Assembly: GCA_023663365.1 (NCBI GenBank)
Contig: JAMPHP010000002.1
Location: 51,464-112,795, forward strand
DNA: 61,332 bases
Source: Muribaculaceae bacterium
GTDB lineage: Bacteria; Bacteroidota; Bacteroidia; Bacteroidales; Muribaculaceae
Direction: 5' to 3'
A program made the translations under genes and the position numbers. Shown here one piece after another: positions 1 to 61,332 of this stretch. Each line of letters starts with the position of its first letter. The stretch's first letter is position 1. The notes beneath the pieces were generated by a model. That model was not told the origin of the DNA. It did not search any database and worked only from the letters and a program-made list of their open reading frames with translations.

Positions 1-81
1 CCGAAGGAAGCGGCAGCTGCCCCGCGGCCCAAAGCCAAACCGCAGCAAAGAGCACATTGACATATTGCAATCCGTAGCGCC

Positions 82-126
82 CCTTACACTCCCTAAAGTC
101 CCTACTGACCTTAAAGACCCTGAAAA
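82..126. repeat. Degenerate 9-bp tandem repeat tract
   Basis: Five consecutive 9-bp units can be read: CCTTACACT, CCCTAAAGT, CCCTACTGA, CCTTAAAGA and CCCTGAAAA. They lie just beyond the 3' end of the hexosaminidase gene. The consensus, about CCTTAAAGA, is the same as in the tract near the right edge of the window. The remaining bases 1-81 and 127-156 show no gene I can support. Confidence 0.6.
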
Positions 127-156
127 AGCAAAAAAGGAAAGTCTGCAACGAACTCA

Positions 157-2217
157 TCACTCATACCTCCCTCGGGTGGGCGAGTAGATGAGATTGTCGA
201 TGGCGTTGAGGCCGGTGGGGTCGGTGAGGACAAAGGTGAATTGCCATTTGTCGCGTGCTGTGCCGCCACTGTCGACGTGCGGAAGTTTGATGAATACTTT
301 GTTCCACCCTTGCTTGAGACGGAGGCTTACGGGTGGGCGGTTGGTGAGGTTTTCGTTTGTGAGACCTGTGTCGTTTTGGTCCTGTCGGATGTCGGCTCCC
401 GGCTGCTCCCATGCTGGAGCGGGAATTTCTTGTCCGTTGAACCAGATGCGTGAGCCTCGGCGGTCCCAGTGGCCTGCTTCGGGCGCCTTTTCGTTGCCCG
501 AACGACTGTAGGTGTAGAACTCGATGAGGGCCGCGGCATCCTGCTCTACGGGGGAGTGGACGTAGGTCCAGGCATAGGGTGTGACGCTGTCGGCGGGGGT
601 GTCGTAGAAACCTTTTACGATGCCGTGCCAGATGTGGCGGAGGTAGATGCCGGCACCGGCGGCGGTGTTGACGCCGTAGGTGATGCCGTCGATGAGGAAG
701 GAGGCGGGCATCGTGTCGGCGTGCAGATATTCTTCCGGGGCAAGTGTGGCGCTTGCGTCGCCGCCGTTCGGAATCTGATCGGTGATGTGCCAGCGCACGT
801 TGGTCTGCCTGACGTAGGGAATCAGCGAGGCTGCCCCGGCCAGGGTCGTGGCCTTGTGATAGAGAAACCGGCGCTCCCAGTCGGCAAACTCGTCGAACTC
901 AGGGCCTGAGTCGGGGAGGGTGACGCCACCGGTCTCGATGTACTGCCGTCCGCCGCCGGTCCAGGCGCGCTCGCAGGAGGCGAGGATGTTGGCATAGATG
1001 TTGTTCTGGCGCACGATGTCATCGGGCGTGGGAGTCTTGGTGTCGTTCCACGCTGCGGAAATCGCGCCGGCGACGTCGGGGTTGCCTTTGTCCACGTCGA
1101 AGATCGAAGATTTGAAAATACCGACTACATCGGCGAATACATCGAAGTGGTTCGTGTAGTTGTAGCGCATGTCGATGTTGGGGATGCCGGGGCTCAGACG
1201 GCCCGACGTAGCCCAATTGGTAGTCATGTCGCATGGAATCTTCGCCGGATCGACGGTTTTTGCGGGAGTGTTGTAGCGGTTCCAGATTACGGCTTTTTTT
1301 CCCAAGGAATGTACATAATCTATCATGCCGATGATATAGCTGTCGTCGAAGCCCACTTCGTCGCCGCCGATATGTATATAAGGAGCTTTGTCGAAAAGCT
1401 CGCAGACTTCGGCGAGGATAATCTTCAGCTCGGCTATGCCCTCTTGTGTCTGCATATCGTGCCCCATGGCTCTCAGGAACGGCTGAGAGTGGCCCGGCAT
1501 GTCGATTTCGGGGATGATGGTCATGCCGCGGTCGGCGGCGTAGTCCTGTAGCTCGCGTGCCTGCTCCTGAGTGTAGAACATGCCCGGATAGCGGGTGATG
1601 GCCACATCGCTTGTGAGCTCGGGAAATGCCTTGATTTCGAGGCGCCAACCGGTGTTGTCGGTAAGGTGCCAGTGAAAAGTGTTGACCTTGAAGCGGCTCA
1701 GCAGGTCGATTTCGCGCTTGAGCTCGTCGACAGAGAGGAATGAGCGCCCCACGTCGTGCATGAAGCCTCGCAGTTTGAAGGCCGGCCAGTCCTTGATTTC
1801 GGCACCTTCGATGGCACCGTGGCAGTCCTGAGCCATCAGTGCGAGGGTCTGTGCGGCGCGAGTCACGCCCATAGGTGTGGGAGCGGTGATGTCGATGCGG
1901 TCTGTGCTGACGCTGATGGCGTATGCTTCGTCGGGGTAGCCGGGGAGGGAGTAGTCACAGGCATCTTCAACGGCCCCGATTGTCACGTTGATCTGAGCCG
2001 GAGCGGATGTAGCGGCTGTGAGACCGGCCTCTGCCATGAAGCGGCGCAATTCGGCACAGGAAGTGGGGTCGTTGACAACTACGGCGCGCCCGGTGGCAAA
2101 GTCGGTGCCGACCGTAGGCACTACCTCTTTAATCTTGGGCATAACATTCTCGAGCCGGGCGAAAGCCGGCGTGGCACACAGCAAGATGGCCGCGGCAAGT
2201 ATTGACTGCTTTTCCAT
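157..2217 (-). CDS. Beta-N-acetylhexosaminidase, glycoside hydrolase family 20
   Basis: This exported enzyme should release terminal N-acetylglucosamine or N-acetylgalactosamine from host or dietary glycans. Residues 1-20 form a signal peptide ending CATPAFA. A GH20b-like N-domain spans about 30-140 and the TIM-barrel starts near 147 (FKLRGFMHDVGRSF). The catalytic HIGGDE motif is at 282-287, so D286/E287 are the acid pair for substrate-assisted catalysis. About 300 C-terminal residues beyond the core barrel probably form a beta-sandwich. The length of 686 aa fits long Bacteroidales members. The gene lies 6 bp downstream of a small membrane protein gene and may be read with the sigma-factor cluster. 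Family assignment is firm; the exact substrate is not known. Confidence 0.92.
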   Translation of the reverse strand: MEKQSILAAAILLCATPAFARLENVMPKIKEVVPTVGTDFATGRAVVVNDPTSCAELRRFMAEAGLTAATSAPAQINVTIGAVEDACDYSLPGYPDEAYAISVSTDRIDITAPTPMGVTRAAQTLALMAQDCHGAIEGAEIKDWPAFKLRGFMHDVGRSFLSVDELKREIDLLSRFKVNTFHWHLTDNTGWRLEIKAFPELTSDVAITRYPGMFYTQEQARELQDYAADRGMTIIPEIDMPGHSQPFLRAMGHDMQTQEGIAELKIILAEVCELFDKAPYIHIGGDEVGFDDSYIIGMIDYVHSLGKKAVIWNRYNTPAKTVDPAKIPCDMTTNWATSGRLSPGIPNIDMRYNYTNHFDVFADVVGIFKSSIFDVDKGNPDVAGAISAAWNDTKTPTPDDIVRQNNIYANILASCERAWTGGGRQYIETGGVTLPDSGPEFDEFADWERRFLYHKATTLAGAASLIPYVRQTNVRWHITDQIPNGGDASATLAPEEYLHADTMPASFLIDGITYGVNTAAGAGIYLRHIWHGIVKGFYDTPADSVTPYAWTYVHSPVEQDAAALIEFYTYSRSGNEKAPEAGHWDRRGSRIWFNGQEIPAPAWEQPGADIRQDQNDTGLTNENLTNRPPVSLRLKQGWNKVFIKLPHVDSGGTARDKWQFTFVLTDPTGLNAIDNLIYSPTRGRYE

Positions 2218-2223
2218 AGTTTT

Positions 2224-2622
2224 CTATCGGGACTTTGCCTCCGAGAGCTTAGCCATGGCTATCTCGTAGGCGTTGAGGGCGGTGATGGTCGATACCACAG
2301 CGATGATGGCCCATGATATGAAGGACGTGCCGAAGCTGAGGCTGCCAAAGTCGGGAAGCGGGAGCGAAACGGAGAGAGTGCCTATCCATCGGCCGGCGAG
2401 TGGGAGCAGGATCGAGAGCACCACGCCTGCCACGAAGCCGCTCAGGGCGGCGATGAGCACGGCCTTACGGCTTCGACGGCGCATGGCGAGGTTGTGGCGC
2501 TTCACAATCTCGACAGCATCCATGTTTCGCTCGAGCTTCTTGATGAAGTCGAAGGAAGAGGATAGCTTAGGGTCGAAGCTGCCGAAGAGGTCTTTTATCT
2601 TGTTGTCGTCGTTGAGGTCCAT
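2224..2622 (-). CDS. Small membrane protein downstream of the ECF sigma factor
   Basis: I do not recognise a named family. The 132-aa protein has a charged cytoplasmic N-terminus of about 70 residues, then a hydrophobic segment (VLIAALSGFVAGVVLSILLPLAG) and a second one near residues 103-120 (ISWAIIAVVSTITALNA). It starts 4 bp after the sigma-factor stop codon, so the two are almost certainly co-transcribed and perhaps translationally coupled. That position, a soluble N-terminus plus membrane anchor, is where an anti-sigma factor is often found. An anti-sigma role is therefore possible, but I see no recognisable zinc-binding anti-sigma motif. Confidence 0.8.
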   Translation of the reverse strand: MDLNDDNKIKDLFGSFDPKLSSSFDFIKKLERNMDAVEIVKRHNLAMRRRSRKAVLIAALSGFVAGVVLSILLPLAGRWIGTLSVSLPLPDFGSLSFGTSFISWAIIAVVSTITALNAYEIAMAKLSEAKSR

Positions 2623-2626
2623 GCGC

Positions 2627-3109
2627 TTAGAGGGTGTTTGAGAGTAAGGCGCGCAGATGTTTCCGTCCGCGCGAGAGGTGTTGTTTCACGGCATCTTCCG
2701 ATGCTTCGACGGTGGCCGCAATCTCCTTGATGGAGTATCCTTCCATGTAGAAAAGCAGCACGGAAGTTCGCTCTTTGGCGGGTATTCGGTCGAGCGCGCT
2801 GTATAGAGCCTGATAGCGGAACGCATCGTCGGCGCTTTCGTCGGAAGTCAAGGCTCGGGCTTCGCTGTAGTCGGTGAGCACACGCGCACCGCGCTTGTGG
2901 TTGATGAAGGTATTGTGCCCAATCTTGAAGAGCCATGCGCGGAACTTGGCTTCGTCGGCTAGGTCGTCGCAGCTGAGGTATGCCTTGATGTAGGACTCCT
3001 GCGCGATGTCGTCGGCAAGCTGAGAGTCGCCGCAGCAAAGGGCTGTCAGGAAGCGCCTGAAAGCGGCCTGACTGCCCTCTACATGCTCTATGAATTGGTC
3101 GCGGGTCAT
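2627..3109 (-). CDS. RNA polymerase sigma factor, ECF (sigma-70) family
   Basis: This is a short sigma-70 of the extracytoplasmic-function type, carrying only regions 2 and 4. Region 2 spans roughly residues 10-75 and includes LADDIAQESYIKAYL and FRAWLFKIGHNTFINHKR. Region 4 spans about 105-158 with the helix-turn-helix GYSIKEIAATVEASEDAVKQH. The length of 160 aa is normal for the family. It sits between two small membrane-protein genes with gaps of 4-6 bp, so all three look like one unit. No FecR-type anti-sigma gene or TonB receptor is adjacent, so this is not the usual Bacteroidetes SusC/D-linked arrangement. The regulon is unknown. Confidence 0.93.
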   Translation of the reverse strand: MTRDQFIEHVEGSQAAFRRFLTALCCGDSQLADDIAQESYIKAYLSCDDLADEAKFRAWLFKIGHNTFINHKRGARVLTDYSEARALTSDESADDAFRYQALYSALDRIPAKERTSVLLFYMEGYSIKEIAATVEASEDAVKQHLSRGRKHLRALLSNTL

Positions 3110-3115
3110 GGCGGC

Positions 3116-3523
3116 TCAGGCTTTCGGGGCGATGTCGCTGCGGGTGACAAAGTAGACGATGAGGTAGCTGATACCTACTGCCAGCGAAGCGCCGCCAAAT
3201 ACGATGGGCACACTCACGGGGTCGTCGGCAAAGGTGCATCCGGTGAGCAGCGCCACCACACCGGTGGTGACAAGCGCGATGCCTGCAAAAGTGAATATGC
3301 AGCCCAGAAGGAGGCGGCGATAGAGGATTTCGCGAGCACTCTTCTGCGGCTTGCGGAAGGACTCGATGAGGCGGTCGGTGTCGATGTCCTTATTTGCCTC
3401 GATTGCGCGCATGATGATGCGGGTGCGCTTGTTGTCGGAGTTTATGCGTGCGAGAGCCGTGATAAGCACGATGGCGATGGGGAGAACCACGCATACAAAG
3501 AGTGAAAGTACGTTGCCTGACAT
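3116..3523 (-). CDS. Small membrane protein upstream of the ECF sigma factor (DUF6249-like)
   Basis: The 135-aa protein has an N-terminal membrane helix (residues 5-23), a charged middle stretch (DTDRLIESFRKPQKSAREI), and a pair of helices at about 70-95 and 105-128. This layout resembles the DUF6249-type proteins that sit next to ECF sigma factors in Bacteroidales; I recall the name but could not confirm the match. The stop codon is 6 bp before the sigma-factor start, which indicates an operon. A sensory or sigma-control role is inferred from context only. Confidence 0.8.
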   Translation of the reverse strand: MSGNVLSLFVCVVLPIAIVLITALARINSDNKRTRIIMRAIEANKDIDTDRLIESFRKPQKSAREILYRRLLLGCIFTFAGIALVTTGVVALLTGCTFADDPVSVPIVFGGASLAVGISYLIVYFVTRSDIAPKA

Positions 3524-3614
3524 AGTATTATCTGTTTTATACGATTAGCGAAAAGAGTTGTTTTTGAGGCGTCTCGTATATATGACACAAGAGTCGGACG
3601 AAAAGTGACAGGAG

Positions 3615-3690
3615 AAATTAAAAATTATAAATTATAAGTTATAAATTCAGTATTGTCAATTTATACTTTATAATTTTTAATTTATAATTT
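3615..3690. repeat. Long imperfect AT-only palindrome
   Basis: Two 33-bp arms made almost entirely of A and T (3615-3647 and 3658-3690) are imperfect reverse complements around a 10-bp centre. The right arm covers the stop codon and last codons (EEIIN) of the membrane-protein gene. A transcript would form a long A-U stem, so it may act as a transcription end point for the converging 3' side of that gene. No T-run typical of an intrinsic terminator is present. Confidence 0.5.
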
Positions 3691-5215
3691 CTTCAACTTT
3701 ATCGACGTTCCACAGCCACATCTCTACTACTGAGCGCCAGGGGTAGAGGTAGGCGTAGCGGCGGCCGTCGGCACGGGAGGTGAAGGGGTAGTAGAATATG
3801 CGCTTGCGTGTGCGCAGCGGGCCGAAAGTGACCGTGGCGTCGAACTCGCCGGAGCGCAGGCTGTCGGTGGGCATGAAGAGGCGGCCGCCAAGCTCGCGGA
3901 CGGGGGAGTCGGGGCTGAGCTGCCTGCCGCTGTCAGCGGTGACGTACTCGAGGACAGTGGGTATGACGATAAACTCCTTGCCCGGCTCGAAGTCGTAGAA
4001 CTCGGGCACATAGTCGCGGTTCTCGCTGAGGTATAGCGTGAGGTCGGGGTACTGCCATGCGGCCACCGGGGCATCGTGCTCGGTGACGAAATCGCGGAAT
4101 ATCACACCGTCGGGAGCCTGTCGGGAAGCCTCGATGTCGGCCTCGAAATCGCTGACGGTGAATGTGTATCGCAGGCTTGCCGCAAGGTGCACACCCACGA
4201 GGACAAAGGCAATGCCCGCCGCCACACGGGAGCGGAAAAAGCGGGGAAGCAGATCGTAGAAGTGGTGCAGCACGCCTATGCAGAGCACTATTGAGCACAC
4301 TTCGGCCCAGAAGCCCGTGCGCGGGGTGCGGGGTCCGTACATGTGGATGCAGAAGCTGATGAGAGTCATCAGCAGGAAGAAGAGCACGAAGAGATTGCCT
4401 CGGAAGTAGCTGCGCCGCTTCCATGCCACGATGGACATGAGCAGGAGCATGATGAGCATGGCCGGATGCACGAAAGTGACGAAGGCCATGTGCCCCGGGC
4501 GGAAAATCTCGGCCAAAGGAAGTGCTCGCCCGGTGGCGGCAGGGCATAGGGCGAGCCACAGGAGTCCGGCGAAGAGCCCGCATATCAGCGCCGTGCGTCG
4601 GCGTGAGCGCTCAGCGGGGCGGCCGACGGCTATCAGGGTCATGGCTCCGGCCAGCGGAGCGGCGAAGCCTTCGTGCCAAAGGCCGCAGAGCAGGCCGAGG
4701 GCGGCGTAGACCCAGGTGCGGCGGTAGGGACGGCGCAGGTAGACCAGTGCCACGTAGAGCGCCAGAGCGGTGGATATGATGTAGTTGAACTGGAAGCACT
4801 CGGCCGTCATGCAGTCGTACCACGGCAGGCAGAAGCTCCATAGGCACAGCAGCAGGCCCAGCAGCGGCGCAGGCATAGAGCCTATGCGGCAGCCGGCGAT
4901 GCGCCCCGTGAGGATGAGCGAGGCGAAGATGGCGAGGCCTCCCAAAGCTCCGCCTATCCACTTGGGGAGCAGGAGCATGAAGGTGAACACGGTGTTGCAC
5001 AGGCGCATATTGTCGGTGCTCCAATGGTGCAGGAGGGTGTCGCGCAGAGCGGCGGTGTCGACGCTGTCGGTGAGACCCCGGAGGTAGTCGGAGGCGAAGA
5101 TGCCGTACCAGAGATCGTCGAGATAGCGGGGGTAGACCATCATCGGCACGCATATAGCCAGCGCAAAGAGAGCGCAAGCCACTATGCGGGCGCTGCGGGA
5201 GAGAGGCTGTTTCAT
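3677..5215 (-). CDS. Polytopic membrane protein, DUF6056-like
   Basis: The 512-aa protein begins with a charged MKQPLSRSARI and then about ten hydrophobic helices up to residue ~350. A C-terminal domain of about 150 residues, predicted outside the membrane, is rich in Tyr and Asp. The PRYLDDLWYG motif between the first helices recalls the periplasmic Asp loop of GT-C type glycosyltransferases and of DUF6056 proteins. The start codon overlaps the stop of the preceding LTA-synthase-like gene (ATGA), so the two are translationally coupled. Together they suggest modification of a surface polymer, but the substrate is unknown. GT-C membership is inference. Confidence 0.8.
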   Translation of the reverse strand: MKQPLSRSARIVACALFALAICVPMMVYPRYLDDLWYGIFASDYLRGLTDSVDTAALRDTLLHHWSTDNMRLCNTVFTFMLLLPKWIGGALGGLAIFASLILTGRIAGCRIGSMPAPLLGLLLCLWSFCLPWYDCMTAECFQFNYIISTALALYVALVYLRRPYRRTWVYAALGLLCGLWHEGFAAPLAGAMTLIAVGRPAERSRRRTALICGLFAGLLWLALCPAATGRALPLAEIFRPGHMAFVTFVHPAMLIMLLLMSIVAWKRRSYFRGNLFVLFFLLMTLISFCIHMYGPRTPRTGFWAEVCSIVLCIGVLHHFYDLLPRFFRSRVAAGIAFVLVGVHLAASLRYTFTVSDFEADIEASRQAPDGVIFRDFVTEHDAPVAAWQYPDLTLYLSENRDYVPEFYDFEPGKEFIVIPTVLEYVTADSGRQLSPDSPVRELGGRLFMPTDSLRSGEFDATVTFGPLRTRKRIFYYPFTSRADGRRYAYLYPWRSVVEMWLWNVDKVEEIIN

Positions 5216-7023
5216 CGGTTGGCGAGGTAGTCGGTGCGGATAATAAGGTCGCTGATGCGGCGTGCCTGCTGCCAGTGGCGCAGACGGTCGGGGGCTATGC
5301 CGGCGGTGTCGCCGACGAGCTCTTTGGTCATCGACGAAATGGCCGCCGGTATCTTATCCTTGGCCAGCAGGCTCTGCCCCATGCCCTGCCAGCGGTAGTC
5401 GGCGCATCCGAGCATGGCCAGCAGAGTAGGGTACATATCAACCTGGCCGAGCACATCGGTGTAGTGGCCGCCTACGGGGGCGTTGAGCACGATGAATGGC
5501 GTGTACTGCTCCGCATCGACGAGCTCTGCTGCCTCGGCCGATGACTCGCGGATTGTCTCGCGCTCCACGGCAAGGCCTTCGTGGTCGCCGGTGATGAGCA
5601 CCATGGTCTCGGGCCAGTCGCTGCGGCTTCGCAGGTAGTCGATGAGGGTGTGGAGCTGCGAGTCGGTGTAGTGGGCCATTGTGATATAGTTCTCGAGCGT
5701 CTTGTGGAAGCCCTCGGGGCGGACATCGAAGTCGGGGTCGCGCAGGGCGTCGGGCAGGCGGAAGGGGTTGTGTCCCGAGTAGGTTACGAAGGTGAGCATG
5801 GCAGGCTCACCCTCGGGCCAGAGCTCGCCGGCACCGAGTTTCTCCACGCTCTGGCGGAAGAAAGAGCCGTCGCTGAGTTTGCCGGGTCGGCCCACCTTTT
5901 CGTCGTTGTTCCAGAAGCTGCGGTCGTAGATGTGGTCGTAGCCGAATGAGCGCGCTATCACGCCGAAGTTCCAGGTGATGAGTTGGTCGACGGTGAAGAT
6001 AGAGCTTTCGGCACCGTAGCGCTCCTTAAGCGCTTTGTTGAGAGTGAGGTAGGTGCTGCCGGGATAGCGGGTGCTGTAGACTGTGCCCTGCATGGGGAGC
6101 ATACCTGCGGTGAGGAGCAGCTGACCGTCGATGGAGCGGCCGGCATCGACCTGTGTGAGCATCTTGGGCGCATAGAAGGTGGTGCTGTCGGCGAGGAGGC
6201 TGTTGAGATACGGTGTGATTGCCTTTCCGGCTACCTCCTTGCCCAGCGGCCAGCTCTCGAAGGACTCCAGAAGGATGATCACGAGGTTGCGGCGCGGAGT
6301 GACGCTGTCGGGCAGAGCCACGGGAGCCATCATGGAGCGCTGCTCGGAGAGCCATCGGTCGATCTCGCGTGCGGTGGATGGGTCGGAAGCCTTTCGGCTC
6401 TCGATGATGAAGTAGGCCACATGGCCGCCTACGGTGTAGGCCGGCACGCCGCAACTGCTTGTGTAGCACGACTCCACCAACTTATCGTAGTGCTTGTAGA
6501 AGCCGCCTTTAGCTGTCACGCTGCAAAGGGCGATGGCTGCGATGATGGCTGTGATGGAGCCGTAGCGCCCCCACAGGCGCGACGGGCTTGCCTTCGGCAG
6601 CCTGCGGGCAAAAAAGACACCGGCGGCGAGGATGAGTACGAAAACGGCATCGGCCCATCGCAGGGAGTCCCACACGCTTGCCGTGAAATCGGCGAGGTTC
6701 GAGGCCAGCAGATAGCTTTCGGGCGGTATGCCGGTGAAGTAGGTGCGGCTGTACATGAGGTTGGCCATCAGGAGCATATCCACGAGGACGAGCCAGATGG
6801 TCTGCACCCACACGCGGCGCGAGATCACGAAGGGGAGCATGAGGATGGCCGCCGCGAGCAGATTGTTGGGCCAGAGCACCCACATACTCATTGAGCGGAA
6901 GGTGGTGCCGAGACACCAGTCGATGATGAACCACAGCAGAGAGCCGAAAGTAGTGGCTGCCATCACGCCGAAGCGCGAGCACCACAGGTCGGCACCGAAG
7001 AGATATTTAATGAAGCGTTTCAT
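5212..7023 (-). CDS. LTA-synthase-like membrane sulfatase/phosphoglycerol transferase
   Basis: The 603-aa protein has five N-terminal membrane helices (to about residue 190) followed by a periplasmic alkaline-phosphatase-fold domain. Recognisable motifs are NLVIILLESFESW, whose Ser or Thr region is near the metal/nucleophile site, and the metal-binding VLITGDHEG near residue 485. This is the layout of lipoteichoic-acid synthase and of the MdoB and EptA relatives. Since the organism is Gram-negative, the enzyme probably transfers phosphoglycerol or phosphoethanolamine to a glycan or lipid. It overlaps the downstream membrane-protein gene by 4 bp. Family is sure; donor and acceptor are not known. 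Confidence 0.88.
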   Translation of the reverse strand: MKRFIKYLFGADLWCSRFGVMAATTFGSLLWFIIDWCLGTTFRSMSMWVLWPNNLLAAAILMLPFVISRRVWVQTIWLVLVDMLLMANLMYSRTYFTGIPPESYLLASNLADFTASVWDSLRWADAVFVLILAAGVFFARRLPKASPSRLWGRYGSITAIIAAIALCSVTAKGGFYKHYDKLVESCYTSSCGVPAYTVGGHVAYFIIESRKASDPSTAREIDRWLSEQRSMMAPVALPDSVTPRRNLVIILLESFESWPLGKEVAGKAITPYLNSLLADSTTFYAPKMLTQVDAGRSIDGQLLLTAGMLPMQGTVYSTRYPGSTYLTLNKALKERYGAESSIFTVDQLITWNFGVIARSFGYDHIYDRSFWNNDEKVGRPGKLSDGSFFRQSVEKLGAGELWPEGEPAMLTFVTYSGHNPFRLPDALRDPDFDVRPEGFHKTLENYITMAHYTDSQLHTLIDYLRSRSDWPETMVLITGDHEGLAVERETIRESSAEAAELVDAEQYTPFIVLNAPVGGHYTDVLGQVDMYPTLLAMLGCADYRWQGMGQSLLAKDKIPAAISSMTKELVGDTAGIAPDRLRHWQQARRISDLIIRTDYLANR

Positions 7024-7048
7024 GGGTGATACTTAATCAGTTGTGAAA

Positions 7049-7070
7049 TTTTCCCTTTTGAAAGGGAAAA
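7049..7070 (-). terminator. Probable intrinsic terminator of lptD
   Basis: Perfect 10-bp arms (TTTTCCCTTT / AAAGGGAAAA) surround a 2-nt loop 31 bp past the lptD stop codon. On the minus strand the stem is followed by TTTC. It also lies about 25 bp upstream of the next gene, so partial read-through is possible. Confidence 0.6.
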
Positions 7071-7100
7071 ATGCGAGGTTGAGGGGTTAAGCGTTGAGCA

Positions 7101-9899
7101 TCAGTACCATTGGATGCCGTTGGTGCGAGATGAGCGCTTGTCGTACTTGAGGTCGGAGAGCATTGATGAGTTCACCGATATGTGGAAGTTGTAGCTCTTG
7201 TATGGGCCTACGGGCACGAAGCTGGCTCGCATGGTGAAGCAGTGGAGGTCGCGCGAGATGTTGCAGTTCATGTAGGCGAGCTTCTTGGTGTCGAAGTTGT
7301 AGGATGCTGTGAATGAGAAGTTCCACGCCGGCGTGGGGCGTATGTTGCCGGAGAATGAGAGGTTCTGGGTGATTTTCCCGTCGAACTCCATCTTGTCGTA
7401 GTTGAATGCTCCGTAGCCGTAGTTTATCGAGTAGTTTACCGACAGGCTCCATGGCACCGACCACTTGGCGTATCCTTCGGGAGTCATCTCTATGTCGCCG
7501 TCGCCGTGTGAGTCGTCGCCGTCGTCGCGGCGGTTGCGGCCCTGGTTTGCCTGAGCTGCATTCTGGCCTGCTCCATCGGCGGCGTCGCCTTTGTCGTCTT
7601 TCTTCTTGAAGAGTTTCTTGAAGGTGTCGTTGTTGAATGTGTATGAGAATGATGTGCCTGTGCGCTGGAGTCGGCCTATGCCTTTGCCGGCCTGGAGGCG
7701 GGTCTTGTTGAGCTTGACGGGAGTGCCCGATGAGTTGAGGCCGTAGGTGTACACATCCCAAGTGGCCGAGAGGTTGAGGTTGAAGTTCTTGGCCAGTCGG
7801 AGGAGGATTGAGGTGGAGAGGTCGCTCCATCGGAGTGAGTCGGCGGCGAAGTTGTAGCTCTGCTGTATGTTGAGGTTTTCGATCAGCGAGATTTTGCGCT
7901 CACCGATGGAGTCGTTGTCGCTCTTGACTTTCATCTCGAGGTTGTTGGACAGCTGATATGATATTGAGCCTGTCTTACCCTGCGAGGGTGTGCCGAAGAG
8001 GGCGTTGGGGAAGTAGCTGTACTTGCGCTCGAGCTGCTCGCCACGGCTGTTTGTGTAGGTGTAGCGGCCGTAGTAGCCGAAGAACGACGAAGAGAAGTCG
8101 GGCGCGCCCGAGAATGAAATCGAGGGCGTGAGCACGTAGCGTATCATCTTGATTTTCTTGCCGATCGCGCCGAGCGGCTGGAAGAAGGCGTATACTTTGG
8201 TGTCCATCGACACGGATGCCTGGAAGTCCCAAACGTTGTAGAAGTTGTAGGAGGTGTCCATGCGCTCGATGCCCTGCTCCTCATCCCAGTGCCGGCGCAC
8301 TTTGTTGGTGTACATTCGGTCGGTGAGGTTGATCGAGGGTGTGATGTTGAAGTATTTGAGCACGTTGAACGTTGCCGATATAGGCACTGTGTGGCGCATG
8401 GCGTTTCGCCAGTCTTTGATGAGGCTTTTCTTGAAGAACTCATCCTGCTTCGAGGTGAGCGAGTTCTGGAGCAGGCCGGTGTAGGAGAGCTTTATTTTCT
8501 CGTACCATCGCTCGCTGCCCACGGCGCGCTTGCGCTTGAAGGGGTAGACCTGCGAGAGCGACACGGTGATGTTTGGGAAGGAGACTGCCAGTGTGGAGTC
8601 CTGTGTTCGCTGCGAGATGTTGAAAGTGGTTGAGAGGCTCCACTTCGTGCCCGGGAAGCGATAGGTCATGTTGATGGTGGAGCTCTTGGTGTTCTCGGTG
8701 AACGACGGTGAGTAGTAGGAGTTGAGGTCGTTTCGCGAATAGCCCGATGTGGTGAAGTTTACGCTTGCCGAAAGGTTCATGTTGGGGTTTGCTTTCGAGT
8801 CCTGCGTGTGGCTCCACAGCACTTGGAAGTTGGTCTGTGTTGAGTGGTCGGGCGAGCCTTTCTCGCCGGTGATGGTCTTGAGGTAGCTGATGTCGAATGA
8901 GCCCGAGAATTTGTATCGCTTTGCGTAGCTCGAGCGCCCTCGGAGGCCCCATGAGCCTTTGGTGTAGACTTCGCCGGTGAGGGCGAGGTCGACGTTGTCG
9001 TTGATGGCGAAGTAGTATCCGCCGTCGCTAAGGTAGAAGCCTCGGTTGTAGTCGTCGCCGAAGCTGGGCACGATGATGCCCGAGGCATATTTGTCGGTGA
9101 AGGGGAAGTAGCCGAAGGGCACAGCCAGCGGCAGAGGCAGGCCTGCCAGCACCATGTAGGCGGGGCCTACCACGATGTTTTTGCCGGGGCGCACTTTTGC
9201 CTTGGTGAGCTGGAAGTAGAAGTGAGGATTGTCGTGGTGGTCGCAAGTGGTGTAGCGACCGTCTTTGAGGTAGAACTCATCTTCGGCGCCTTTCTTTGTC
9301 TGTCCGCCGGTGAGGTAGCCTTCGCCCTGCTGCGTGACCACATTGGTGATGTAGCCTTTCTCGGTGCGGAAGTTGTAGCGCATCGTTGCTGCTTCGTAGT
9401 CGGTGCCTTTTTCGTTGAACACGGGCTTGCCTTCGACCTCGCCGGTGGAGTCGAGCCGGCCTACGGCGTAGACGGTGTTGTTGTTGAGGTCCATCTGTAT
9501 CTCTGCGGCATCGAGCTTGATGTCGCCGTAGCTCACCGAGCCGTTGCCGTACATGAAGGCGGAGTCGCGGCGCATGATCACCATTGAGTCGGACGAGGAG
9601 AAGTCGACGGGGGCGTCGAGGTCGGTCTTCACATATTTCACTCGGGAGTTTGAGGCCTCTCGCTTGGGGATGTAGCGTGCGGGGATGGCCAGCAGAGAGT
9701 CGCCGGGGAGGGTATCGGTAGATATTATTGCCGGGAGGATGGAGTCGATGAGAGCATCGGTCGAGCTGCTGTCGATGAGGGGAGTACGCGCGGCGAAAGC
9801 CTCGGCATCGGCGGGGGCGTCGGAGTCGGGACGTCCTAATGCGGAGAAGGCAAAAAGAGCAAGCACAAAGGCCGCGATATATATGATGATAGCTTTCAA
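7101..9899 (-). CDS. lptD: LptD-like LPS assembly outer-membrane protein
   Basis: The 932-aa protein should insert lipopolysaccharide into the outer leaflet of the outer membrane. An N-terminal hydrophobic export signal (residues 2-20) is followed by an OstA/LptA-like beta-jellyroll (about 75-250, with KLDAAEIQMDLNNNTVYAVGR). The rest is a C-terminal beta-barrel rich in alternating aromatic residues. Residues about 765-800 form an unusually polar Asp/Gly/Asn/Gln-rich insert inside the barrel region, probably a surface or periplasmic loop. The only in-frame start that keeps the signal sequence is TTG at 9899. An ATG at 9916 opens a six-codon ORF ending in TTGA over this start. A TAnnTTTG box lies at 9925-9932. 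Confidence 0.85.
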   Translation of the reverse strand: MKAIIIYIAAFVLALFAFSALGRPDSDAPADAEAFAARTPLIDSSSTDALIDSILPAIISTDTLPGDSLLAIPARYIPKREASNSRVKYVKTDLDAPVDFSSSDSMVIMRRDSAFMYGNGSVSYGDIKLDAAEIQMDLNNNTVYAVGRLDSTGEVEGKPVFNEKGTDYEAATMRYNFRTEKGYITNVVTQQGEGYLTGGQTKKGAEDEFYLKDGRYTTCDHHDNPHFYFQLTKAKVRPGKNIVVGPAYMVLAGLPLPLAVPFGYFPFTDKYASGIIVPSFGDDYNRGFYLSDGGYYFAINDNVDLALTGEVYTKGSWGLRGRSSYAKRYKFSGSFDISYLKTITGEKGSPDHSTQTNFQVLWSHTQDSKANPNMNLSASVNFTTSGYSRNDLNSYYSPSFTENTKSSTINMTYRFPGTKWSLSTTFNISQRTQDSTLAVSFPNITVSLSQVYPFKRKRAVGSERWYEKIKLSYTGLLQNSLTSKQDEFFKKSLIKDWRNAMRHTVPISATFNVLKYFNITPSINLTDRMYTNKVRRHWDEEQGIERMDTSYNFYNVWDFQASVSMDTKVYAFFQPLGAIGKKIKMIRYVLTPSISFSGAPDFSSSFFGYYGRYTYTNSRGEQLERKYSYFPNALFGTPSQGKTGSISYQLSNNLEMKVKSDNDSIGERKISLIENLNIQQSYNFAADSLRWSDLSTSILLRLAKNFNLNLSATWDVYTYGLNSSGTPVKLNKTRLQAGKGIGRLQRTGTSFSYTFNNDTFKKLFKKKDDKGDAADGAGQNAAQANQGRNRRDDGDDSHGDGDIEMTPEGYAKWSVPWSLSVNYSINYGYGAFNYDKMEFDGKITQNLSFSGNIRPTPAWNFSFTASYNFDTKKLAYMNCNISRDLHCFTMRASFVPVGPYKSYNFHISVNSSMLSDLKYDKRSSRTNGIQWY

Positions 9900-10017
9900 G
9901 CTGCCAATTTTTCCATTAACTCGGCAAAGTTACGAAAAATCAATCAAACTCCGTGGCTGTAGCCTGTGTCAAAGAATTAAAAAAATGAATTGGGGCGTGG
10001 ATTTGAGTGGTAGGTGC

Positions 10018-10285
10018 AAAAAAAAGTCCTGACACTTTTCTTCAAAGGGTAAGGACCTAAGCCAAAAGGCACGAGTTTGTGATTCAAGTCAGTTGTTTAT
10101 AGATAAAAAACTTAAAGTGTAGAGATTATATCATACTTACTTAGCTTATATAGCACCTTTCTCTACACTGAGGGTCGACTGTCGTCGCGACGTTGACCTC
10201 GTGTATGCCTTAGCTTAGATTCTTTTATATGAATAAAATGCGTAAATAATTAAAAGGCCTAAGTCAGGGCGAGGTGTTATAAAGT
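10018..10285 (-). ncRNA. Candidate structured non-coding RNA (~267 nt)
   Basis: No ORF covers this stretch, but it has the marks of an independent RNA gene. A promoter (TTTG, 20 bp, TAATTTTG) lies at 10290-10321, giving a start near 10285. A stem GTCCT/AGGAC followed by eight U residues ends it at 10018. The two ends can pair through a 10-bp helix: GACTTAGGCC near the 5' end with GGCTTAGGTC near the 3' end. Inside, AGTGTAGAG and CTCTACACT form a perfect 9-bp stem, and a GAGGTC...GACCCTC hairpin carries a GTCGCGAC tip. The length and rod-like fold could suit a 6S-type RNA, but I cannot assign it. I see no tmRNA, RNase P or SRP signature. Confidence 0.55.
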
Positions 10286-10289
10286 GATG

Positions 10290-10321
10290 CAAAATTACTC
10301 AACTTTTTTCATCCGCCCAAA
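10290..10321 (-). promoter_or_regulatory. Promoter of the candidate RNA gene
   Basis: On the minus strand the -33 box TTTG (10318-10321) and the -7 box TAATTTTG (10290-10297) are separated by 20 bp, an exact match to the Bacteroidetes vegetative consensus. No ORF starts downstream for more than 350 bp, which points to an RNA product. Confidence 0.7.
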
Positions 10322-10411
10322 ATTGATTGATATAAATTGAGTGAATTAACTATTATTAAGTATTAAATACAGATTTTTTGGGCTTGGCGCTTTGCGTGCG
10401 GACTATCGCAC

Positions 10412-11032
10412 TCACAGAGAAATCTTCAGGCACTGATAGCGGCTGAAGATTTCCGAGGGACCGATGTAGAAAGCTCCACTGCAGTCGGTGCATGTGGCGA
10501 AAGGTACGCCGAAAAATGGACACATGAAGGTTGCCAGCTCAATGACTTGATTGCCGGAGCGCTTGTAGAAGGAGAGATTGAGCGAATTATCGCAGTCGGT
10601 GAATATCTGCGACATCATCACTCCCTCGCGGTTGATAGCCACAGGTGCGGGGATGGCACCGAGGAAGGCGAGGCTGCATTCATCGAAGCACCACGCCTCA
10701 GATGTATTTATGCGGGGAATTTCTACGGCATAGATGTTGAGAGCCGGATAGTGGGCGATAGTGTATACCAATTCGGAGCCATATTCGGGAGCGTAGTCGT
10801 AGTCGCGACGGCGCACTTCGTCGGTGAGTTTGAAAAACTCAGCCTTTGCCCTCGCCTCTATTTCAGCGCAGATGCAGCTATCTGAGAGAAGAACAGGAGC
10901 TATGGAGCTGGCATCTTTCGAGCAAGCATCAGTGAAAGCTTCCGTAGCAATTTCCTCCACGTTGATAATCTGAGCGTACGAGGGTGCAGCGACGAGCACT
11001 GCCGCGGTAAGGCTAATCTTTGCGATATTCAT
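10412..11032 (-). CDS. Exported protein of unknown function
   Basis: The 206-aa product has a signal peptide (residues 1-20, ending VAAPSYA). It contains an acidic helical region with Cys37 and CICAE, and later a cysteine pair in ATCTDCSGAF. The presence of several cysteines suggests disulfides in the periplasm or outside. I recognise no family. The gene starts inside the end of the preceding 137-aa gene (20-bp overlap), so the two are co-expressed. Together with the 218-aa gene it forms a trio of small exported orphans between the RNA candidate and efp. Confidence 0.75.
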   Translation of the reverse strand: MNIAKISLTAAVLVAAPSYAQIINVEEIATEAFTDACSKDASSIAPVLLSDSCICAEIEARAKAEFFKLTDEVRRRDYDYAPEYGSELVYTIAHYPALNIYAVEIPRINTSEAWCFDECSLAFLGAIPAPVAINREGVMMSQIFTDCDNSLNLSFYKRSGNQVIELATFMCPFFGVPFATCTDCSGAFYIGPSEIFSRYQCLKISL

Positions 11033-11426
11033 ATTGAGGATTCTGAAGTGGGAGAAACCGGATGTTGAGGCACCTGCCGTCGCTGAGGCACACAGTGGCG
11101 GATGTACTGTCGGTTAGCTGAGCCGCTATTGCCGGCGCAAGTTGCCGGTTGGAGTAGCCGTAAATAATTTTTGGAGAGCTCGATATATCAAAAATAGCGA
11201 TGTCAAGGCTTGACGCACTATCATTTTGGCCGAGGACAATATTCTCGGAAAGACGACAGAGAACCTTGAATCGCAGCTCCGACTCTCCGCGCCACACCCC
11301 GGCGATGCTTACACCCGGTGCCGAGCGCGCAATTTCTATCGGTTCAATCTCCGTGACCTTAAAAACGCTTTGAGCCGCTGAGGCAAGTGCAAAGGCAACG
11401 CAAAGGATAAGTGCAGGTGCTTTCAT
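11013..11426 (-). CDS. Exported protein of unknown function
   Basis: The 137-aa product begins with a signal peptide (MKAPALILCVAFALASAAQS). The mature part looks all-beta with repeated strands such as ELRFKVLCRLSENIVLG and ATVCLSDGRCLNIRFLPL. No family is recognised. Its 3' end overlaps the following 206-aa gene by 20 bp and it starts 16 bp after the 218-aa gene, indicating one leftward operon of three. Confidence 0.75.
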   Translation of the reverse strand: MKAPALILCVAFALASAAQSVFKVTEIEPIEIARSAPGVSIAGVWRGESELRFKVLCRLSENIVLGQNDSASSLDIAIFDISSSPKIIYGYSNRQLAPAIAAQLTDSTSATVCLSDGRCLNIRFLPLQNPQYEYRKD

Positions 11427-11441
11427 AGCTATTCTACAATA

Positions 11442-12098
11442 CTAATTATTTTTTTCGGAGTGTGAAGCTACTGGCGTAAGAGACCATCGATAAGGAGAGA
11501 GAAAAAGAATAATAGTGCATTCGCTTACTTTGCTGTTTGTTACTATCACGCGGCTTATGGAGCTCCAAGCATTAGGCCGGCCTTCATTAATACTAATCAG
11601 ATACAGCAGAGAGTCCAAGCGAGCTGAACGCAGATAGTCGTAAAATTTTTCCTGAGCCGATAATTCTGTTTCCGACCACGATGGAAAGCGTTGTATTAAA
11701 TTTTTGCTTTGAATACGCGTCACACTCTTTTTTTTCAGTTGTCCGGAACTGTCCCGGCCAAGTCGACAAGAGTTTAGGATTGTATCATTCCCGCAAAATA
11801 ATACAGAAGTACAATCCCACAGCTTGCTTACATGCTCATATCTCACGACGGTGTCATTTCCCCTAAGCAAGGGATAGTACTTAAGGCAATCGTTAATGGC
11901 ATCAATCGCCGGAGGATAGCATAAAGAGTCATAGTAGATGGTGTCTATTTTGCAGACTCGCTCATCTGCCCCGTATGAAAACTGATAGACGGTGACGCGT
12001 ACATCTCCGGGAATAAGGGCGTAAGCATCTTTTCTCGCCGAACCGGCGGTAAAGCCGAATGTGAGCAGGAGGGCGATTATTGAGAGTATGTGTTTCAT
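11442..12098 (-). CDS. Exported protein of unknown function, first gene of a three-gene unit
   Basis: The 218-aa product has a signal peptide (MKHILSIIALLLTFGFTAGSA). The mature part holds a VTVYQFSYG strand segment, three scattered cysteines, and a hydrophobic C-terminal stretch (VIVTNSKVSECTIILFLSPY). No family is recognised. The coding sequence is AT-richer than its neighbours, which hints at recent acquisition. It is divergent from efp, with 248 bp between them. Confidence 0.72.
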   Translation of the reverse strand: MKHILSIIALLLTFGFTAGSARKDAYALIPGDVRVTVYQFSYGADERVCKIDTIYYDSLCYPPAIDAINDCLKYYPLLRGNDTVVRYEHVSKLWDCTSVLFCGNDTILNSCRLGRDSSGQLKKKSVTRIQSKNLIQRFPSWSETELSAQEKFYDYLRSARLDSLLYLISINEGRPNAWSSISRVIVTNSKVSECTIILFLSPYRWSLTPVASHSEKNN

Positions 12099-12267
12099 CG
12101 ATATCAGTAGTCGGAGGATAGGTAGTTATTTATCGCAAAATTAAGCAATTATTTTGAGCTTACCTACTGTAGTTGAAGATAGGTGGCCACAATCTGCTGT
12201 TGCCGACCCTCCACGTGCGATACCTCGGCCATTGCGAGGATATTTATAGATGAGGATTGTTCAAAAA

Positions 12268-12298
12268 TTGGATAATACGCCGAAAATTATTACTTTTG
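12268..12298 (+). promoter_or_regulatory. Promoter of efp
   Basis: A -33 TTG (12268-12270) and a -7 TACTTTTG (12291-12298) are 20 bp apart, matching the Bacteroidetes consensus. Transcription should start near 12304, leaving about 40 nt before the efp start. Confidence 0.75.
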
Positions 12299-12346
12299 CA
12301 GTCTGAAATAGAAATCAAATCAAAACAAGCAATATAGACCCTTTTT

Positions 12347-12913
12347 ATGGCAACAACAGCTGACTTTAAAAACGGTATGTGCCTCGACATCGACGGCAAC
12401 TACTTCTTCATCGTCGAATTCCTCCACGTTAAGCCCGGCAAGGGCCCGGCTTTCGTCCGCACCAAGCTGCGCAACGTGAAGACCGGTCGTATCTTCGAGA
12501 AGACCTGGAACTCGGGCGTTAAGGTTGAAGAAGTTCGCATCGAGCGTCGCCCCTACCAGTTCCTCTACAAAGACGACATGGGCTACAACTTCATGCACAC
12601 CGAGACTTTCGAGCAAGTGGCTATCCCCGGCGAGAGCATCGAAGGCGTGCAGTTCCTCAAGGAAGGTGACATCTGCGAAGCTATGGTTCACGCCGCCTCG
12701 GAGACTATCCTCACCTGCGAGATGCCCACTTCCGTAGTACTCGAGATCACATACACCGAGCCCGGCATCAAGGGCGATACCGCCACCAACACTCTCAAGC
12801 CCGCCACCGTTGAGACCGGTGCCGAGGTGCGTGTGCCCCTCTTCTGCAACACCGGCGACAAGGTGCGTATCGACACCCGCAACGGTGCTTACGTAGAGCG
12901 CATCAAGGCCTGA
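12347..12913 (+). CDS. efp: Translation elongation factor P
   Basis: EF-P binds ribosomes stalled at polyproline stretches and promotes peptide-bond formation. The 188-aa length and the three-domain order (KOW-like N-domain, central OB fold, C-terminal OB fold) are normal. The N-domain loop reads KPGKGPAF, with Lys32 at the tip, the position that is modified or enters the peptidyl-transferase centre in lysine-type EF-P. The C-terminal signature [18 protein letters not shown] is present. The gene stands alone on the plus strand with its own promoter and terminator. A copy of an inverted-repeat element lies between its stop codon and the terminator. Confidence 0.97.
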
Positions 12914-12924
12914 TAGCCCGCAAT

Positions 12925-13060
12925 AAGTAAGTCTTAAAAATTAATACGCATAATGAACCTTAGTAAGTCGAGAGGTGCTTTATAACCTCCGAGGTGACTT
13001 TCGGACGCTTTCTTTCCTCGTCATCCTCGTATGATATAAATTAATTTTTGCGACTTACTT
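12925..13060. repeat. Terminal-inverted-repeat intergenic element, copy 1
   Basis: This 136-bp element starts AAGTAAGTC-TT-AAAAATTAAT and ends with its near-exact complement ATTAATTTTT-GC-GACTTACTT, giving 21-bp terminal inverted repeats with a 2-bp mismatch. It matches copy 2 at 26258-26451 almost base for base outside a 58-bp block. It encodes no protein. Here it lies in the efp 3' untranslated region, upstream of the efp terminator. It looks like a MITE or another non-autonomous mobile or structural repeat. I see no clear target duplication beyond a possible AT. Confidence 0.85.
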
Positions 13061-13065
13061 ATCAC

Positions 13066-13111
13066 CGGCAGGGGTGCTTCTTCACGATAGCGCTCCTGCC
13101 GAAATTTTTTT
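13066..13111 (+). terminator. Intrinsic terminator of efp
   Basis: The arms CGGCAGG (13066-13072) and CCTGCCG (13095-13101) pair, and a run of seven T follows. It is placed after the inserted repeat element, so the element is transcribed with efp. Confidence 0.85.
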
Positions 13112-13168
13112 AATACCCGGGTTGACTTTTTTGCACCTGTTGGCGTTTTAGATATAAACCATGTTGCT

Positions 13169-13912
13169 ATGACTCAAAATCAATACAGCCACCACTACAC
13201 TCTCACAGCCGGTGAGAGCGATGCCGAAGGGCGTATGCCGCTCACGCTCGTCACCGAGCGCGTGATTGAGGTTGCCACCGAGCATGCCAATGCTCTCGGG
13301 ATAGGCTACGACGCTCTCATCGTGAAAAATATAGGCTGGGTGCTGAGCCGCCTGTCGGTGGAGATGCTCCGCTACCCGGCCATCAACGACAGCTACACTC
13401 TGACGACGTGGATTGAGAGCTACAACCGCCACTTCAGCGAGCGCAACTTTGTGATGACCGACCCCGCCGGGAATGTGTACGGGCACATGCGCACGGTGTG
13501 GGTTGCCATGGACTTCGCCACCCGCACGGTGGCCGATCTCTCGGCTGCTCTGCGCGTGCCTTTTCCGCTGGCCGACGTGGCCTGCCCGATAGCAAAGACT
13601 CCCCGCATACCGCGTCTGCCCGATGTGTGCTCTACGGAGAGCTATACCTTCCGCTACCGCGACCTCGACTTCAACAGGCATGTGAACACGGTGCGCTATC
13701 TCGATCTTATCCTCAACCACTGGCCTCTCGAGCACTTCGACATGATGGTGCCGGCGAGGTTCGACATAATGTTTCACCACGAGTGCCACTTCGGCGAGAC
13801 GGTGCAGCTGCGTGTGGCCGACGGCCCTGAGAGCTGCCCCGGCGACCTTTGCGAGATAGTAAAAACGGACGGCACACGTGCTGTGGCCGCCCGGATATTC
13901 TGGAAGATTTGA
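13169..13912 (+). CDS. Acyl-ACP thioesterase
   Basis: The enzyme hydrolyses acyl-ACP to free fatty acid and ACP. The 247-aa protein is a tandem hotdog-fold thioesterase of the plant FatA/FatB-like type. The N-terminal hotdog spans about 5-135 and the C-terminal one about 150-245. The motif DLDFNRHVNTVRYLD near residues 168-182 contains the Asn and His expected in the active site. It stands alone on the plus strand, converging with the butyrate kinase gene 18 bp away. Chain-length specificity cannot be told from sequence alone. Confidence 0.88.
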   Translation: MTQNQYSHHYTLTAGESDAEGRMPLTLVTERVIEVATEHANALGIGYDALIVKNIGWVLSRLSVEMLRYPAINDSYTLTTWIESYNRHFSERNFVMTDPAGNVYGHMRTVWVAMDFATRTVADLSAALRVPFPLADVACPIAKTPRIPRLPDVCSTESYTFRYRDLDFNRHVNTVRYLDLILNHWPLEHFDMMVPARFDIMFHHECHFGETVQLRVADGPESCPGDLCEIVKTDGTRAVAARIFWKI

Positions 13913-13930
13913 AAATCTAAATGAGATAAC

Positions 13931-15160
13931 TCAATGTTTGTTTTTCGAGCTCCATTTGCCGAGATAGTTGCGGATTGAGCTCATTGATGCGGTGACGTTC
14001 TGCGGAGATATGGCATCGAGGAGCCAGTCGCGGAGCTTCGACGGGCGTGTGGTGTCGTTGATAGCCGATGGGTCTTCGACTTCACCGCTGACGTAGGTGC
14101 GAGGCTGACGCTCGCCGCGCACCACGGCCAGGGCGTTTTCGGCCAGGGCCCGGAGCTCGTTTTCACCCGGATACACATATATGGGAGCTATGAAGTTGAC
14201 GTGGTCGGCGATGAAGTCGGTCACGCGCTTGCTGTGCGCTATGCCGCCTGTGATGAGGATGGCGTCGACGTTGCCCTTGAGAGCCACCGACATGGCGCCT
14301 ATTTCCTTGGCTATGGAGTAGCACATGGCACGGAGGATGAGCATGGCATGGTAGTCGTGTGCGAGGATGCGGTCGAGCACTTCGGGCACGGAGGTGGTGC
14401 CCAGGTGTGCCATCAGGCCGCCGGAGCCGTGGACGAGGCGGATGAGCTCGGCTTCGGTGTACTTGCCCGAGAAGCACAGATGGATCAGCGGGCCGGGAGG
14501 CAGCGAGCCGGAGCGCTCGGGTGAGATCGGTCCGCAGCCGTCGAGGGCGTTTGTGGTGTCGATCACGCGTCCGCGCCGGTGCGCACTCACGGTGCACCCT
14601 CCGCCCATGTGGCACACCACGAGGTTGAGGTCCTCGTAGCGCTTGCCGGTCTCCTTGGCGAAGAGGCGTGCCACGGCTTTCTGGTTGAGGGCGTGGAACA
14701 CTGACTCGCGCGGCAGCTCGGGCACACCGCTGATGCGTGCGTAGGGCATCATCTCGTCTACCACCACAGGGTCGGCGATATACGATTTCACGCCGACTTG
14801 CTCGGCTATGTCGCGTGCCAGCAGGCCGCCGAGGTTTGATGCGTGCTGCATACGAGCGTTGATGAGGTCGCGGCGAAGGTCGTCGTTGACCTCGTAGACG
14901 CCGCTCTCGATGGGGCTTATGATGCCACCACGGCCAATGACGGCCGAAAGCTCGTGTATGTCGATGCCATTGTCGCTGAGGGCTTTGAGGATAAGTCCTT
15001 TGCGCCACTCAAACTGGTCGGCGACCTTTGCGAAGTGTGCAAGGTCCTCGGGAGCGTGCTGGATCGACTGAGTGAAGGTGGGCTCCTCGTCGGTGTAGAC
15101 GGCTATTTTGGTGGATGTGGAGCCGGGGTTGATTGCTAATATCTTGTGTGCCATTGTCAT
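13931..15160 (-). CDS. buk: Butyrate kinase
   Basis: The enzyme makes butyrate and ATP from butyryl phosphate and ADP, the last step of Ptb-Buk butyrate formation; related enzymes also use isobutyrate or valerate. ASKHA-fold motifs are clear: ILAINPGSTSTKIAVY at the N-terminus and VVCHMGGGCTVSAH near residue 195. The start overlaps the ptb stop by 4 bp, and a second ATG two codons later (MAHKILAI) is an equally plausible start. The 409 aa are some 50 longer than the usual ~355, because of a C-terminal extension after the normal end at about LAVVRGERQ. That extension is polar and has no recognised domain. Confidence 0.93.
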   Translation of the reverse strand: MTMAHKILAINPGSTSTKIAVYTDEEPTFTQSIQHAPEDLAHFAKVADQFEWRKGLILKALSDNGIDIHELSAVIGRGGIISPIESGVYEVNDDLRRDLINARMQHASNLGGLLARDIAEQVGVKSYIADPVVVDEMMPYARISGVPELPRESVFHALNQKAVARLFAKETGKRYEDLNLVVCHMGGGCTVSAHRRGRVIDTTNALDGCGPISPERSGSLPPGPLIHLCFSGKYTEAELIRLVHGSGGLMAHLGTTSVPEVLDRILAHDYHAMLILRAMCYSIAKEIGAMSVALKGNVDAILITGGIAHSKRVTDFIADHVNFIAPIYVYPGENELRALAENALAVVRGERQPRTYVSGEVEDPSAINDTTRPSKLRDWLLDAISPQNVTASMSSIRNYLGKWSSKNKH

Positions 15161-16062
15161 TTACATTGCAGGCAGGCCAGTGCGATGGAGAATAGTTTGG
15201 TGCGGGGAGTGTCGCCACGCGATGTGAGCACGCACGGAACTTTGGTGCCTACCACGATGGCGGCTATTTCGGCTCCGCCGAAGTGTGTGGCCGATTTGAA
15301 GAAAACGTTGCCCGACTCGATGTTGGGGAAGAGGAGGCAGTCGGCCTGGCCCGCTACAGTGGAGCCCGTGACCTTCTTCTCGATGGCAACTTCGGGGTAG
15401 AGCGCCACGTCGAGTGAGAGAGGGCCGTCGACAATCACCTTGCCGAGCTGACCGCGGTCGCCCATCTTGGCGAGGATGGCAGCTTCTGTCGAAGATACCA
15501 CCGACGGCAGCACTTGCTCCGAAGGAGCGATGCAGGCTATTTTTGGAGTGTCGATGCCGAGCGATGCGGCGATGCCGCTGAGGTATTTTATCAGGACGGT
15601 CTTCTGCTTGAAGTCGGGCAGCGGTATCACTGCCACGTCGGCAATGCACAGCAGCTTTTCGCGGCCGGGCATCTCCACCACCGACACGTGGCTGAGGGTG
15701 CCTTTGGGCGGGAACAGACCGGCCTCCTTGTTGAGGATACCTCGCATATATTTATCGGTCGAAACCAGGCCTTTCATGAGCACGTCGGCACCGCCCGAAG
15801 CCACAAGGCTCACGGCCATCTCCACGCATCGCACATCGCTTTTCTCGTCGACGATGGCAAATACGGTAGGGTCTATGTCCTCCTGTCGGCATATCTCGAG
15901 CACGCGGGCCTTGTCGGCGAATACTGTGGGCTCAACGAGGCCTTCGAGGTAGGCGTCGTAGACGGCACGTAGGGTATGTGAGTCATTGCCGTAGGCCACG
16001 GCGATACGTTTGCGGCCGCGCTGGCGGGCCTCTTCAACGATTTGTGTGAGTCGTGTAATCAT
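15157..16062 (-). CDS. ptb: Phosphate butyryltransferase
   Basis: The enzyme converts butyryl-CoA and phosphate to butyryl phosphate and CoA. The sequence shows the phosphate acetyl/butyryl transferase fold, with RKRIAVAYGNDSHTL near the N-terminus, LMKGLVSTDKYMRGIL, and the conserved C-terminal ATHFGGAEIAAIVVGTKVPCVLTSRGD. I place the start at the ATG at 16062 (MITRLTQIVEEA). The ten-codon upstream extension would begin at a TTG that lies inside the -7 box of a good promoter. The stop overlaps the buk start (ATGA), so the pair is coupled. The resulting protein of about 301 aa is of normal length. Confidence 0.93.
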   Translation of the reverse strand: MITRLTQIVEEARQRGRKRIAVAYGNDSHTLRAVYDAYLEGLVEPTVFADKARVLEICRQEDIDPTVFAIVDEKSDVRCVEMAVSLVASGGADVLMKGLVSTDKYMRGILNKEAGLFPPKGTLSHVSVVEMPGREKLLCIADVAVIPLPDFKQKTVLIKYLSGIAASLGIDTPKIACIAPSEQVLPSVVSSTEAAILAKMGDRGQLGKVIVDGPLSLDVALYPEVAIEKKVTGSTVAGQADCLLFPNIESGNVFFKSATHFGGAEIAAIVVGTKVPCVLTSRGDTPRTKLFSIALACLQCK

Positions 16063-16089
16063 GTGAGATTTTTGCGGGGTTAGCTTCCG

Positions 16090-16121
16090 CAAAAATACAA
16101 CAAATACTTGAGAAATCCCAA
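16090..16121 (-). promoter_or_regulatory. Promoter of ptb-buk
   Basis: The minus-strand -33 TTG (16119-16121) and -7 TATTTTTG (16090-16097) are 21 bp apart. The predicted start of transcription, near 16083, fixes the ptb start codon at 16062. Confidence 0.75.
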
Positions 16122-16168
16122 CGCCAACGCTTTTTGACGCGTTTTTCTCTCTTTAGGACAGATTTATT

Positions 16169-16188
16169 TTTATTTGAAAGTGATGAGG
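16169..16188. repeat. Duplicated 3' end of gtrA (left boundary of insert)
   Basis: Twenty bases here are identical to 18452-18471, the last codons and stop (LITFK*) of the GtrA-family gene. Flanking similarity extends further: GATTTATTT lies before it (with a 6-bp insertion), and GTTG follows. The two copies are direct repeats that bracket the hydrolase and Panacea genes. Confidence 0.75.
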
Positions 16189-16203
16189 GTTGCTTTACAC
16201 AGG

Positions 16204-17340
16204 TCAATTTGATATCAAATTACAAAAATCGTCGAAAAGCAAGTGATATTCACACCCTTTCTTTTCGCCCAAAGTGACAAAAATGAGGTTTTGTGTGGGG
16301 TCGCAAAACAGAACCTGACCGAATAGTCCTATAGCGAAGAAGCGTGGTGTGACTACATCCTTGCCATCGATGCGGGTGATGATATTGTTCCACCCCAGAG
16401 AGTATGCTTCGTTCTCCAATGAAGAATGAGTTGAGCGGTCAATCCATTCTTTACTCACAATCCGCTTGTTGCCGTAGACACCGCCATTTATATATAGTCG
16501 ACCGATTTTTGCCAGGTCTCTGACATTAGATACCAATCCGCCATAAGCCTTTGCCTGCCGGTTTTTATTATCGTCGAGAGAGATAAATGCGTCGACTTCC
16601 ATATCAAGCGGCTTCCATACTTTTTCCTGTAAGTATCGGGCGTAAGGAGTGCCTACAGCTCTTTCTATTGCCACTCCCAGCAAGGCAGTAGCCATTGAAT
16701 TATAATAATGAGCGGTGCCGGGCTTGGATGTGAAGTGCAACTTCTTGAATTGCTTGACTACATCTTTGCCGTAATAGAGCTTTGCCATTTTCGAGAATGG
16801 GTTCCATCCGTAGCTTTCTTGAAAATCAATCCCGGTGCGCATATCAAGCAGGTGCTCGATAGTAAGTTCCTTAAACATGGGATCTGCGTTATTAAGTTCC
16901 GTAATATACTTGGTTACGGGATCGGTTAAAGATATATAGCCCTCATCAATTGCGATGCCGCATAATAGAGCGGTTATTGCCTTTGTTATAGAGAAAATAT
17001 TTGATGGCGATAGTTGTGAGAAACTACCATAATACTTTTCGAGAAGGATAGTATCATTACGAACAATCAATAAAGCGCCGTTGCCACGGACACGCGCAAA
17101 ATACTCTCCGATTGTTTCGCTGTTAAAGCGACCGCCGGTAAATTTGGAATCCTCAAAATATCGGTCGTGATTGGCCGAAGAAATCAGCACATTCTTCGCA
17201 GCACTATTTGAGGCGATGGTATCAAGTGCGAAATTGCGGTAGGTGTCGGTTGACGGACTTCCACATTTAATAGACTTGAACGTAGTGCAGCTCGCAAAGG
17301 CTACGAAAAAAAATATTAAGAGGAAGTGTGGAGGTCTCAT
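16204..17340 (-). CDS. Serine hydrolase of the beta-lactamase/PBP-like family
   Basis: The 378-aa protein belongs to the class C beta-lactamase and esterase superfamily. The catalytic SxxK box is SITK in SNIFSITKAITALL, and the second box is the tyrosine motif YYNS. It begins with an export signal ending in FASC at residue 18, which reads as a lipoprotein signal, so it is probably anchored outside the inner membrane. The usual substrates are esters, D-amino-acid peptides or muropeptides, and there is no reason to call it a resistance enzyme. Its AT-rich composition and its location inside a segment bounded by direct repeats indicate acquisition together with the neighbouring toxin-antitoxin genes. 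It starts 35 bp after the toxin gene. Confidence 0.88.
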   Translation of the reverse strand: MRPPHFLLIFFFVAFASCTTFKSIKCGSPSTDTYRNFALDTIASNSAAKNVLISSANHDRYFEDSKFTGGRFNSETIGEYFARVRGNGALLIVRNDTILLEKYYGSFSQLSPSNIFSITKAITALLCGIAIDEGYISLTDPVTKYITELNNADPMFKELTIEHLLDMRTGIDFQESYGWNPFSKMAKLYYGKDVVKQFKKLHFTSKPGTAHYYNSMATALLGVAIERAVGTPYARYLQEKVWKPLDMEVDAFISLDDNKNRQAKAYGGLVSNVRDLAKIGRLYINGGVYGNKRIVSKEWIDRSTHSSLENEAYSLGWNNIITRIDGKDVVTPRFFAIGLFGQVLFCDPTQNLIFVTLGEKKGCEYHLLFDDFCNLISN

Positions 17341-17375
17341 AGTGCAAGAATGGCTTTGGGGCTTACTGATAGAAA

Positions 17376-17810
17376 TTATTTGCCTGCAGCTCTTTTAGTC
17401 AACCAAAATTTATGAGTTTTATCAAGAAAAACCAAATAAAATGTATCACCTACAATATGCCCTATAAGCACAGCCGGACCGTTGACATGAATTCTTGCCC
17501 ATTCGGCATCTTCCGGGACGTGCTTCGGATATTCAAATTTCGTTTTGTCGGCGGGTGGGAAAGATTGATATACGGCAAACTTATCGCCATCTATTTGCTG
17601 CCGCAAAGGTCTTTTACAGAAGCCTTGGAGGGTTTCCATTGCCCGACTTAACAATCCAACCGATTGCCAATGGTGGAAACTTGATGCATAAGGTTGATGC
17701 GGGTCAAAATATGCAAGAGAAATCTTGAAGTTTGAGTCGTTCTTTTCATCAGCTACAGATCCTCTCTCCAGTATCAGCGAAGACCGCTCGGATGGTTTGA
17801 ATTTTGCCAT
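17376..17810 (-). CDS. Putative toxin of a Panacea toxin-antitoxin pair
   Basis: The 144-aa protein is encoded directly after a Panacea-domain gene, overlapping its stop codon by one base (TGATG), the usual order for antitoxin then toxin. It is basic and mixed alpha/beta, with a hydrophobic strand-rich C-terminus (GPAVLIGHIVGDTFYLVFLDKTHKFW). I cannot place it in a named toxin family. There is no Fic, ToxSAS/RelA or transmembrane toxin signature. Its role as toxin is inferred from gene order and from the known association of Panacea domains with diverse toxins. Confidence 0.75.
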   Translation of the reverse strand: MAKFKPSERSSLILERGSVADEKNDSNFKISLAYFDPHQPYASSFHHWQSVGLLSRAMETLQGFCKRPLRQQIDGDKFAVYQSFPPADKTKFEYPKHVPEDAEWARIHVNGPAVLIGHIVGDTFYLVFLDKTHKFWLTKRAAGK

Positions 17811-18301
17811 CAGAGTCCCTGCTGGGTTCTATAAAAAGAGCGAGTGGTCTCTTTCGATATCTCCACATGGCACTTGTCGGCCTCTGCATATCCTCTTCTT
17901 GCTTCAATCCAAGGGAGTTCGCGATGTGTTGCTCGTTCGAGTTCGATACCGGACCATTTCGTCAGATTAGAAAGCACGTCATTCAGCAATTCACGGATAT
18001 CTATGGGAAGGTTGTTGACAAAAGCATCCTCATCGATTCCGTTGATGGGAGAATACGACATATCAGAATATAAGAGCGAGGCACCTTTCATTTCATTGAA
18101 AACTTTCCTGCATACAGGGCCATGTACCCAGGCCTCAAATTTGTCGGCAAGCAATTCCTCGCCAAAAAAAGCGAGGCAATACGCATCACAATAAAACAGC
18201 AGTTTCTGCAGTTTCAGGTGCGACATCGGACCAAAATGCTTGAGAATATAATTCGCAAGTACAATGGAGTCAATCTTCCCGGTTTTTGGTATTGCTATCA
18301 T
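17810..18301 (-). CDS. Panacea-domain (DUF4065, SocA-like) antitoxin
   Basis: The product (163 aa from the ATG at 18301) carries the Panacea fold: an N-terminal helical core with HLKLQKLLFYCDAYCLAFFGEELLADKFEAWVHGPV, the family hallmark, followed by a more variable C-terminal part. Panacea proteins neutralise many unrelated toxins, and SocA acts as a proteolysis adaptor for SocB. The upstream in-frame extension to 18340 is rejected because it runs into the leader. A promoter at 18373-18404 and a TTGCAT/ATGCAA inverted repeat at 18348-18375 suggest autoregulation. It sits in the AT-rich insert behind gtrA. Confidence 0.88.
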   Translation of the reverse strand: MIAIPKTGKIDSIVLANYILKHFGPMSHLKLQKLLFYCDAYCLAFFGEELLADKFEAWVHGPVCRKVFNEMKGASLLYSDMSYSPINGIDEDAFVNNLPIDIRELLNDVLSNLTKWSGIELERATHRELPWIEARRGYAEADKCHVEISKETTRSFYRTQQGL

Positions 18302-18372
18302 AATACGCCGTTTTATATATAAGACTGCTTGTGCAGGCAAAAGTTTATTGCATCATATTAAATCAAACAATG

Positions 18373-18404
18373 CAAAGGTACGCAATTCTTTCAGATAATA
18401 CAAA
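18373..18404 (-). promoter_or_regulatory. Promoter of the Panacea pair
   Basis: The minus-strand -33 TTTG (18401-18404) and -7 TACCTTTG (18373-18380) are 20 bp apart, a full consensus match. A TTGCAT...ATGCAA inverted repeat (18348-18375) overlaps the -7 box and the transcription start and could be an operator. Confidence 0.75.
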
Positions 18405-18451
18405 AAACAATCTTAGTCAAAACCTTATGTCAAAACCTTTTGAACAGCGAT

Positions 18452-18895
18452 TTATTTGAAAGTGATGAGGCGGTTGTAGACGAAGTTGGCGAGGGTGTAC
18501 ACTACGTTGCCGAGGAGTGTGGCTATGCCGTAGCCTGAAATCTCGATGCCTGCGATGCTGAACAGGAGTGAGCCGAATGTGCTCTCGTTGAGCATCCACA
18601 CTACCCAGAACTGCAGTGCGTAGCACAGTGCGAAGCCGATGAGGAACTTCACGGCCTCGCGTGTGTAGCCGCCTTTGGAGCGGAATACCCATGTCTTGTT
18701 GCAGAGAAATGAGTTGATTACGCCGCAGATATATCCGAGGGCGTTGCTCACGTAGAGGTTCAACCCGAAGAAGGATTTGCAGAGGTATATCACACCCAGT
18801 GTGACCAGGGTGTTGAGCACGCCCACGAGGCAGTATTTCACGAACTGCATTATTTTCTCGAGTCGGGCGTCGTCGGTGTGAGTATCGGTGGTCAT
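18452..18895 (-). CDS. GtrA-family membrane protein
   Basis: The 147-aa protein has four membrane helices in the GtrA/DPMS pattern, starting FVKYCLVGVLNTLVTLGVIYL and including the conserved NFVYNRLITFK end. GtrA proteins are thought to flip polyprenyl-phosphate sugars or assist surface-polysaccharide glycosylation. The start MTTDTHTDD at 18895 overlaps the preceding gene's stop by 4 bp (ATGA). A much longer reading frame extends upstream but is out of frame with that gene and meaningless. Its last 20 bp are repeated 2.3 kb away and mark the boundary of an insertion. Confidence 0.88.
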   Translation of the reverse strand: MTTDTHTDDARLEKIMQFVKYCLVGVLNTLVTLGVIYLCKSFFGLNLYVSNALGYICGVINSFLCNKTWVFRSKGGYTREAVKFLIGFALCYALQFWVVWMLNESTFGSLLFSIAGIEISGYGIATLLGNVVYTLANFVYNRLITFK

Positions 18896-19533
18896 GATTC
18901 GGGAAGGTCTTTGGGGTCCACGTGCAGAATTGGCAGCGACCAGTGGTAGTGCACCGCGAGTACGCGCAGGCCTACTACAGTGACTGCGCAACTGAGCTGC
19001 GGGATGATGGCGGATGTGCCGGGAATGTGCTGGACGGCCCAGTAGACGAGTCCACCGGCGAGGCATGCTGTGGCGTAGATGTCTTTGCGGAAGAATAGCG
19101 GCTCTTCGTTGATGAGGATGTCGCGGGTGACGCCTCCGAAGGAGCCTGTGATGATGCCCATTACTATAGCCACCCATGCGGGGAAGCCCGCGGCGAAGCT
19201 CTTCTCTATGCCTACCACCACGAAGAGCGCCAGGCCAATGGCATCGAAGAGAAAGAGGGTGCGCATACCTTTCACGAGGGCTTTACGGAATATTATCACC
19301 GTGACGAGCGAGAGGAATGTCACGGCAAGGTACATGCCCGACTGCATCCAGAACACCGGTATGCCCAGCAGGAGGTCGCGGAGAGTGCCGCCGCCGATGG
19401 CGGTGACGAGCCCTACGATGTAGGCGCCGAACCAGTCGAAGCTCTTGGCCGCCGCCAGTCGTATGCCCGAGATGGCGAAAGCTATGGTGCCGAGCACCTC
19501 GATGGAGTAGATGAAAAGGCTGTCTTCGTTCAT
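18892..19533 (-). CDS. TRIC-family cation channel (UPF0126/YicG type)
   Basis: The 213-aa protein has seven hydrophobic segments arranged as two repeats of the glycine-rich UPF0126 domain. The first repeat holds AISGIRLAAAKSFDWFGAYIVGLVTAIGGGTLRD; the second holds GIITGSFGGVTRDILINEEP. Bacterial TRIC homologues form trimeric potassium/sodium-permeable channels in the inner membrane. It overlaps nth upstream and gtrA downstream by 4 bp each, so these three are read as one message. Confidence 0.9.
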   Translation of the reverse strand: MNEDSLFIYSIEVLGTIAFAISGIRLAAAKSFDWFGAYIVGLVTAIGGGTLRDLLLGIPVFWMQSGMYLAVTFLSLVTVIIFRKALVKGMRTLFLFDAIGLALFVVVGIEKSFAAGFPAWVAIVMGIITGSFGGVTRDILINEEPLFFRKDIYATACLAGGLVYWAVQHIPGTSAIIPQLSCAVTVVGLRVLAVHYHWSLPILHVDPKDLPES

Positions 19534-20225
19534 TTGCGGTGCTTGCTTGCTGCGCTTTTCACCCTCTCAACACTGCGCGCTTGTGCGGCAAGCTCGCGTG
19601 AGCGGTGGCGGCAGATGTCGTTGAGGAAGCAGTCGTCGCACAGAGGTTTTCGGGCTTTGCACACGTATCGACCGTGAAGGATGAGCCAGTGGTGAGCCTT
19701 TGCGATCAGCTCCTCGGGGATGTTTGCGGTGAGCTTTCGCTCGGTGCTCAGCGGGTTTCGGCTGCGTGTGGTTAGTCCTATCCGCTCTGCCACTCTGAAC
19801 ACGTGTGTGTCGACGGCCATTGCCGGCTTGTCGAATACTACGGATAGAATCACGTTTGCCGTCTTCCGCCCGACACCGGGCAGGCTCATGAGCGAGTCGA
19901 TGTCGGCGGGCACTTCTCCGGCATGGTCAGCGACAAGGGCCCGTGCCATGCCTGAGAGGGAGCGTGCCTTGTTGTTGGGGTATGAGCACGATTTTATATA
20001 TCCGAAAATCTCCTCCTGCGAGGCTTTCGCGAGAGCTTCGGCATCGGGGTATGCCTCGAACAGCGGCGGCGTGATCATGTTGACGCGCTTGTCGGTGCAT
20101 TGCGCCGACAGTATTACAGCTACCAGGAGCTGGAAGGGGTTGGCGTAGTGCAACTCCGTCTGAGCCACCGGCATCTCTGCCGCGAAGCGCTCGACCACAG
20201 CCTTATATAGCTCCTGCTGCTTCAA
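19530..20225 (-). CDS. nth: Endonuclease III (DNA glycosylase/AP lyase)
   Basis: The enzyme removes oxidised pyrimidines and cuts at the abasic site in base-excision repair. Helix-hairpin-helix LPGVGRKTANVI contains the catalytic Lys, VDTHVFRV contains the catalytic Asp, and the C-terminal [4Fe-4S] loop has the C-X6-C-X2-C-X5-C spacing (CKARKPLCDDCFLNDIC). No ATG is suitably placed. The best start is TTG at 20225, 11 bp after the pheS stop, which gives about 231 aa; the longer frame upstream overlaps pheS and carries unrelated sequence. It is coupled to the TRIC gene by an ATGA overlap. Confidence 0.92.
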   Translation of the reverse strand: MKQQELYKAVVERFAAEMPVAQTELHYANPFQLLVAVILSAQCTDKRVNMITPPLFEAYPDAEALAKASQEEIFGYIKSCSYPNNKARSLSGMARALVADHAGEVPADIDSLMSLPGVGRKTANVILSVVFDKPAMAVDTHVFRVAERIGLTTRSRNPLSTERKLTANIPEELIAKAHHWLILHGRYVCKARKPLCDDCFLNDICRHRSRELAAQARSVERVKSAASKHRK

Positions 20226-20236
20226 AATCGGAGTGC

Positions 20237-21256
20237 TTAGTGAGCTGCGGTAAACTCTTCGAGGAAGCGGGTGTCGTTCTCGGAGAAGAGGCGGAGGTCC
20301 GACACGCGGTACTTCAGGTTGGCGATACGCTCCACGCCCATGCCCAGAGCGAAGCCTGTGTACTCTTTTGAGTCGATGCCGCATGCTTCGAGGACAGCGG
20401 GGTCAACCATGCCGCATCCGAGGATTTCAACCCATCCGGTGCCCTTGCAGAATGAGCATCCTTTTCCGCCGCAGAGGTCGCAGCTTATATCCATTTCGGC
20501 CGATGGCTCGGTGAAGGGGAAGTAGCTGGGGCGGAGACGAATCTGAGTGTCGGGGCCGAACATCTCGCGTGCGAAGTAGAGCAAAGTCTGACGCAGGTCG
20601 GCGAAGGTGACGTTGTGGTCGACATAGAGCGCCTCTACCTGATGGAAGAAGCAGTGCGCACGGGCTGAGATAGCTTCGTTGCGGTACACGCGACCCGGGC
20701 AGATGATGCGGATGGGTGGCTTCTGCGAGGTCATCACGCGAGTCTGCACCGATGATGTGTGAGTGCGCAGGAGCACGTCGGGGTTTCGGCTGATGAAGAA
20801 AGTGTCCTGCATGTCGCGCGCGGGGTGGTCGGCGGCGAAGTTCAGTGATTCGAACACGTGCCAGTCGTCCTCCACTTCGGGGCCTTCGGCAATGGTGAAG
20901 CCGAGGCGGCGGAAGATGTCGATAATCTGCTCGCGCACAAGCGACAGCGGGTGGCGTGAGCCTAAGCGCACGGGAGCTGCGGAGCGGCTCATGTCGAGCA
21001 GGTCGGCCGAAGCTGCAGCCGCCTCTGAAGCCTCGCGGAGAGCGTTGATGCGCTCAGTGGCGTAGTTCTTAAGCTCGTTGAGAGCCTGACCGAGCTCACG
21101 CTTCTGCTCGGGAGCCACGTTGCGGAAGTCGTTCATCAGCGCCGAGATAGCGCCTTTCTTGCTTAAATATTTGATACGCAGTGCTTCTGCTTCTTCTTTG
21201 CTTGCGCTTTCGATGGCTGCGAGCTCCGCGCGTATTTCGTTGATTTTGTTTATCAT
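20237..21256 (-). CDS. pheS: Phenylalanyl-tRNA synthetase, alpha subunit
   Basis: This is the catalytic subunit of the alpha2-beta2 enzyme that charges tRNA-Phe. It has the N-terminal coiled coil (residues 1-90), class II motif 2 around RVYRNEAISARAHCFFHQVEALY, a cysteine-rich insert CDLCGGKGCSFCKGTGW, and motif 3 GFALGMGVERIANLKY. The length of 339 aa is normal. The pheT gene is not in this window. A promoter lies within the 3' end of mfd, so pheS and the downstream nth-TRIC-gtrA can be transcribed independently of mfd. Confidence 0.97.
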   Translation of the reverse strand: MINKINEIRAELAAIESASKEEAEALRIKYLSKKGAISALMNDFRNVAPEQKRELGQALNELKNYATERINALREASEAAAASADLLDMSRSAAPVRLGSRHPLSLVREQIIDIFRRLGFTIAEGPEVEDDWHVFESLNFAADHPARDMQDTFFISRNPDVLLRTHTSSVQTRVMTSQKPPIRIICPGRVYRNEAISARAHCFFHQVEALYVDHNVTFADLRQTLLYFAREMFGPDTQIRLRPSYFPFTEPSAEMDISCDLCGGKGCSFCKGTGWVEILGCGMVDPAVLEACGIDSKEYTGFALGMGVERIANLKYRVSDLRLFSENDTRFLEEFTAAH

Positions 21257-21279
21257 CGCTCAGATAAAAATATTTTGTG

Positions 21280-21310
21280 CAAAAGTACAAAAAATTTCAG
21301 ATAGTATCAA
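21280..21310 (-). promoter_or_regulatory. Promoter of pheS
   Basis: The minus-strand -33 TTG (21308-21310) lies in the last codons of mfd, and the -7 TACTTTTG (21280-21287) is 20 bp further on. The predicted leader is about 18 nt. Confidence 0.7.
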
Positions 21311-24300
21311 GAGAGAGGATTTCTTCGAGTATTGCCAGAGCCGAGGCTACCGTGGGCACGTGCTTGATGGCGAAGGAGCGGCGTTGGTTGCGCTGGCGTA
21401 TCTCCACGCGCTGCGGGTTGTGCTGCAGGTAGTTGAGCAGGCGGCCGAACATTGGCGACTGGTAGTAGGCTTTGTTCGACTCATCGACGAAGAAGAGGTA
21501 CATGGCCCCTTGCTTCATGACTACTTTTTCGATGCCCAGGCGGCGGGCGAGCCTACGGAGGCGCGGCACGCGCAGGAGCTCGAGTGCGGCATCGGGGATG
21601 CGGCCGAAGCGGTCGCGCAGGCGGTCCTCGAAGGCTTTGAGCTGGTCGTCGCGCTCGATGCTGTCGAGCTCCTGGTATAGGGCTATGCGCTCGCTCTCCT
21701 GCGGTACGTAGTAGAATGGCAGGAGTAGCTCGAGGTCGCTCTCGATGGTGCAGTCGGCCACATACTCGGTAGTGTCGGCGCTTTCGGCCGCGCTCTCGTC
21801 GGTGAGCTCGGGGAACTCTTCGGTGCGGAGCTCGGTGACTGCCTCGCGGAGGATTTTCTGGTATGTCTCGTAGCCGAGGTCGGCGATAAATCCGCTTTGC
21901 TCTGCGCCGAGCAGGTTGCCTGCACCGCGTATGTCGAGGTCCTGCATGGCGATGTGTATGCCCGAGCCGAGGTCGGAGAAGCTCTCGATGGCTTGAAGCC
22001 TGCGGCGTGCATCGGGCGAGAGCGGTTTGCCGGGAGGCACCATGAGGTAGCAGAATGCTTTGCGCGAGCTGCGGCCAACGCGTCCGCGAAGCTGGTGCAG
22101 CTCGCTGAGGCCGAAGTTCTGCGCATTGTTGATAATCATGGTGTTGACGTTTGGCATGTCGATGCCGCTCTCGATGATGGTTGTGGCCAGCAGGATGTCG
22201 TAGTCGTGAGCGGAGAAGTCGTTGATGGCTTTCTCGAGCTTCTCGGGGGGCATCTGGCCGTGAGCCACTATGGTGCGTGCATCGGGCACGAGTCGCTTTA
22301 TCATGGCCTCGAGCTCGTAGAGCCCTTCGATGCGGTGATTCACGAAGAAAACCTGACCGCTGCGGGCGAGCTCGAAGTTGATGGCTTCGGCCACGATTTC
22401 GTCGCTGAGCGCATCGACCGATGTGATGATGGGGTAGCGGTTTGGCGGCGGAGTGGCGATGGTCGAGAGATCGCGCGCACCCATGAGCGAGAACTGGAGC
22501 GTGCGTGGTATGGGTGTGGCGCTCATGGTGAGGGTGTCGATGTTGACCCTCATCTGGCGCAGGCGCTCCTTGACTGCCACGCCGAATTTCTGCTCCTCGT
22601 CGATCACGAGCAGACCGAGATCCTTGAACTTCACCGATTTGCCGATGAGCTTGTGAGTGCCTATCACGATGTCGATTTTACCGGCTTCGAGGTCGGCAAG
22701 GATGGCCTTGGTATCTTTTGCGGAGCGTGCACGTGAGAGGTACTCCACGCGCACGGGGAAGTCTTTGAGGCGCTCGCGGAAGGTGTTGAAGTGCTGGTAG
22801 GCGAGCACGGTTGTAGGCACGAGGACGGCCACCTGCTTGCCGTCGGTGGCGGCTTTGAATGCCGCGCGGATTGCCACTTCGGTCTTTCCGAAGCCCACGT
22901 CGCCGCACACGAGGCGGTCCATGGGGCGATCCTTCTCCATGTCGGCTTTCACGGCATTTGTGGCAGCGAGCTGGTCGGGGGTGTCTTCGTAGATGAATGA
23001 TGCCTCGAGCTCGTTCTGCATGTATGTGTCGGGCGAGAAGGCGAAGCCTTTTTCGTCGCGCCGCGCGGCGTAGAGCTTTATGAGGTCGCGGGCTATATCT
23101 TTGAGCTTGCTCTTGGTGCGGTCCTTGACTTTCTGCCATGCTCCTGAGCCTATGCGGTTTATCTTGGGAGGCACGCCTTCCTTGCCTCGGTACTTGGCGA
23201 GCTTGTGGAGGGAGTGTATGGACACGAAGAGGATGTCGTTGTTCTGGTACACGAGCTTGATCACTTCCTGCATCTTGCCGTTGATGTTGGTGCGCAGCAA
23301 GCCTGCGAAGCGGCCCACGCCGTGGTCGACGTGCACGATGTAGTCGCCGGCCTCGATCTGGCCGAGCTCTTTGAGCGATAGGGCGAGTTTGCCGGAGCGT
23401 GCGCGGTCGCTCTTGAGGGTGTACTTGTGGAAGCGGTCGAAGATCTGGTGGTCGGTGAACACACACACCTTTGCGTCGTGGTCTACGAACCCTTCGTGGA
23501 GGGTGCCGTCGACGGCTTCGAAGGAGATGTTGTCGCCGCGGTCGGCGAAGATTTCGCGCAGGCGGTCGAACTGGCGTGGATTGTCGGAGAGTATGCACAG
23601 GCGGTAGCCTTCGCTCTTGAGGCGGCTGAATGAGTCGCTGATGAGGTCGAAGTTTTTATGATAGATGCCTTGCGGGGAGCAGTTGAAGGAGAGGGCTTTT
23701 GAGGCGCGTTTATTGGCGGGGGGATTTGCATCATTCGCGGGGGCGGCGGTGAAGGAGATGCGGGTGAAGGCGGCCAGGCGTGCGGCGAAGGTTTCGGGGT
23801 TGATTACGAGCTTGAGTGCTTCGGCATCGCCGTCGTCGGTGAGCAGTGTGCTTTCCGACATGCCCGATGCCGCTATCGCGCGCAGCCGCTCGAGGGTGAA
23901 GGCTTCGTTGCGCATGGCTATGAGGCTGTCGGTGTCGATGAAGTCGAGCAGCGACTGCAGTTCGCCTCGATGGCTCACGTTGGCAGTGATGTCGATGGCC
24001 TCGAGGCGGCTCTCGGAGAGCTGAGTCTCGACGTTGAAGGTGCGAATCGAGTCGATTTCATCGCCGAAGAAGTCGAGGCGCACGGGTAGCTCCATGGAGT
24101 AGCCGAAGATGTCGAAGATGGAGCCTCGCACGGCGTACTGCCCGGGCTCGTATACGTAGTCGGTCTCTTTGAAGCCGTTCTCTTTGAGCCACTTTTCCAC
24201 GGCGCTCATCTCTGTGGCTTTGCTTTTTGAGAGCGACAGGGTGTGCTCGCGGAGCTCTGAGCGCGAAGCCACGCACTCGGCGAGTGCTTCGGGGTAGGTG

Positions 24301-24653
24301 ACCACGAAGCGCACCGACGCGGCCGCGAGGCGTGCGAGGGTCTCGGTGCGGAGGATTTGGTTTGGCGGGTCGACCTGGCCGTATTTAATATCGCGACGGA
24401 AGCCCGATGGCAGCATTGCCACGGCTTCTTCACCGGCAAGGCGGCAGAGGTCGAAGTAGAGGTAGCCGGCATCGTCGAGGCTGTCGCCGACCACGACGAC
24501 CGGCGCTTTGGCATCGGCACCAACAGAGGCAAGCATCATTGATGCCGACGAACCGGCCAGCCCCGCGGCTGTGCCTCCGCCTGCACAAAGACTCCGCAGA
24601 GCGCGACGGCGCCCTGCGGTGATGATGACGGGAAGGAGATCGGCTATGGTCAT
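21297..24653 (-). CDS. mfd: Transcription-repair coupling factor
   Basis: Mfd pushes stalled RNA polymerase off DNA and recruits UvrA. The 1118-aa protein shows the full order of domains. UvrB-homology and degenerate helicase modules occupy roughly 1-400. The RNAP-interacting CarD-like domain is near 430-480 ([18 protein letters not shown]). A RecG-like helicase follows, with Walker [16 protein letters not shown] box [19 protein letters not shown] and the final QLRGRVGRS motif. The C-terminal TRCF domain is present. The start overlaps the stop of the SUI1-factor gene (ATGA). No defect is seen. Confidence 0.97.
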
Positions 24654-25003
24654 GACTTACCCACTTTGAATTTCTTTTCGAGGAGGAAGGCCCGCACGTC
24701 GTCGCGCCTGTCGCCTTGGATGAGGATTTCGCCTCCGCGTGCCGAGCCACCGGTGCCAAGCCGGCGCTTCATCTCCGAGGCCAGTGCGGCCACGTCGTCG
24801 TCGGCCATGGTGAAGCCGCTCACTATTGTGGCGCTCTTGCCTGCCCGGCCTTTTCGCTCGTAGGTGATCAGCAGCCTGTCTTTCTGAATTTGCGGGGCGG
24901 CCTCGGGCTCGGGTGCGGGAGCGCTTTCGGGCTCATCGGACTGCGGCATGGCATCGCGCAGAGCCGCGAGGCGGTCGAGCCAGTTGTCTTGCTTAGTAGT
25001 CAT
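24650..25003 (-). CDS. SUI1/YciH-family translation factor
   Basis: The 117-aa product has an unstructured acidic-proline N-terminus (about 1-45) and a C-terminal SUI1 domain (about 50-117) with GFTMADDDVAALASEMKRRLGTGGSARGGEILIQGDRRD. SUI1 proteins resemble eukaryotic eIF1 and are thought to act in start-codon selection; the bacterial role is unclear. I choose the ATG at 25003 (MTTKQDNWLDRL), because the region above it is the out-of-frame end of the lipoprotein gene, which overlaps by 11 bp. Its stop overlaps the mfd start. Confidence 0.9.
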   Translation of the reverse strand: MTTKQDNWLDRLAALRDAMPQSDEPESAPAPEPEAAPQIQKDRLLITYERKGRAGKSATIVSGFTMADDDVAALASEMKRRLGTGGSARGGEILIQGDRRDDVRAFLLEKKFKVGKS

Positions 25004-25430
25004 AAGTGATGGTGTCGGTGATGGCGGGGGCGTCGTGCGCCTCGTTGATAGCCGTGAGTATTGCCACTCGGGCCTGGTCCTCGACGGGCACGGTGTTGAG
25101 GAAGAGAAGTGTGGAGTCGGCATCTCGCTCGATGGCCGACTTCAGAGTGCGGGCGGCAAAGGCTGTGTTTGCGTCGATATCGCCGGCGCTGTCGCCCAGG
25201 CGCATGAACAGCAGCGACAGCCTGCATAGCTCATCGACGCTCAGCTCCGAGTATTGTGGGCTGAGGATGAGGCTGTCGCAGAGCAACTGTGCCTGCGAGT
25301 AGCGGCTGTCGGCGTAGGCCTGCTCGGCACGAGCCAGTGGCGGCAGTTTGCTGTCGGGGTGGCTGCAGGCCTGGATTGCTGCGGCGCACATCAGGATGCC
25401 GGCGGCGAGGTATATCGTAAATCTCTTCAA
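24993..25430 (-). CDS. Helical lipoprotein of unknown function
   Basis: The 145-aa protein has a lipoprotein signal with the lipobox cysteine at position 22 (AAIQAC). The mature part is helical with a TPR-like stretch (LARAEQAYADSRYSQAQLLCDSLI). No named family is recognised. It lies 9 bp after the small membrane-protein gene and overlaps the SUI1-factor gene by 11 bp. It therefore belongs to the operon leading into mfd. Confidence 0.8.
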   Translation of the reverse strand: MKRFTIYLAAGILMCAAAIQACSHPDSKLPPLARAEQAYADSRYSQAQLLCDSLILSPQYSELSVDELCRLSLLFMRLGDSAGDIDANTAFAARTLKSAIERDADSTLLFLNTVPVEDQARVAILTAINEAHDAPAITDTITYDY

Positions 25431-25439
25431 AACTGATAC

Positions 25440-25712
25440 TTATTGGTTAGAGGTGTCGGAGGCCGGCTCGGTGATTACTTCGCGCAGGCTTTCACCGTCG
25501 GCGTTCTGCCAGTCGGCTTCGCCGGGAGAGTCGGCATTGGCCTCCTTGAGTTCGTACTGCTGCTCGACGTTGTCGCCGGCAGGGGTGTCGATGTGAGTGT
25601 TGTTGTCGAACCAGCCGATGTAGTAGAGCGTGCCTACTGCGATTACTGCTACGATTATCGCTATCACGATCCAGGCCCAAAGGCCCGAAGATTTCCTCTG
25701 ATTAGATTTCAT
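25440..25712 (-). CDS. Single-pass small membrane protein
   Basis: The 90-aa protein has a short basic N-terminus (KSNQRKSS), one membrane helix (GLWAWIVIAIIVAVIAVGTLYYIGWF), and an acidic disordered C-terminus rich in Glu, Asp, Asn and Ser. The topology suggests that the acidic tail faces the periplasm. No family is recognised. It is the first gene of the run into the lipoprotein, the SUI1 factor and mfd. A strong inverted repeat lies immediately upstream. Confidence 0.75.
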   Translation of the reverse strand: MKSNQRKSSGLWAWIVIAIIVAVIAVGTLYYIGWFDNNTHIDTPAGDNVEQQYELKEANADSPGEADWQNADGESLREVITEPASDTSNQ

Positions 25713-25715
25713 GAT

Positions 25716-25755
25716 GTTTCATTATTAATTAGTTGAACAGTATTAATAATGAAAC
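25716..25755. repeat. Perfect 14-bp inverted repeat between ribH and the small membrane protein
   Basis: Arms GTTTCATTATTAAT (25716-25729) and ATTAATAATGAAAC (25742-25755) are exact complements with a 12-nt loop. The site begins 3 bp upstream of the start codon of the downstream gene, so the hairpin would sequester its translation start. No T-run follows, so it is more likely an operator or an RNA control structure than a terminator. Confidence 0.7.
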
Positions 25756-25767
25756 GCTTTATCGGGC

Positions 25768-26253
25768 TCAGAGGTTCTCGACGCGGTCGGCGAAGTCGAA
25801 CATCAGCAGGGCAGCCTGAGCGGCCTCGGTGCCTTTGTTTCCGAGCGAGCCGCCGGCGCGGTCGAGGGCGTCCTGCTCATTGTCGACGGTGAGCACACCG
25901 AAAATCACGGGGATGTCGCACTCGCTGTTGAGGTGTGTGATGCCTTGTGTCACGCTTTGGCACACGTAGTCGAAGTGTGGTGTTCCTCCTCGGATCACGC
26001 AACCGAGCACCACGATGGCGTCGTAGAGACCACTCTCGATGAGCTTCGATGCGGCGAAGGTGAGCTCGACGGCTCCGGGCACCTCGAAGGTGTCGACATC
26101 GTCGGCGGTGAGGCCTGCGCGGTGAAATTCGTCGAGAGCACCGGCCATCAGAGGCTCGGTGACGTGGCTGTTCCACAGGGTGCGCACTACGGCTACGCGC
26201 ATGTCGCGGGCTTTAGGAAAGGGGGTGAGGGGGGCGTTATTGGGGCTTGACAT
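25768..26253 (-). CDS. ribH: 6,7-dimethyl-8-ribityllumazine synthase
   Basis: RibH makes the riboflavin precursor lumazine from the 5-amino-6-ribitylaminouracil and butanone-phosphate substrates. The 161-aa length is normal. Characteristic segments are EVPGAVELTFAASKLI, VVLGCVIRGGTPHFDYVCQSVTQGI and the GVLTVDNEQDALDRAGG end, with the catalytic His in TPHFDYV. The start codon lies 5 bp from the edge of an inverted-repeat element, so the leader of this gene is the element itself. Other riboflavin genes are not nearby. Confidence 0.96.
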   Translation of the reverse strand: MSSPNNAPLTPFPKARDMRVAVVRTLWNSHVTEPLMAGALDEFHRAGLTADDVDTFEVPGAVELTFAASKLIESGLYDAIVVLGCVIRGGTPHFDYVCQSVTQGITHLNSECDIPVIFGVLTVDNEQDALDRAGGSLGNKGTEAAQAALLMFDFADRVENL

Positions 26254-26257
26254 ATTT

Positions 26258-26451
26258 AAGTAAGTCTTAAAAATTAATACGCATAATGAACATTAGTAAG
26301 TCGAGAGGTGCTTTATATCCTCCGAGGTGACTTTCGGACGCTTTCTTTCCTCGTCATCAGTCGTGTAGCGCGCTACACTCCTTCTTCCTCGAAAAGAAAT
26401 CATTCCGAAATTCATCCTCGTATGATATAAATTAATTTTTGCGACTTACTT
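26258..26451. repeat. Terminal-inverted-repeat intergenic element, copy 2
   Basis: This 194-bp copy has the same 21-bp ends as copy 1 and matches it closely on both sides of an extra 58-bp block. The block contains the perfect 16-bp palindrome GTGTAGCGCGCTACAC and is bounded by TCATC on both sides, so copy 1 could be a deletion derivative through these short repeats. The element fills the whole gap between the PfkB stop codon (26455) and the ribH start (26253). Relative to transcription it is in the opposite orientation to copy 1. Confidence 0.85.
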
Positions 26452-26454
26452 ATC

Positions 26455-27366
26455 TTAGATTAATTGCCATTTCTGAGTAAGGGCTTCGGCGGCGCTTTTT
26501 GCGCTTAGAGCTGCTGCACCGAGGATTGCTTCGCGGAGAGCTGCGTCGGGAGCTTCGAAGGCATCGGTGCCGAGGCCGCGCTCGGCGATGGCGCCTACGA
26601 TGCCGGCGATGGCACCGGCGTTCCACAGCAGTGTGCGGCAGGTAGAGGGCGGAATGCTCACGGAGCTCATCTCCTTGCCTGTGTAGTAGCTGATGGCGCC
26701 GTTGGCAGCGTCGACGCTGATTAGTGAGCGGCAGTAGAAGTCGATATGGTTGTGATAAACGGCGTCGATGTTGTCGACACCGAAGATGAGGCTGAGGTCG
26801 TTGTTGCGAGCAACCACTACGTTGGCCAGCTCGAGGTTCTCGAGGATTGCGGGCATCACGCGTGTGATGCGTGGCTCCTGCTGAGGTAGGAAGCCGGGCA
26901 GATAGATGAGCACGGCTTTGCGCTCGGCGGCGTGCATGAGGAAGCGCGACAGGCGCTCGCGCATACGGCGGTCGATGGCGTAGTAGCCTCCGAAGAGCAC
27001 GATGTCGCCCTCGTCGAGCCGGGGCCACACGATGTCGAAGCACTCTTCGGGATAGTCCTCGTAGCGGGTGAGAGCTGTGGGAGCATCGCTGCCTGCGGTG
27101 CAGGTGAACACGTTGAGCGCCGTGTGCCCTTCGGTGTAGCGGTCGAGCGAGTCGAGCTTCACGCCGGCGTCGCTGAGGTATGTGGCCAGGATGTCGCCCA
27201 CGGGGTCGGCAGAAACCTCCGAAGCCATCAGCACTTCAAATTTCTCGCGTGCGAGAATGGCGGCAGCGTTTGCCACGCGTCCGCCGGGCATACTGCCTGC
27301 GGGGGTGCCGTCGGGGCCGAGCACGATGTTGAGGGCGCACTCGCCGATGCATATGATTTTTTTCAT
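26455..27366 (-). CDS. PfkB-family sugar-kinase-like protein with altered active site
   Basis: The 303-aa protein has a ribokinase fold: ICIGECALNIVLGPDG near the start, then GGRVANAAAILAREKFEV, and a C-terminal nucleotide-binding half. The family's catalytic signature, normally close to DTTGAGDAF, is replaced by STCRTLLWNAGAIAG, in which the catalytic Asp is missing. It may therefore be inactive, regulatory, or use another base. It overlaps the KdsD-type isomerase gene by 4 bp, which suggests a shared role in sugar-phosphate metabolism. Fold assignment is good; activity is uncertain. Confidence 0.85.
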   Translation of the reverse strand: MKKIICIGECALNIVLGPDGTPAGSMPGGRVANAAAILAREKFEVLMASEVSADPVGDILATYLSDAGVKLDSLDRYTEGHTALNVFTCTAGSDAPTALTRYEDYPEECFDIVWPRLDEGDIVLFGGYYAIDRRMRERLSRFLMHAAERKAVLIYLPGFLPQQEPRITRVMPAILENLELANVVVARNNDLSLIFGVDNIDAVYHNHIDFYCRSLISVDAANGAISYYTGKEMSSVSIPPSTCRTLLWNAGAIAGIVGAIAERGLGTDAFEAPDAALREAILGAAALSAKSAAEALTQKWQLI

Positions 27367-27977
27367 TCTACGAAGTTTTTAGCACGTGCGGCATGGCCGA
27401 GGTATCCGCCGTGATGGCGCTTGGCATATTCAGCTGCCGTGAAGCCTATCCGGCGCATCACATTCACCACCAGCACATCGCCGATGACGGTCATCATGGT
27501 GGTGGAAGTGGTGGGGGTGAGGCCTAAGGGGCATACCTCGGGAGCCGGAGCCGTGAGCAGGGTGATGTCGGCGGCCTTTGCCAGGGGGCTCTCGGGAGCG
27601 CCGGTAATCACTATGATGGGGATGTCGGCATATAGCCCGTGAAGGAGCTCTATGAGCTGAACAATCTCGCAGGTCTTGCCGCTGTTGGAGATCAGCAGCA
27701 CTATATCGTTGGGCTGGAGCACGCCGAGGTCGCCGTGCTGCGCTTCGCTGGGATGCAGGTTGACCGCAGGAGTGCCGGTGGATGAGAATGTGGTGGCGAT
27801 GTTCATGGCAATCTGCCCGGCCTTGCCCATTCCGGCTGTCACGAGCTTGCCACCCCGGCCATGCACACGCTCCACTATCGCCTCGACGGCAGCCTCGTAG
27901 GAGTCGTCGACGGGGATGGAGAGGATGGCTTCGCTCTCGGCACGCAGTATCTCCCGCATTGATTCTTTAACGTCCAT
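27363..27977 (-). CDS. kdsD: SIS-domain D-arabinose-5-phosphate isomerase
   Basis: This enzyme interconverts ribulose 5-phosphate and arabinose 5-phosphate, the first step to Kdo for lipopolysaccharide. The 204-aa protein holds only the SIS domain: GGKLVTAGMGKAGQIAMNIATTFSSTGTPAVNLHPSEAQHGDLG, IVLLISNSGKT and PTTSTTMMTVIGDVL. It lacks the C-terminal CBS pair of the E. coli enzyme, as is common for short Bacteroidales forms. The gene has its own promoter and is coupled to the PfkB-like gene. Confidence 0.88.
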   Translation of the reverse strand: MDVKESMREILRAESEAILSIPVDDSYEAAVEAIVERVHGRGGKLVTAGMGKAGQIAMNIATTFSSTGTPAVNLHPSEAQHGDLGVLQPNDIVLLISNSGKTCEIVQLIELLHGLYADIPIIVITGAPESPLAKAADITLLTAPAPEVCPLGLTPTTSTTMMTVIGDVLVVNVMRRIGFTAAEYAKRHHGGYLGHAARAKNFVE

Positions 27978-28001
27978 TGTTATAGAGTGGGTTTATGCAC
28001 A

Positions 28002-28032
28002 CAAAAGTACGCAAAAATATCGGACCGTGCAA
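28002..28032 (-). promoter_or_regulatory. Promoter of kdsD and the PfkB-like gene
   Basis: The minus-strand -33 TTG (28030-28032) and -7 TACTTTTG (28002-28009) are 20 bp apart. A second TATTTTTG overlaps at 28012-28019. Confidence 0.65.
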
Positions 28033-28036
28033 TATC

Positions 28037-28225
28037 CTACCACAGGAAGGGCCATAGAAGGCCGCCGAGGATTGCGGCAGCGACAATGGCGAGGATGAGT
28101 ACGCGCAATGCGGTCTTTGCCCATCCGGGCAGCGCGCTCTCGCTGATGAAGAGCATGGCCGCGGCGAGGTAGTTGCCGTTGGTGCGCTCGAGGTATGTGG
28201 GTGGCTGTGTGTCTTTCTCGTTCAT
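28037..28225 (-). CDS. Small single-pass membrane protein
   Basis: The 62-aa product has a hydrophilic N-terminus (MNEKDTQPPTYLERTNGNY), an amphipathic middle, and a C-terminal membrane helix (ALRVLILAIVAAAILGGLLWPFLW). No family is recognised. Codon use looks like the GC-rich neighbours, which supports a real gene, but it is short and has no partner in an operon. Confidence 0.55.
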   Translation of the reverse strand: MNEKDTQPPTYLERTNGNYLAAAMLFISESALPGWAKTALRVLILAIVAAAILGGLLWPFLW

Positions 28226-28241
28226 AGTGTGGCGTGCCGGC

Positions 28242-28492
28242 TTATAGGTGTCGGGCAGCGGTCCGAGCTTTGAACATCTGCTCTTTGATGCCGCCCTTTT
28301 GGAGGAAATCTTGTTTTACAAGCTCGGAGAGCTTGCCGATCATGCTTATTGATCGTATGTCCTGTCGGACTTGGGGATGTGGCCCTTGAGAAAGAAATAG
28401 GTGAGATCGTAGATTGCCTCCGCTTTCTGGAATGCGTATAGTTTCCGATAGCTCGCCTTGGGTCGGGCGAAATCAGGAATCGGGGGAGGCAT
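28242..28492 (-). pseudogene. Remnant of a four-helix-bundle suffix-domain protein
   Basis: An ATG at 28492 opens MPPPIPDFARPKASYRKLYAF, continuing QKAEAIYDLTYFFLKG and ending in a stop after RTYDQ. This is the typical start of the four-helix-bundle proteins seen in Bacteroidetes. A second frame 3' of it reads GKLSELVKQDFLQKGGIKEQ and MFKARTAARHL, the typical C-terminal end of the same family. The central two-thirds (the AEG motif and following helices) is missing, so the gene has suffered an internal deletion with frame change. An AT-rich 9-bp repeat tract precedes it. Confidence 0.75.
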
Positions 28493-28522
28493 GGAGGAGG
28501 GGATTTTTTAAGGAGGGTATTG

Positions 28523-28561
28523 TGGTGAGGTAGCTTATAGCTAAGATAGCTAAATTAGCTT
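28523..28561. repeat. AT-rich repeat tract with ~9-bp period
   Basis: Units AGCTTAT, AGCTAAGAT, AGCTAAATT and AGCTTATT follow each other upstream of the four-helix-bundle remnant. The period is like that of the CYTTAARGA tracts at the window edges, though the unit differs. The rest of 28493-28736 holds no gene I can support. Confidence 0.55.
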
Positions 28562-28736
28562 ATTGTGATCCGCCTGGGAGCAAAGTTATTGTGCATATAG
28601 GCGTTGATTTTTTAGAGAGTTGCGATTTTTGCTTTTTCAAAGTATACCGAATTTGGTACCGCTTTTAGACCCTCCGGCCTTAACACGTCCTTTAATGTGT
28701 GGGAAAGTATTGCAAAGTTATGCAATATAATTTAAA

Positions 28737-29309
28737 TTAGAAAGTATCAAATAACGTGGGTTGCTCTTGGGGCGTCGTTAGAGATTGCAAATCTATACAA
28801 GCACCAAACTCTCTAAACACCTCTACAAATTTAGATAAATTATGTCCCCAATAGATCATAGCACATGCCATTGGAGCACCTTTATTGTCTAATGAGCCGT
28901 CAATGATGAATTTTAATCGAGTGTCATACAAGAAGCATATAGCACGAGCTGTTTTAAATACGTATTCTTTCCAATGTCTTGTGTTTGTAGCGACAGGCAC
29001 TAATGCTAATACTTCCGAATCATATTCATTATGTGCCATAGAACATTTTGCCAACCAATTTTTAATTGAAGTACCCCTTTGTTTATCTATCCCATAAGGA
29101 GGATTTACGTATATTGTGGGAAAGGCCCATGACTCTTTTAATCCATCTTGTTCTGGCAGCATATAATTGATATGTGCATTTACTATAGACTCTTCATTAG
29201 AGCAGGGATCAAGGTATATGGTATTAAGAACTCTCTCTACTGCTTCTACATACTTTGGAGGAGTGCACCAAGATTTTGATTTGGTATTGATATGTCTTCC
29301 AGCCGTCAT
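28737..29309 (-). CDS. DNA N6-adenine methyltransferase (Dam-type)
   Basis: The 190-aa protein resembles the phage-type Dam family. SWCTPPKYVEAVERVL at the N-terminus precedes the LDPCSNEESIVNA region, and the catalytic motif IV is NPPYG in TIYVNPPYGIDKQ. The substrate-binding tail holds ACAMIYWG. It transfers a methyl group from S-adenosylmethionine to adenine in DNA; the recognition sequence is unknown. The start codon overlaps the stop of the putative nuclease gene by one base (TAATG), so they form a two-gene restriction-modification unit. The composition is much more AT-rich than the surroundings. Confidence 0.88.
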   Translation of the reverse strand: MTAGRHINTKSKSWCTPPKYVEAVERVLNTIYLDPCSNEESIVNAHINYMLPEQDGLKESWAFPTIYVNPPYGIDKQRGTSIKNWLAKCSMAHNEYDSEVLALVPVATNTRHWKEYVFKTARAICFLYDTRLKFIIDGSLDNKGAPMACAMIYWGHNLSKFVEVFREFGACIDLQSLTTPQEQPTLFDTF

Positions 29310-30397
29310 TAACGTAAAATTTTAAACAATGATTCTTTTAAATCAAATATTGTCTTGTTTTGGGGCGATAAAATTTCAAACCATTCGGTTTCTATCTTGC
29401 TCAGATTGTTTTCAAAATAGTTCCGTAATTGGGCATCAGCCTCCAGAAACATTTTTGTTTTTGTAAATGCGCGTAACTTTGATCCATTTGAATAAGTGCA
29501 TATAAAACCGTCTCTCACTTTAGCGTATTCATCTTTAGGAGATAATAATAGATCTTCTACAAACTGAGCTAAGCCTTCATCTGTAAGAAATATTAGCCAA
29601 TCAAAGGACTTGGCCAATACGCGAAGTTCTTTGTTCATATTCGATGCCGTAAACCAATTGCCATGATTACTCACAACTCCAACAGTAAGTATAAAATCCT
29701 GCGGTTTTGGAATTGAGCCATCCATAATATTCTCTAATATATGATAGTAATCATCAATTATTGGAGAATGGATATCAGCTGTGGGTATAATGCCCATTAC
29801 TTTACCATCAGGTTGGATAAACCTTTGCAATGAAGATACCGTTCTTGCTACATAAGAACCCTGCTTAGCTTTTTCTATGGTTTGTGGGCCTTTTGTCATA
29901 CCTTCTTCAACACCAACTCGCTTACATTCAATCATAGCTACTGGTTGGTCTCTTAATTGTGCTATTGTGACCATACCATCCTGAAAGTATGCATTATAAA
30001 AGCTGTTCTCTCTTAATGCAAAAGTAAAAGCATTTTTTAATATATTGCTTTTATCTATCAAGCATCCACTCTTGGTTTCAATTCGCCCCAATTCAAGATA
30101 ATCAACAAAGCCTTTACCAGTTAGTCGTTTCAGTCTATTAAGTGCGAATGATGCATTGAAAATGCGCGGATGCAAAGTAAATTCGACATTATGTGTAATA
30201 TCAGAATTCCCATATTCTCGTAATGGACGCTCAATAGCAGTGTATTCATCAAGCTTCCATTGTTTTAACAGATAATAAGTTATTATTTCAATAAATGTGC
30301 CAAGGGCCCTACCGGCAGCTTTCTTTCTATCTTTTGTATAATGAAATATTTCATCAGACAAAACTTTTTGAATATAATCAATTGATTTATAAGACAT
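29309..30397 (-). CDS. Putative type II restriction endonuclease
   Basis: The 362-aa protein is encoded directly before and overlapping a Dam-type methyltransferase gene. The segment FQDGMVTIAQLRDQPVAMIECKR fits a PD-(D/E)xK nuclease core, with the Asp and the ECK pair separated as expected. I do not recognise a named endonuclease family, so the assignment rests on this motif and on gene order. Cleavage site and cofactor use are unknown. The gene is AT-rich and lies 17 bp from the tRNA-Arg terminator, consistent with acquisition next to a tRNA gene. Confidence 0.7.
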   Translation of the reverse strand: MSYKSIDYIQKVLSDEIFHYTKDRKKAAGRALGTFIEIITYYLLKQWKLDEYTAIERPLREYGNSDITHNVEFTLHPRIFNASFALNRLKRLTGKGFVDYLELGRIETKSGCLIDKSNILKNAFTFALRENSFYNAYFQDGMVTIAQLRDQPVAMIECKRVGVEEGMTKGPQTIEKAKQGSYVARTVSSLQRFIQPDGKVMGIIPTADIHSPIIDDYYHILENIMDGSIPKPQDFILTVGVVSNHGNWFTASNMNKELRVLAKSFDWLIFLTDEGLAQFVEDLLLSPKDEYAKVRDGFICTYSNGSKLRAFTKTKMFLEADAQLRNYFENNLSKIETEWFEILSPQNKTIFDLKESLFKILR

Positions 30398-30414
30398 ATT
30401 TTTACAATTAAAAT

Positions 30415-30441
30415 AAGGCGAGAAAAAGATTCTCTCGCCTT
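30415..30441 (-). terminator. Intrinsic terminator of tRNA-Arg
   Basis: The arms AAGGCGAGA and TCTCGCCTT pair exactly with a 9-nt loop, and the minus-strand continuation is TTATTTT. The structure sits 16 nt after the tRNA and just before the nuclease start codon. Confidence 0.75.
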
Positions 30442-30457
30442 CGCAGGTTGTTGTAAG

Positions 30458-30531
30458 TGATCCGGACGCGATTCGAACGCGTGACCGTCTGCTTAGAAGG
30501 CAGATGCTCTATCCAACTGAGCTACCGGACC
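30458..30531 (-). tRNA. tRNA-Arg (anticodon TCT)
   Basis: The 74-nt sequence folds as a cloverleaf. The acceptor GGTCCGG pairs with CCGGATC (one G-U), the anticodon stem TCTGC/GCAGA holds the loop CTTCTAA with anticodon TCT, and the T-arm has GTTCGAATC. The discriminator is A and the CCA end is not encoded. It reads AGA codons. Confidence 0.95.
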
Positions 30532-30537
30532 TTTTGA

Positions 30538-30563
30538 CAAGAGGATGCCTCGGCATCCTCTTG
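30538..30563 (-). terminator. Hairpin between tsf and tRNA-Arg
   Basis: Perfect 12-bp arms (CAAGAGGATGCC / GGCATCCTCTTG) with a 2-nt loop lie 17 bp after the tsf stop. No U-run follows on the minus strand, so this could be a processing or stabilising hairpin that separates the tsf message from the tRNA rather than a true terminator. Confidence 0.5.
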
Positions 30564-30580
30564 CCTTATGTGTGGGATTA

Positions 30581-31573
30581 TTAGTCCTGGTTGAGGTTAA
30601 CTCGCTTGAAGGATACCACTACGAGGCCCTTGGCGGCCTTTTCGAGGTACTGGCCAATAGTGAGTTCGCCGTCCTTCACGAATTCCTGCTCCATGAGGCA
30701 AGATTCTTTGAAGAACTTGTTGAGGCGGCCCTGGGCGATGTTTTTGATCATCTGCTCGGGGAGGTTTGCAGCCTTTGCGGCAGCAGTCTCAGCAGCGATT
30801 GTGCGTGCTTTCTCTGCTTCCTCTTCGGTGAGCCAACCCTTGGCGATGTTCGAGCTGATGTGGTCTTCGCTGTCGACGAGGTTGGGGTTGATGCCGGCTT
30901 TCTTGAGAGCTGCTTCCACAGCTTTCTTAACCTGCTCTTCCTTGGTCTTTTCAACGGCTACGTTGTACTCGCTGGTGACGATTTCCTCAGCTACGCTGTC
31001 GCGGTCGACAGCCACGGGGTTCATCGAAGCGATCTGCATAGCCACGTCGCGGCCAACCTGGTAGTCGACACCTTCCTGGTTGAAACCGGCGATGGTGGAG
31101 AGCTTGTTGCCGAGGTGGTTGTAGGAAGTGGTGGAGGGAGCTTCGAGGTACTCGTACTGGCCGAGTTCGATCTTCTCGCCTGTCTTGGCTGTCTCATCGG
31201 TGATGAGGTCGGCCACGGTCATATCGTCGATAGTGGCGGCCTTGAGTTCGTCGAGGCTCTTCACCTTGTTGGCGATGGCGAAGTCGAGGAGTTTCTCGGT
31301 GAGTGCCACGAAGCCGGCGTTCTTAGCCACGAAGTCGGTCTCGCAGCAGAGAGCTACGATAGCGGCGAAGTTGCCTTCGTTCTTGGCGAGCACGCAGCCT
31401 TCGGAAGCCTGGCGGTCTTCGCGCTTAGCGGCTACTGCTTTGCCTTTCTGGCGGAGGATTTCGACAGCTGCGTCGATGTCGCCGTTGGTCTCGGCGAGAG
31501 CTTTTTTGCAGTCCATCAGGCCGGCGCTTGTGAGGTTGCGCAGCTTGGTGATTTCTGCCATTGTTACTGCCAT
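30581..31573 (-). CDS. tsf: Translation elongation factor Ts
   Basis: EF-Ts exchanges GDP for GTP on EF-Tu. The N-terminal UBA-like domain (ITKLRNLTSAGLMDCKKALAETNGDIDAAVEILR) and the core dimerisation domain (CETDFVAKNAGF, VGRDVAMQIASMNP) are intact. The 330-aa length is that of Bacteroidales proteins, longer than in E. coli. It follows rpsB in the usual order, with 36 bp between them. Confidence 0.97.
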   Translation of the reverse strand: MAVTMAEITKLRNLTSAGLMDCKKALAETNGDIDAAVEILRQKGKAVAAKREDRQASEGCVLAKNEGNFAAIVALCCETDFVAKNAGFVALTEKLLDFAIANKVKSLDELKAATIDDMTVADLITDETAKTGEKIELGQYEYLEAPSTTSYNHLGNKLSTIAGFNQEGVDYQVGRDVAMQIASMNPVAVDRDSVAEEIVTSEYNVAVEKTKEEQVKKAVEAALKKAGINPNLVDSEDHISSNIAKGWLTEEEAEKARTIAAETAAAKAANLPEQMIKNIAQGRLNKFFKESCLMEQEFVKDGELTIGQYLEKAAKGLVVVSFKRVNLNQD

Positions 31574-31609
31574 AGTGATATGTAGTATGGAGGTTTTACT
31601 TAGAAAAAA

Positions 31610-32455
31610 TTATTCGGCAGCGGGAGCTTCGGCCTCAGCAGCGGGAGCTGCTTCTTCGGCAGCGGGAGCTTCGGCGGCGTCGTTGCGGCGCACGCGGCGA
31701 CGTTCGCGGCGGGGAGCTTCGCCCTTTTCGGCCTGAGCTTCGGCAGCTTCGTTGTCGAGCTTCTCAGCCTTGCGCTCTTCGAGGCCCTGAGCCATAGCGG
31801 CAACGAGAGTGCCGGCGATGAGCTCGATGCTCTTGGAAGCGTCGTCGTTTGCGGGGATTACGTAGTCGACGGTCGAGGGATCGGAGTTGGTGTCGACCAT
31901 AGCGAATACGGGGATACCGAGGCGGTTTGCTTCAGCGACAGCGATACGCTCTTTGAGTACGTCAACCACGAAGAGAGCCGAGGGAAGACGGTTGAGGTCG
32001 GCGATGGAGCCGAGGGTCTTCTCGAGTTTTGCACGCTGGCGGGTGATCTGGAGGCGTTCGCGCTTGGAGAGGTTGTCGAAGGTGCCGTCTTTAGTCATCT
32101 TGTCGATGGTGGTCATCTTGCGGACAGCCTTGCGGATGGTGGGGAAGTTGGTGAGCATACCACCGGGCCAGCGCTCGATCACGTAGGGCATGCCGACAGA
32201 GTTGGCCAGGTCGGCGATAACCTGCTTAGCCTGCTTTTTGGTGGCTACGAAGAGCACTTTCTTGCCCTGCTTAGCCATGCCGCGGAGCACGTTTGCTGCC
32301 TCGGCGAGCTTGGCTTCGGTTTTATAAAGGTCGATTATGTGGATACCGTTGCGCTCCATGAAGATGTAGGGTGCCATTGCGGGGTTCCATTTACGCTTGA
32401 GGTGGCCGAAGTGGCAACCGGCTTCGAGGAGCTGTTCAAATGTGGGATTAGCCAT
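31610..32455 (-). CDS. rpsB: 30S ribosomal protein S2
   Basis: S2 binds the 30S head-body junction and S1. The ATG at 32455 (MANPTFEQLLEAGCHFGHLKRKWNP) matches the family start; the 14 extra upstream residues are not conserved. The core ends near residue 235, followed by an Ala/Glu/Arg-rich tail of about 45 residues (QAEKGEAPRRERRRVRR and repeats of EAPAAE) that looks disordered. It is part of the rplM-rpsI-rpsB-tsf run. Confidence 0.97.
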   Translation of the reverse strand: MANPTFEQLLEAGCHFGHLKRKWNPAMAPYIFMERNGIHIIDLYKTEAKLAEAANVLRGMAKQGKKVLFVATKKQAKQVIADLANSVGMPYVIERWPGGMLTNFPTIRKAVRKMTTIDKMTKDGTFDNLSKRERLQITRQRAKLEKTLGSIADLNRLPSALFVVDVLKERIAVAEANRLGIPVFAMVDTNSDPSTVDYVIPANDDASKSIELIAGTLVAAMAQGLEERKAEKLDNEAAEAQAEKGEAPRRERRRVRRNDAAEAPAAEEAAPAAEAEAPAAE

Positions 32456-32583
32456 TTTTGTAGAAGTTAGGTTTACGTTCTTTAAATTTTCATGCAACCG
32501 CGGGGTAGGGAACGCAGGTCCATCGGCGCGGTTTAGATACTAAACACTTATGCGGCACACGGGGTGCCAAAAGGAGAGGGATA

Positions 32584-32970
32584 TTAACGCTTGGAGAACT
32601 GGAAGCGCTTGCGAGCCTTGGGCTGACCGGGCTTTTTACGCTCGACAGCGCGGGGGTCGCGAGTCATGAAGCCGTTCTTGCGGAGGATAGCCTTGTCGTC
32701 GGGGTTGATTTTCACGAGAGCGCGGGCGATGCCGAGGCGAAGAGCTTCAGCCTGGCCTTTGTAACCGCCTCCGTCGAGGTTTACGTGGATGTCGTATTTC
32801 TCGGCAACTTCGAGGGTGTTGAGGGGCTGCTTAACGATGTACTGAAGAATCGACGAGGGGAAGTACACGTTCAGGGGGCGCTTGTTGATGGTGATGGTGC
32901 CGTTGCCTTCTTTGATGATAACGCGGGCTACGGCTGCCTTGCGGCGGCCAACTGCATTTACTGTTTCCAT
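32584..32970 (-). CDS. rpsI: 30S ribosomal protein S9
   Basis: The 128-aa protein ends in the family tail KRFQFSKR, which reaches the P-site tRNA. The conserved GRRKAAVARV start and GGGYKGQAEALRLGIARAL core are present. It starts 8 bp after rplM. Confidence 0.97.
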   Translation of the reverse strand: METVNAVGRRKAAVARVIIKEGNGTITINKRPLNVYFPSSILQYIVKQPLNTLEVAEKYDIHVNLDGGGYKGQAEALRLGIARALVKINPDDKAILRKNGFMTRDPRAVERKKPGQPKARKRFQFSKR

Positions 32971-32978
32971 TGTGTCGC

Positions 32979-33458
32979 TTATTTCAGTTTGTTAATGTCG
33001 ATTACGGTGGGGTTCTGAGCCTCGTGGGGGTGGTTGGGACCGTTGTACACGTGCATGTTCTCGATCAGGCGACGGCCAAGACGGTTCTTGGGGAGCATGC
33101 CTTTCATCACGCGGATGAAGAGGGGGTGCATTCCGGCTTTGATGTGCTTGTTGAAGGATTTCTTCATGAGCACTTCGGGGGTGAGCTCACGCTGACCGCC
33201 GGGGTAGCCGGTGTAGTTGAGGTAGATGCGGTCGGTCATCTTTTTGCCGGTGAGGATTACTTTGTCGGCGTTGATGATGATCACGTTGTCGCCGCACTCT
33301 ACGTTGGGCGAGTAGCTGGGTTTGTATTTACCACGGAGAAGTTTTGCAACTTTTGCGCAGAGGCGACCCAGAACTTGGTCGGTTGCATCGATCACAACCC
33401 AGTCGTGCTGCACTTCCTGTGCGTTGGGGAAATCGGTGCGGTAGCTAATAGTATCCAC
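32979..33458 (-). CDS. rplM: 50S ribosomal protein L13
   Basis: L13 is an early-assembly protein of the large subunit. The 159-aa product has the conserved WVVIDATDQVLGRLCAKVAKLLRGKYK near the start, GDNVIIINADKVILTGKK and RVMKGMLPKNRLGRR. It is the first gene of the ribosomal run, behind a promoter and a leader of about 107 nt that can fold. Confidence 0.97.
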   Translation of the reverse strand: MDTISYRTDFPNAQEVQHDWVVIDATDQVLGRLCAKVAKLLRGKYKPSYSPNVECGDNVIIINADKVILTGKKMTDRIYLNYTGYPGGQRELTPEVLMKKSFNKHIKAGMHPLFIRVMKGMLPKNRLGRRLIENMHVYNGPNHPHEAQNPTVIDINKLK

Positions 33459-33565
33459 TTTTTAATTTCTTGATTAATAGTTACATAAATTGACCGTCGC
33501 GGAGTGGCGAGCTTGGCCAAAAGCGTGCCGCGCGACTGTCGATGAATGAGTTGGACATAATCGGT
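33459..33565 (-). promoter_or_regulatory. rplM leader with strong hairpin
   Basis: The leader between the predicted transcription start and rplM holds the arms GACAGTCGCG and CGCGACGGTC (33492-33540 overall), which pair at nine of ten positions around an internal GGC/GCC-rich loop. A structured leader before L13 fits autogenous control by the ribosomal protein. I recall that an L13 leader motif has been described for Bacteroidia, but the match needs a covariance search. Confidence 0.5.
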
Positions 33566-33569
33566 GCCG

Positions 33570-33600
33570 CAAAGGTACGACTTTTTTCTCATTCAGCAAA
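33570..33600 (-). promoter_or_regulatory. Promoter of the rplM-rpsI-rpsB-tsf run
   Basis: The minus-strand -33 TTTG (33597-33600) and -7 TACCTTTG (33570-33577) are 19 bp apart, within the Bacteroidetes consensus. Confidence 0.75.
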
Positions 33601-33622
33601 ATATTTTTTCATGATGAAATTC

Positions 33623-36022
33623 TCAAAGCACATGCTTGAGGCTGCCGTCGCTCAGGACTATGGTGGCGGTGGCTCCCGGCTCGATGTGCAGCGGGAGCAC
33701 AGAGCCGGCGTAGCGCAGGGTGCATGATGCGCCTGCCGCGGATGTGAGCCGGGCTTGGGTGAGCGCTCCGCCCTCCCACTCGATGTCGACCTCTATGCCT
33801 GTGCGGGCGAGGAGGCCTTCCACTTTTCCGTCGGGCCACGCCGCCGGGAGCGCGGGCAGCAGGGTGATGTGGCCGTCGTGGCTCTGGAGGAGCATCTCGG
33901 CTACACCGGCCGTGCCTCCGAAGTTGCCGTCGATCTGGAATGGCGGGTGCATATCCCAGAGGTTGTCGGCCGTGCCAAGGCTCAGCAGGTTGCGGAAGAG
34001 AGTGTAGGCGTGGTCGCCGTCGTGGAGGCGCGCCCAGTGGTTGAGTTTCCAACCCATCGACCATCCTGTGGCTTCGTCGCCTCGCTGCCGCAGGGTTGTC
34101 TTGCACGCTTCGATGAGTGCGGTGTCGGCGTGAGTGATGCTGCTGCCGGGATGAAGGCCGAAGAGGTGGTTGGTGTGTCGGTGCCTGTCGGCGGGGTCGT
34201 CGATGTCGTCGAGCCATTCGCAGAGCTGCCCGTGCCGGCCTATATTATAAGGTGTGATTTTGGGGAGCAACGCAGCCCAGCGGTCGCGAAGCTCCGTGTC
34301 TGTGCCGAGGATGCGGGCGGCCTCTACAGCGGCTCCGAGGATTTCGCGGGCGAGGGCATTGGCATAGCCTGTGCCTGCGCTGATGGTGCCGTGCTCGGGG
34401 GAGTAGGAGGGACTGCACGAGAGAGTGCCGTCAGGCAGGGGCGCGAGCATGTCGGCGGTGAAAGCCGCGCTGCCGCGGATTATGGGGTATGCTATGGTGC
34501 GGAGCCACTCGGTGTCGCCGGTGAAGAGGTAGTAGTCCCAGAGCTGCGAGGCGAGCCAAGCGCCTGCCGAGGGGTTGTAGTTCCACTCCATCTGCCGTGA
34601 GTCGAGCGGAGCTGTGAAGCCGAAGGGATTTGCCGAGATTGATGCCGTCCAGCCGCTTGCGCCGAATGTTTCGCGAGCGGTGGCCGCACCGGGCACCACG
34701 AGCGAGCGGATGTAGTCGGTGTATGGCTCGAAGCACTCGAGGAGGTTTGTGCTCGTGGCGGGCCAGTAGTTCATCTGCACGTTGATATTGTTGTGGTAGT
34801 CAACGTGCCAGGGCCCGTCGACTACATCGCTCCACAGGCCCTGAAGGTTGGCCGGAAGCGTACCGGGCCTCGATGATGCTATCAGCAGGTAGCGCCCGTA
34901 GTTGAAGTAGAGCTCTTCGAGCGATGTGTCGGCTGCTCCGCGGCGGTAGGCTTCGAGTCGCTCCGGAGTGGTGAGGCTGCTTGCTTGTGGCTGCCCCAGG
35001 CTGAGCTTTACGCGCCCGTAGAGCCCGGAGTAGTCGGCCAGGTGGCGACTGTAGAGGCTGTCGGCACGCTCGCGGGCGGCATTGATGCGGGCGGTCACAC
35101 GGGGTGCGGGCGCAGAGCCGGTAAAGGTCAGCGGGTCGGAGAAATCGGGCTCGAAGTTCATGCGGTAGTCGGTGGCGGCGGCGAGCAGGAAGGTGACATC
35201 GCGTGCCCCCTCGACACTCAGCGAGGCGCGCTCGGCACTTGGAGTCACGGTGCCGCCATCCGAAGCGAGTGCGCTCACGGCCAGAGCCCAGCGCATACCG
35301 TTGCTTTTGAGATGGCCGTGGTAGACGATGCCGTCGGCTATGCCGGTGACACTGTCGACGGGGTTGGGGGTATCGAGAGCAAATGTGAGCGACTGCGGAG
35401 CCGAGCACGAGTAGGTGATGACCATCACGCTGTCGGGGTACGATGCGTAGTATCGCCTGTCGTACTGCTTTCCGGCCGCCTCGAAGCGCACCACTGTCAA
35501 AGCGCTGTCGAGCAGCAGCGAGCGGGAGTATCCGGCAAGGGCGCCCTCGTCGGCATCGCTTGTGACCACGGCCTCGCCGAGCACGGTGAAGCCGCCGAAA
35601 GAGCTGTCGTTATAGGGGATGTTGCCGCGGAAGTTTTCGGCAAGGAGCGCATCGGCTTCTTTGTGGCGCCCTTCGCTTAGGAGTGCCCTGATTGCGGGCA
35701 TCATGCTGTCGGGCACCTGCCTGTTCATGGCGCGGTAGAGCGGGTCGCCTGTAGCGGGCCCGCCGTGCCATAGCGATTTCTCGTTGAGCACGAGGCGGTC
35801 GCGCTTCACAGAGCCGAGGATGGAGGCTCCGAAAGCGCTGTTTCCTATCGGTAGAGACTCGCGCTCCCAGCGTCGTGTGGACTCGCCGTCGGGGCAGCGC
35901 CACGAAGGCGGAGCGTCGGATGGCAGGGGGCTGTCGAAGGATATGGTCTGCGAGGCATCGCGGGCCTCTGAGGCGAGAGCGCAGGCAATGGCCGCGCACA
36001 GGAGGATTTTTATCGGTTTCAT
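33623..36022 (-). CDS. Alpha-L-fucosidase, glycoside hydrolase family 95
   Basis: This exported enzyme inverts and releases alpha-1,2-linked fucose (some relatives prefer galactose) from host or plant glycans. I choose the ATG at 36022, because MKPIKILLCAAIACALASEA is a clear signal peptide; the 14 upstream residues are not. A substrate-binding N-terminal beta domain (about 40-280) begins with the family segment ERESLPIGNSAFGASILG. An (alpha/alpha)6 barrel follows, containing NINVQMNYWPATSTNLLECFEPY, SPSYSPEHGTISAGTGYANALAREI and HRHTNHLFGLHPGSSI. The length of about 799 aa is normal. It lies 48 bp after the MFS gene. Confidence 0.93.
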   Translation of the reverse strand: MKPIKILLCAAIACALASEARDASQTISFDSPLPSDAPPSWRCPDGESTRRWERESLPIGNSAFGASILGSVKRDRLVLNEKSLWHGGPATGDPLYRAMNRQVPDSMMPAIRALLSEGRHKEADALLAENFRGNIPYNDSSFGGFTVLGEAVVTSDADEGALAGYSRSLLLDSALTVVRFEAAGKQYDRRYYASYPDSVMVITYSCSAPQSLTFALDTPNPVDSVTGIADGIVYHGHLKSNGMRWALAVSALASDGGTVTPSAERASLSVEGARDVTFLLAAATDYRMNFEPDFSDPLTFTGSAPAPRVTARINAARERADSLYSRHLADYSGLYGRVKLSLGQPQASSLTTPERLEAYRRGAADTSLEELYFNYGRYLLIASSRPGTLPANLQGLWSDVVDGPWHVDYHNNINVQMNYWPATSTNLLECFEPYTDYIRSLVVPGAATARETFGASGWTASISANPFGFTAPLDSRQMEWNYNPSAGAWLASQLWDYYLFTGDTEWLRTIAYPIIRGSAAFTADMLAPLPDGTLSCSPSYSPEHGTISAGTGYANALAREILGAAVEAARILGTDTELRDRWAALLPKITPYNIGRHGQLCEWLDDIDDPADRHRHTNHLFGLHPGSSITHADTALIEACKTTLRQRGDEATGWSMGWKLNHWARLHDGDHAYTLFRNLLSLGTADNLWDMHPPFQIDGNFGGTAGVAEMLLQSHDGHITLLPALPAAWPDGKVEGLLARTGIEVDIEWEGGALTQARLTSAAGASCTLRYAGSVLPLHIEPGATATIVLSDGSLKHVL

Positions 36023-36070
36023 GGCGATGCAAAGATAAGACCTTTCCGCCATATACCGAAGCACGGCGTA

Positions 36071-37282
36071 CTACTTTTTCACCATCGCCGCCAGTGGAGT
36101 GAGCCGATGTGCTATGGCGGCGAGCACGAGCGCTATCAGTGCAATCACCGCAAATGCTATGGCCGTGGAGTGCAGAATGTTGCCAATACCGACCAATGGC
36201 GCCACTATGGCTGCGAAGATATATTTGACCACATTGAGGATGGCCGAGGCTGTGCCGGCATCGCTGCGCCCGACCTCCATCGAGAGGCTGTTGGCTGAGG
36301 CGAACACCATGCCGCTGCCCAGGAGCATAGGCACCGCCATGAGCTCGTAGAGCACAATTCCGCGCCCGGTGTACATCACGGCCGCCTGCAGGATGGCGAA
36401 GAGGCACATCAGAGCAGTGCCTGCTACGAGCCCCTGCTTAAGCACCTTGAAGCGCATCACCAGGGTCGAGCCTACGGCGATGGCAAGGGCATTGCCACCC
36501 ACGATGAGGCCGAACTGCGCCGCCGTGAAGCCGTAGTGGTCCTGAATGATAAAGGGTGCCGAGGAGATATAGGCGTAGAGCAGGCCTATGGCAATGGCCT
36601 TGAGAAGCACGTAGACCATGAAGCGGCCGTTGGCGAAGAGCTTACCGTAGGCCCGGACATATACGGCGATGCTGCCTGTGCGGATGCGCCCCGAAGGCGG
36701 GAGGCTTTCGGGGCGGCGCACCGACCAGAAGAACATGCCGGCACCTATCACCAGCAGGAGCACGAATATGCCTCGCCAGCCGGTGCTGTCGGCCATGGCG
36801 CCGCCAACGAGGGGTGCCGCAGCAGGAGCGATGCCGTTGATGGCCCCTACAAGAGCCATCACTTTGGCAAGCTGCCGCCCGCTGTAGAGATCGGTGGGGA
36901 TGGAGTAGGAGAGTACCATTGCGCCGCCTGCACCTATGCCTTGAAAGAGCCTGCACACCAGGAAGAAGTGTATGCCGGGCGAGAAAACGGCCACGCCGGT
37001 GGCGAGTGCGAACACGCCCAGCGACCACAGCAGCATGGGCTTGCGCCCGTAGCGGTCGCTCAGGGAGCCCCACATCACCGAGCCTGCACCGAGCCCGAGC
37101 ATCACCATGGTGAGGCCCATCTGAGTCATCGACGGAGTGGTGTGGAACTCGCGCATCATGGCCGGGATGGTGGGGAGGTACATGTCGTTGACGAGCGAGC
37201 TGAAAGCCCCCAGGATGGCTATGAAGATGAGGAAGTAGACGAAAGGATGGCGCGAAGGATGCGCCTGCGGTGTAGGTGTCAT
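36071..37282 (-). CDS. MFS drug exporter, Bcr/CflA type
   Basis: The protein (403 aa from the ATG at 37282; a further 11 residues are possible) has twelve membrane helices. Family marks are LVNDMYLPTIPAM in the first loop, MWGSLSDRYGRKPMLLWSLGVF (loop 2-3 motif A), and RLFQGIGAGGAMVLSYSI. Proteins of this group expel bicyclomycin, chloramphenicol and other small compounds by proton antiport. The substrate here is unknown. Confidence 0.88.
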   Translation of the reverse strand: MTPTPQAHPSRHPFVYFLIFIAILGAFSSLVNDMYLPTIPAMMREFHTTPSMTQMGLTMVMLGLGAGSVMWGSLSDRYGRKPMLLWSLGVFALATGVAVFSPGIHFFLVCRLFQGIGAGGAMVLSYSIPTDLYSGRQLAKVMALVGAINGIAPAAAPLVGGAMADSTGWRGIFVLLLVIGAGMFFWSVRRPESLPPSGRIRTGSIAVYVRAYGKLFANGRFMVYVLLKAIAIGLLYAYISSAPFIIQDHYGFTAAQFGLIVGGNALAIAVGSTLVMRFKVLKQGLVAGTALMCLFAILQAAVMYTGRGIVLYELMAVPMLLGSGMVFASANSLSMEVGRSDAGTASAILNVVKYIFAAIVAPLVGIGNILHSTAIAFAVIALIALVLAAIAHRLTPLAAMVKK

Positions 37283-37396
37283 TGATGAAACGTTTAGAAT
37301 GTAAACGCTCGGCATCGGCGGCGGGTTCGCGGATGCAAAAAGCGCCTCGGTGTCGGAGCACGAAGGCGCTTAGATGTGTTTTCGAGGGGATTCGTC

Positions 37397-38641
37397 TTAT
37401 TCGAGCGAGTGTATCACGAGGCCGGAGCGGAGCTTTGGCTCGAACCATGTGGTCTTGGGCGGCATGATGTTGCCGGTGTCGGCGATGTCCATAAGCTGCT
37501 TCATGCTCACGGGGTAGAGCGCGAGCGCGAAAGCCATCTCGCCCGAGTCGACGCGGCGCTTGAGCTCCTCGAGGCCGCGGATACCGCCTACGAAGTCGAT
37601 GCGCTTGTCGGAGCGGAGGTCGGTGATGCCGATGATGTCGCGGAGGATGAGGTCCGACGATATTGTGACGTCGAGCACGCCGATGGGGTCGTTGTCGTTG
37701 TATGTGCCGGGCCGTGCCGTGAGGGAGTACCAGCGGCCTTCGAGGTAGAGTGCGAAGTTGTGGAGCGCCTCGGGGGTGTAGACCTCGGTGCCCTTGTCGA
37801 CGATGACGAAGTTTCGCTCAATGCGCTCCAGAAATTCGGCGGGCGAGAGGCCGTTGAGGTCGCGAACCACGCGGTTGTAGTCGATGATCTTGAGGTGCGA
37901 GGCGGGGAAGGCCACGGCAAGGAAGTAGTTGTACTCCTCGTCGCCGCGGTGCGCCGGGTTCTGCTGCGCCTTTTCGTTGCCCACGAGAGCGGCTGCCGCG
38001 GAGCGATGGTGACCGTCGGCGATGTAGAGGTGCGGGATTTTGTCGAACTCGGTGGTGATCGCGGCGATGGTGGCGTCGTCGTCGATTACCCAGAAGTGAT
38101 GGCCGAAGCCGTCGGGAGCGGTGAAGTCGTACTCGGCGGGCCCTGCTGTGACCTTGCGGATGATAGCCTCGAGGGCTTCGTTGTCGGGGAAGGCGAAGAA
38201 CACGGGCTCGATGTTGGCGTTGTTGATGCGGACGTGCTTCATGCGGTCCTCCTCTTTGTCGCGGCGAGTGAGCTCATGCTTCTTGATGCGGCCCTCCATG
38301 TAGTCGTCGACGTTTGCTGCCACTACGATGCCGTACTGAGTGCGGCCGTCCATGGTCTGAGCGTAGATGTAGTAGTGCTCGCGCTCGTCCTGCACCAGCC
38401 AGCCGCGAGAGCGGAAGGCTGCGAAATTCTCCACGGCTCGGTCGTAGACCTCGGGCGCGTGCTCGTCGGTGCCGGGCTCGAAGTCGATTTCGGGCTTGAT
38501 GATGTGATAAAGCGAGCGAGGATTGCCTTCGGCTTCTGCTCGTGCTTCCTCACTGTTGAGAACGTCGTAGGGTCGCGATGCCACTTCGGTGACCATCTCG
38601 CGAGGCGGTCGGATGCCGCGGAAGGGTTTGACTTTGGCCAT
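37397..38641 (-). CDS. DUF1015-family protein
   Basis: The 414-aa protein matches DUF1015, recognisable by the start VKPFRGIRPPREMVTEVASRPYDVLNSEEARAEAEGNP and by LYIADGHHRSAAAAL with the conserved GHHR. Members carry a possible ParB/Srx-like fold. In many Bacteroidetes they sit near serC/serA, but here the neighbour is purA, 27 bp upstream. The function is not established. Confidence 0.9.
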   Translation of the reverse strand: MAKVKPFRGIRPPREMVTEVASRPYDVLNSEEARAEAEGNPRSLYHIIKPEIDFEPGTDEHAPEVYDRAVENFAAFRSRGWLVQDEREHYYIYAQTMDGRTQYGIVVAANVDDYMEGRIKKHELTRRDKEEDRMKHVRINNANIEPVFFAFPDNEALEAIIRKVTAGPAEYDFTAPDGFGHHFWVIDDDATIAAITTEFDKIPHLYIADGHHRSAAAALVGNEKAQQNPAHRGDEEYNYFLAVAFPASHLKIIDYNRVVRDLNGLSPAEFLERIERNFVIVDKGTEVYTPEALHNFALYLEGRWYSLTARPGTYNDNDPIGVLDVTISSDLILRDIIGITDLRSDKRIDFVGGIRGLEELKRRVDSGEMAFALALYPVSMKQLMDIADTGNIMPPKTTWFEPKLRSGLVIHSLE

Positions 38642-38668
38642 TTTTCGGGGTAGTGTTTAAGGTAGGTG

Positions 38669-39964
38669 CTATCGGATAATTGTCTGCTCGCGGTCGGGAC
38701 CCACGGAGATTATGCTCACGGGCACGCCCACGTGCTCTTCGATGTAGCGGATATAGCTGCGGAAAGTCTCGGGCAGCTCGTCCTCGCGCCTTGCGGCGGA
38801 GATGTCGGTGAGCCATCCGGGCAGAGTGTCGTAGATGGGCTCGACGTCGGCAGCGCCCTCGGCATTGCGGCCCACGCAGTAGGGGAAATCCTCGGTGACG
38901 GAGCCGTCGGGGAGGCGGTAGGCGGTGCAGACCTTGATTTCGTCGAAGGTGTCGAGCACGTCGCTCTTCATCATGATGAGGTTTGTGGCACCGTTGATCA
39001 TCACGGCGTAGCGCAGAGCCACGAGGTCGAGCCAGCCGCAGCGACGCTCACGGCCCGTGACGGCACCGTACTCATGACCTATGGAGCGGATTTCCTCGCC
39101 GGTGGCGTCGAAGAGCTCGGTGGGGAAGGGGCCGCTGCCCACGCGTGTGCAGTATGCCTTGAAGATGCCGTAGACCCTGCCGATGCGACCGGGAGCTATG
39201 CCGAGGCCTGTGCAGGCACCGGCGGCCACGGTGTTGCTCGAAGTCACGAAGGGGTACGATCCGAAGTCGATGTCGAGCATAGTGCCCTGAGCGCCTTCGC
39301 AGAGCACGCTGCAGTCGTCGTTGAGCGCTTTGTTGACGAAGTGCTCGGTGTCGGCCAGGTCGAAAGTGCGCAGGTAGGCGAGAGCCTCGAGCCACTCGGC
39401 CTCAGCTGCTGCGAAGCGCTCGGTGTCGACGGGAGCACCCATCTCGGCCAGCAGGCGGAAGTGGGCATCGCGAGCGGTGGCGTAGATTTCGTCGAAGTCG
39501 TCGGCGAGGATGTCGCCCACGCGCAGACCGTGGCGCGAAATTTTGTCGGCGTATGTGGGGCCTATACCCTTGCCTGTGGTGCCGATTTTTCCTTTGCCCA
39601 TTGCAGCTTCGCCGGCGGCGTCGAGCAGGCGGTGAGTGGGCATGATGAGGTGGGCTTTCTTTGAAATCTTGAGGATGGAGTGGAGGTCTACACCGTCGGC
39701 CTCAAGGTCGGAAGCCTCGCCACGGAAGAGCACGGGGTCGAGCACCACACCGTTGCCGATGATATTGGTGATGGAGCCTTGCGCGAAGACACCCGATGGA
39801 ATGGAGCGGAGCACATGCTTGTGACCGTCGAACTCGAGGGTGTGGCCGGCGTTGGGGCCGCCCTGAAATCGGGCTACAATGTCGTAGTCGGGAGCAAGGA
39901 CGTCCACTATCTTTCCTTTACCTTCGTCGCCCCACTGGAGGCCTAAGAGTATATCGGCTTTCAT
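38669..39964 (-). CDS. purA: Adenylosuccinate synthetase
   Basis: PurA joins IMP and aspartate using GTP, the first committed step to AMP. The P-loop-like motif QWGDEGKGK at residues 10-18 holds the catalytic Asp13. The IMP loop GGPNAGHT, GKGIGPTYADK and the end region TAYRLPDGSVTEDFP are present. The length of 431 aa is normal. It starts 34 bp after the Fur-family gene, so the two may share a message. Confidence 0.97.
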   Translation of the reverse strand: MKADILLGLQWGDEGKGKIVDVLAPDYDIVARFQGGPNAGHTLEFDGHKHVLRSIPSGVFAQGSITNIIGNGVVLDPVLFRGEASDLEADGVDLHSILKISKKAHLIMPTHRLLDAAGEAAMGKGKIGTTGKGIGPTYADKISRHGLRVGDILADDFDEIYATARDAHFRLLAEMGAPVDTERFAAAEAEWLEALAYLRTFDLADTEHFVNKALNDDCSVLCEGAQGTMLDIDFGSYPFVTSSNTVAAGACTGLGIAPGRIGRVYGIFKAYCTRVGSGPFPTELFDATGEEIRSIGHEYGAVTGRERRCGWLDLVALRYAVMINGATNLIMMKSDVLDTFDEIKVCTAYRLPDGSVTEDFPYCVGRNAEGAADVEPIYDTLPGWLTDISAARREDELPETFRSYIRYIEEHVGVPVSIISVGPDREQTIIR

Positions 39965-39998
39965 GTCGTTTACAGAGTATGTTTTGGATATGTGATGC

Positions 39999-40499
39999 TT
40001 ATTTAGATTTCATTTTATCGGAGGCAGCTTTTTTGAGCTCCTTCTCTTTCTTTCGAGCTTTGCGCGCGCAGGCGGAGCACACGCCGTAGACCGACAGCGC
40101 GAAGTAGGCGGGCGTGAAGGCCGAGAAGCGTCGGCCTTTAAGGAGCTCTTCGAGCTGAGGATCGCGTATGTCTTTGATTTTACCGCAGCGGAGGCACAGC
40201 AGATGGTAGTGGTTCGATGGCGTGGCTTCGTAGCGCATGGCACCGTCGTCGAGCCTGAGCCTCCTGAGCAGGCCGCAGTCGACCAGAAGCTGCAGAGAGC
40301 TGTAGACGGTGGCAGTGGCCACGCGGCGGCCGTTTGCAGCAAGGTGTGCCGACAGATCCTCCACGGTGAAGTGCCCCGCCATGCTTTCTGCCGAGGCAAG
40401 CACCATATAGCGCTCGGGAGTGCAGCGGCGCCGTGTGCGTCGCAGAAACTCCGAGAGGATTTGCGCCGATGCGCTTTCTCTGATGTCGTCGGCTGCCAT
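39999..40499 (-). CDS. Fur-family metal-dependent transcriptional regulator
   Basis: The 166-aa protein has a winged helix (about 15-90, with HFTVEDLSAHLAANGRRVATATVYSSLQLLVDCGLL) and a dimerisation domain with HYHLLCLRCGKI, plus a structural zinc site CLRC...CSAC. It could be Fur, PerR or Zur; the sequence alone does not decide. I choose the ATG at 40499 (MAADDIRES), because a TAAATTTG -7 box lies at 40520-40527, downstream of the longer frame's start. It is divergent from bcp, a peroxide-defence gene, which leans towards PerR-like regulation. Confidence 0.88.
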   Translation of the reverse strand: MAADDIRESASAQILSEFLRRTRRRCTPERYMVLASAESMAGHFTVEDLSAHLAANGRRVATATVYSSLQLLVDCGLLRRLRLDDGAMRYEATPSNHYHLLCLRCGKIKDIRDPQLEELLKGRRFSAFTPAYFALSVYGVCSACARKARKKEKELKKAASDKMKSK

Positions 40500-40519
40500 A
40501 GTGGTGCGTGTTGGTGTGG

Positions 40520-40577
40520 CAAATTTACGAATTTTTTTTGGGAGGGGCGCAAAAAAGAGTGAAAATGTGTACCTTTG
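40520..40577. promoter_or_regulatory. Divergent promoter region between the Fur-type gene and bcp
   Basis: The leftward promoter has -7 TAAATTTG (40520-40527) with -33 TTTG at 40550-40553, 22 bp away, slightly long. The rightward bcp promoter has -7 TACCTTTG (40570-40577) but no good -33. The overlap of the two promoters allows joint control. Confidence 0.55.
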
Positions 40578-40615
40578 TGTGTTGTACAAGCATCCGATAA
40601 TAAATACAGAATACT

Positions 40616-41068
40616 ATGATCAATGTAGGAGACAAGGTGCCCGACTTGCTTGGCACCGATGCCGAAGGCCGCGAGGTGCGTCTGAGCGACTTTCCCGGCA
40701 AGCGCGTGGCGCTTTATTTCTATCCGAAAGACAATACTTCGGGCTGCACCGCACAGGCCTGCAGCCTCCGCGACGGCTATGCCGACTTGCTTGCCGCCGG
40801 CTATCAGGTGGTGGGCGTGAGTGTGGACTCTGCCGAGTCGCACCGCAAGTTTGCCGCCAAGCACTCGCTGCCTTTCCCTCTTATCGCCGACACCGACCAC
40901 AAGCTGGTGGAGCAGATGGGCGTGTGGGGCGAGAAAAGCATGTATGGCCGCAAGTATATGGGCACTTTCCGCACCACTTTCATCATCTCGCCCGAGGGCG
41001 TGGTGGAGCGCGTGATGCTGCCTAAGGAGGTAAAGACCAAAATCCATGCGCAGCAGATTTTAGGATAA
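40616..41068 (+). CDS. bcp: Thioredoxin-dependent peroxiredoxin, Bcp type
   Basis: The enzyme reduces hydrogen peroxide and organic hydroperoxides with thioredoxin. The motif YPKDNTSGCTAQACSLRDGY gives the peroxidatic Cys44 and the resolving Cys49 typical of the atypical 2-Cys Bcp class. The length of 150 aa is normal. It is divergent from a Fur-family gene and ends at a strong terminator, which is duplicated 0.85 kb downstream. Confidence 0.96.
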   Translation: MINVGDKVPDLLGTDAEGREVRLSDFPGKRVALYFYPKDNTSGCTAQACSLRDGYADLLAAGYQVVGVSVDSAESHRKFAAKHSLPFPLIADTDHKLVEQMGVWGEKSMYGRKYMGTFRTTFIISPEGVVERVMLPKEVKTKIHAQQILG

Positions 41069-41081
41069 TCTCAACCGCACA

Positions 41082-41124
41082 GACACACAAAGCCCGCCTG
41101 CATCGGATGTTGCAGGCGGGCTTT
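41082..41124 (+). terminator. Intrinsic terminator of bcp (first copy of 43-bp repeat)
   Basis: Arms AAGCCCGCCTGCA and TGCAGGCGGGCTT pair around a TCGGATGT loop, followed by TATTTG. The whole 43-bp sequence recurs exactly at 41935-41977. Confidence 0.9.
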
Positions 41125-41202
41125 ATTTGCAACCCCCTCCCCTCAAAGCACAAATATGCTGTATAACATATTGTAGCATTTCTCATTTTACAGGATTAAT
41201 AG

Positions 41203-41296
41203 TAACTTTGCGAAAATGAGGATGGTTGGTCTTTTTAGAACCGAAAATCTTATACTGTGTGTAATGGGAATACCTTTTATTAATACCGGCGTTTAG
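41203..41296 (+). promoter_or_regulatory. Promoter box and 26-codon leader ORF of the orphan gene
   Basis: A -7 box TAACTTTG lies at 41203-41210; no good -33 is seen. An ATG at 41216 opens MRMVGLFRTENLILCVMGIP, ending after six further residues at a TAG that directly touches the ATG of the next gene, in the same frame. It could be a leader peptide, or the 5' end of a longer gene cut by a stop codon. Confidence 0.4.
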
Positions 41297-41905
41297 ATGA
41301 AAAAGCTCACATTGATAATTGCGTTGATATTATGTTTAGATCTGGTTGCATCGAGCAGTCAGAATAAGGCTTTATCGAATAATGCTGATTTGAATCTTTT
41401 GTATTTGACATCCTCCGATTCTTTGCTTTCGGTGATTGAAGATACGCCGATGATATTATATATGAGTGGTCATAATGCCCACATTTGGTCTGTTGTATCG
41501 ATAAAGGGTGGAGGGTACCATATCATCAGTGGACGAATTAATCCTTATGGAAAAAATGTTATTTATGAGCCCAACGAATCGAATGTGATTGATACTGTGG
41601 CTTTTCTATCTGCACATAAAGAAATATTATCGTGGGGCTTCGATACATTGCCATCCAAAGCCCGAAATATGAGAAGCCTTGGAGCTACGGAGTATTCACC
41701 ATTTAGCAGTAATTTGAGTATTGTCGGTTTGGACTCAGTTGATTCGTTTAATTCAAGGAATGTAAAAGTATTCTCCGGTCCGGATAGTGTGGTCTTTAAC
41801 GAGAAGTTTAAAAAATTGAACTATTTAATGTTTTGGTTGGCGGAACCTCTCGTTAGAAAATACACTCCCGATTCTGTATTTATAAGCAGGACTCCAATAC
41901 AGTAA
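41297..41905 (+). CDS. Exported orphan protein between duplicated terminators
   Basis: The 202-aa protein starts with an export signal (KKLTLIIALILCLDLVASSS). The mature part is mixed alpha/beta with SGHNAHIWSVVSIKGGGYHIISGRI and a C-terminal VFSGPDSVVFNEKFKKLNYLMFWLAEPLVRKY. No family is recognised. The gene is clearly AT-richer than bcp and the M6 protease gene around it. It is bracketed by exact 43-bp direct repeats of the bcp terminator, which marks it as an insertion. Confidence 0.78.
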   Translation: MKKLTLIIALILCLDLVASSSQNKALSNNADLNLLYLTSSDSLLSVIEDTPMILYMSGHNAHIWSVVSIKGGGYHIISGRINPYGKNVIYEPNESNVIDTVAFLSAHKEILSWGFDTLPSKARNMRSLGATEYSPFSSNLSIVGLDSVDSFNSRNVKVFSGPDSVVFNEKFKKLNYLMFWLAEPLVRKYTPDSVFISRTPIQ

Positions 41906-41934
41906 ATGATCTCCAATTAGCTATGAGTCCATAC

Positions 41935-41977
41935 GACACACAAAGCCCGCCTGCATCGGATGTTGCAGGCGGGCTTT
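41935..41977. repeat. Second exact copy of the 43-bp bcp terminator
   Basis: This is identical over 43 bp to 41082-41124 and in the same orientation. It can terminate the orphan gene on the plus strand and, being a symmetrical stem, also the M6 protease message from the minus strand. Confidence 0.9.
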
Positions 41978-41998
41978 GCTATGGGAGTGAGCAGATGC

Positions 41999-44380
41999 TT
42001 AGCGCACTACTGTCTTTTCTACTTTTGCACCACGGCGCACGATGTAGATGCCGGGCGTGAGGGCATCGGCGCTTACGCGGTGGCCCTGAAGAGTGTAGTA
42101 CTCGGGCTCGGCGTCGGTGTCGGCTGTGATTGTGCTGATGCCGCTGAGGTCGCTGAGGTCAACATTGACGTAGCTTGTCCAGGGGCTCGAATCGAAGTTG
42201 TCGGCATCGACGGGCACTGCCTTGATGCGGTAGTCGTAGCTTGCACCTTCGTTGAGGCCGGTCACGGTGTAGGATGTGCCTGTGATGCCTGTGATGGTGC
42301 GGAGGCTTGCGTCGCCGCTCTCCACGGCACGCGAGGCGGCAAGTGCTGTGGCATCGCCGGTGTAGACCTTGGCCGAAGCTATGAAGGCGCGTTTTTTCTT
42401 GGCGGTGGTCTCGATTTTCACTTTTGTGTAGTCGGATCCGGTGCCGTCGAGGAGCACGGTGTAGTCGGTGTAGTCGCCGCTGAGTGCTATGGTCTTGGAG
42501 GCTTGCTCGACGCCGTTTGCGTTGGTGATGCTCACCTTGATGCTGCTGGCATCAGTTTCGGAGTAGAACTTCGCGTTGACAAATACGGTGACTTGACCGT
42601 TTTCGTCGGAGAGGAAGGCCGGCGAAGTTATGGAGCCGAGTCGATTGCCGGAACCGAGACGTATGCCACCCTGCTCGGGTTCGACGTTAGTATAGTCGCC
42701 GGTAGTCCAGGCATGGTTTTCGTTGGTGAAGTCGGTGTCGAACACGAGCTCTGCGTTGATGTCCTTATGCTCTTTTACTTCGATGCTGTAAGTGACGGCG
42801 TTTTCATCGCCGGCCTGCCAGCTGAGAGTGAGGGAGCTTGTCGAGGGCACGCTGTGTGCTACGGCTACCGGTGTGGCCACGGCGGCCTTGGGCGCCTTCA
42901 TGGCCCAAAAGGAGATTGTGCCGTCGGCGTTGCGTGTCATTTCGGTGATGGGCTTGCCCATGCGGGTGCCTGAGTTGAGGGCAGCTGCGGGCTTCGATGT
43001 GTCGGTGAGCTCGGTGGCGGAGCCGTAGGGCCAGAGGTCGCCTTTTTCATCTTCTTCGTTGATGAAATAATATGTTTGGCCCATGTAGGACTCAACATCC
43101 AATTTCAGGCGGTTGTCGGCGGGTATGGGAGTCATGCGCTGAAGTGCATGGTCGTTGACTTCATTGTTCGCCCAAGCAGAAGCCGAGTATGTGACGTGAG
43201 ATATGAGGAGGCCTTCGGCGCGGAGGTAGGAGTCCCAACCCTGGCAAGCGCGGTTCTCGATGATGTAGTACTCGTTCTTATCCTTGTCGCTTGTCACTCT
43301 GATGGCCTTGTCGGTGGCGATGTCCTTTTGGTTCATCACCGGGAGGGTGTAGTAGGTGTTGGCGGTCACTTCGGGGATTTCAATCCAGTTCATGAATTCC
43401 TTCTCGTAGGCGCTGTATCCGATGGGAGTGTAGCCGTCGTTGTTGTAGCAACCGTTGTCCATGAGCGACCAGTCGCCCATGCCGAAGTGGCCGTTGTACT
43501 GCGTGTCGTAGAAGTCGGGCAGGCCGAGGCAGTGCGAGAACTCGTGACAGAAAGTGCCGATGCCGTCGATTTTATTATTGTTTGTGCCGTTGAGCTCGTT
43601 GAATACGGCGAATTTGTCGACTCTTGTTCCGTTGAGGGAGAGTGCTTTGCCAAACTCGGAGCTCGAGAGCGACCATTGCATTGGCCACACGGCGTCTTCC
43701 TCGCCCGACGAGGCTTCGCCTACGCCTGCGTAGATTACGATTACGACATCGCACTCGCGGTCGCCGTCGTTGTCGTATGTGCTGAAGTCGATCTGCGAAG
43801 AGAGACCCTGGCAACCCTGGCCTACCATGTTGCCAACGCCCATGTCGTTGCCCCAGTAGTCGTTGCCTCCGTATGTGGCACGCTTACCGGAGAGGGTGTA
43901 GGGGCCGTAGATGTCGAATTGTGGAGTGTACTTGCCGTTCGACTGGTCGATGAAGTACTGGCGGGCGCTTTCATTGCCTTCCTCGAAGAATTTGGTGAAG
44001 GTGGCCTTGGGGTCGGCATCCTTGAATTTTACGTCGGAGTACTGCAGCAGGAGCACCGGCACACGAGGCGAGCCTGTGACGGGTACCTGTGTGGCTTTGC
44101 GCGGCTTTTCGGCAGCGGTGCGGCGCGCAGTGGCACGGCTTTTTGCAGCACGGAGGCTCTCGGTGCCGCGTGCGCGGAAGTAGCCGTCGGCATCGCGCTC
44201 CACGGCCTGACCATCCTCAGTGACATAGGTGTGATAGAACTCATCGCCAACCAGACGCACCTTGATGGTGGAGCTGTCGGGCTGCGAAACTGTGCGCAGG
44301 CCTTGCTTTGCGGGCACGGCGAGCATGCTCAGGCCCGAAAGTGCTGCAAGTGCGCAGAGTGATAATTGCTTAAGGTTCAT
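41999..44380 (-). CDS. Secreted M6-family metalloprotease
   Basis: The 793-aa protein has a signal peptide (about 1-22), a propeptide region, and an M6 (immune inhibitor A-like) catalytic domain. The zinc motif HEFSHCLGLPD is at 279-289 with the Met-turn SLMDNG near 305-310. A beta-sandwich and a fibronectin type III-like domain (around 500-745) follow. The C-terminus (YYTLQGHRVSADALTPGIYIVRRG) resembles type IX secretion sorting tails. It is thus a likely PorU-processed surface or secreted protease. A TATCTTTG box at 44446-44453 may be its promoter. Confidence 0.9.
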   Translation of the reverse strand: MNLKQLSLCALAALSGLSMLAVPAKQGLRTVSQPDSSTIKVRLVGDEFYHTYVTEDGQAVERDADGYFRARGTESLRAAKSRATARRTAAEKPRKATQVPVTGSPRVPVLLLQYSDVKFKDADPKATFTKFFEEGNESARQYFIDQSNGKYTPQFDIYGPYTLSGKRATYGGNDYWGNDMGVGNMVGQGCQGLSSQIDFSTYDNDGDRECDVVIVIYAGVGEASSGEEDAVWPMQWSLSSSEFGKALSLNGTRVDKFAVFNELNGTNNNKIDGIGTFCHEFSHCLGLPDFYDTQYNGHFGMGDWSLMDNGCYNNDGYTPIGYSAYEKEFMNWIEIPEVTANTYYTLPVMNQKDIATDKAIRVTSDKDKNEYYIIENRACQGWDSYLRAEGLLISHVTYSASAWANNEVNDHALQRMTPIPADNRLKLDVESYMGQTYYFINEEDEKGDLWPYGSATELTDTSKPAAALNSGTRMGKPITEMTRNADGTISFWAMKAPKAAVATPVAVAHSVPSTSSLTLSWQAGDENAVTYSIEVKEHKDINAELVFDTDFTNENHAWTTGDYTNVEPEQGGIRLGSGNRLGSITSPAFLSDENGQVTVFVNAKFYSETDASSIKVSITNANGVEQASKTIALSGDYTDYTVLLDGTGSDYTKVKIETTAKKKRAFIASAKVYTGDATALAASRAVESGDASLRTITGITGTSYTVTGLNEGASYDYRIKAVPVDADNFDSSPWTSYVNVDLSDLSGISTITADTDAEPEYYTLQGHRVSADALTPGIYIVRRGAKVEKTVVR

Positions 44381-44507
44381 TTTTAAGGGTTCTTGTTAGA
44401 TAAAAAACGCTGCTGCCCGTACCACCCCGGCACAAGGCGAGCCTGCAAAGATAGCAATAAAAAGCGTGCGACAAGCGTTTGAGAGAGCTTTTTTGCAATT
44501 TTCGTGC

Positions 44508-44543
44508 AAAAAAAACAGCGCCCGGGCTTTTTCCCGGACGCTG
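44508..44543 (-). terminator. Intrinsic terminator of the OmpA/TPR lipoprotein gene
   Basis: On the minus strand GCGTCCGGG pairs with CCCGGGCGC around AAAAAG, and eight T follow after TG. Confidence 0.88.
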
Positions 44544-44573
44544 TGTGAGCTATCACTTGCTCTCTTGCGGCGA

Positions 44574-46259
44574 TCAGTTGAGGGCGCTTGAGAGGTTGTA
44601 GTTTGCAAATTCGAGGTCGTTGACAGCCTTCTTAGCCAGCGAAGAGTCGAGGCGGACAGCCTGGCGGAGGTTGGTGTTGAGCATCGACTCGTTGTTGGTG
44701 CGAGCACCGAGGACGGCCATGAGGTAGTATGTGGTTGCGTCGGGGGTGTCGATGGCGGCGAGGGTCGATTTAGCTTTGCTGTAGTCCTTTGTGAGGATCT
44801 GGGCGAGAGCGGCGTTGTTGCTCTTGGTGTCGCCGAAGGCCTTCACGGCAGCGGCGTTGTCGCCCTGCTTGAGGTAGTATACGCCGAGGGCGTCGCCGAG
44901 TTCTTTCACACCGGCAGCAGAGCCGAAGAGCTGGTTTGCCTTGCTGTAGTTGCCGTCGATCATCTCGATGAGGCCGAGGTTCATCTGGGGCTCGGGGTTG
45001 TTGCCGAGGGCAGCAGCCTTTGCGAAGGATGCCTTGGCAGCGTTGAAGTCGCCGTCGATGTACTGAGCCATGCCGAGGTCGTTCCAGGTGCGGTAGTCGT
45101 TGGGGTAGAGGCGAGCGGCGGTGTCGTAGATGCGGAGGCGCTGAGCGTTGTCGTCGGTGAGGGTTGCGCAGTAGAGGATTTCTTCAACGTTGAGCTTGGA
45201 GGGGTCGGAAGCGAAGAGGTCCTTGATTTCCTGGTCGCTCTTGCCGATCACGTTGATGGATGCAGTGATGCGGGAGTAGCGGAGCTGGGGAAGAATCTGG
45301 TCGGCGAGCTGCTCGAAAACCGACGAGAGGTTGCGGATTTCGCGTTCGCGCTGCTCGGGATCTTTGTACATGGAGAGCACGCTGAGGATGAGGTCTTTGT
45401 CCTGGATGTTGCTCTGTGCAACGAGCTTCTGGAAGCCTTCCCAGTCCTGAGCGGTGAACTGAGCTGTGAGTTCGCCGAACTCGGTAATCTTATCCTTCTT
45501 GAGCTGCTTTGTCATGTAGTCCTTGGTGTTCTTCTCGCGGTTTTCGGCCAGAGTGGTGTTGAGTTTCACACCGCCGTCGGGCGAAGCGTAGGAGGAGATG
45601 TTGATTTCCTCGAGCTGGAGGTTCTCGGCATCGTTTGCAGCCTTGATTTCCTTGCGGAGCTCCTGCATTGCGTCGGTGTTGAGCTGACCGGCACGGATGT
45701 TTGCCTGGTTGATGAGGAACATGATGTCGGCGGCATATTTCTCGTTGATGATGCGCTGGAATGCATCGGCAGCGAGGGCGGGAGTTACGCCTGCAGCATC
45801 GGCCATTGCAGCGGTGGCGATAACGCCGTCGGCCACTTTCACGCGGGGGAGGGTATAGGTCTTACCGCCCTGGGTAACGACGAAGTCGAGCATGAGCTCG
45901 CTCTTTGCCATTTCGGGCTGGTATGCGAAGTTTACGGGGATGGTCTGTGTGCCGCCGTACTCGTAGGAAATCACGGGGTTGTTTCCACGTACTTTCTCAC
46001 CCTGGAAGGTGTATGCCTGCGAGGTGGCTTCGCCGCCATTGTACACGAGGGTGGGAGTCACGGTGACTTCGGCGTTCTTCACGAAGAACTTGGCGGGGAT
46101 TTTGGCGCTTACACGGGCGGGGACATTCATGCCCACCACTTCGAGCGGATCGGGGGTGGTGCTAAAATAGTCGGAGCTGAATTGGCCGAGCTTTTTGCCG
46201 CAGGAAGAGAGCGACATAGCCACGCCAAGAGCCAGCACATAGCATAATTTGCGATTCAT
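44574..46259 (-). CDS. Lipoprotein with OmpA-like segment and TPR repeats
   Basis: The 561-aa protein has a lipobox cysteine at residue 20 (LSSC). It has a beta-rich N-terminal part (about 35-150). An OmpA-like segment follows near 220-260, with NISSYASPDGGVKLNTTLAENREKNTKDYM, recalling the family's peptidoglycan-binding strand-helix. TPR-type repeats fill the C-terminal third (YRTWNDLGMAQYIDGDFNAAKASFAKAAALG and similar). It probably links the outer membrane to peptidoglycan or serves as a scaffold. The exact role is unknown. It has its own promoter and terminator. Confidence 0.85.
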   Translation of the reverse strand: MNRKLCYVLALGVAMSLSSCGKKLGQFSSDYFSTTPDPLEVVGMNVPARVSAKIPAKFFVKNAEVTVTPTLVYNGGEATSQAYTFQGEKVRGNNPVISYEYGGTQTIPVNFAYQPEMAKSELMLDFVVTQGGKTYTLPRVKVADGVIATAAMADAAGVTPALAADAFQRIINEKYAADIMFLINQANIRAGQLNTDAMQELRKEIKAANDAENLQLEEINISSYASPDGGVKLNTTLAENREKNTKDYMTKQLKKDKITEFGELTAQFTAQDWEGFQKLVAQSNIQDKDLILSVLSMYKDPEQREREIRNLSSVFEQLADQILPQLRYSRITASINVIGKSDQEIKDLFASDPSKLNVEEILYCATLTDDNAQRLRIYDTAARLYPNDYRTWNDLGMAQYIDGDFNAAKASFAKAAALGNNPEPQMNLGLIEMIDGNYSKANQLFGSAAGVKELGDALGVYYLKQGDNAAAVKAFGDTKSNNAALAQILTKDYSKAKSTLAAIDTPDATTYYLMAVLGARTNNESMLNTNLRQAVRLDSSLAKKAVNDLEFANYNLSSALN

Positions 46260-46296
46260 AATCGGTGATAAATATTGAGTTGTGTGTTTTATGGTG

Positions 46297-46328
46297 CAAA
46301 TTTAGATAAAAAGTATCGAAACTCCAAA
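46297..46328 (-). promoter_or_regulatory. Promoter of the OmpA/TPR lipoprotein gene
   Basis: The minus-strand -33 TTTG (46325-46328) and -7 TAAATTTG (46297-46304) are 20 bp apart. Confidence 0.75.
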
Positions 46329-46380
46329 CTTCATCGGCGCTTTCCTTGGAGATTGGTCTTAGAGCTCCGAAACAGTTGCT

Positions 46381-46689
46381 TTATCGGATTGCGAGGACCG
46401 GTTCAAGTATTTGAATGTCAAGAGCTGCTTCAATCTTGGTGATTGTCTCGATGCTTAGATTGACGTTTCCTTTCAGAACTCGCGAGATGTACTGCTGTGT
46501 GCATCCCATCCTCGCGGCCACAGCCGTCTGAGTGATGCCGAGTTCATCCATCTTGTCAAGCATCATCATGGCTATGCGCTTAGAGTATTGTAGCCATTCT
46601 TTGTCGGCCTGTCGCGCCAAAGCCTTTTCCCGCCATCGGGATGCTACCGTAGATTTATGTGCATTCAATCGCTCTCGAATCTTGTCCAT
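46381..46689 (-). CDS. XRE-family antitoxin
   Basis: The 102-aa protein has a helical N-terminus and a helix-turn-helix (about 50-95: GITQTAVAARMGCTQQYISRVLKGNVNLSIETITKIEAAL). It follows the putative toxin gene by 12 bp, the toxin-first order of HigBA-like systems. It probably binds the toxin and represses the operon through the palindrome at 47291-47308. Confidence 0.85.
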   Translation of the reverse strand: MDKIRERLNAHKSTVASRWREKALARQADKEWLQYSKRIAMMMLDKMDELGITQTAVAARMGCTQQYISRVLKGNVNLSIETITKIEAALDIQILEPVLAIR

Positions 46690-46701
46690 GGTTACGCTAA
46701 A

Positions 46702-47250
46702 TTAAAGTTCTGCAATGTAGTCGATGAAACTTTCGTCGTCAATGATTTTCTCGTCGAGAAGAAAATTCCTGACCTTTTCGATGCGAACGAGTTCTGCAGA
46801 GGTGTGCTCTCGTTCTTGCATCGTCGCCGTAAGTTTGATAGCACCACCGGTAATGATGTAAACACCTTTTGCGAGCTTTATAGCGTAGATGCGCAGCCAA
46901 GAAGTGCGTCCGACAAGATTCTTCAGTCGTGCTTTTTCTTTGCCAAGCAAGCATTCCGCAATACGGCTGTTGTTCAAAGGCCGAAAGATTAAGTCGAGGT
47001 TTGCAGAGGGAGATATATCCATCATTATAGCTTCCAATTTCTCGCTGTCATCGATAGTCCTGCAAATGGCTTCATTGATGTTTGTAATTTTGAAGTATTT
47101 CTCCAAATCGCGTGAATTTGCTTTGAAGAATGACCTCAACCACAATACATCATTCCAGCGGTCGAAAAGAGAATCGAGGATATTATCTTCATCTCCGTCG
47201 TATCTTACAGCCCAAAGGCGTCCATCTTCTGTGATGTCATCGAAGGTCAT
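46702..47250 (-). CDS. HigB/Gp49-like putative toxin
   Basis: The 182-aa protein resembles the RelE/HigB-related proteins found with XRE regulators in Bacteroidetes. It has an N-terminal helical region and a C-terminal core with KLAKGVYIITGGAIKLTATMQEREHTSAELVRIEKVRNFL. By analogy it would cut mRNA at the ribosome. It is longer than classical HigB (about 90-120 aa). Toxin identity is inferred from the core motif and the antitoxin partner. Confidence 0.8.
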   Translation of the reverse strand: MTFDDITEDGRLWAVRYDGDEDNILDSLFDRWNDVLWLRSFFKANSRDLEKYFKITNINEAICRTIDDSEKLEAIMMDISPSANLDLIFRPLNNSRIAECLLGKEKARLKNLVGRTSWLRIYAIKLAKGVYIITGGAIKLTATMQEREHTSAELVRIEKVRNFLLDEKIIDDESFIDYIAEL

Positions 47251-47264
47251 TTATAATTATATTG

Positions 47265-47308
47265 CAAAGATAGTACTTTTTTTATTTAAATACAATTTAT
47301 AAGTTGTA
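47265..47308 (-). promoter_or_regulatory. Promoter and operator of the HigBA-like pair
   Basis: The minus-strand -33 TTG (47293-47295) and -7 TATCTTTG (47265-47272) are 20 bp apart. The 18-bp near-palindrome TACAATTTATAAGTTGTA (47291-47308, 16 of 18 symmetrical) covers the -33 box, where a bound antitoxin would block polymerase. Confidence 0.7.
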
Positions 47309-47324
47309 TTTGTTGATTGACAGC

Positions 47325-48581
47325 TTATAATTTGGACGCATCGAATACTTTTCCTTGGAGATATACATCCTTAATCCACGGGGTGGTGTACTCGTAGGGG
47401 ATGAAGGCTTGTGAGGGCAGGGGGCGCGTGATGATGAAGGAGGCTGCACGGCCGGGCGAGAGTGCGCCGCAGCTGTGCGAGAGGTCCATGGCGGCGGCAC
47501 CGTTGAGGGTGACTGCCGAGAGTGCTTCCTGCGGTGTGAGGCGCATCTTTATGCAGCCGAGAGCCCACACCATGCGCATGTCGCCCGAGGGCGATGAGCC
47601 GGGGTTGTAGTCGGAAGCGAGGGCCACACACAGGCCGCTGTCGACAGCGCGTCGCGCCGGTGCGTAGGGCATACCGAGGAAGAAGGATGCTCCGGGGAGC
47701 ATCGTGGCCACGGTGCGGCTGCCCTTGAGCACTTCGATCTCGGCTTGGCCCATGCGCTCGAGGTGGTCGACAGAGAGGGCGTCGTGAGCCACGCCTACCT
47801 GCACGCCACCTGAGCAGGCGAGCTCGTTGGCATGTATCTTGGGGCGCATACCATAGTGTGCGGCGGCCTCGAGGATGCGTGCTGTCTCGGTGGTGGTGAA
47901 GAAGCCTTCGTCGCAGAAAACGTCGACGTAGTCGGCGAGTCCTTCGGCAGCGACGGCCGGCAGCATGTCGGCGATGAGCATATCCACGTAGTCGGCGCGG
48001 CGACCGGCATAAGCCCGGCCCACGGCGTGAGCTCCGAGGAATGTGATGCGCACCTTGGCCGGGAGCGAGTCGCGCAGTGCGGCCGCCACGCGGAGCATCT
48101 TAAGCTCGTCGGCGGTGTTGAGGCCGTAGCCGCTCTTTATCTCCATAGCGCCGGTGCCTTTGGCTATCATCATCAGCGCCCGAGCTTGGGCCTGGCGGAA
48201 GAGCTCTGTCTCGGAAGTTTCGTGCAGGCGGTCGGCGGAGTTGAGGATGCCGCCACCACGGCGCGCTATTTCCTCGTAGCTCAAGCCGCGGATTTTGTCG
48301 AGAAACTCGCCGTCGCGACTGCCTGCATATATAATGTGTGTGTGGGAGTCGCAGAAAGCGGGAAGCACGCACCCACCGTCGGCATCCACCACCTCGTGCC
48401 CCTCGAGTGCGGCAGGTGAGAGCGATGCCATGGCGCCGAGCTCCTCGATGAGGCCGTCGGGGCTTATGCGCATCCAGCAGTCGGAGAGCGTGCCGGGGGC
48501 GCTTTCCATGTCGGCACCGGCCAGGCGCAGGGTGTGCTGCGGGAGCACCATCCACGCCTTGGATATATTTACTATGTACAT
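47325..48581 (-). CDS. hutI: Imidazolonepropionase
   Basis: HutI opens imidazolonepropionate to formiminoglutamate, the third step of histidine breakdown. The 418-aa amidohydrolase has the metal motif CDSHTHIIYAG, the family segment GEFLDKIRGLSYEEIARRGGGIL, and the His-containing KIHANEL and SVDHLERM. It is the last gene of the hut run, 3 bp after hutH. Confidence 0.96.
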   Translation of the reverse strand: MYIVNISKAWMVLPQHTLRLAGADMESAPGTLSDCWMRISPDGLIEELGAMASLSPAALEGHEVVDADGGCVLPAFCDSHTHIIYAGSRDGEFLDKIRGLSYEEIARRGGGILNSADRLHETSETELFRQAQARALMMIAKGTGAMEIKSGYGLNTADELKMLRVAAALRDSLPAKVRITFLGAHAVGRAYAGRRADYVDMLIADMLPAVAAEGLADYVDVFCDEGFFTTTETARILEAAAHYGMRPKIHANELACSGGVQVGVAHDALSVDHLERMGQAEIEVLKGSRTVATMLPGASFFLGMPYAPARRAVDSGLCVALASDYNPGSSPSGDMRMVWALGCIKMRLTPQEALSAVTLNGAAAMDLSHSCGALSPGRAASFIITRPLPSQAFIPYEYTTPWIKDVYLQGKVFDASKL

Positions 48582-48584
48582 TCG

Positions 48585-50078
48585 CTATGCGGTCACATTG
48601 AGATTATTGACAAATGCCACGGCTTTCTCGATGAGAGGCGACATCACGGTGTCTACGTCGATGAAGCCGACCTCCGAGCGGAATGAGCGGTGGAGCGAGG
48701 CCACGCGCTCCGACGTGAGTGCGGGGCCGCGGAAGTCGAGAGCCTGCGCGGCGGTGAAGAGCTCTATGCCGAGCACGCGGGCGGTGTTGTCGAGCACGCG
48801 GATGAGCTTGGTGGCGGAGTTGGCACCCATCGACACGTGATCTTCCTGCCCTTGCGACGAGGGGATGGAGTCGCACGAGGTGGGCCAGCAAAGGCCTTTG
48901 CTCTGGTTCACGATGCCGGCGGCGGCATATTGTGCTATCATGAAGCCGCTGTTGAGGCCGGGCTTGGCAACGAGGAAAGAGGGCAGGCCGCGTGTGCCTC
49001 CGATGAGCTTGTAGATGCGTCGCTCGGCGATGTTGGATAGCTCGGTCAAGGCCACTGCAAGGAAGTCCATGGGCATGGCTATGGGCTCGCCGTGGAAGTT
49101 TCCGGCCGACACGATGATGTCTTCGTCGGGGAAGATGGTGGGGTTGTCGGTGGGGCTGTTGATTTCTTCGGTGATGAGTCGGGCGGTGTAGTCGATGGTG
49201 TCGAGCACGGCTCCGTGGACCTGCGGGATGCAGCGGAAGGAGTAGGGGTCCTGCACGTGCTGCTTTGGCTGCTCTATGAGGCGGCTGCCTGCGAGGAGCC
49301 CGCGCATGTCGGCGGCTACGGCTATCTGGCCGGCATGGTGGCGCACGGCGTTGACCTCGGCGCCGAATGGCTCGATACGGCCGTCGAAGGCTTCGAGCGA
49401 CATTGCCGCGATGGCATTGGCGGCTTTGAACAGACGCTTGGCGCGATACACCGCCCACACAGCGTGGGCCGACATGAACTGAGTGCCGTTGAGCAGCGCC
49501 AGGCCTTCTTTAGAGCTCAGATGCAGGGGCTCCCAGCCACATTCGGCGAGCACTTCGGCGGCGGGGCGGAGCTTGCCCTTGTGCATCACTTGGCCGAGGC
49601 CGAGCAGGGGCAGGCACATATTTGCCAGCGGCGCGAGGTCGCCCGAAGCGCCGAGCGAGCCCTGAGAGTAGACCACGGGCAGGATGTCGGCGTTGAAGAA
49701 GTCGATGAGGCGCTGCACGGTGATGAGTTCCACGCCCGAGTTGCCGTAGCTGAGGCTCTGCACTTTGAGCAGGAGCATCATCTTCACGATTTCGGGAGCT
49801 ACGGGCTCGCCCACACCGCAGGCGTGCGACATCACGAGGTTGCTCTGCAGCTGCGAGAGGTCGTCGGCATTGATAGAGATATTGCACAGCGAGCCGAAGC
49901 CTGTCGTGATGCCGTAGAGCGGTTCGGTGCACTCTTCGATTTTTTTGTCGAGGTACTGACGGCATCGTGTGATGAGAGCTGTGGCCTCGGCGCCAAGAGC
50001 GAGTTGAGTGCCGTCGCTCACTATGCGGCACGCTTCGTCGATGCTGAGCTCGCGGCCGATGTAGTGTGTGTTATTCAT
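48585..50078 (-). CDS. hutH: Histidine ammonia-lyase
   Basis: HutH removes ammonia from histidine to give urocanate. The Ala-Ser-Gly triad that forms the MIO cofactor is at 144-146 (GSLGASGDLAPLAN), and YGITTGFG near residue 55 is the conserved tyrosine loop. The length of 497 aa is normal. It overlaps hutU by 8 bp. Confidence 0.97.
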   Translation of the reverse strand: MNNTHYIGRELSIDEACRIVSDGTQLALGAEATALITRCRQYLDKKIEECTEPLYGITTGFGSLCNISINADDLSQLQSNLVMSHACGVGEPVAPEIVKMMLLLKVQSLSYGNSGVELITVQRLIDFFNADILPVVYSQGSLGASGDLAPLANMCLPLLGLGQVMHKGKLRPAAEVLAECGWEPLHLSSKEGLALLNGTQFMSAHAVWAVYRAKRLFKAANAIAAMSLEAFDGRIEPFGAEVNAVRHHAGQIAVAADMRGLLAGSRLIEQPKQHVQDPYSFRCIPQVHGAVLDTIDYTARLITEEINSPTDNPTIFPDEDIIVSAGNFHGEPIAMPMDFLAVALTELSNIAERRIYKLIGGTRGLPSFLVAKPGLNSGFMIAQYAAAGIVNQSKGLCWPTSCDSIPSSQGQEDHVSMGANSATKLIRVLDNTARVLGIELFTAAQALDFRGPALTSERVASLHRSFRSEVGFIDVDTVMSPLIEKAVAFVNNLNVTA

Positions 50079-52089
50079 GGTTCAATACGGTGTCTAAGAG
50101 TGTGTCGGAAGCAAAGTTGGGGAGGGTGACCACAAGGCCGGGCGTGCGCTCCATCTCACGCCTGATAGCGTCGATAGCGCATTCGTTGCGCGCCCATGAG
50201 CGGCGCGAGATGCCGTTGTTGACATCCCACAGGAGCATAGAGCTTATGCGGCGTGCGGCTTCGTCGGAGCCGTCGATCACCATGCCGAAACCGCCGTTGA
50301 TCACTTCGCCCCAGCCCACGCCGCCGCCGTTGTGGATTGATACCCATGTGGCGCCGCGGAAGGAGTCGCCGATAACGTTCTGCACGGCCATGTCGGCGGT
50401 GTACTGTGAGCCGTCGTAGATGTTTGAAGTCTCGCGGTAGGGCGAGTCGGTGCCCGACACGTCGTGATGGTCGCGCCCGAGCACTACGGGAGCCGATATT
50501 TCGCCACGTGCGATGGCCTCGTTGAAAGCCAGGGCAATCTTGGTGCGTCCTTCGGAGTCGGCGTAGAGGATACGTGCCTGCGAGCCCACCACGAGTTTGT
50601 TGCGGCCGGCTTCCTTGATCCAGTGGATGTTGTCGTCGAGCTGGCCGGCGATGTCGTCGGGAGCGGTGCGGCGTATCTCGGAGAGTACTTCGGCAGCTAT
50701 TCGGTCGGTGGCCTCGAGGTCGCTCTCCTTGCCCGAAGTGCACACCCAGCGGAAGGGGCCGAAGCCGTAGTCGAAGAAGAGCGGGCCCATGATGTCCTGC
50801 ACGTAGGAGGGGTAGCGGAATTTGCCGTCGGCACGGAGCACGTCGGCACCGGCACGGCTCGATTCGAGCAGGAAGGCGTTGCCGTAGTCGAAGAAGTACA
50901 TGCCGCGTGCGGTGAGCTTGTTGATTGCAGCTACCTGGCGGCGCAGCGACTCCTGCACACGCTCGCGGAACTGCCCGGGGTCGTCGGCCATCATGGCGTT
51001 CGACTCCTCGAGAGAGAGGCCTGCGGGGTAGTAGCCACCCGCCCAGGGGTTGTGGAGCGAAGTCTGGTCGGATCCGAGCTCCACGTCGATGTCCTCCTCG
51101 GCAAGCCGCTCCCAGAGGTCCACCACATTGCCTTGATATGCGAGCGAAACGGCCTCGCGAGCCTCGCGGGCGCTGCGTGCACGGTCGAGGAGCTTGTCGA
51201 GGTCGGTATACACCTCGTCGACCCATCCTTGGGCGCGGCGTTTCTCCACGGCCTGCGGGTTGATTTCGGCCACGATAGTGACCACGCCGGCTATATTACC
51301 GGCCTTTGGCTGTGCGCCCGACATGCCGCCGAGGCCTGCCGTGACGAATATCATGCCTCCGAGGTCGGTGCGCCCTTCCTTGAGCTGCTTGCGGCCTGCG
51401 TTGAGCACGGTGATGGTGGTGCCGTGCACTATGCCCTGCGGGCCGATGTACATATACGAGCCGGCCGTCATCTGGCCGTACTGGCTCACACCGAGGGCGT
51501 TGAAGCGCTCCCAGTCGTCGGGCTTGGAGTAGTTGGGGATGACCATGCCGTTGGTGACCACCACGCGCGGTGCACCGGGGTGCGAGGGGAAGAGGCCGAG
51601 CGGATGGCCCGAGTACATCACGAGGGTCTGGTCGTCGGTCATCTCGCTGAGGTAGCGCATGGTGAGCAGGTACTGAGCCCAGTTCTGGAACACGGCACCG
51701 TTGCCTCCGTAGGTGATGAGCTCGTGCGGATGCTGAGCCACGGCCTTGTCGAGGTTGTTCTGTATCATGAGCATGATGGCCGCGGCCTGACGCGAGCGGG
51801 CGGGGTAGGCATCGATGGGGCGGGCATACATCTCATAGTCGGGCCGGAAGCGGTACATGTAGATGCGGCCGTAGCGGTGCAGCTCGTCGGCAAATTCGGG
51901 CGCGAGCACAGCATGGTGCCGGGCGGGGAAGTAGCGCAGGGCGTTGCGCAAGGCAAGGCGCTCCTCGTCGGCGCTGAGTATCTTCTTGCGTCGCGGGGCG
52001 TGGTTTACGGTAGTGTCGTAAGGCTTGGGAGCGGGTAGTTCTTCGGGTATGCCGGCAGCCACGGCGCGGCGAAATTCTTCGGCGTTCAT
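50071..52089 (-). CDS. hutU: Urocanate hydratase, long form
   Basis: HutU hydrates urocanate to imidazolonepropionate using tightly bound NAD as an electrophile. At 672 aa it is the long form, like the vertebrate enzyme (about 676) rather than the usual bacterial ~555. Conserved parts include LITYGGNGAVFQNWAQYLLTM, YSGHPLGLFPSHP, GGMSGAQPKAG and the C-terminal SIHNGGGVGWGEVINGGFG. It overlaps the upstream cyclodeaminase gene by 4 bp. Confidence 0.96.
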   Translation of the reverse strand: MNAEEFRRAVAAGIPEELPAPKPYDTTVNHAPRRKKILSADEERLALRNALRYFPARHHAVLAPEFADELHRYGRIYMYRFRPDYEMYARPIDAYPARSRQAAAIMLMIQNNLDKAVAQHPHELITYGGNGAVFQNWAQYLLTMRYLSEMTDDQTLVMYSGHPLGLFPSHPGAPRVVVTNGMVIPNYSKPDDWERFNALGVSQYGQMTAGSYMYIGPQGIVHGTTITVLNAGRKQLKEGRTDLGGMIFVTAGLGGMSGAQPKAGNIAGVVTIVAEINPQAVEKRRAQGWVDEVYTDLDKLLDRARSAREAREAVSLAYQGNVVDLWERLAEEDIDVELGSDQTSLHNPWAGGYYPAGLSLEESNAMMADDPGQFRERVQESLRRQVAAINKLTARGMYFFDYGNAFLLESSRAGADVLRADGKFRYPSYVQDIMGPLFFDYGFGPFRWVCTSGKESDLEATDRIAAEVLSEIRRTAPDDIAGQLDDNIHWIKEAGRNKLVVGSQARILYADSEGRTKIALAFNEAIARGEISAPVVLGRDHHDVSGTDSPYRETSNIYDGSQYTADMAVQNVIGDSFRGATWVSIHNGGGVGWGEVINGGFGMVIDGSDEAARRISSMLLWDVNNGISRRSWARNECAIDAIRREMERTPGLVVTLPNFASDTLLDTVLNHE

Positions 52090-53786
52090 TGTGCGATAGC
52101 GCTGTTTACCAGGGTTAATACTTCTGCTTCGGCGGCTTCGGCCTCGGCTTCTATCTTCTCGGCGCGAGCTATGAGCTCAGCGGCCAGGGTGCGGTCGGCC
52201 AGACCGGCGGCGTTGATGCGGACGTTGAGCCCGGCACCGCGCACTGCGGCACGCGCTGCCAGAGCACCGACACCGGCATCGCTTGCCGACGCCTTAAGGC
52301 CTTTGCGGGCAACGTCGGCGAGGAGGGGGAATGTGGCGCAGGCGCTCTCCATGGTCTGCAGAGGCACTTCGCAGGCGTATGCCGTGGCGGCTTCCATGGC
52401 TGCGGCACGTGCTGCCATCTCCTGCTCGCCACCCTTAGGCATACCGATTGCCGCCATGATGCGGTTGAAGGCGGCGGTGTCTTCGTCGACGAGGTGCAGC
52501 AGACGCTCTACCAGAGCCTGGCCGCGCTCGGCGATGTCGGAAAATTCTTCCCAGCGGTCGTCCCATCCGGCTTTATGAGCCGAGAGATTGGCTACCATTG
52601 TGCCTAATGCGGCCGCGAGGGCTCCCATATATGCCGAGATTGAACCGCCGCCGGGTGCGGGCGATTCGGATGCCGTCTCCTGCGCGAAATCCTTTACGCT
52701 GAGGTCCACGAGTTTATGCTCGGTGGCATCGGCGGCAATCATATATTCTATAACTTTCTCCTCGGGCTTGAAGGGACGGAGCTCGTCGAGGCCCATGCTC
52801 TTGATGGCTATGCGGATAATCTCGCTCTCGGGGATGCCGAGAGAGCGCTGCTGCTTGCGGAGGAAGTGCTTGCCGGCCTCCACGAGGGCACGCTTTGGCA
52901 CGAGGCCCACGATTTCGGTGCCCGTCACACGGATGCCACGCTCTGCGGCTGCGCGGCACACTTCGTCGAAGGCCACGTGCAGTGGTGTGGCGGTGGAGTC
53001 GGTGATATTCATCGACACCTGAGCAATGCCGTATTCGTCGATGTACCAGCCTATCGCTTTTGTGCCTTTGAGTGTGCCCGGAATCATCACGGGCTTGCCG
53101 TCGGCATCCTTCAGAGGCTTGCCGGTGAGCTTGCCACCCTCGCGTGCGGGGCGGCCTTTCTCGCGGACGTCGAAAGCGATGGCGTTGGCACGGCGTGTGG
53201 AGGTGGTGTTGAGGTTGTAGTTCACGGCTATCAGGAAGTCGCGGGCACCTACGGTGGTGGCTCCTGTGCGGGCTACGGCATCGTCGAAGGGGCGGTTGCC
53301 GAAGTCGGGGCCGCGGTCGGTGCCCATCTTTTCGGGCAGCGCCTCGTACTCACCGGCGCGGCACACGGCAAGGTTCTTGCGCTCGGGGCGGAATGCCGAA
53401 GCCTCGTAGCAGTAGGTGGGTACTCCGAGCTTCGTGGCTATGCGCTCGGCAAGGGTACGTGCCATGGCGGCACACTCCTCAAGGCTCACGCCCGACACCG
53501 GAATCAGGGGCAGCACATCGGTGGCACCCATGCGTGGGTGAGCACCGTGGTGGCCGCGCATGTCGATGAGCTCGGCTGCGCGCTTGACGCCCTCGAAGGC
53601 GGCTTCGACCACGGCCTCGGGCTCGCCCACGAAGGTGACCACCGTGCGGTTGGTGGCCTCTCCGGGGTCGACGTCGAGGAGCTTCACACCCTCGACAGCC
53701 TCGATGGCGTCGGTTATACTTTTAATAATGTCTTTGTTGCGCCCTTCGCTGAAGTTGGGCACGCACTCGATGATCCGTTTTTCCAT
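52086..53786 (-). CDS. ftcD: Bifunctional glutamate formiminotransferase / formiminotetrahydrofolate cyclodeaminase
   Basis: This fused enzyme moves the formimino group from formiminoglutamate to tetrahydrofolate and then releases ammonia, giving 5,10-methenyl-THF and glutamate. The transferase part (about 1-330) starts IIECVPNFSEGRNKDIIKSI and holds MRGHHGAHPRMGATDVLPLIP. The cyclodeaminase (about 355-566) has SPAPGGGSISAYMGALAAALGTMVANL. The fusion at 566 aa is like the animal FTCD. It is the first gene of the hut run. Two GAAAAATTTTC-type sites lie upstream. Confidence 0.96.
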   Translation of the reverse strand: MEKRIIECVPNFSEGRNKDIIKSITDAIEAVEGVKLLDVDPGEATNRTVVTFVGEPEAVVEAAFEGVKRAAELIDMRGHHGAHPRMGATDVLPLIPVSGVSLEECAAMARTLAERIATKLGVPTYCYEASAFRPERKNLAVCRAGEYEALPEKMGTDRGPDFGNRPFDDAVARTGATTVGARDFLIAVNYNLNTTSTRRANAIAFDVREKGRPAREGGKLTGKPLKDADGKPVMIPGTLKGTKAIGWYIDEYGIAQVSMNITDSTATPLHVAFDEVCRAAAERGIRVTGTEIVGLVPKRALVEAGKHFLRKQQRSLGIPESEIIRIAIKSMGLDELRPFKPEEKVIEYMIAADATEHKLVDLSVKDFAQETASESPAPGGGSISAYMGALAAALGTMVANLSAHKAGWDDRWEEFSDIAERGQALVERLLHLVDEDTAAFNRIMAAIGMPKGGEQEMAARAAAMEAATAYACEVPLQTMESACATFPLLADVARKGLKASASDAGVGALAARAAVRGAGLNVRINAAGLADRTLAAELIARAEKIEAEAEAAEAEVLTLVNSAIAQ

Positions 53787-53796
53787 GATGGCGATT

Positions 53797-53833
53797 GAAA
53801 AATTTTCTGCTCCGAAATTACGAAAAATTTTTC
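53797..53833 (-). promoter_or_regulatory. Possible operator upstream of the hut operon
   Basis: GAAAAATTTTCT (53797-53808) and the perfect palindrome GAAAAATTTTTC (53822-53833) are 25 bp apart just above the first hut gene. A weak -7 box (TAATTTCG on the minus strand) lies between them. The arrangement suggests regulator binding; no regulator gene is adjacent. Confidence 0.4.
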
Positions 53834-53884
53834 ATCGCGGCAAACCATGGAGCGTATTTATCGGAAGAGAATCCGGCGCGGTCG

Positions 53885-56800
53885 CTATTGCGCTGTGACG
53901 GCGATGCGCCTCGAGGCCGTCTCGTAGGTGCTGCCGTCGGAGGTGATGGATGCGCGGTAGAGGTAGATGCCGCGCCCCACACGGCGGCCGGCCATGTCGG
54001 TGAGATCCCATGTCACGGGCACGCTTGTGAACATATCGCTTCGCCCTGTAGCCTCACCGCTCCACACCTTGCGGCCTATCAGGTTGTACACGCTGATTTC
54101 GACGGTGACCATATTGTCGGGCTGGTCGTGGCTGAGGTAGAAATTGGCCTGAGTGGAGGCCGGATTGGCGTCGGTGTATACTTCGTAGATTTTCGGCGCG
54201 AGGTTTTCCTGCACGAAGAAGTCGATCTCGGCGGTGCCGGAGTTGCCGGCAGTGTCCCAAATGCGCAGTGCGAGGGTGTGGTTGCCGGGCTGCAGGCCGT
54301 CGAGCGGATAGTTGATTACGCCGGAGGGGCTTCCGTCGGCCGAGGGTGTGTAATAGTACGATACGTCGGTGAATGTGGTGGTGCGGTCGAGGATGGCCGT
54401 CATCTGATGTCCTACACCGGCGTTGCTCACGTTGATGCCTACGTCGTCGCGGACGGTGGCGATAATCATGGGCGAGTCGTTGACGGTGCCTCCGCTGCGG
54501 AAGTTGCTGTGGTTGAGCACGAATTGCTCAATGACGGGGGCTTTGTCGTCGGGCTTTGCGCTCTCGTCGTAGCCGTAGACGTAGAAGTCGCGGTTGAGGC
54601 CCACGGCTTCGGTGTCGTCGACGGTAGAGTAGGCGTAGAGCGACATTGTGGCGGGGGTGAAATTCTGCGTGGTCTCCGACGGCATCGACACGTTGATGCT
54701 GAAGCGGCCGTTCTTCACCTCGGCAGAGCCGCAGTAGATGCGCTCGCCGTAGTCCTGGAAGGTCTCAATGGAGCCCGTCTCACCATGGCCGAGAGTGGTG
54801 CGCGAGCGCTCGGCATCGAAGATTTCGATGAGTACCACGCCGTTGAAGCCGTCGAGCACTTTGCCGTCGGGGGCGGTCACGGAGCCCGCAAGGGGTACTT
54901 GGCCGTAAGCGGCCATAGTGGGCTGGTTTCCGGCATCGAAGGGCTCGCCGTTGATGCTGTCGACACGCACGATGTTGGAGGGCATTGCCAGCCTGAGAGC
55001 CGGGTCGCCGATGAATACGTAGCGCAGGCGGTTGGTGCTGTTCGATATCGAGCCGTCGCTGTTGCGGATGTCGTTCTTGGACTGGCGGTAGATTTCGCCG
55101 GGCGTGAGGAGCCGTCCGCTGTCGTCGCGCCTGCTCAAGGCTCGGCCTATTGCGTCGCTGAGGTTTCCGTTCTCGGTGATGTACACGGGGCGGGTGGCGC
55201 TGATCATGCCGATGGCGCCTCCGTAGCGCTCCTTATAGAGGATTTCGCCGCCGGAGATGAAGTTGCCGTCGATGCGCAGGAAATTGCAGGTGGCGGCATA
55301 GATGAAAGGCCAGTTGCGGAGGTAGAGGCTGTTGAGGTCGGAGTAGGTGATTTGCTGCTCCTGCGTCCAGCCGGTGGTGTTGGCATGGCCTATGAAGCTC
55401 CACCACACCACGCCTTCGTCGAGGTAGCGGAACATGGCCGCGCGTGCCTCGGGATAGTTGGAGCCAACGAAGGGGTAGGCATCCATATATACCTTGCGCA
55501 CGAGGTGCTGCTGGCGATCCGATGTCTCGAACTGAGCTATCAGGCTCTCGCTCTGGCGGAGGTGTATGCCATTGTCCTGGTCGTCGGCAAGGAACATGTA
55601 GCGGTGCTTCCATGCGCTCTTTTTTGCGCTTTCGGCGTATTGGTGCGCTTTGTCGACCACGTCCTTGGCCTCGGCCGCCGAGAGGATGGGTATTCGGCCG
55701 ATGGCAATCGAGAGGCGGTCGGTGCCGAAGCTGGCGCCGGAGCCGTCGTCGAGCATGGCGGTGATGTCGTCGGTGCAGTAGCCGTCGTTGTCGGATAGCG
55801 AAGCGCGCACGCCACGTGTCATCCACATAGGCACGGTGGGTATGCTGCTTGTGGTGGCGCAAAGCCCGCGGTTGTCGAGGGAGGTGCGGCCCATCATTAT
55901 AGCATAGCGCAGTGGGCGGCCGCCTTCCTCAAGTCCGCGGTCGCGAAGCATCTTGAAGTAGCGTCGGAAAGCTCCGGCATCGGTTGTGCCCGATGAAAAT
56001 TCGTTGTATATCACTTCGGGGCGCACCACTTTCACGCGGAGGCTGTCGGAGGAGTCGCGGTGGAGTGCGGCAAGTCGTTCGGCCTGTTCGATGAATGCCT
56101 GGGGCGACACTATCACCATGTCGTAGTCGCGGTCGGCGTGCAGGTTCTGCGCGGCGACAAATCCCTCGGCGCGAGGCACGGGGAGGGTGGCGTTGCTGCT
56201 CCAGGCCACGAATGTGCGGTTGGAGGCTGCGCCGCTGTTGCTCCACGCGGCAGTGCCGCTCTCGGGAGCTGTGGTGGCACATGCGGCCACGGCGCGAGGG
56301 TCGGTCACATCCCACACGGTGAGGCCTGCGGAGGTGCCGCTGAGCTTCAGCGCAGAGGCTGTGCTGTTGAAGAGCAGGTAGCCCGAGGAGGGTAGGGCGA
56401 GCTTGCGGGAGTAGACGAGGGTGACGTAGTTGAGCCATGCTCCTGTGCAGCTGCCACCGGCCTTGAAGGTGATGCCGAGCTCGTAGGTGCCTTTCGATGA
56501 GGGCGAAGCGGTGGCACTGTGCGAGGTGAGGGTTTCGTTGGCATGGATGTAGCTGCTGGAGTTGGTGGCGCTTACGCGGTCGTTATTCACGGCGGGGAGG
56601 GGTGAGCCGTTGAGGGTGAACGACAGCGAGCCTGTGCCGCCTGTCATGGCGCTCACAAATGAGCACAGGAAGCTCACGGGCTTGTCGGCCTCGGCTCCGG
56701 GGGCGTCGAAGCTGATGGTGCGCGATGTGGTGTAGCGCATATCTTCGCCCAGAAGCTCGGGGCCGGCCTCGCCGGGCACGGCTGTGCGCTCAAGCTCGTG

Positions 56801-57334
56801 GTGGCAGCGCTCGCTGAAGGTCGTGGCGGCAGTAGCACCCGCATCAAGGGCCGTGGCGGTGCTGCCGGGGCTGAGGCGAGCTTCGCCCTCGGGGGCCTCG
56901 CCTATGAAGTAGTGGCCGCGCGAGGAGTAATCGTTCTGGCGGAAGTAGATGTGCGAGAGTGTGGATGTGGTCCATTCGCCGGCACCGAGTCCGTAGAATA
57001 TGATGCCGCGGTCGGTGACTACGCTCTGCACCTGAGGCAGGTCGTCGAGGTAGGTGTCGGCATCGAGTATGTCGGGCAGGCGGCGTCCGCCGTAGCCGTA
57101 GACGTGTACCTTCGAGGGGTCGGAAAATCCCCACGAGCGGAGTGTTGATGTGCTGATGAGGTACACACCGTCGGCATCGACGCTTACTTTCATCCATCGG
57201 CCATCGGCCAGGCGCGAGCTCTCGGTGTAGGTGGTGGCGGGAAATGCCGATGCCTCGCCTGTGACCAGAAGTGTGGCCAGGGCGAGCAGCAGCATTATGG
57301 TATATTGGGCTATGATCGGTCTATTCATTTTCAT
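53885..57334 (-). CDS. porU: Type IX secretion system C-terminal signal peptidase/sortase
   Basis: PorU cleaves the C-terminal signal of type IX cargo at the cell surface and attaches the protein to anionic LPS. The 1149-aa length matches the P. gingivalis protein. After the signal peptide (about 1-30) comes a beta-rich N-domain, then a gingipain-like C25 protease domain. The His of VVWWSFIGHANTTGW (near 648) and the Cys of AATCNFLRIDG (near 681) form the catalytic pair. It ends with an Ig-like and sorting-type domain (VYNLIGRKVWSG...GRGIYLYRA). No other por genes are present nearby. Confidence 0.93.
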   Translation of the reverse strand: MKMNRPIIAQYTIMLLLALATLLVTGEASAFPATTYTESSRLADGRWMKVSVDADGVYLISTSTLRSWGFSDPSKVHVYGYGGRRLPDILDADTYLDDLPQVQSVVTDRGIIFYGLGAGEWTTSTLSHIYFRQNDYSSRGHYFIGEAPEGEARLSPGSTATALDAGATAATTFSERCHHELERTAVPGEAGPELLGEDMRYTTSRTISFDAPGAEADKPVSFLCSFVSAMTGGTGSLSFTLNGSPLPAVNNDRVSATNSSSYIHANETLTSHSATASPSSKGTYELGITFKAGGSCTGAWLNYVTLVYSRKLALPSSGYLLFNSTASALKLSGTSAGLTVWDVTDPRAVAACATTAPESGTAAWSNSGAASNRTFVAWSSNATLPVPRAEGFVAAQNLHADRDYDMVIVSPQAFIEQAERLAALHRDSSDSLRVKVVRPEVIYNEFSSGTTDAGAFRRYFKMLRDRGLEEGGRPLRYAIMMGRTSLDNRGLCATTSSIPTVPMWMTRGVRASLSDNDGYCTDDITAMLDDGSGASFGTDRLSIAIGRIPILSAAEAKDVVDKAHQYAESAKKSAWKHRYMFLADDQDNGIHLRQSESLIAQFETSDRQQHLVRKVYMDAYPFVGSNYPEARAAMFRYLDEGVVWWSFIGHANTTGWTQEQQITYSDLNSLYLRNWPFIYAATCNFLRIDGNFISGGEILYKERYGGAIGMISATRPVYITENGNLSDAIGRALSRRDDSGRLLTPGEIYRQSKNDIRNSDGSISNSTNRLRYVFIGDPALRLAMPSNIVRVDSINGEPFDAGNQPTMAAYGQVPLAGSVTAPDGKVLDGFNGVVLIEIFDAERSRTTLGHGETGSIETFQDYGERIYCGSAEVKNGRFSINVSMPSETTQNFTPATMSLYAYSTVDDTEAVGLNRDFYVYGYDESAKPDDKAPVIEQFVLNHSNFRSGGTVNDSPMIIATVRDDVGINVSNAGVGHQMTAILDRTTTFTDVSYYYTPSADGSPSGVINYPLDGLQPGNHTLALRIWDTAGNSGTAEIDFFVQENLAPKIYEVYTDANPASTQANFYLSHDQPDNMVTVEISVYNLIGRKVWSGEATGRSDMFTSVPVTWDLTDMAGRRVGRGIYLYRASITSDGSTYETASRRIAVTAQ

Positions 57335-57363
57335 ACTATGCTAATAACGTGCGCGCGATGCAT

Positions 57364-58140
57364 TTATTGTGCGAGCCGCTGCGCATCGGCGGGGCTGCGT
57401 TGCTCTGCGAGCCAGCGCTCCCATTGAGGACGGTCGCCGTTGAAAGTGTTCATGTCCACGGCACCTTTCACCCCCGGCACGCGGCTGCGGTGGCTGTGCT
57501 GCCACAGTCGCCAGGGCCTCCGTGTGAGTGGCGGGTCGGTGAATGAGCATATCCAGAGCTCGGGATCACCTCCTTCGATGTCGTCGAAGTGTCGGCGCAA
57601 GAAGCGGGCGTCGCCGTTTTTGTTGGTGTACACTATCACTTTTCGGCCGGCACCATGAAGATGTGCTATCATGGCTTGCAGACGGCTCACCACAAGGTCG
57701 GTGGATGATTGCGCGGGATTTCCCGACTCTTCCACGTCGATAGCTATGGGCAGGTCGAGCGAGCAGCCTTCGGTGGCGCGGAGGGCGTTGATGGCCTGGC
57801 GGCGCCCGTCGCAATCGAAGCGGAAGAAGTGGTAGGCCCCCACGGGTATGCCTACCCTGCGGGCTGCGGCGTAGTTGCGCACGAAGGCCGGGTCGCGGAA
57901 GGCTACGCCCTCGCTCGCTTTGAGGTAGACGAAGTCGATGCCGGCGGCTTGCAGGCTGTCGAAGTCGGGCACGCCGTTGTGGGCCGAGAGGTCGAGCCCG
58001 CACACGGGGTAGCGCCCGCGGTCGACATCGACGTGCGGCTCGCGGTGGCGCATCAGCCGCGCCGCCGCAAGAATGGCTATCATTATGGCGGTGACCGCGA
58101 TGATGCCAATAGCCAATGAGCGCGAGGTGCCGTCTTTCAT
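57364..58140 (-). CDS. Membrane-anchored GH25 lysozyme-like muramidase
   Basis: The 258-aa protein (start ATG at 58140; the longer frame starts at TTG) has one N-terminal membrane helix (LAIGIIAVTAIMIAILAAARL). A GH25 domain follows, with VCGLDLSAHNGVPDFDSLQAAGIDFVYLKASEGV, VGAYHFFRFD and the catalytic DVEESG. It should cut the N-acetylmuramic acid-GlcNAc bond in peptidoglycan. It lies 29 bp upstream of porU. Confidence 0.9.
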   Translation of the reverse strand: MKDGTSRSLAIGIIAVTAIMIAILAAARLMRHREPHVDVDRGRYPVCGLDLSAHNGVPDFDSLQAAGIDFVYLKASEGVAFRDPAFVRNYAAARRVGIPVGAYHFFRFDCDGRRQAINALRATEGCSLDLPIAIDVEESGNPAQSSTDLVVSRLQAMIAHLHGAGRKVIVYTNKNGDARFLRRHFDDIEGGDPELWICSFTDPPLTRRPWRLWQHSHRSRVPGVKGAVDMNTFNGDRPQWERWLAEQRSPADAQRLAQ

Positions 58141-58212
58141 AAGGTATAGCAAAATTACACATTTTTCCGCGAAAAAAGTCGGTGCATTGTGCTGTCAATT
58201 CAAAAAAATCAC

Positions 58213-58220
58213 TAAATTTG
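58213..58220 (+). promoter_or_regulatory. -7 box of the ald promoter
   Basis: TAAATTTG lies 32 bp upstream of the ald start codon. A TTG 23 bp further up is slightly too distant for an ideal -33 box. Confidence 0.55.
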
Positions 58221-58252
58221 GGCCGAAAACTACCACTAATACCTTTTATACC

Positions 58253-59362
58253 ATGATTATCGGAGTACCGAAAGAAATCAAAAACAACGAAAACCGCGTC
58301 GGTATGACCCCCGCCGGTGTTCATTCACTCACTTCCCGCGGGCACAAGGTGCTGGTGCAGCACACCGCAGGCTGCGGCAGCGGCTTCTCCGACGCCGACT
58401 ACGAGGCCGCCGGAGCGCTTATCCTCCCCACTATCGAGGATGTGTATGTGCAGGCCGAGATGATAGTGAAGGTGAAAGAGCCTATCGAGCCGGAGTACAG
58501 CCTCATCCGCGACGGTCAAGTAGTGTTCACCTACTTCCATTTCGCATGCGAGCGAGCCCTCACTGAGGCTATGATACGCTCGGGTGCCGTGTGCATAGCC
58601 TACGAGACTGTTGTGGGTCCGCAGGGAGGGCTGCCGCTGCTCATCCCCATGAGTGAGGTGGCAGGCCGCATGTCGGTGCAGCAGGCTGCGCGCTTCCTCG
58701 AGAAGCCCCAGGGTGGCCGCGGTATCCTCATGGGCGGTGTCCCCGGCGTCAAGCCCGCCAAGGTGCTCGTGCTCGGAGGCGGTGTGGTGGGCCGCAATGC
58801 AGCCCTCATGGCAGCCGGCCTCGGTGCCGACGTCACCATCACCGACATCTCGCTTCCCACGCTGCGCCATCTCGCCGAGGTGATGCCGGCCAATGTCAAG
58901 ACGCTCTACTCCAACCGCCACAACATCGAGCAGGAACTGCCCACTGTCGATGCCGTGATCGGCTCCGTGCTTATCCCCGGGGCCAAGGCTCCCCGCCTCA
59001 TCACCGCCGACATGCTTAAGCTCATGCGGCCGGGCTCGGTGCTTGTCGATGTGGCAATCGACCAGGGCGGATGCTTCGAGACCTCGCACCCCACCACGCA
59101 CTCCGAACCCGTCTACACCGTCGACGGCATCCTCCACTATGCCGTGGCCAATATCCCCGGAGCTGTGCCGTGCACCTCGACACTTGCGCTCACAAACGCC
59201 ACCTTGCCCTACGTCGAAGCACTCGCAGACAAGGGTTGGCGGCAAGCCTGCCGCGAAGATGCCGGCCTGGCCGAGGGCGTGAATGTGCTCGACGGCAAAA
59301 TCACCTATCCGGGCGTGGCCGAGGCTTTCCCCGACCTCCCGGCCGAACATTTGACACTTTAA
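58253..59362 (+). CDS. ald: Alanine dehydrogenase
   Basis: The enzyme interconverts alanine and pyruvate with NAD and ammonia. I start at the ATG at 58253 ([20 protein letters not shown]), the classical family start; the longer frame overlaps the lysozyme gene on the other strand. The 369-aa protein has the Rossmann motif [26 protein letters not shown] and the region [23 protein letters not shown]. It is alone on the plus strand, followed by an inverted repeat that overlaps the next promoter. Confidence 0.96.
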
Positions 59363-59375
59363 AATTGTTGCTATC

Positions 59376-59412
59376 ACGGGCGCATTGATTTTTTTATTAT
59401 CTTTGCGCCCGT
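59376..59412 (+). promoter_or_regulatory. Inverted repeat spanning the endonuclease promoter
   Basis: Exact 9-bp arms ACGGGCGCA (59376-59384) and TGCGCCCGT (59404-59412) flank a T-rich centre. The right arm overlaps the -7 box TATCTTTG (59398-59405) of the next gene. It may be an operator, or it may terminate ald. Confidence 0.55.
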
Positions 59413-59440
59413 TTCGACAATTCATTACATTATAATCCTG

Positions 59441-61111
59441 ATGAGAATACTTCGACACCTTCTTGCCCTCGCGTTGACTGCCCTTTGCGTACAAGGCGCT
59501 TTCGCAGCAATCCCCGCAGGCTACTATTCTTCGCTCAACGGCAAAGCCGAAGGCGACCTCAAGACTGCCGCCTACAATCTTATCCACAACTTTACCACCG
59601 TGTCGTCCTACTCGGCGCTCCCCGACTACTTCAGGCGCACCGATGCCAGGCCTAACACCGACCTGTGGTGGGATATGTATGCCGCCACACCGAGGCGTCT
59701 CTACTCTTTCAGCGGCCTCAACCGCGAGCACTCATTCCCCAAAAGCTGGTGGGGCGGAAGCACGAGCGTGTCGGCTTATGTCGACCTCAACCACCTTTAT
59801 CCTGCCGACGGTCCTGCCAACCAGGCCAAAAGCAACTACCCCCTCGGTGTGGTGGATAAATCAGGAATAAACTTCGACAACGGCGTGTCGACCGTCGGAT
59901 ACCCCGTCAACAATCAGGGTGGCGGCGCCGCTCAGGTCTACGAGCCCGACGACGAGTACAAGGGCGATTTCGCGCGCACATACTTCTATATGGTCACCTG
60001 CTTCCAGAACCTCACGTGGAAGTACACCTACATGCTCGGCCAGAACCTCTATCCTACCCTTAGCCCCTGGGCGGCAAACCTGCTCATGCAGTGGCACCGC
60101 CAGGACCCCGTGAGCCAGAAGGAAATCGACCGCAACGAAGTGGTCTACTCAATCCAGGGCAACCGAAATCCCTTCATCGACCTGCCTGAGCTCGCAGAGT
60201 ACCTATGGGGTACGAAGAAAGGCGAGAAGTTCACCCCCGGCTCCGTAGTGGTGCCTCCCGTTGTCTCCGGCGAGCCCGAGCTCATGGCGCCCGCTATCGC
60301 CATGGAAGCACTCGACTTCGGTCAGGTAGCGCTTGGCAAGGAGTCGATCACCCAGCTCTATGTGAAGGGTGCGAACCTCGGAGGCACGGTCGACGTGTCG
60401 CTCTATCGCGATGATGCCGCCATGTTCTCTATATCCCAGACATCAATCCCGGCATCGCTCGTTTGCGCCGACGGTGGCTACTGGCTCGAAATCCGCTACA
60501 CGCCCACGAAGCTCGGCAAGCACACCGCACGCATCCTTCTTCAGGGCGACTTCGGAAGCCGTGGTGTGGGTCTCTCGGGCGAATGTCTCGAAGTGCCCGT
60601 GCTGTCGACACTCACCGCAACTGCACCCACCGACATTCGAAGCGACCGATATACTGCCAACTGGAGCGCCGCGCCCGAAGGCGAAGTGATCGACTACTAT
60701 ATAGTGACACGCACCAAATACCTCACCGGCGGGCAGCCCGTCACCGAAGAACTCGTGGCTGAAAGCAACTCGCTCGAGATCGACGGCTTTGACGAGAGCG
60801 ACCGCGAAGCCTACTCGGTGCAGTCGGTAAGGCTCGACATCCGCTCGCAGATGTCAAATGTAGTATTCGTTGACCACTCCGGTATCACCGGTGTGACAAC
60901 AGAAGAGCCCCTGGTGGTACAGACCTTCCCCGGATTCATGCGTTTCATATGCTCGGCACCGCAGACTGGATGCCGTGTCTACGACTCTGCAGGCCGCATA
61001 GTGCTCTACATCGACTCAGTCGAGCAGAACCTCGATGTAGAAATGCCGGTGGGCATATACTTCGTGGTCACCGACCAGCACCCGACCCCCGTCAAAGTCG
61101 CTGTCCGCTGA
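59441..61111 (+). CDS. Secreted endonuclease I-family nuclease
   Basis: The 556-aa protein has a signal peptide (1-22) and an endonuclease I domain (about 25-260). The His-Me finger-type signature REHSFPKSWWGG (His97) is followed by DLNHLYPADGPANQAKSNYPLG. The domain cuts DNA without sequence preference. Then comes an Ig-like/fibronectin-type region (about 280-480) and a C-terminal domain ending VYDSAGRIVLYIDSVEQNLD and PVGIYFVVTD, like a type IX secretion sorting domain. It is therefore a likely PorU substrate, used for nutrient DNA or biofilm breakdown. Confidence 0.9.
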   Translation: MRILRHLLALALTALCVQGAFAAIPAGYYSSLNGKAEGDLKTAAYNLIHNFTTVSSYSALPDYFRRTDARPNTDLWWDMYAATPRRLYSFSGLNREHSFPKSWWGGSTSVSAYVDLNHLYPADGPANQAKSNYPLGVVDKSGINFDNGVSTVGYPVNNQGGGAAQVYEPDDEYKGDFARTYFYMVTCFQNLTWKYTYMLGQNLYPTLSPWAANLLMQWHRQDPVSQKEIDRNEVVYSIQGNRNPFIDLPELAEYLWGTKKGEKFTPGSVVVPPVVSGEPELMAPAIAMEALDFGQVALGKESITQLYVKGANLGGTVDVSLYRDDAAMFSISQTSIPASLVCADGGYWLEIRYTPTKLGKHTARILLQGDFGSRGVGLSGECLEVPVLSTLTATAPTDIRSDRYTANWSAAPEGEVIDYYIVTRTKYLTGGQPVTEELVAESNSLEIDGFDESDREAYSVQSVRLDIRSQMSNVVFVDHSGITGVTTEEPLVVQTFPGFMRFICSAPQTGCRVYDSAGRIVLYIDSVEQNLDVEMPVGIYFVVTDQHPTPVKVAVR

Positions 61112-61127
61112 AAGTAAAAAAAATCAT

Positions 61128-61155
61128 CGCAAAAGCCGCCCGAGGGCGGCTTTTG
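61128..61155 (+). terminator. Intrinsic terminator of the endonuclease gene
   Basis: The stem AAAAGCCGCCC / GGGCGGCTTTT surrounds a short GA-type loop just past the stop codon. Confidence 0.85.
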
Positions 61156-61159
61156 CTGC

Positions 61160-61205
61160 CTTAAGGACTTTAAGGACCTTAACGACCTTAAAGACTTTAA
61201 GATAG
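61160..61205. repeat. Degenerate 9-bp tandem repeat tract
   Basis: Units CTTAAGGA, CTTTAAGGA, CCTTAACGA, CCTTAAAGA and CTTTAAGAT follow the terminator. They share the consensus of the tract at 82-126. Confidence 0.7.
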
Positions 61206-61269
61206 CCAAGGGGAGGGTGATTTTTGCGGATCGGGCAAATGTTAAATAAGTGTTAAAATGCGGGAAAAA

Positions 61270-61302
61270 TTTGGAGGACGGGGGATAATGGTTGTAACTT
61301 TG
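61270..61302 (+). promoter_or_regulatory. Promoter reading out of the right edge
   Basis: -33 TTTG (61270-61273) and -7 TAACTTTG (61295-61302) are 21 bp apart, a full consensus. The gene it serves begins beyond the window. Confidence 0.7.
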
Positions 61303-61332
61303 CACTCGCTTTCGGGAAGGCACTGCCACCGA

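Follow-up and report, generated by a model that had tools for sequence, protein, structure and literature searches.

Direct repeats of the gtrA 3' end around a Panacea toxin-antitoxin pair and a serine hydrolase in a Muribaculaceae genome

Nobusato et al. (2000) are said to have described the insertion of restriction-modification genes with long target duplication in Helicobacter pylori. Insertion of such genes in this manner is treated in PMC3031569, PMC1643837 and PMC3874152, the last of which, a review, in the portion available puts the length of the duplicated target at around 100 bp, and the machinery that produces these duplications is not named in the available portions of the three texts. 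The locus studied here lies in a 61,332-nucleotide stretch of a Muribaculaceae contig (hereafter, the window) and has the arrangement by which insertion with long target duplication is recognised, that is, a foreign block between direct repeats of its target. As in the described cases, the block is small, the direct repeats of the target are variable, there is neither a transposase nor an integrase, and an addiction-type pair is present as cargo. It differs in that the cargo is a Panacea toxin-antitoxin pair with a hydrolase and not a restriction-modification system (which is the usual cargo in such reports, though not strictly a defining one), in that the host is a gut member of the Bacteroidales, and in that the repeat in the window is only 20 bp long.

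In the part of the account by Kurata et al. (2022, PMC8832971) that was available, PanAT systems are associated with prophages and mobile regions, and an addiction role for pairs of this type is offered there as speculation, in line with the view taken here. The putative pair in the window resembles PanAT in having a gene for a Panacea-domain antitoxin that adjoins and overlaps a small toxin-like gene, and three genomes of other genera, as well as phage BI-TP1, have the same two-gene arrangement. The putative toxin falls in none of the Pfam and NCBIfam families by their cut-offs and has a fold that is only weakly RelE/HigB-like.

Direct repeats at the 3' end of a gene, without an integrase of their own, are also a trait of cis-mobilisable and decayed integrative elements. 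The locus shares both properties with them, but a related element that uses this site and bears an integrase was not found in the gtrA loci read, in the family genomes or in IMG/VR. It is also unlike a tyrosine-recombinase element at a gene 3' end in that the insert has no integrase gene and the core did not recur, within the collections searched, at further insertions or in free elements. Nothing on such cassettes in Muribaculaceae appeared among the literature matches listed.

The insert behind gtrA and its borders

The features of the locus, in order of position, are as follows.

15157..16092, minus strand: ptb, the host gene on the other flank (PF01515, 3.2e-41)
16169..16188, minus strand: direct repeat, copy 2 (exact 20-bp repeat; 15 bp downstream of the stop codon of the hydrolase gene)
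16204..17340, minus strand: serine hydrolase of a beta-lactamase-like family (PF00144, 1.1e-39), with an N-terminus that looks lipoprotein-like by eye
17376..17810, minus strand: putative PanT-type toxin, 144 aa, with a 1-base overlap with the antitoxin gene (no Pfam family; kept pair; weak RelE/HigB-like fold)
17810..18340, minus strand: PanA-like antitoxin with a Panacea/DUF4065 domain (PF13274, 1.8e-17), start codon provisional
18451..18470, minus strand: direct repeat, copy 1 (exact 20-bp repeat; the 19 terminal bases of gtrA and the base beyond)
18452..18907, minus strand: gtrA, the host gene with the duplicated 3' end (PF04138, 5e-24)

The exact 20-bp direct repeat, TTTATTTGAAAGTGATGAGG, is found at 16169-16188 and 18451-18470 and consists of the 19 terminal bases of gtrA, including the stop codon, and one base beyond, and a duplicated gene end is present at both borders of the insert. 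The initial annotation had correctly seen an exact recurrence of 20 bases in the same orientation, but it set the gtrA copy at 18452-18471, one base too high. Its further claim of partial similarity on both sides of the repeat was not upheld, as shuffled sequence scores as high in 1486/2000 and 706/2000 cases, and an extension of the repeat into the flanks, being no better than shuffled sequence, was rejected. Across the whole genome (2.86 Mb, 34 contigs) these two sites are the only ones that match the 20-mer within 3 mismatches, and no other insert in the genome is bordered by the site. Since the genome has no third such site, the repeat is not due to chance; a chance origin is ruled out by this uniqueness, by a scan of the window and by control segments (0/1693, see below). 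With low-complexity words excluded, the gtrA pair and one other are the only exact repeats in the window that reach 18 bp and are spaced 0.8-4 kb apart. For comparison, a background set of 64 other loci (878,602 bp) contains 11 pairs of exact repeats that reach 19 bp at the same spacing. All of these pairs fall in 4 loci, two of which had been chosen because they carry gene Y (see below).

The insert (16189-18450) measures 2,262 bp and has a GC content of 0.43 compared with 0.58 in the flanks, 15 points lower, and all three of its genes are co-directional with gtrA. The earlier description of the DNA between the copies as AT-rich, 2.26 kb long, and coding for a serine hydrolase and a Panacea pair is confirmed by these values and by matches to PF00144 and SocA_Panacea with a small partner gene adjoining; the insert was also rightly said to have no integrase, as the recombinase matches all lie outside it. 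Against NCBIfam SocA, the antitoxin scores 5.3e-14, which is under the cut-off of that family. For the 25 NCBIfam families shown, out of 41, the hydrolase scores far under the cut-off, and it is therefore not to be named a resistance gene. Neither Pfam nor NCBIfam has a family that the product of 17376-17810 matches at its cut-off. A model of this protein (mean pLDDT 80, built from 6 sequences) has mostly RelE, HigB and YoeB toxins among its top-ranked solved folds, with a best E of 0.064, and as no fold match reaches E 0.001, a function as a RelE-like ribonuclease toxin can be taken as no more than a lead.

On the gtrA side, the order nth-yicG-gtrA is conserved in all 29 of the gtrA loci of relatives that were compared. 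Matches to gtrA were found in 39 of the 50 genomes of the genus (own included), and 20 loci of relatives were read at length, over 0.9 to 17.9 kb downstream; ptb was matched in 48 of the 50, with 17 loci read over 0.55 to 10.5 kb upstream. The succession of gtrA and ptb occurs in 0/20 of the gtrA loci and 0/17 of the ptb loci of the genus, no other genome of the genus has its best gtrA and ptb matches on one contig, and a gtrA relative was seen in 0/80 of the ptb loci taken from GTDB. No gtrA-ptb site, whether empty or occupied, was seen in the relatives read, in fragmented genomes where adjacency across contig ends is possible. As no relative read has gtrA adjoining ptb, we infer the insertion event at gtrA rather than show it. 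A second gtrA end downstream was likewise absent from the 20 loci of relatives, the best match being 16/22 bases for 22-base words cut where the protein match ended, a point that does not always fall exactly on the stop codon. A hot spot for insertion behind gtrA was also considered, and none was seen in the 20 loci read. Within 398 family genomes the exact 20-mer is confined to the two copies in the window; it occurs with 1-2 mismatches once each in seven other family genomes, never twice, and there is no exact copy in IMG/VR contigs.

Distribution of the two modules and repeats around the hydrolase

A foreign origin of the insert and the movement of both modules between genera are supported by their distribution. 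The toxin partner has matches in 6 of the 398 family genomes (own included) and none in other genomes of its own genus. Three of the genomes, all from other genera, have it at 77-82% identity with a Panacea gene adjoining, while the matches in G382 and G071 are distant (32-34% identity) and have no Panacea match nearby. In Bacteroides phage BI-TP1 the pair appears as gp23-gp24, its Panacea identity there being taken from a note in the phage record. Around the pair elsewhere, the repeats found on both sides are at best short and imperfect (16 nt, 94%; 23 nt, 83%; 29 nt, 76%), and a fourth locus has none.

At a threshold of E 1e-90, the hydrolase is present in 15 of 348 family genomes, that of the window among them, with a patchy spread over five genera, and its relatives are 55-90% identical (at least 73% in all but one). 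In the 13 relatives with an identity value for both the hydrolase and the essential protein PheS, the hydrolase is the more alike of the two in eight (G029, G027, G326, G328, G243, G135, G120 and G116), equal in one (G322) and less alike in four (G046, G034, G098 and G148). Two copies occur in G029, at 90% and 86% identity, where GtrA is 63% and PheS 76% identical, and in G326, which belongs to another genus, the hydrolase is 86% identical compared with 72% for PheS. Similarity around the copies ends at gene boundaries, and the genomic contexts differ, the genes lying in unrelated places. Given these identities and the patchy spread, the hydrolase is taken as horizontally transferred. Plasmids gave 76 records, every one of them below 60% identity.

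The sequences upstream and downstream of the hydrolase were compared at 16 places, namely the window and 15 copies in relatives, excluding a copy in G007 that is split over two contig ends. Alignment revealed same-locus direct repeats at 7/16 of the copies:

Window: 20 bp, 100%
G034: 101 bp, 98%
G326: 42 bp, 98%
G116: 130 bp, 92%
G120: 49 bp, 90%
G027: 44 bp, 86%
G135: 32 bp, 91%

A flanking repeat above background is absent in the other 9/16, several of which are near contig ends. Under a stricter rule that asks for an exact repeat of 18 bp or longer within 1.2 kb, five of the 16 copies (the window's included) have one, versus none of 1,693 control segments drawn at random, with matched length, from these loci. 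Of the seven repeat-bearing places, five have a right-hand repeat whose start lies no more than 6 bp ahead of the hydrolase stop codon and no more than 28 bp past it. The repeat in G326 encloses, along with the hydrolase, genes of the HTH_3 and Gp49 families, which form a toxin-antitoxin-like pair.

Several hydrolase copies sit between genes Y (77 aa) and X (278 aa), both of which come after Z (365 aa). None of Y, X and Z has a match among the Pfam and PHROGs families, and X shows 25% identity to a Microcystis phage protein annotated as a portal protein; because of this resemblance, Z-Y-X is probably a prophage module, to judge from the sequences. The gap between Y and X is about 30-60 bp in five loci, and G027 has, on separate contigs, an unoccupied Y-X junction of about 66 bp and an occupied one of about 3.1 kb, the two sides being 90% and 98% identical. 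The repeats at the junction are partial copies of the start of X and of the ends of Z-Y, and may stem from recombination between related phages. Since G027, G116, G120 and G135 are at or near the phage junction (the placing of G328 and G120 there was by eye), there are three independent chromosomal cases, namely the window, G034 and G326. Their repeats (20, 42 and 101 bp) are long and variable in length, that of the window being itself short. Among 240 cross-locus pairs, five exceed the 39 bits of the window's repeat, all of them joining phage-junction places, and the best pair outside the phage junction reaches 33 bits. No word of at least 9 bp is shared among the ten repeats compared, save by three at one phage junction.

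Possible origin of the insert

The reading preferred here, with a probability of roughly 0.55, is that the insert is an acquired passenger cassette that entered behind gtrA by a process that is not site-specific and that duplicated the local target. The cassette would comprise the Panacea toxin-antitoxin pair and the serine hydrolase, genes of a kind that occur in or beside phage genes elsewhere in the order. It could have arrived as a linear fragment that was joined to a staggered break and had its ends filled in, or by an uptake that was anchored on one side by homology and completed by an illegitimate join 20 bp inside gtrA. Because the stop codon of gtrA is kept, the insertion should be harmless. 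After entry, the cassette would be kept in place by its toxin-antitoxin pair, which would penalise any loss, also one that came about when the two repeats recombined. The repeat, the foreign composition of the insert, the spread of both modules between genera and the local repeats at other hydrolase copies are shown directly. We infer this mechanism and this addiction role, as we do the insertion event itself.

The initial annotation had proposed site-specific integration of a non-autonomous cassette at the gtrA end, with the integrase acting in trans. The duplicated gene-end geometry and the presence of recombinases in the genome would suit this, but it is rather improbable, as the site is not used again in the genome, the viral contigs of IMG/VR have no exact copy of the 20-mer, and the repeats at other hydrolase copies differ and have no common core with it. 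Repeats that differ in sequence and in length (about 20 to 130 bp) argue against one site-specific integrase in trans, and one site-specific recombinase is hard to reconcile with the lack of a shared word of at least 9 bp outside the phage junction. A process that can duplicate any target, over variable lengths, explains the set of repeats better, and the evidence favours target-copying insertion over a site-specific integrase. Several observations count against a passenger cassette inserted in this way: the repeat in the window is short, 20 bp being within the range of an attachment core; no hydrolase was confirmed in IMG/VR viral contigs; 9/16 of the hydrolase copies have no repeat above background, and only three of the seven that do are independent chromosomal cases; the repeats around the toxin-antitoxin pair elsewhere are short and imperfect or absent; and an empty site at gtrA was not seen in the relatives read.

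A larger integrative element or prophage may instead have integrated site-specifically at the 3' end of gtrA and lost its integrase and body, so that only the two passenger modules are left, with attL and attR on either side. This would agree with a repeat placed exactly at a gene 3' end, with the finding of both modules in or beside phage genes elsewhere, and with a genome in which four matches to tyrosine recombinases, including a short one, pass the Pfam cut-off. Such a remnant is nonetheless unlikely: the insert is without a recombinase match, and the nearest over the cut-off, which starts at 218207 on contig C22, is about 148 kb off; the DNA of the 20 gtrA loci of relatives shows the duplicated gtrA end in none; and IMG/VR lacks an exact match to the 20-mer, which is found elsewhere in the 398 family genomes with 1-2 mismatches only. 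The gtrA-ptb junction could also have been made by a chromosome rearrangement that joined the two regions and left the repeat at its breakpoint, because no relative read has gtrA beside ptb. The two genes are apart in relatives, and G046 and G007 share their gtrA-downstream and ptb-upstream neighbourhoods, both of which are unlike the window. A rearrangement leaves the foreign genes and the repeats at other hydrolase copies unexplained, however, and seems a poor candidate.

How genes without mobility machinery reach new chromosomal sites is an old question. Here, one hydrolase can be traced across five genera to 16 places, some flanked by repeats and some not, and at times accompanied by toxin-antitoxin pairs. 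These places provide a natural set of insertions for working out the mechanism, and would extend the pattern beyond restriction-modification genes. It is conceivable, though doubtful, that a whole class of tiny cassettes free of integrases and transposases, made up of a particular hydrolase and at times a toxin-antitoxin pair, has spread in this way in Muribaculaceae and their kin, both to phage junctions and to the ends of chromosomal genes, leaving duplicated targets that range from 20 bp to about 130 bp, with the toxin-antitoxin pair preventing deletion of the cargo.

Other repeat-bounded AT-rich inserts in the genome

A second case in the window, the other exact repeat noted above, has the following features.

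41082..41124, unstranded: 43-bp terminator-like hairpin, copy 1 (exact repeat; hairpin z -6.3)
41297..41905, plus strand: single AT-rich ORF of 202 aa (insert GC 0.37 compared with 0.58; no Pfam family)
41935..41977, unstranded: 43-bp terminator-like hairpin, copy 2 (exact repeat)

An empty site for this case was sought via the neighbouring ORF at 40010-41047. At E 1e-60 this ORF, which is perhaps not a genuine gene, had no match outside its own genome. Across 442 kb, five of 16 repeat clusters enclose DNA that is at least about 8 GC points below the flanks, a drop that is seen in 133/5000 random segments of contig C11 and 313/5000 of the window. One of these five is paralogous coding sequence, and the cluster at C11:201494 was set aside as such. 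Contig C11 (381 kb) also has a 116-bp repeat around a gene for an LRR_5 protein and a 72-bp repeat around a DUF2442 gene, both at 93% as counted from the alignments, and the repeats at these other inserts of the genome vary in length accordingly, at 43, 72 and 116 bp.

Repeat-bounded genes in the window and on contig C11

At positions 41082-41977 of the window, a lone, AT-rich ORF of 202 aa lies between exact copies of a 43-bp terminator-like hairpin, and in appearance this insertion is of the same type as the AT-rich block behind gtrA. On another contig of the same genome (C11), a gene for a BspA-type leucine-rich repeat protein is flanked by a 116-bp direct repeat (93%) at approximately 181463-184231 (L309, G000:C11:171001-191000), a segment that is AT-rich relative to its flanks, and a DUF2442 gene is enclosed by a 72-bp direct repeat (93%) at approximately 295832-296470 (L315, G000:C11:285001-305000).

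Gene order around gtrA and ptb

Comparison of the window with loci L077, L084, L098 and L099 revealed rapid change of gene order near gtrA and ptb within the genus, with nth-yicG-gtrA forming a constant block amid the shifting surroundings.

The Z-Y-X module and a plasmid-borne toxin relative

A phage-like module, Z-Y-X, is present in three relatives (L225, G027:C30, 34-5325; L252, G116:C88; L229, G007:C33), and passenger genes accumulate at its Y-X junction. Consecutive passengers are separated by shortened copies of X and Y, an arrangement that resembles a cassette array. Neither Z nor Y belongs to a known Pfam or PHROGs family.

A small Acinetobacter plasmid (NZ_CP026748.1, L323) carries a distant relative of the putative PanT-type toxin gene (30%), located behind a gene whose product is annotated as an ATP-binding protein. 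Since the annotation of this plasmid includes no Panacea gene, the toxin family may have other partners.
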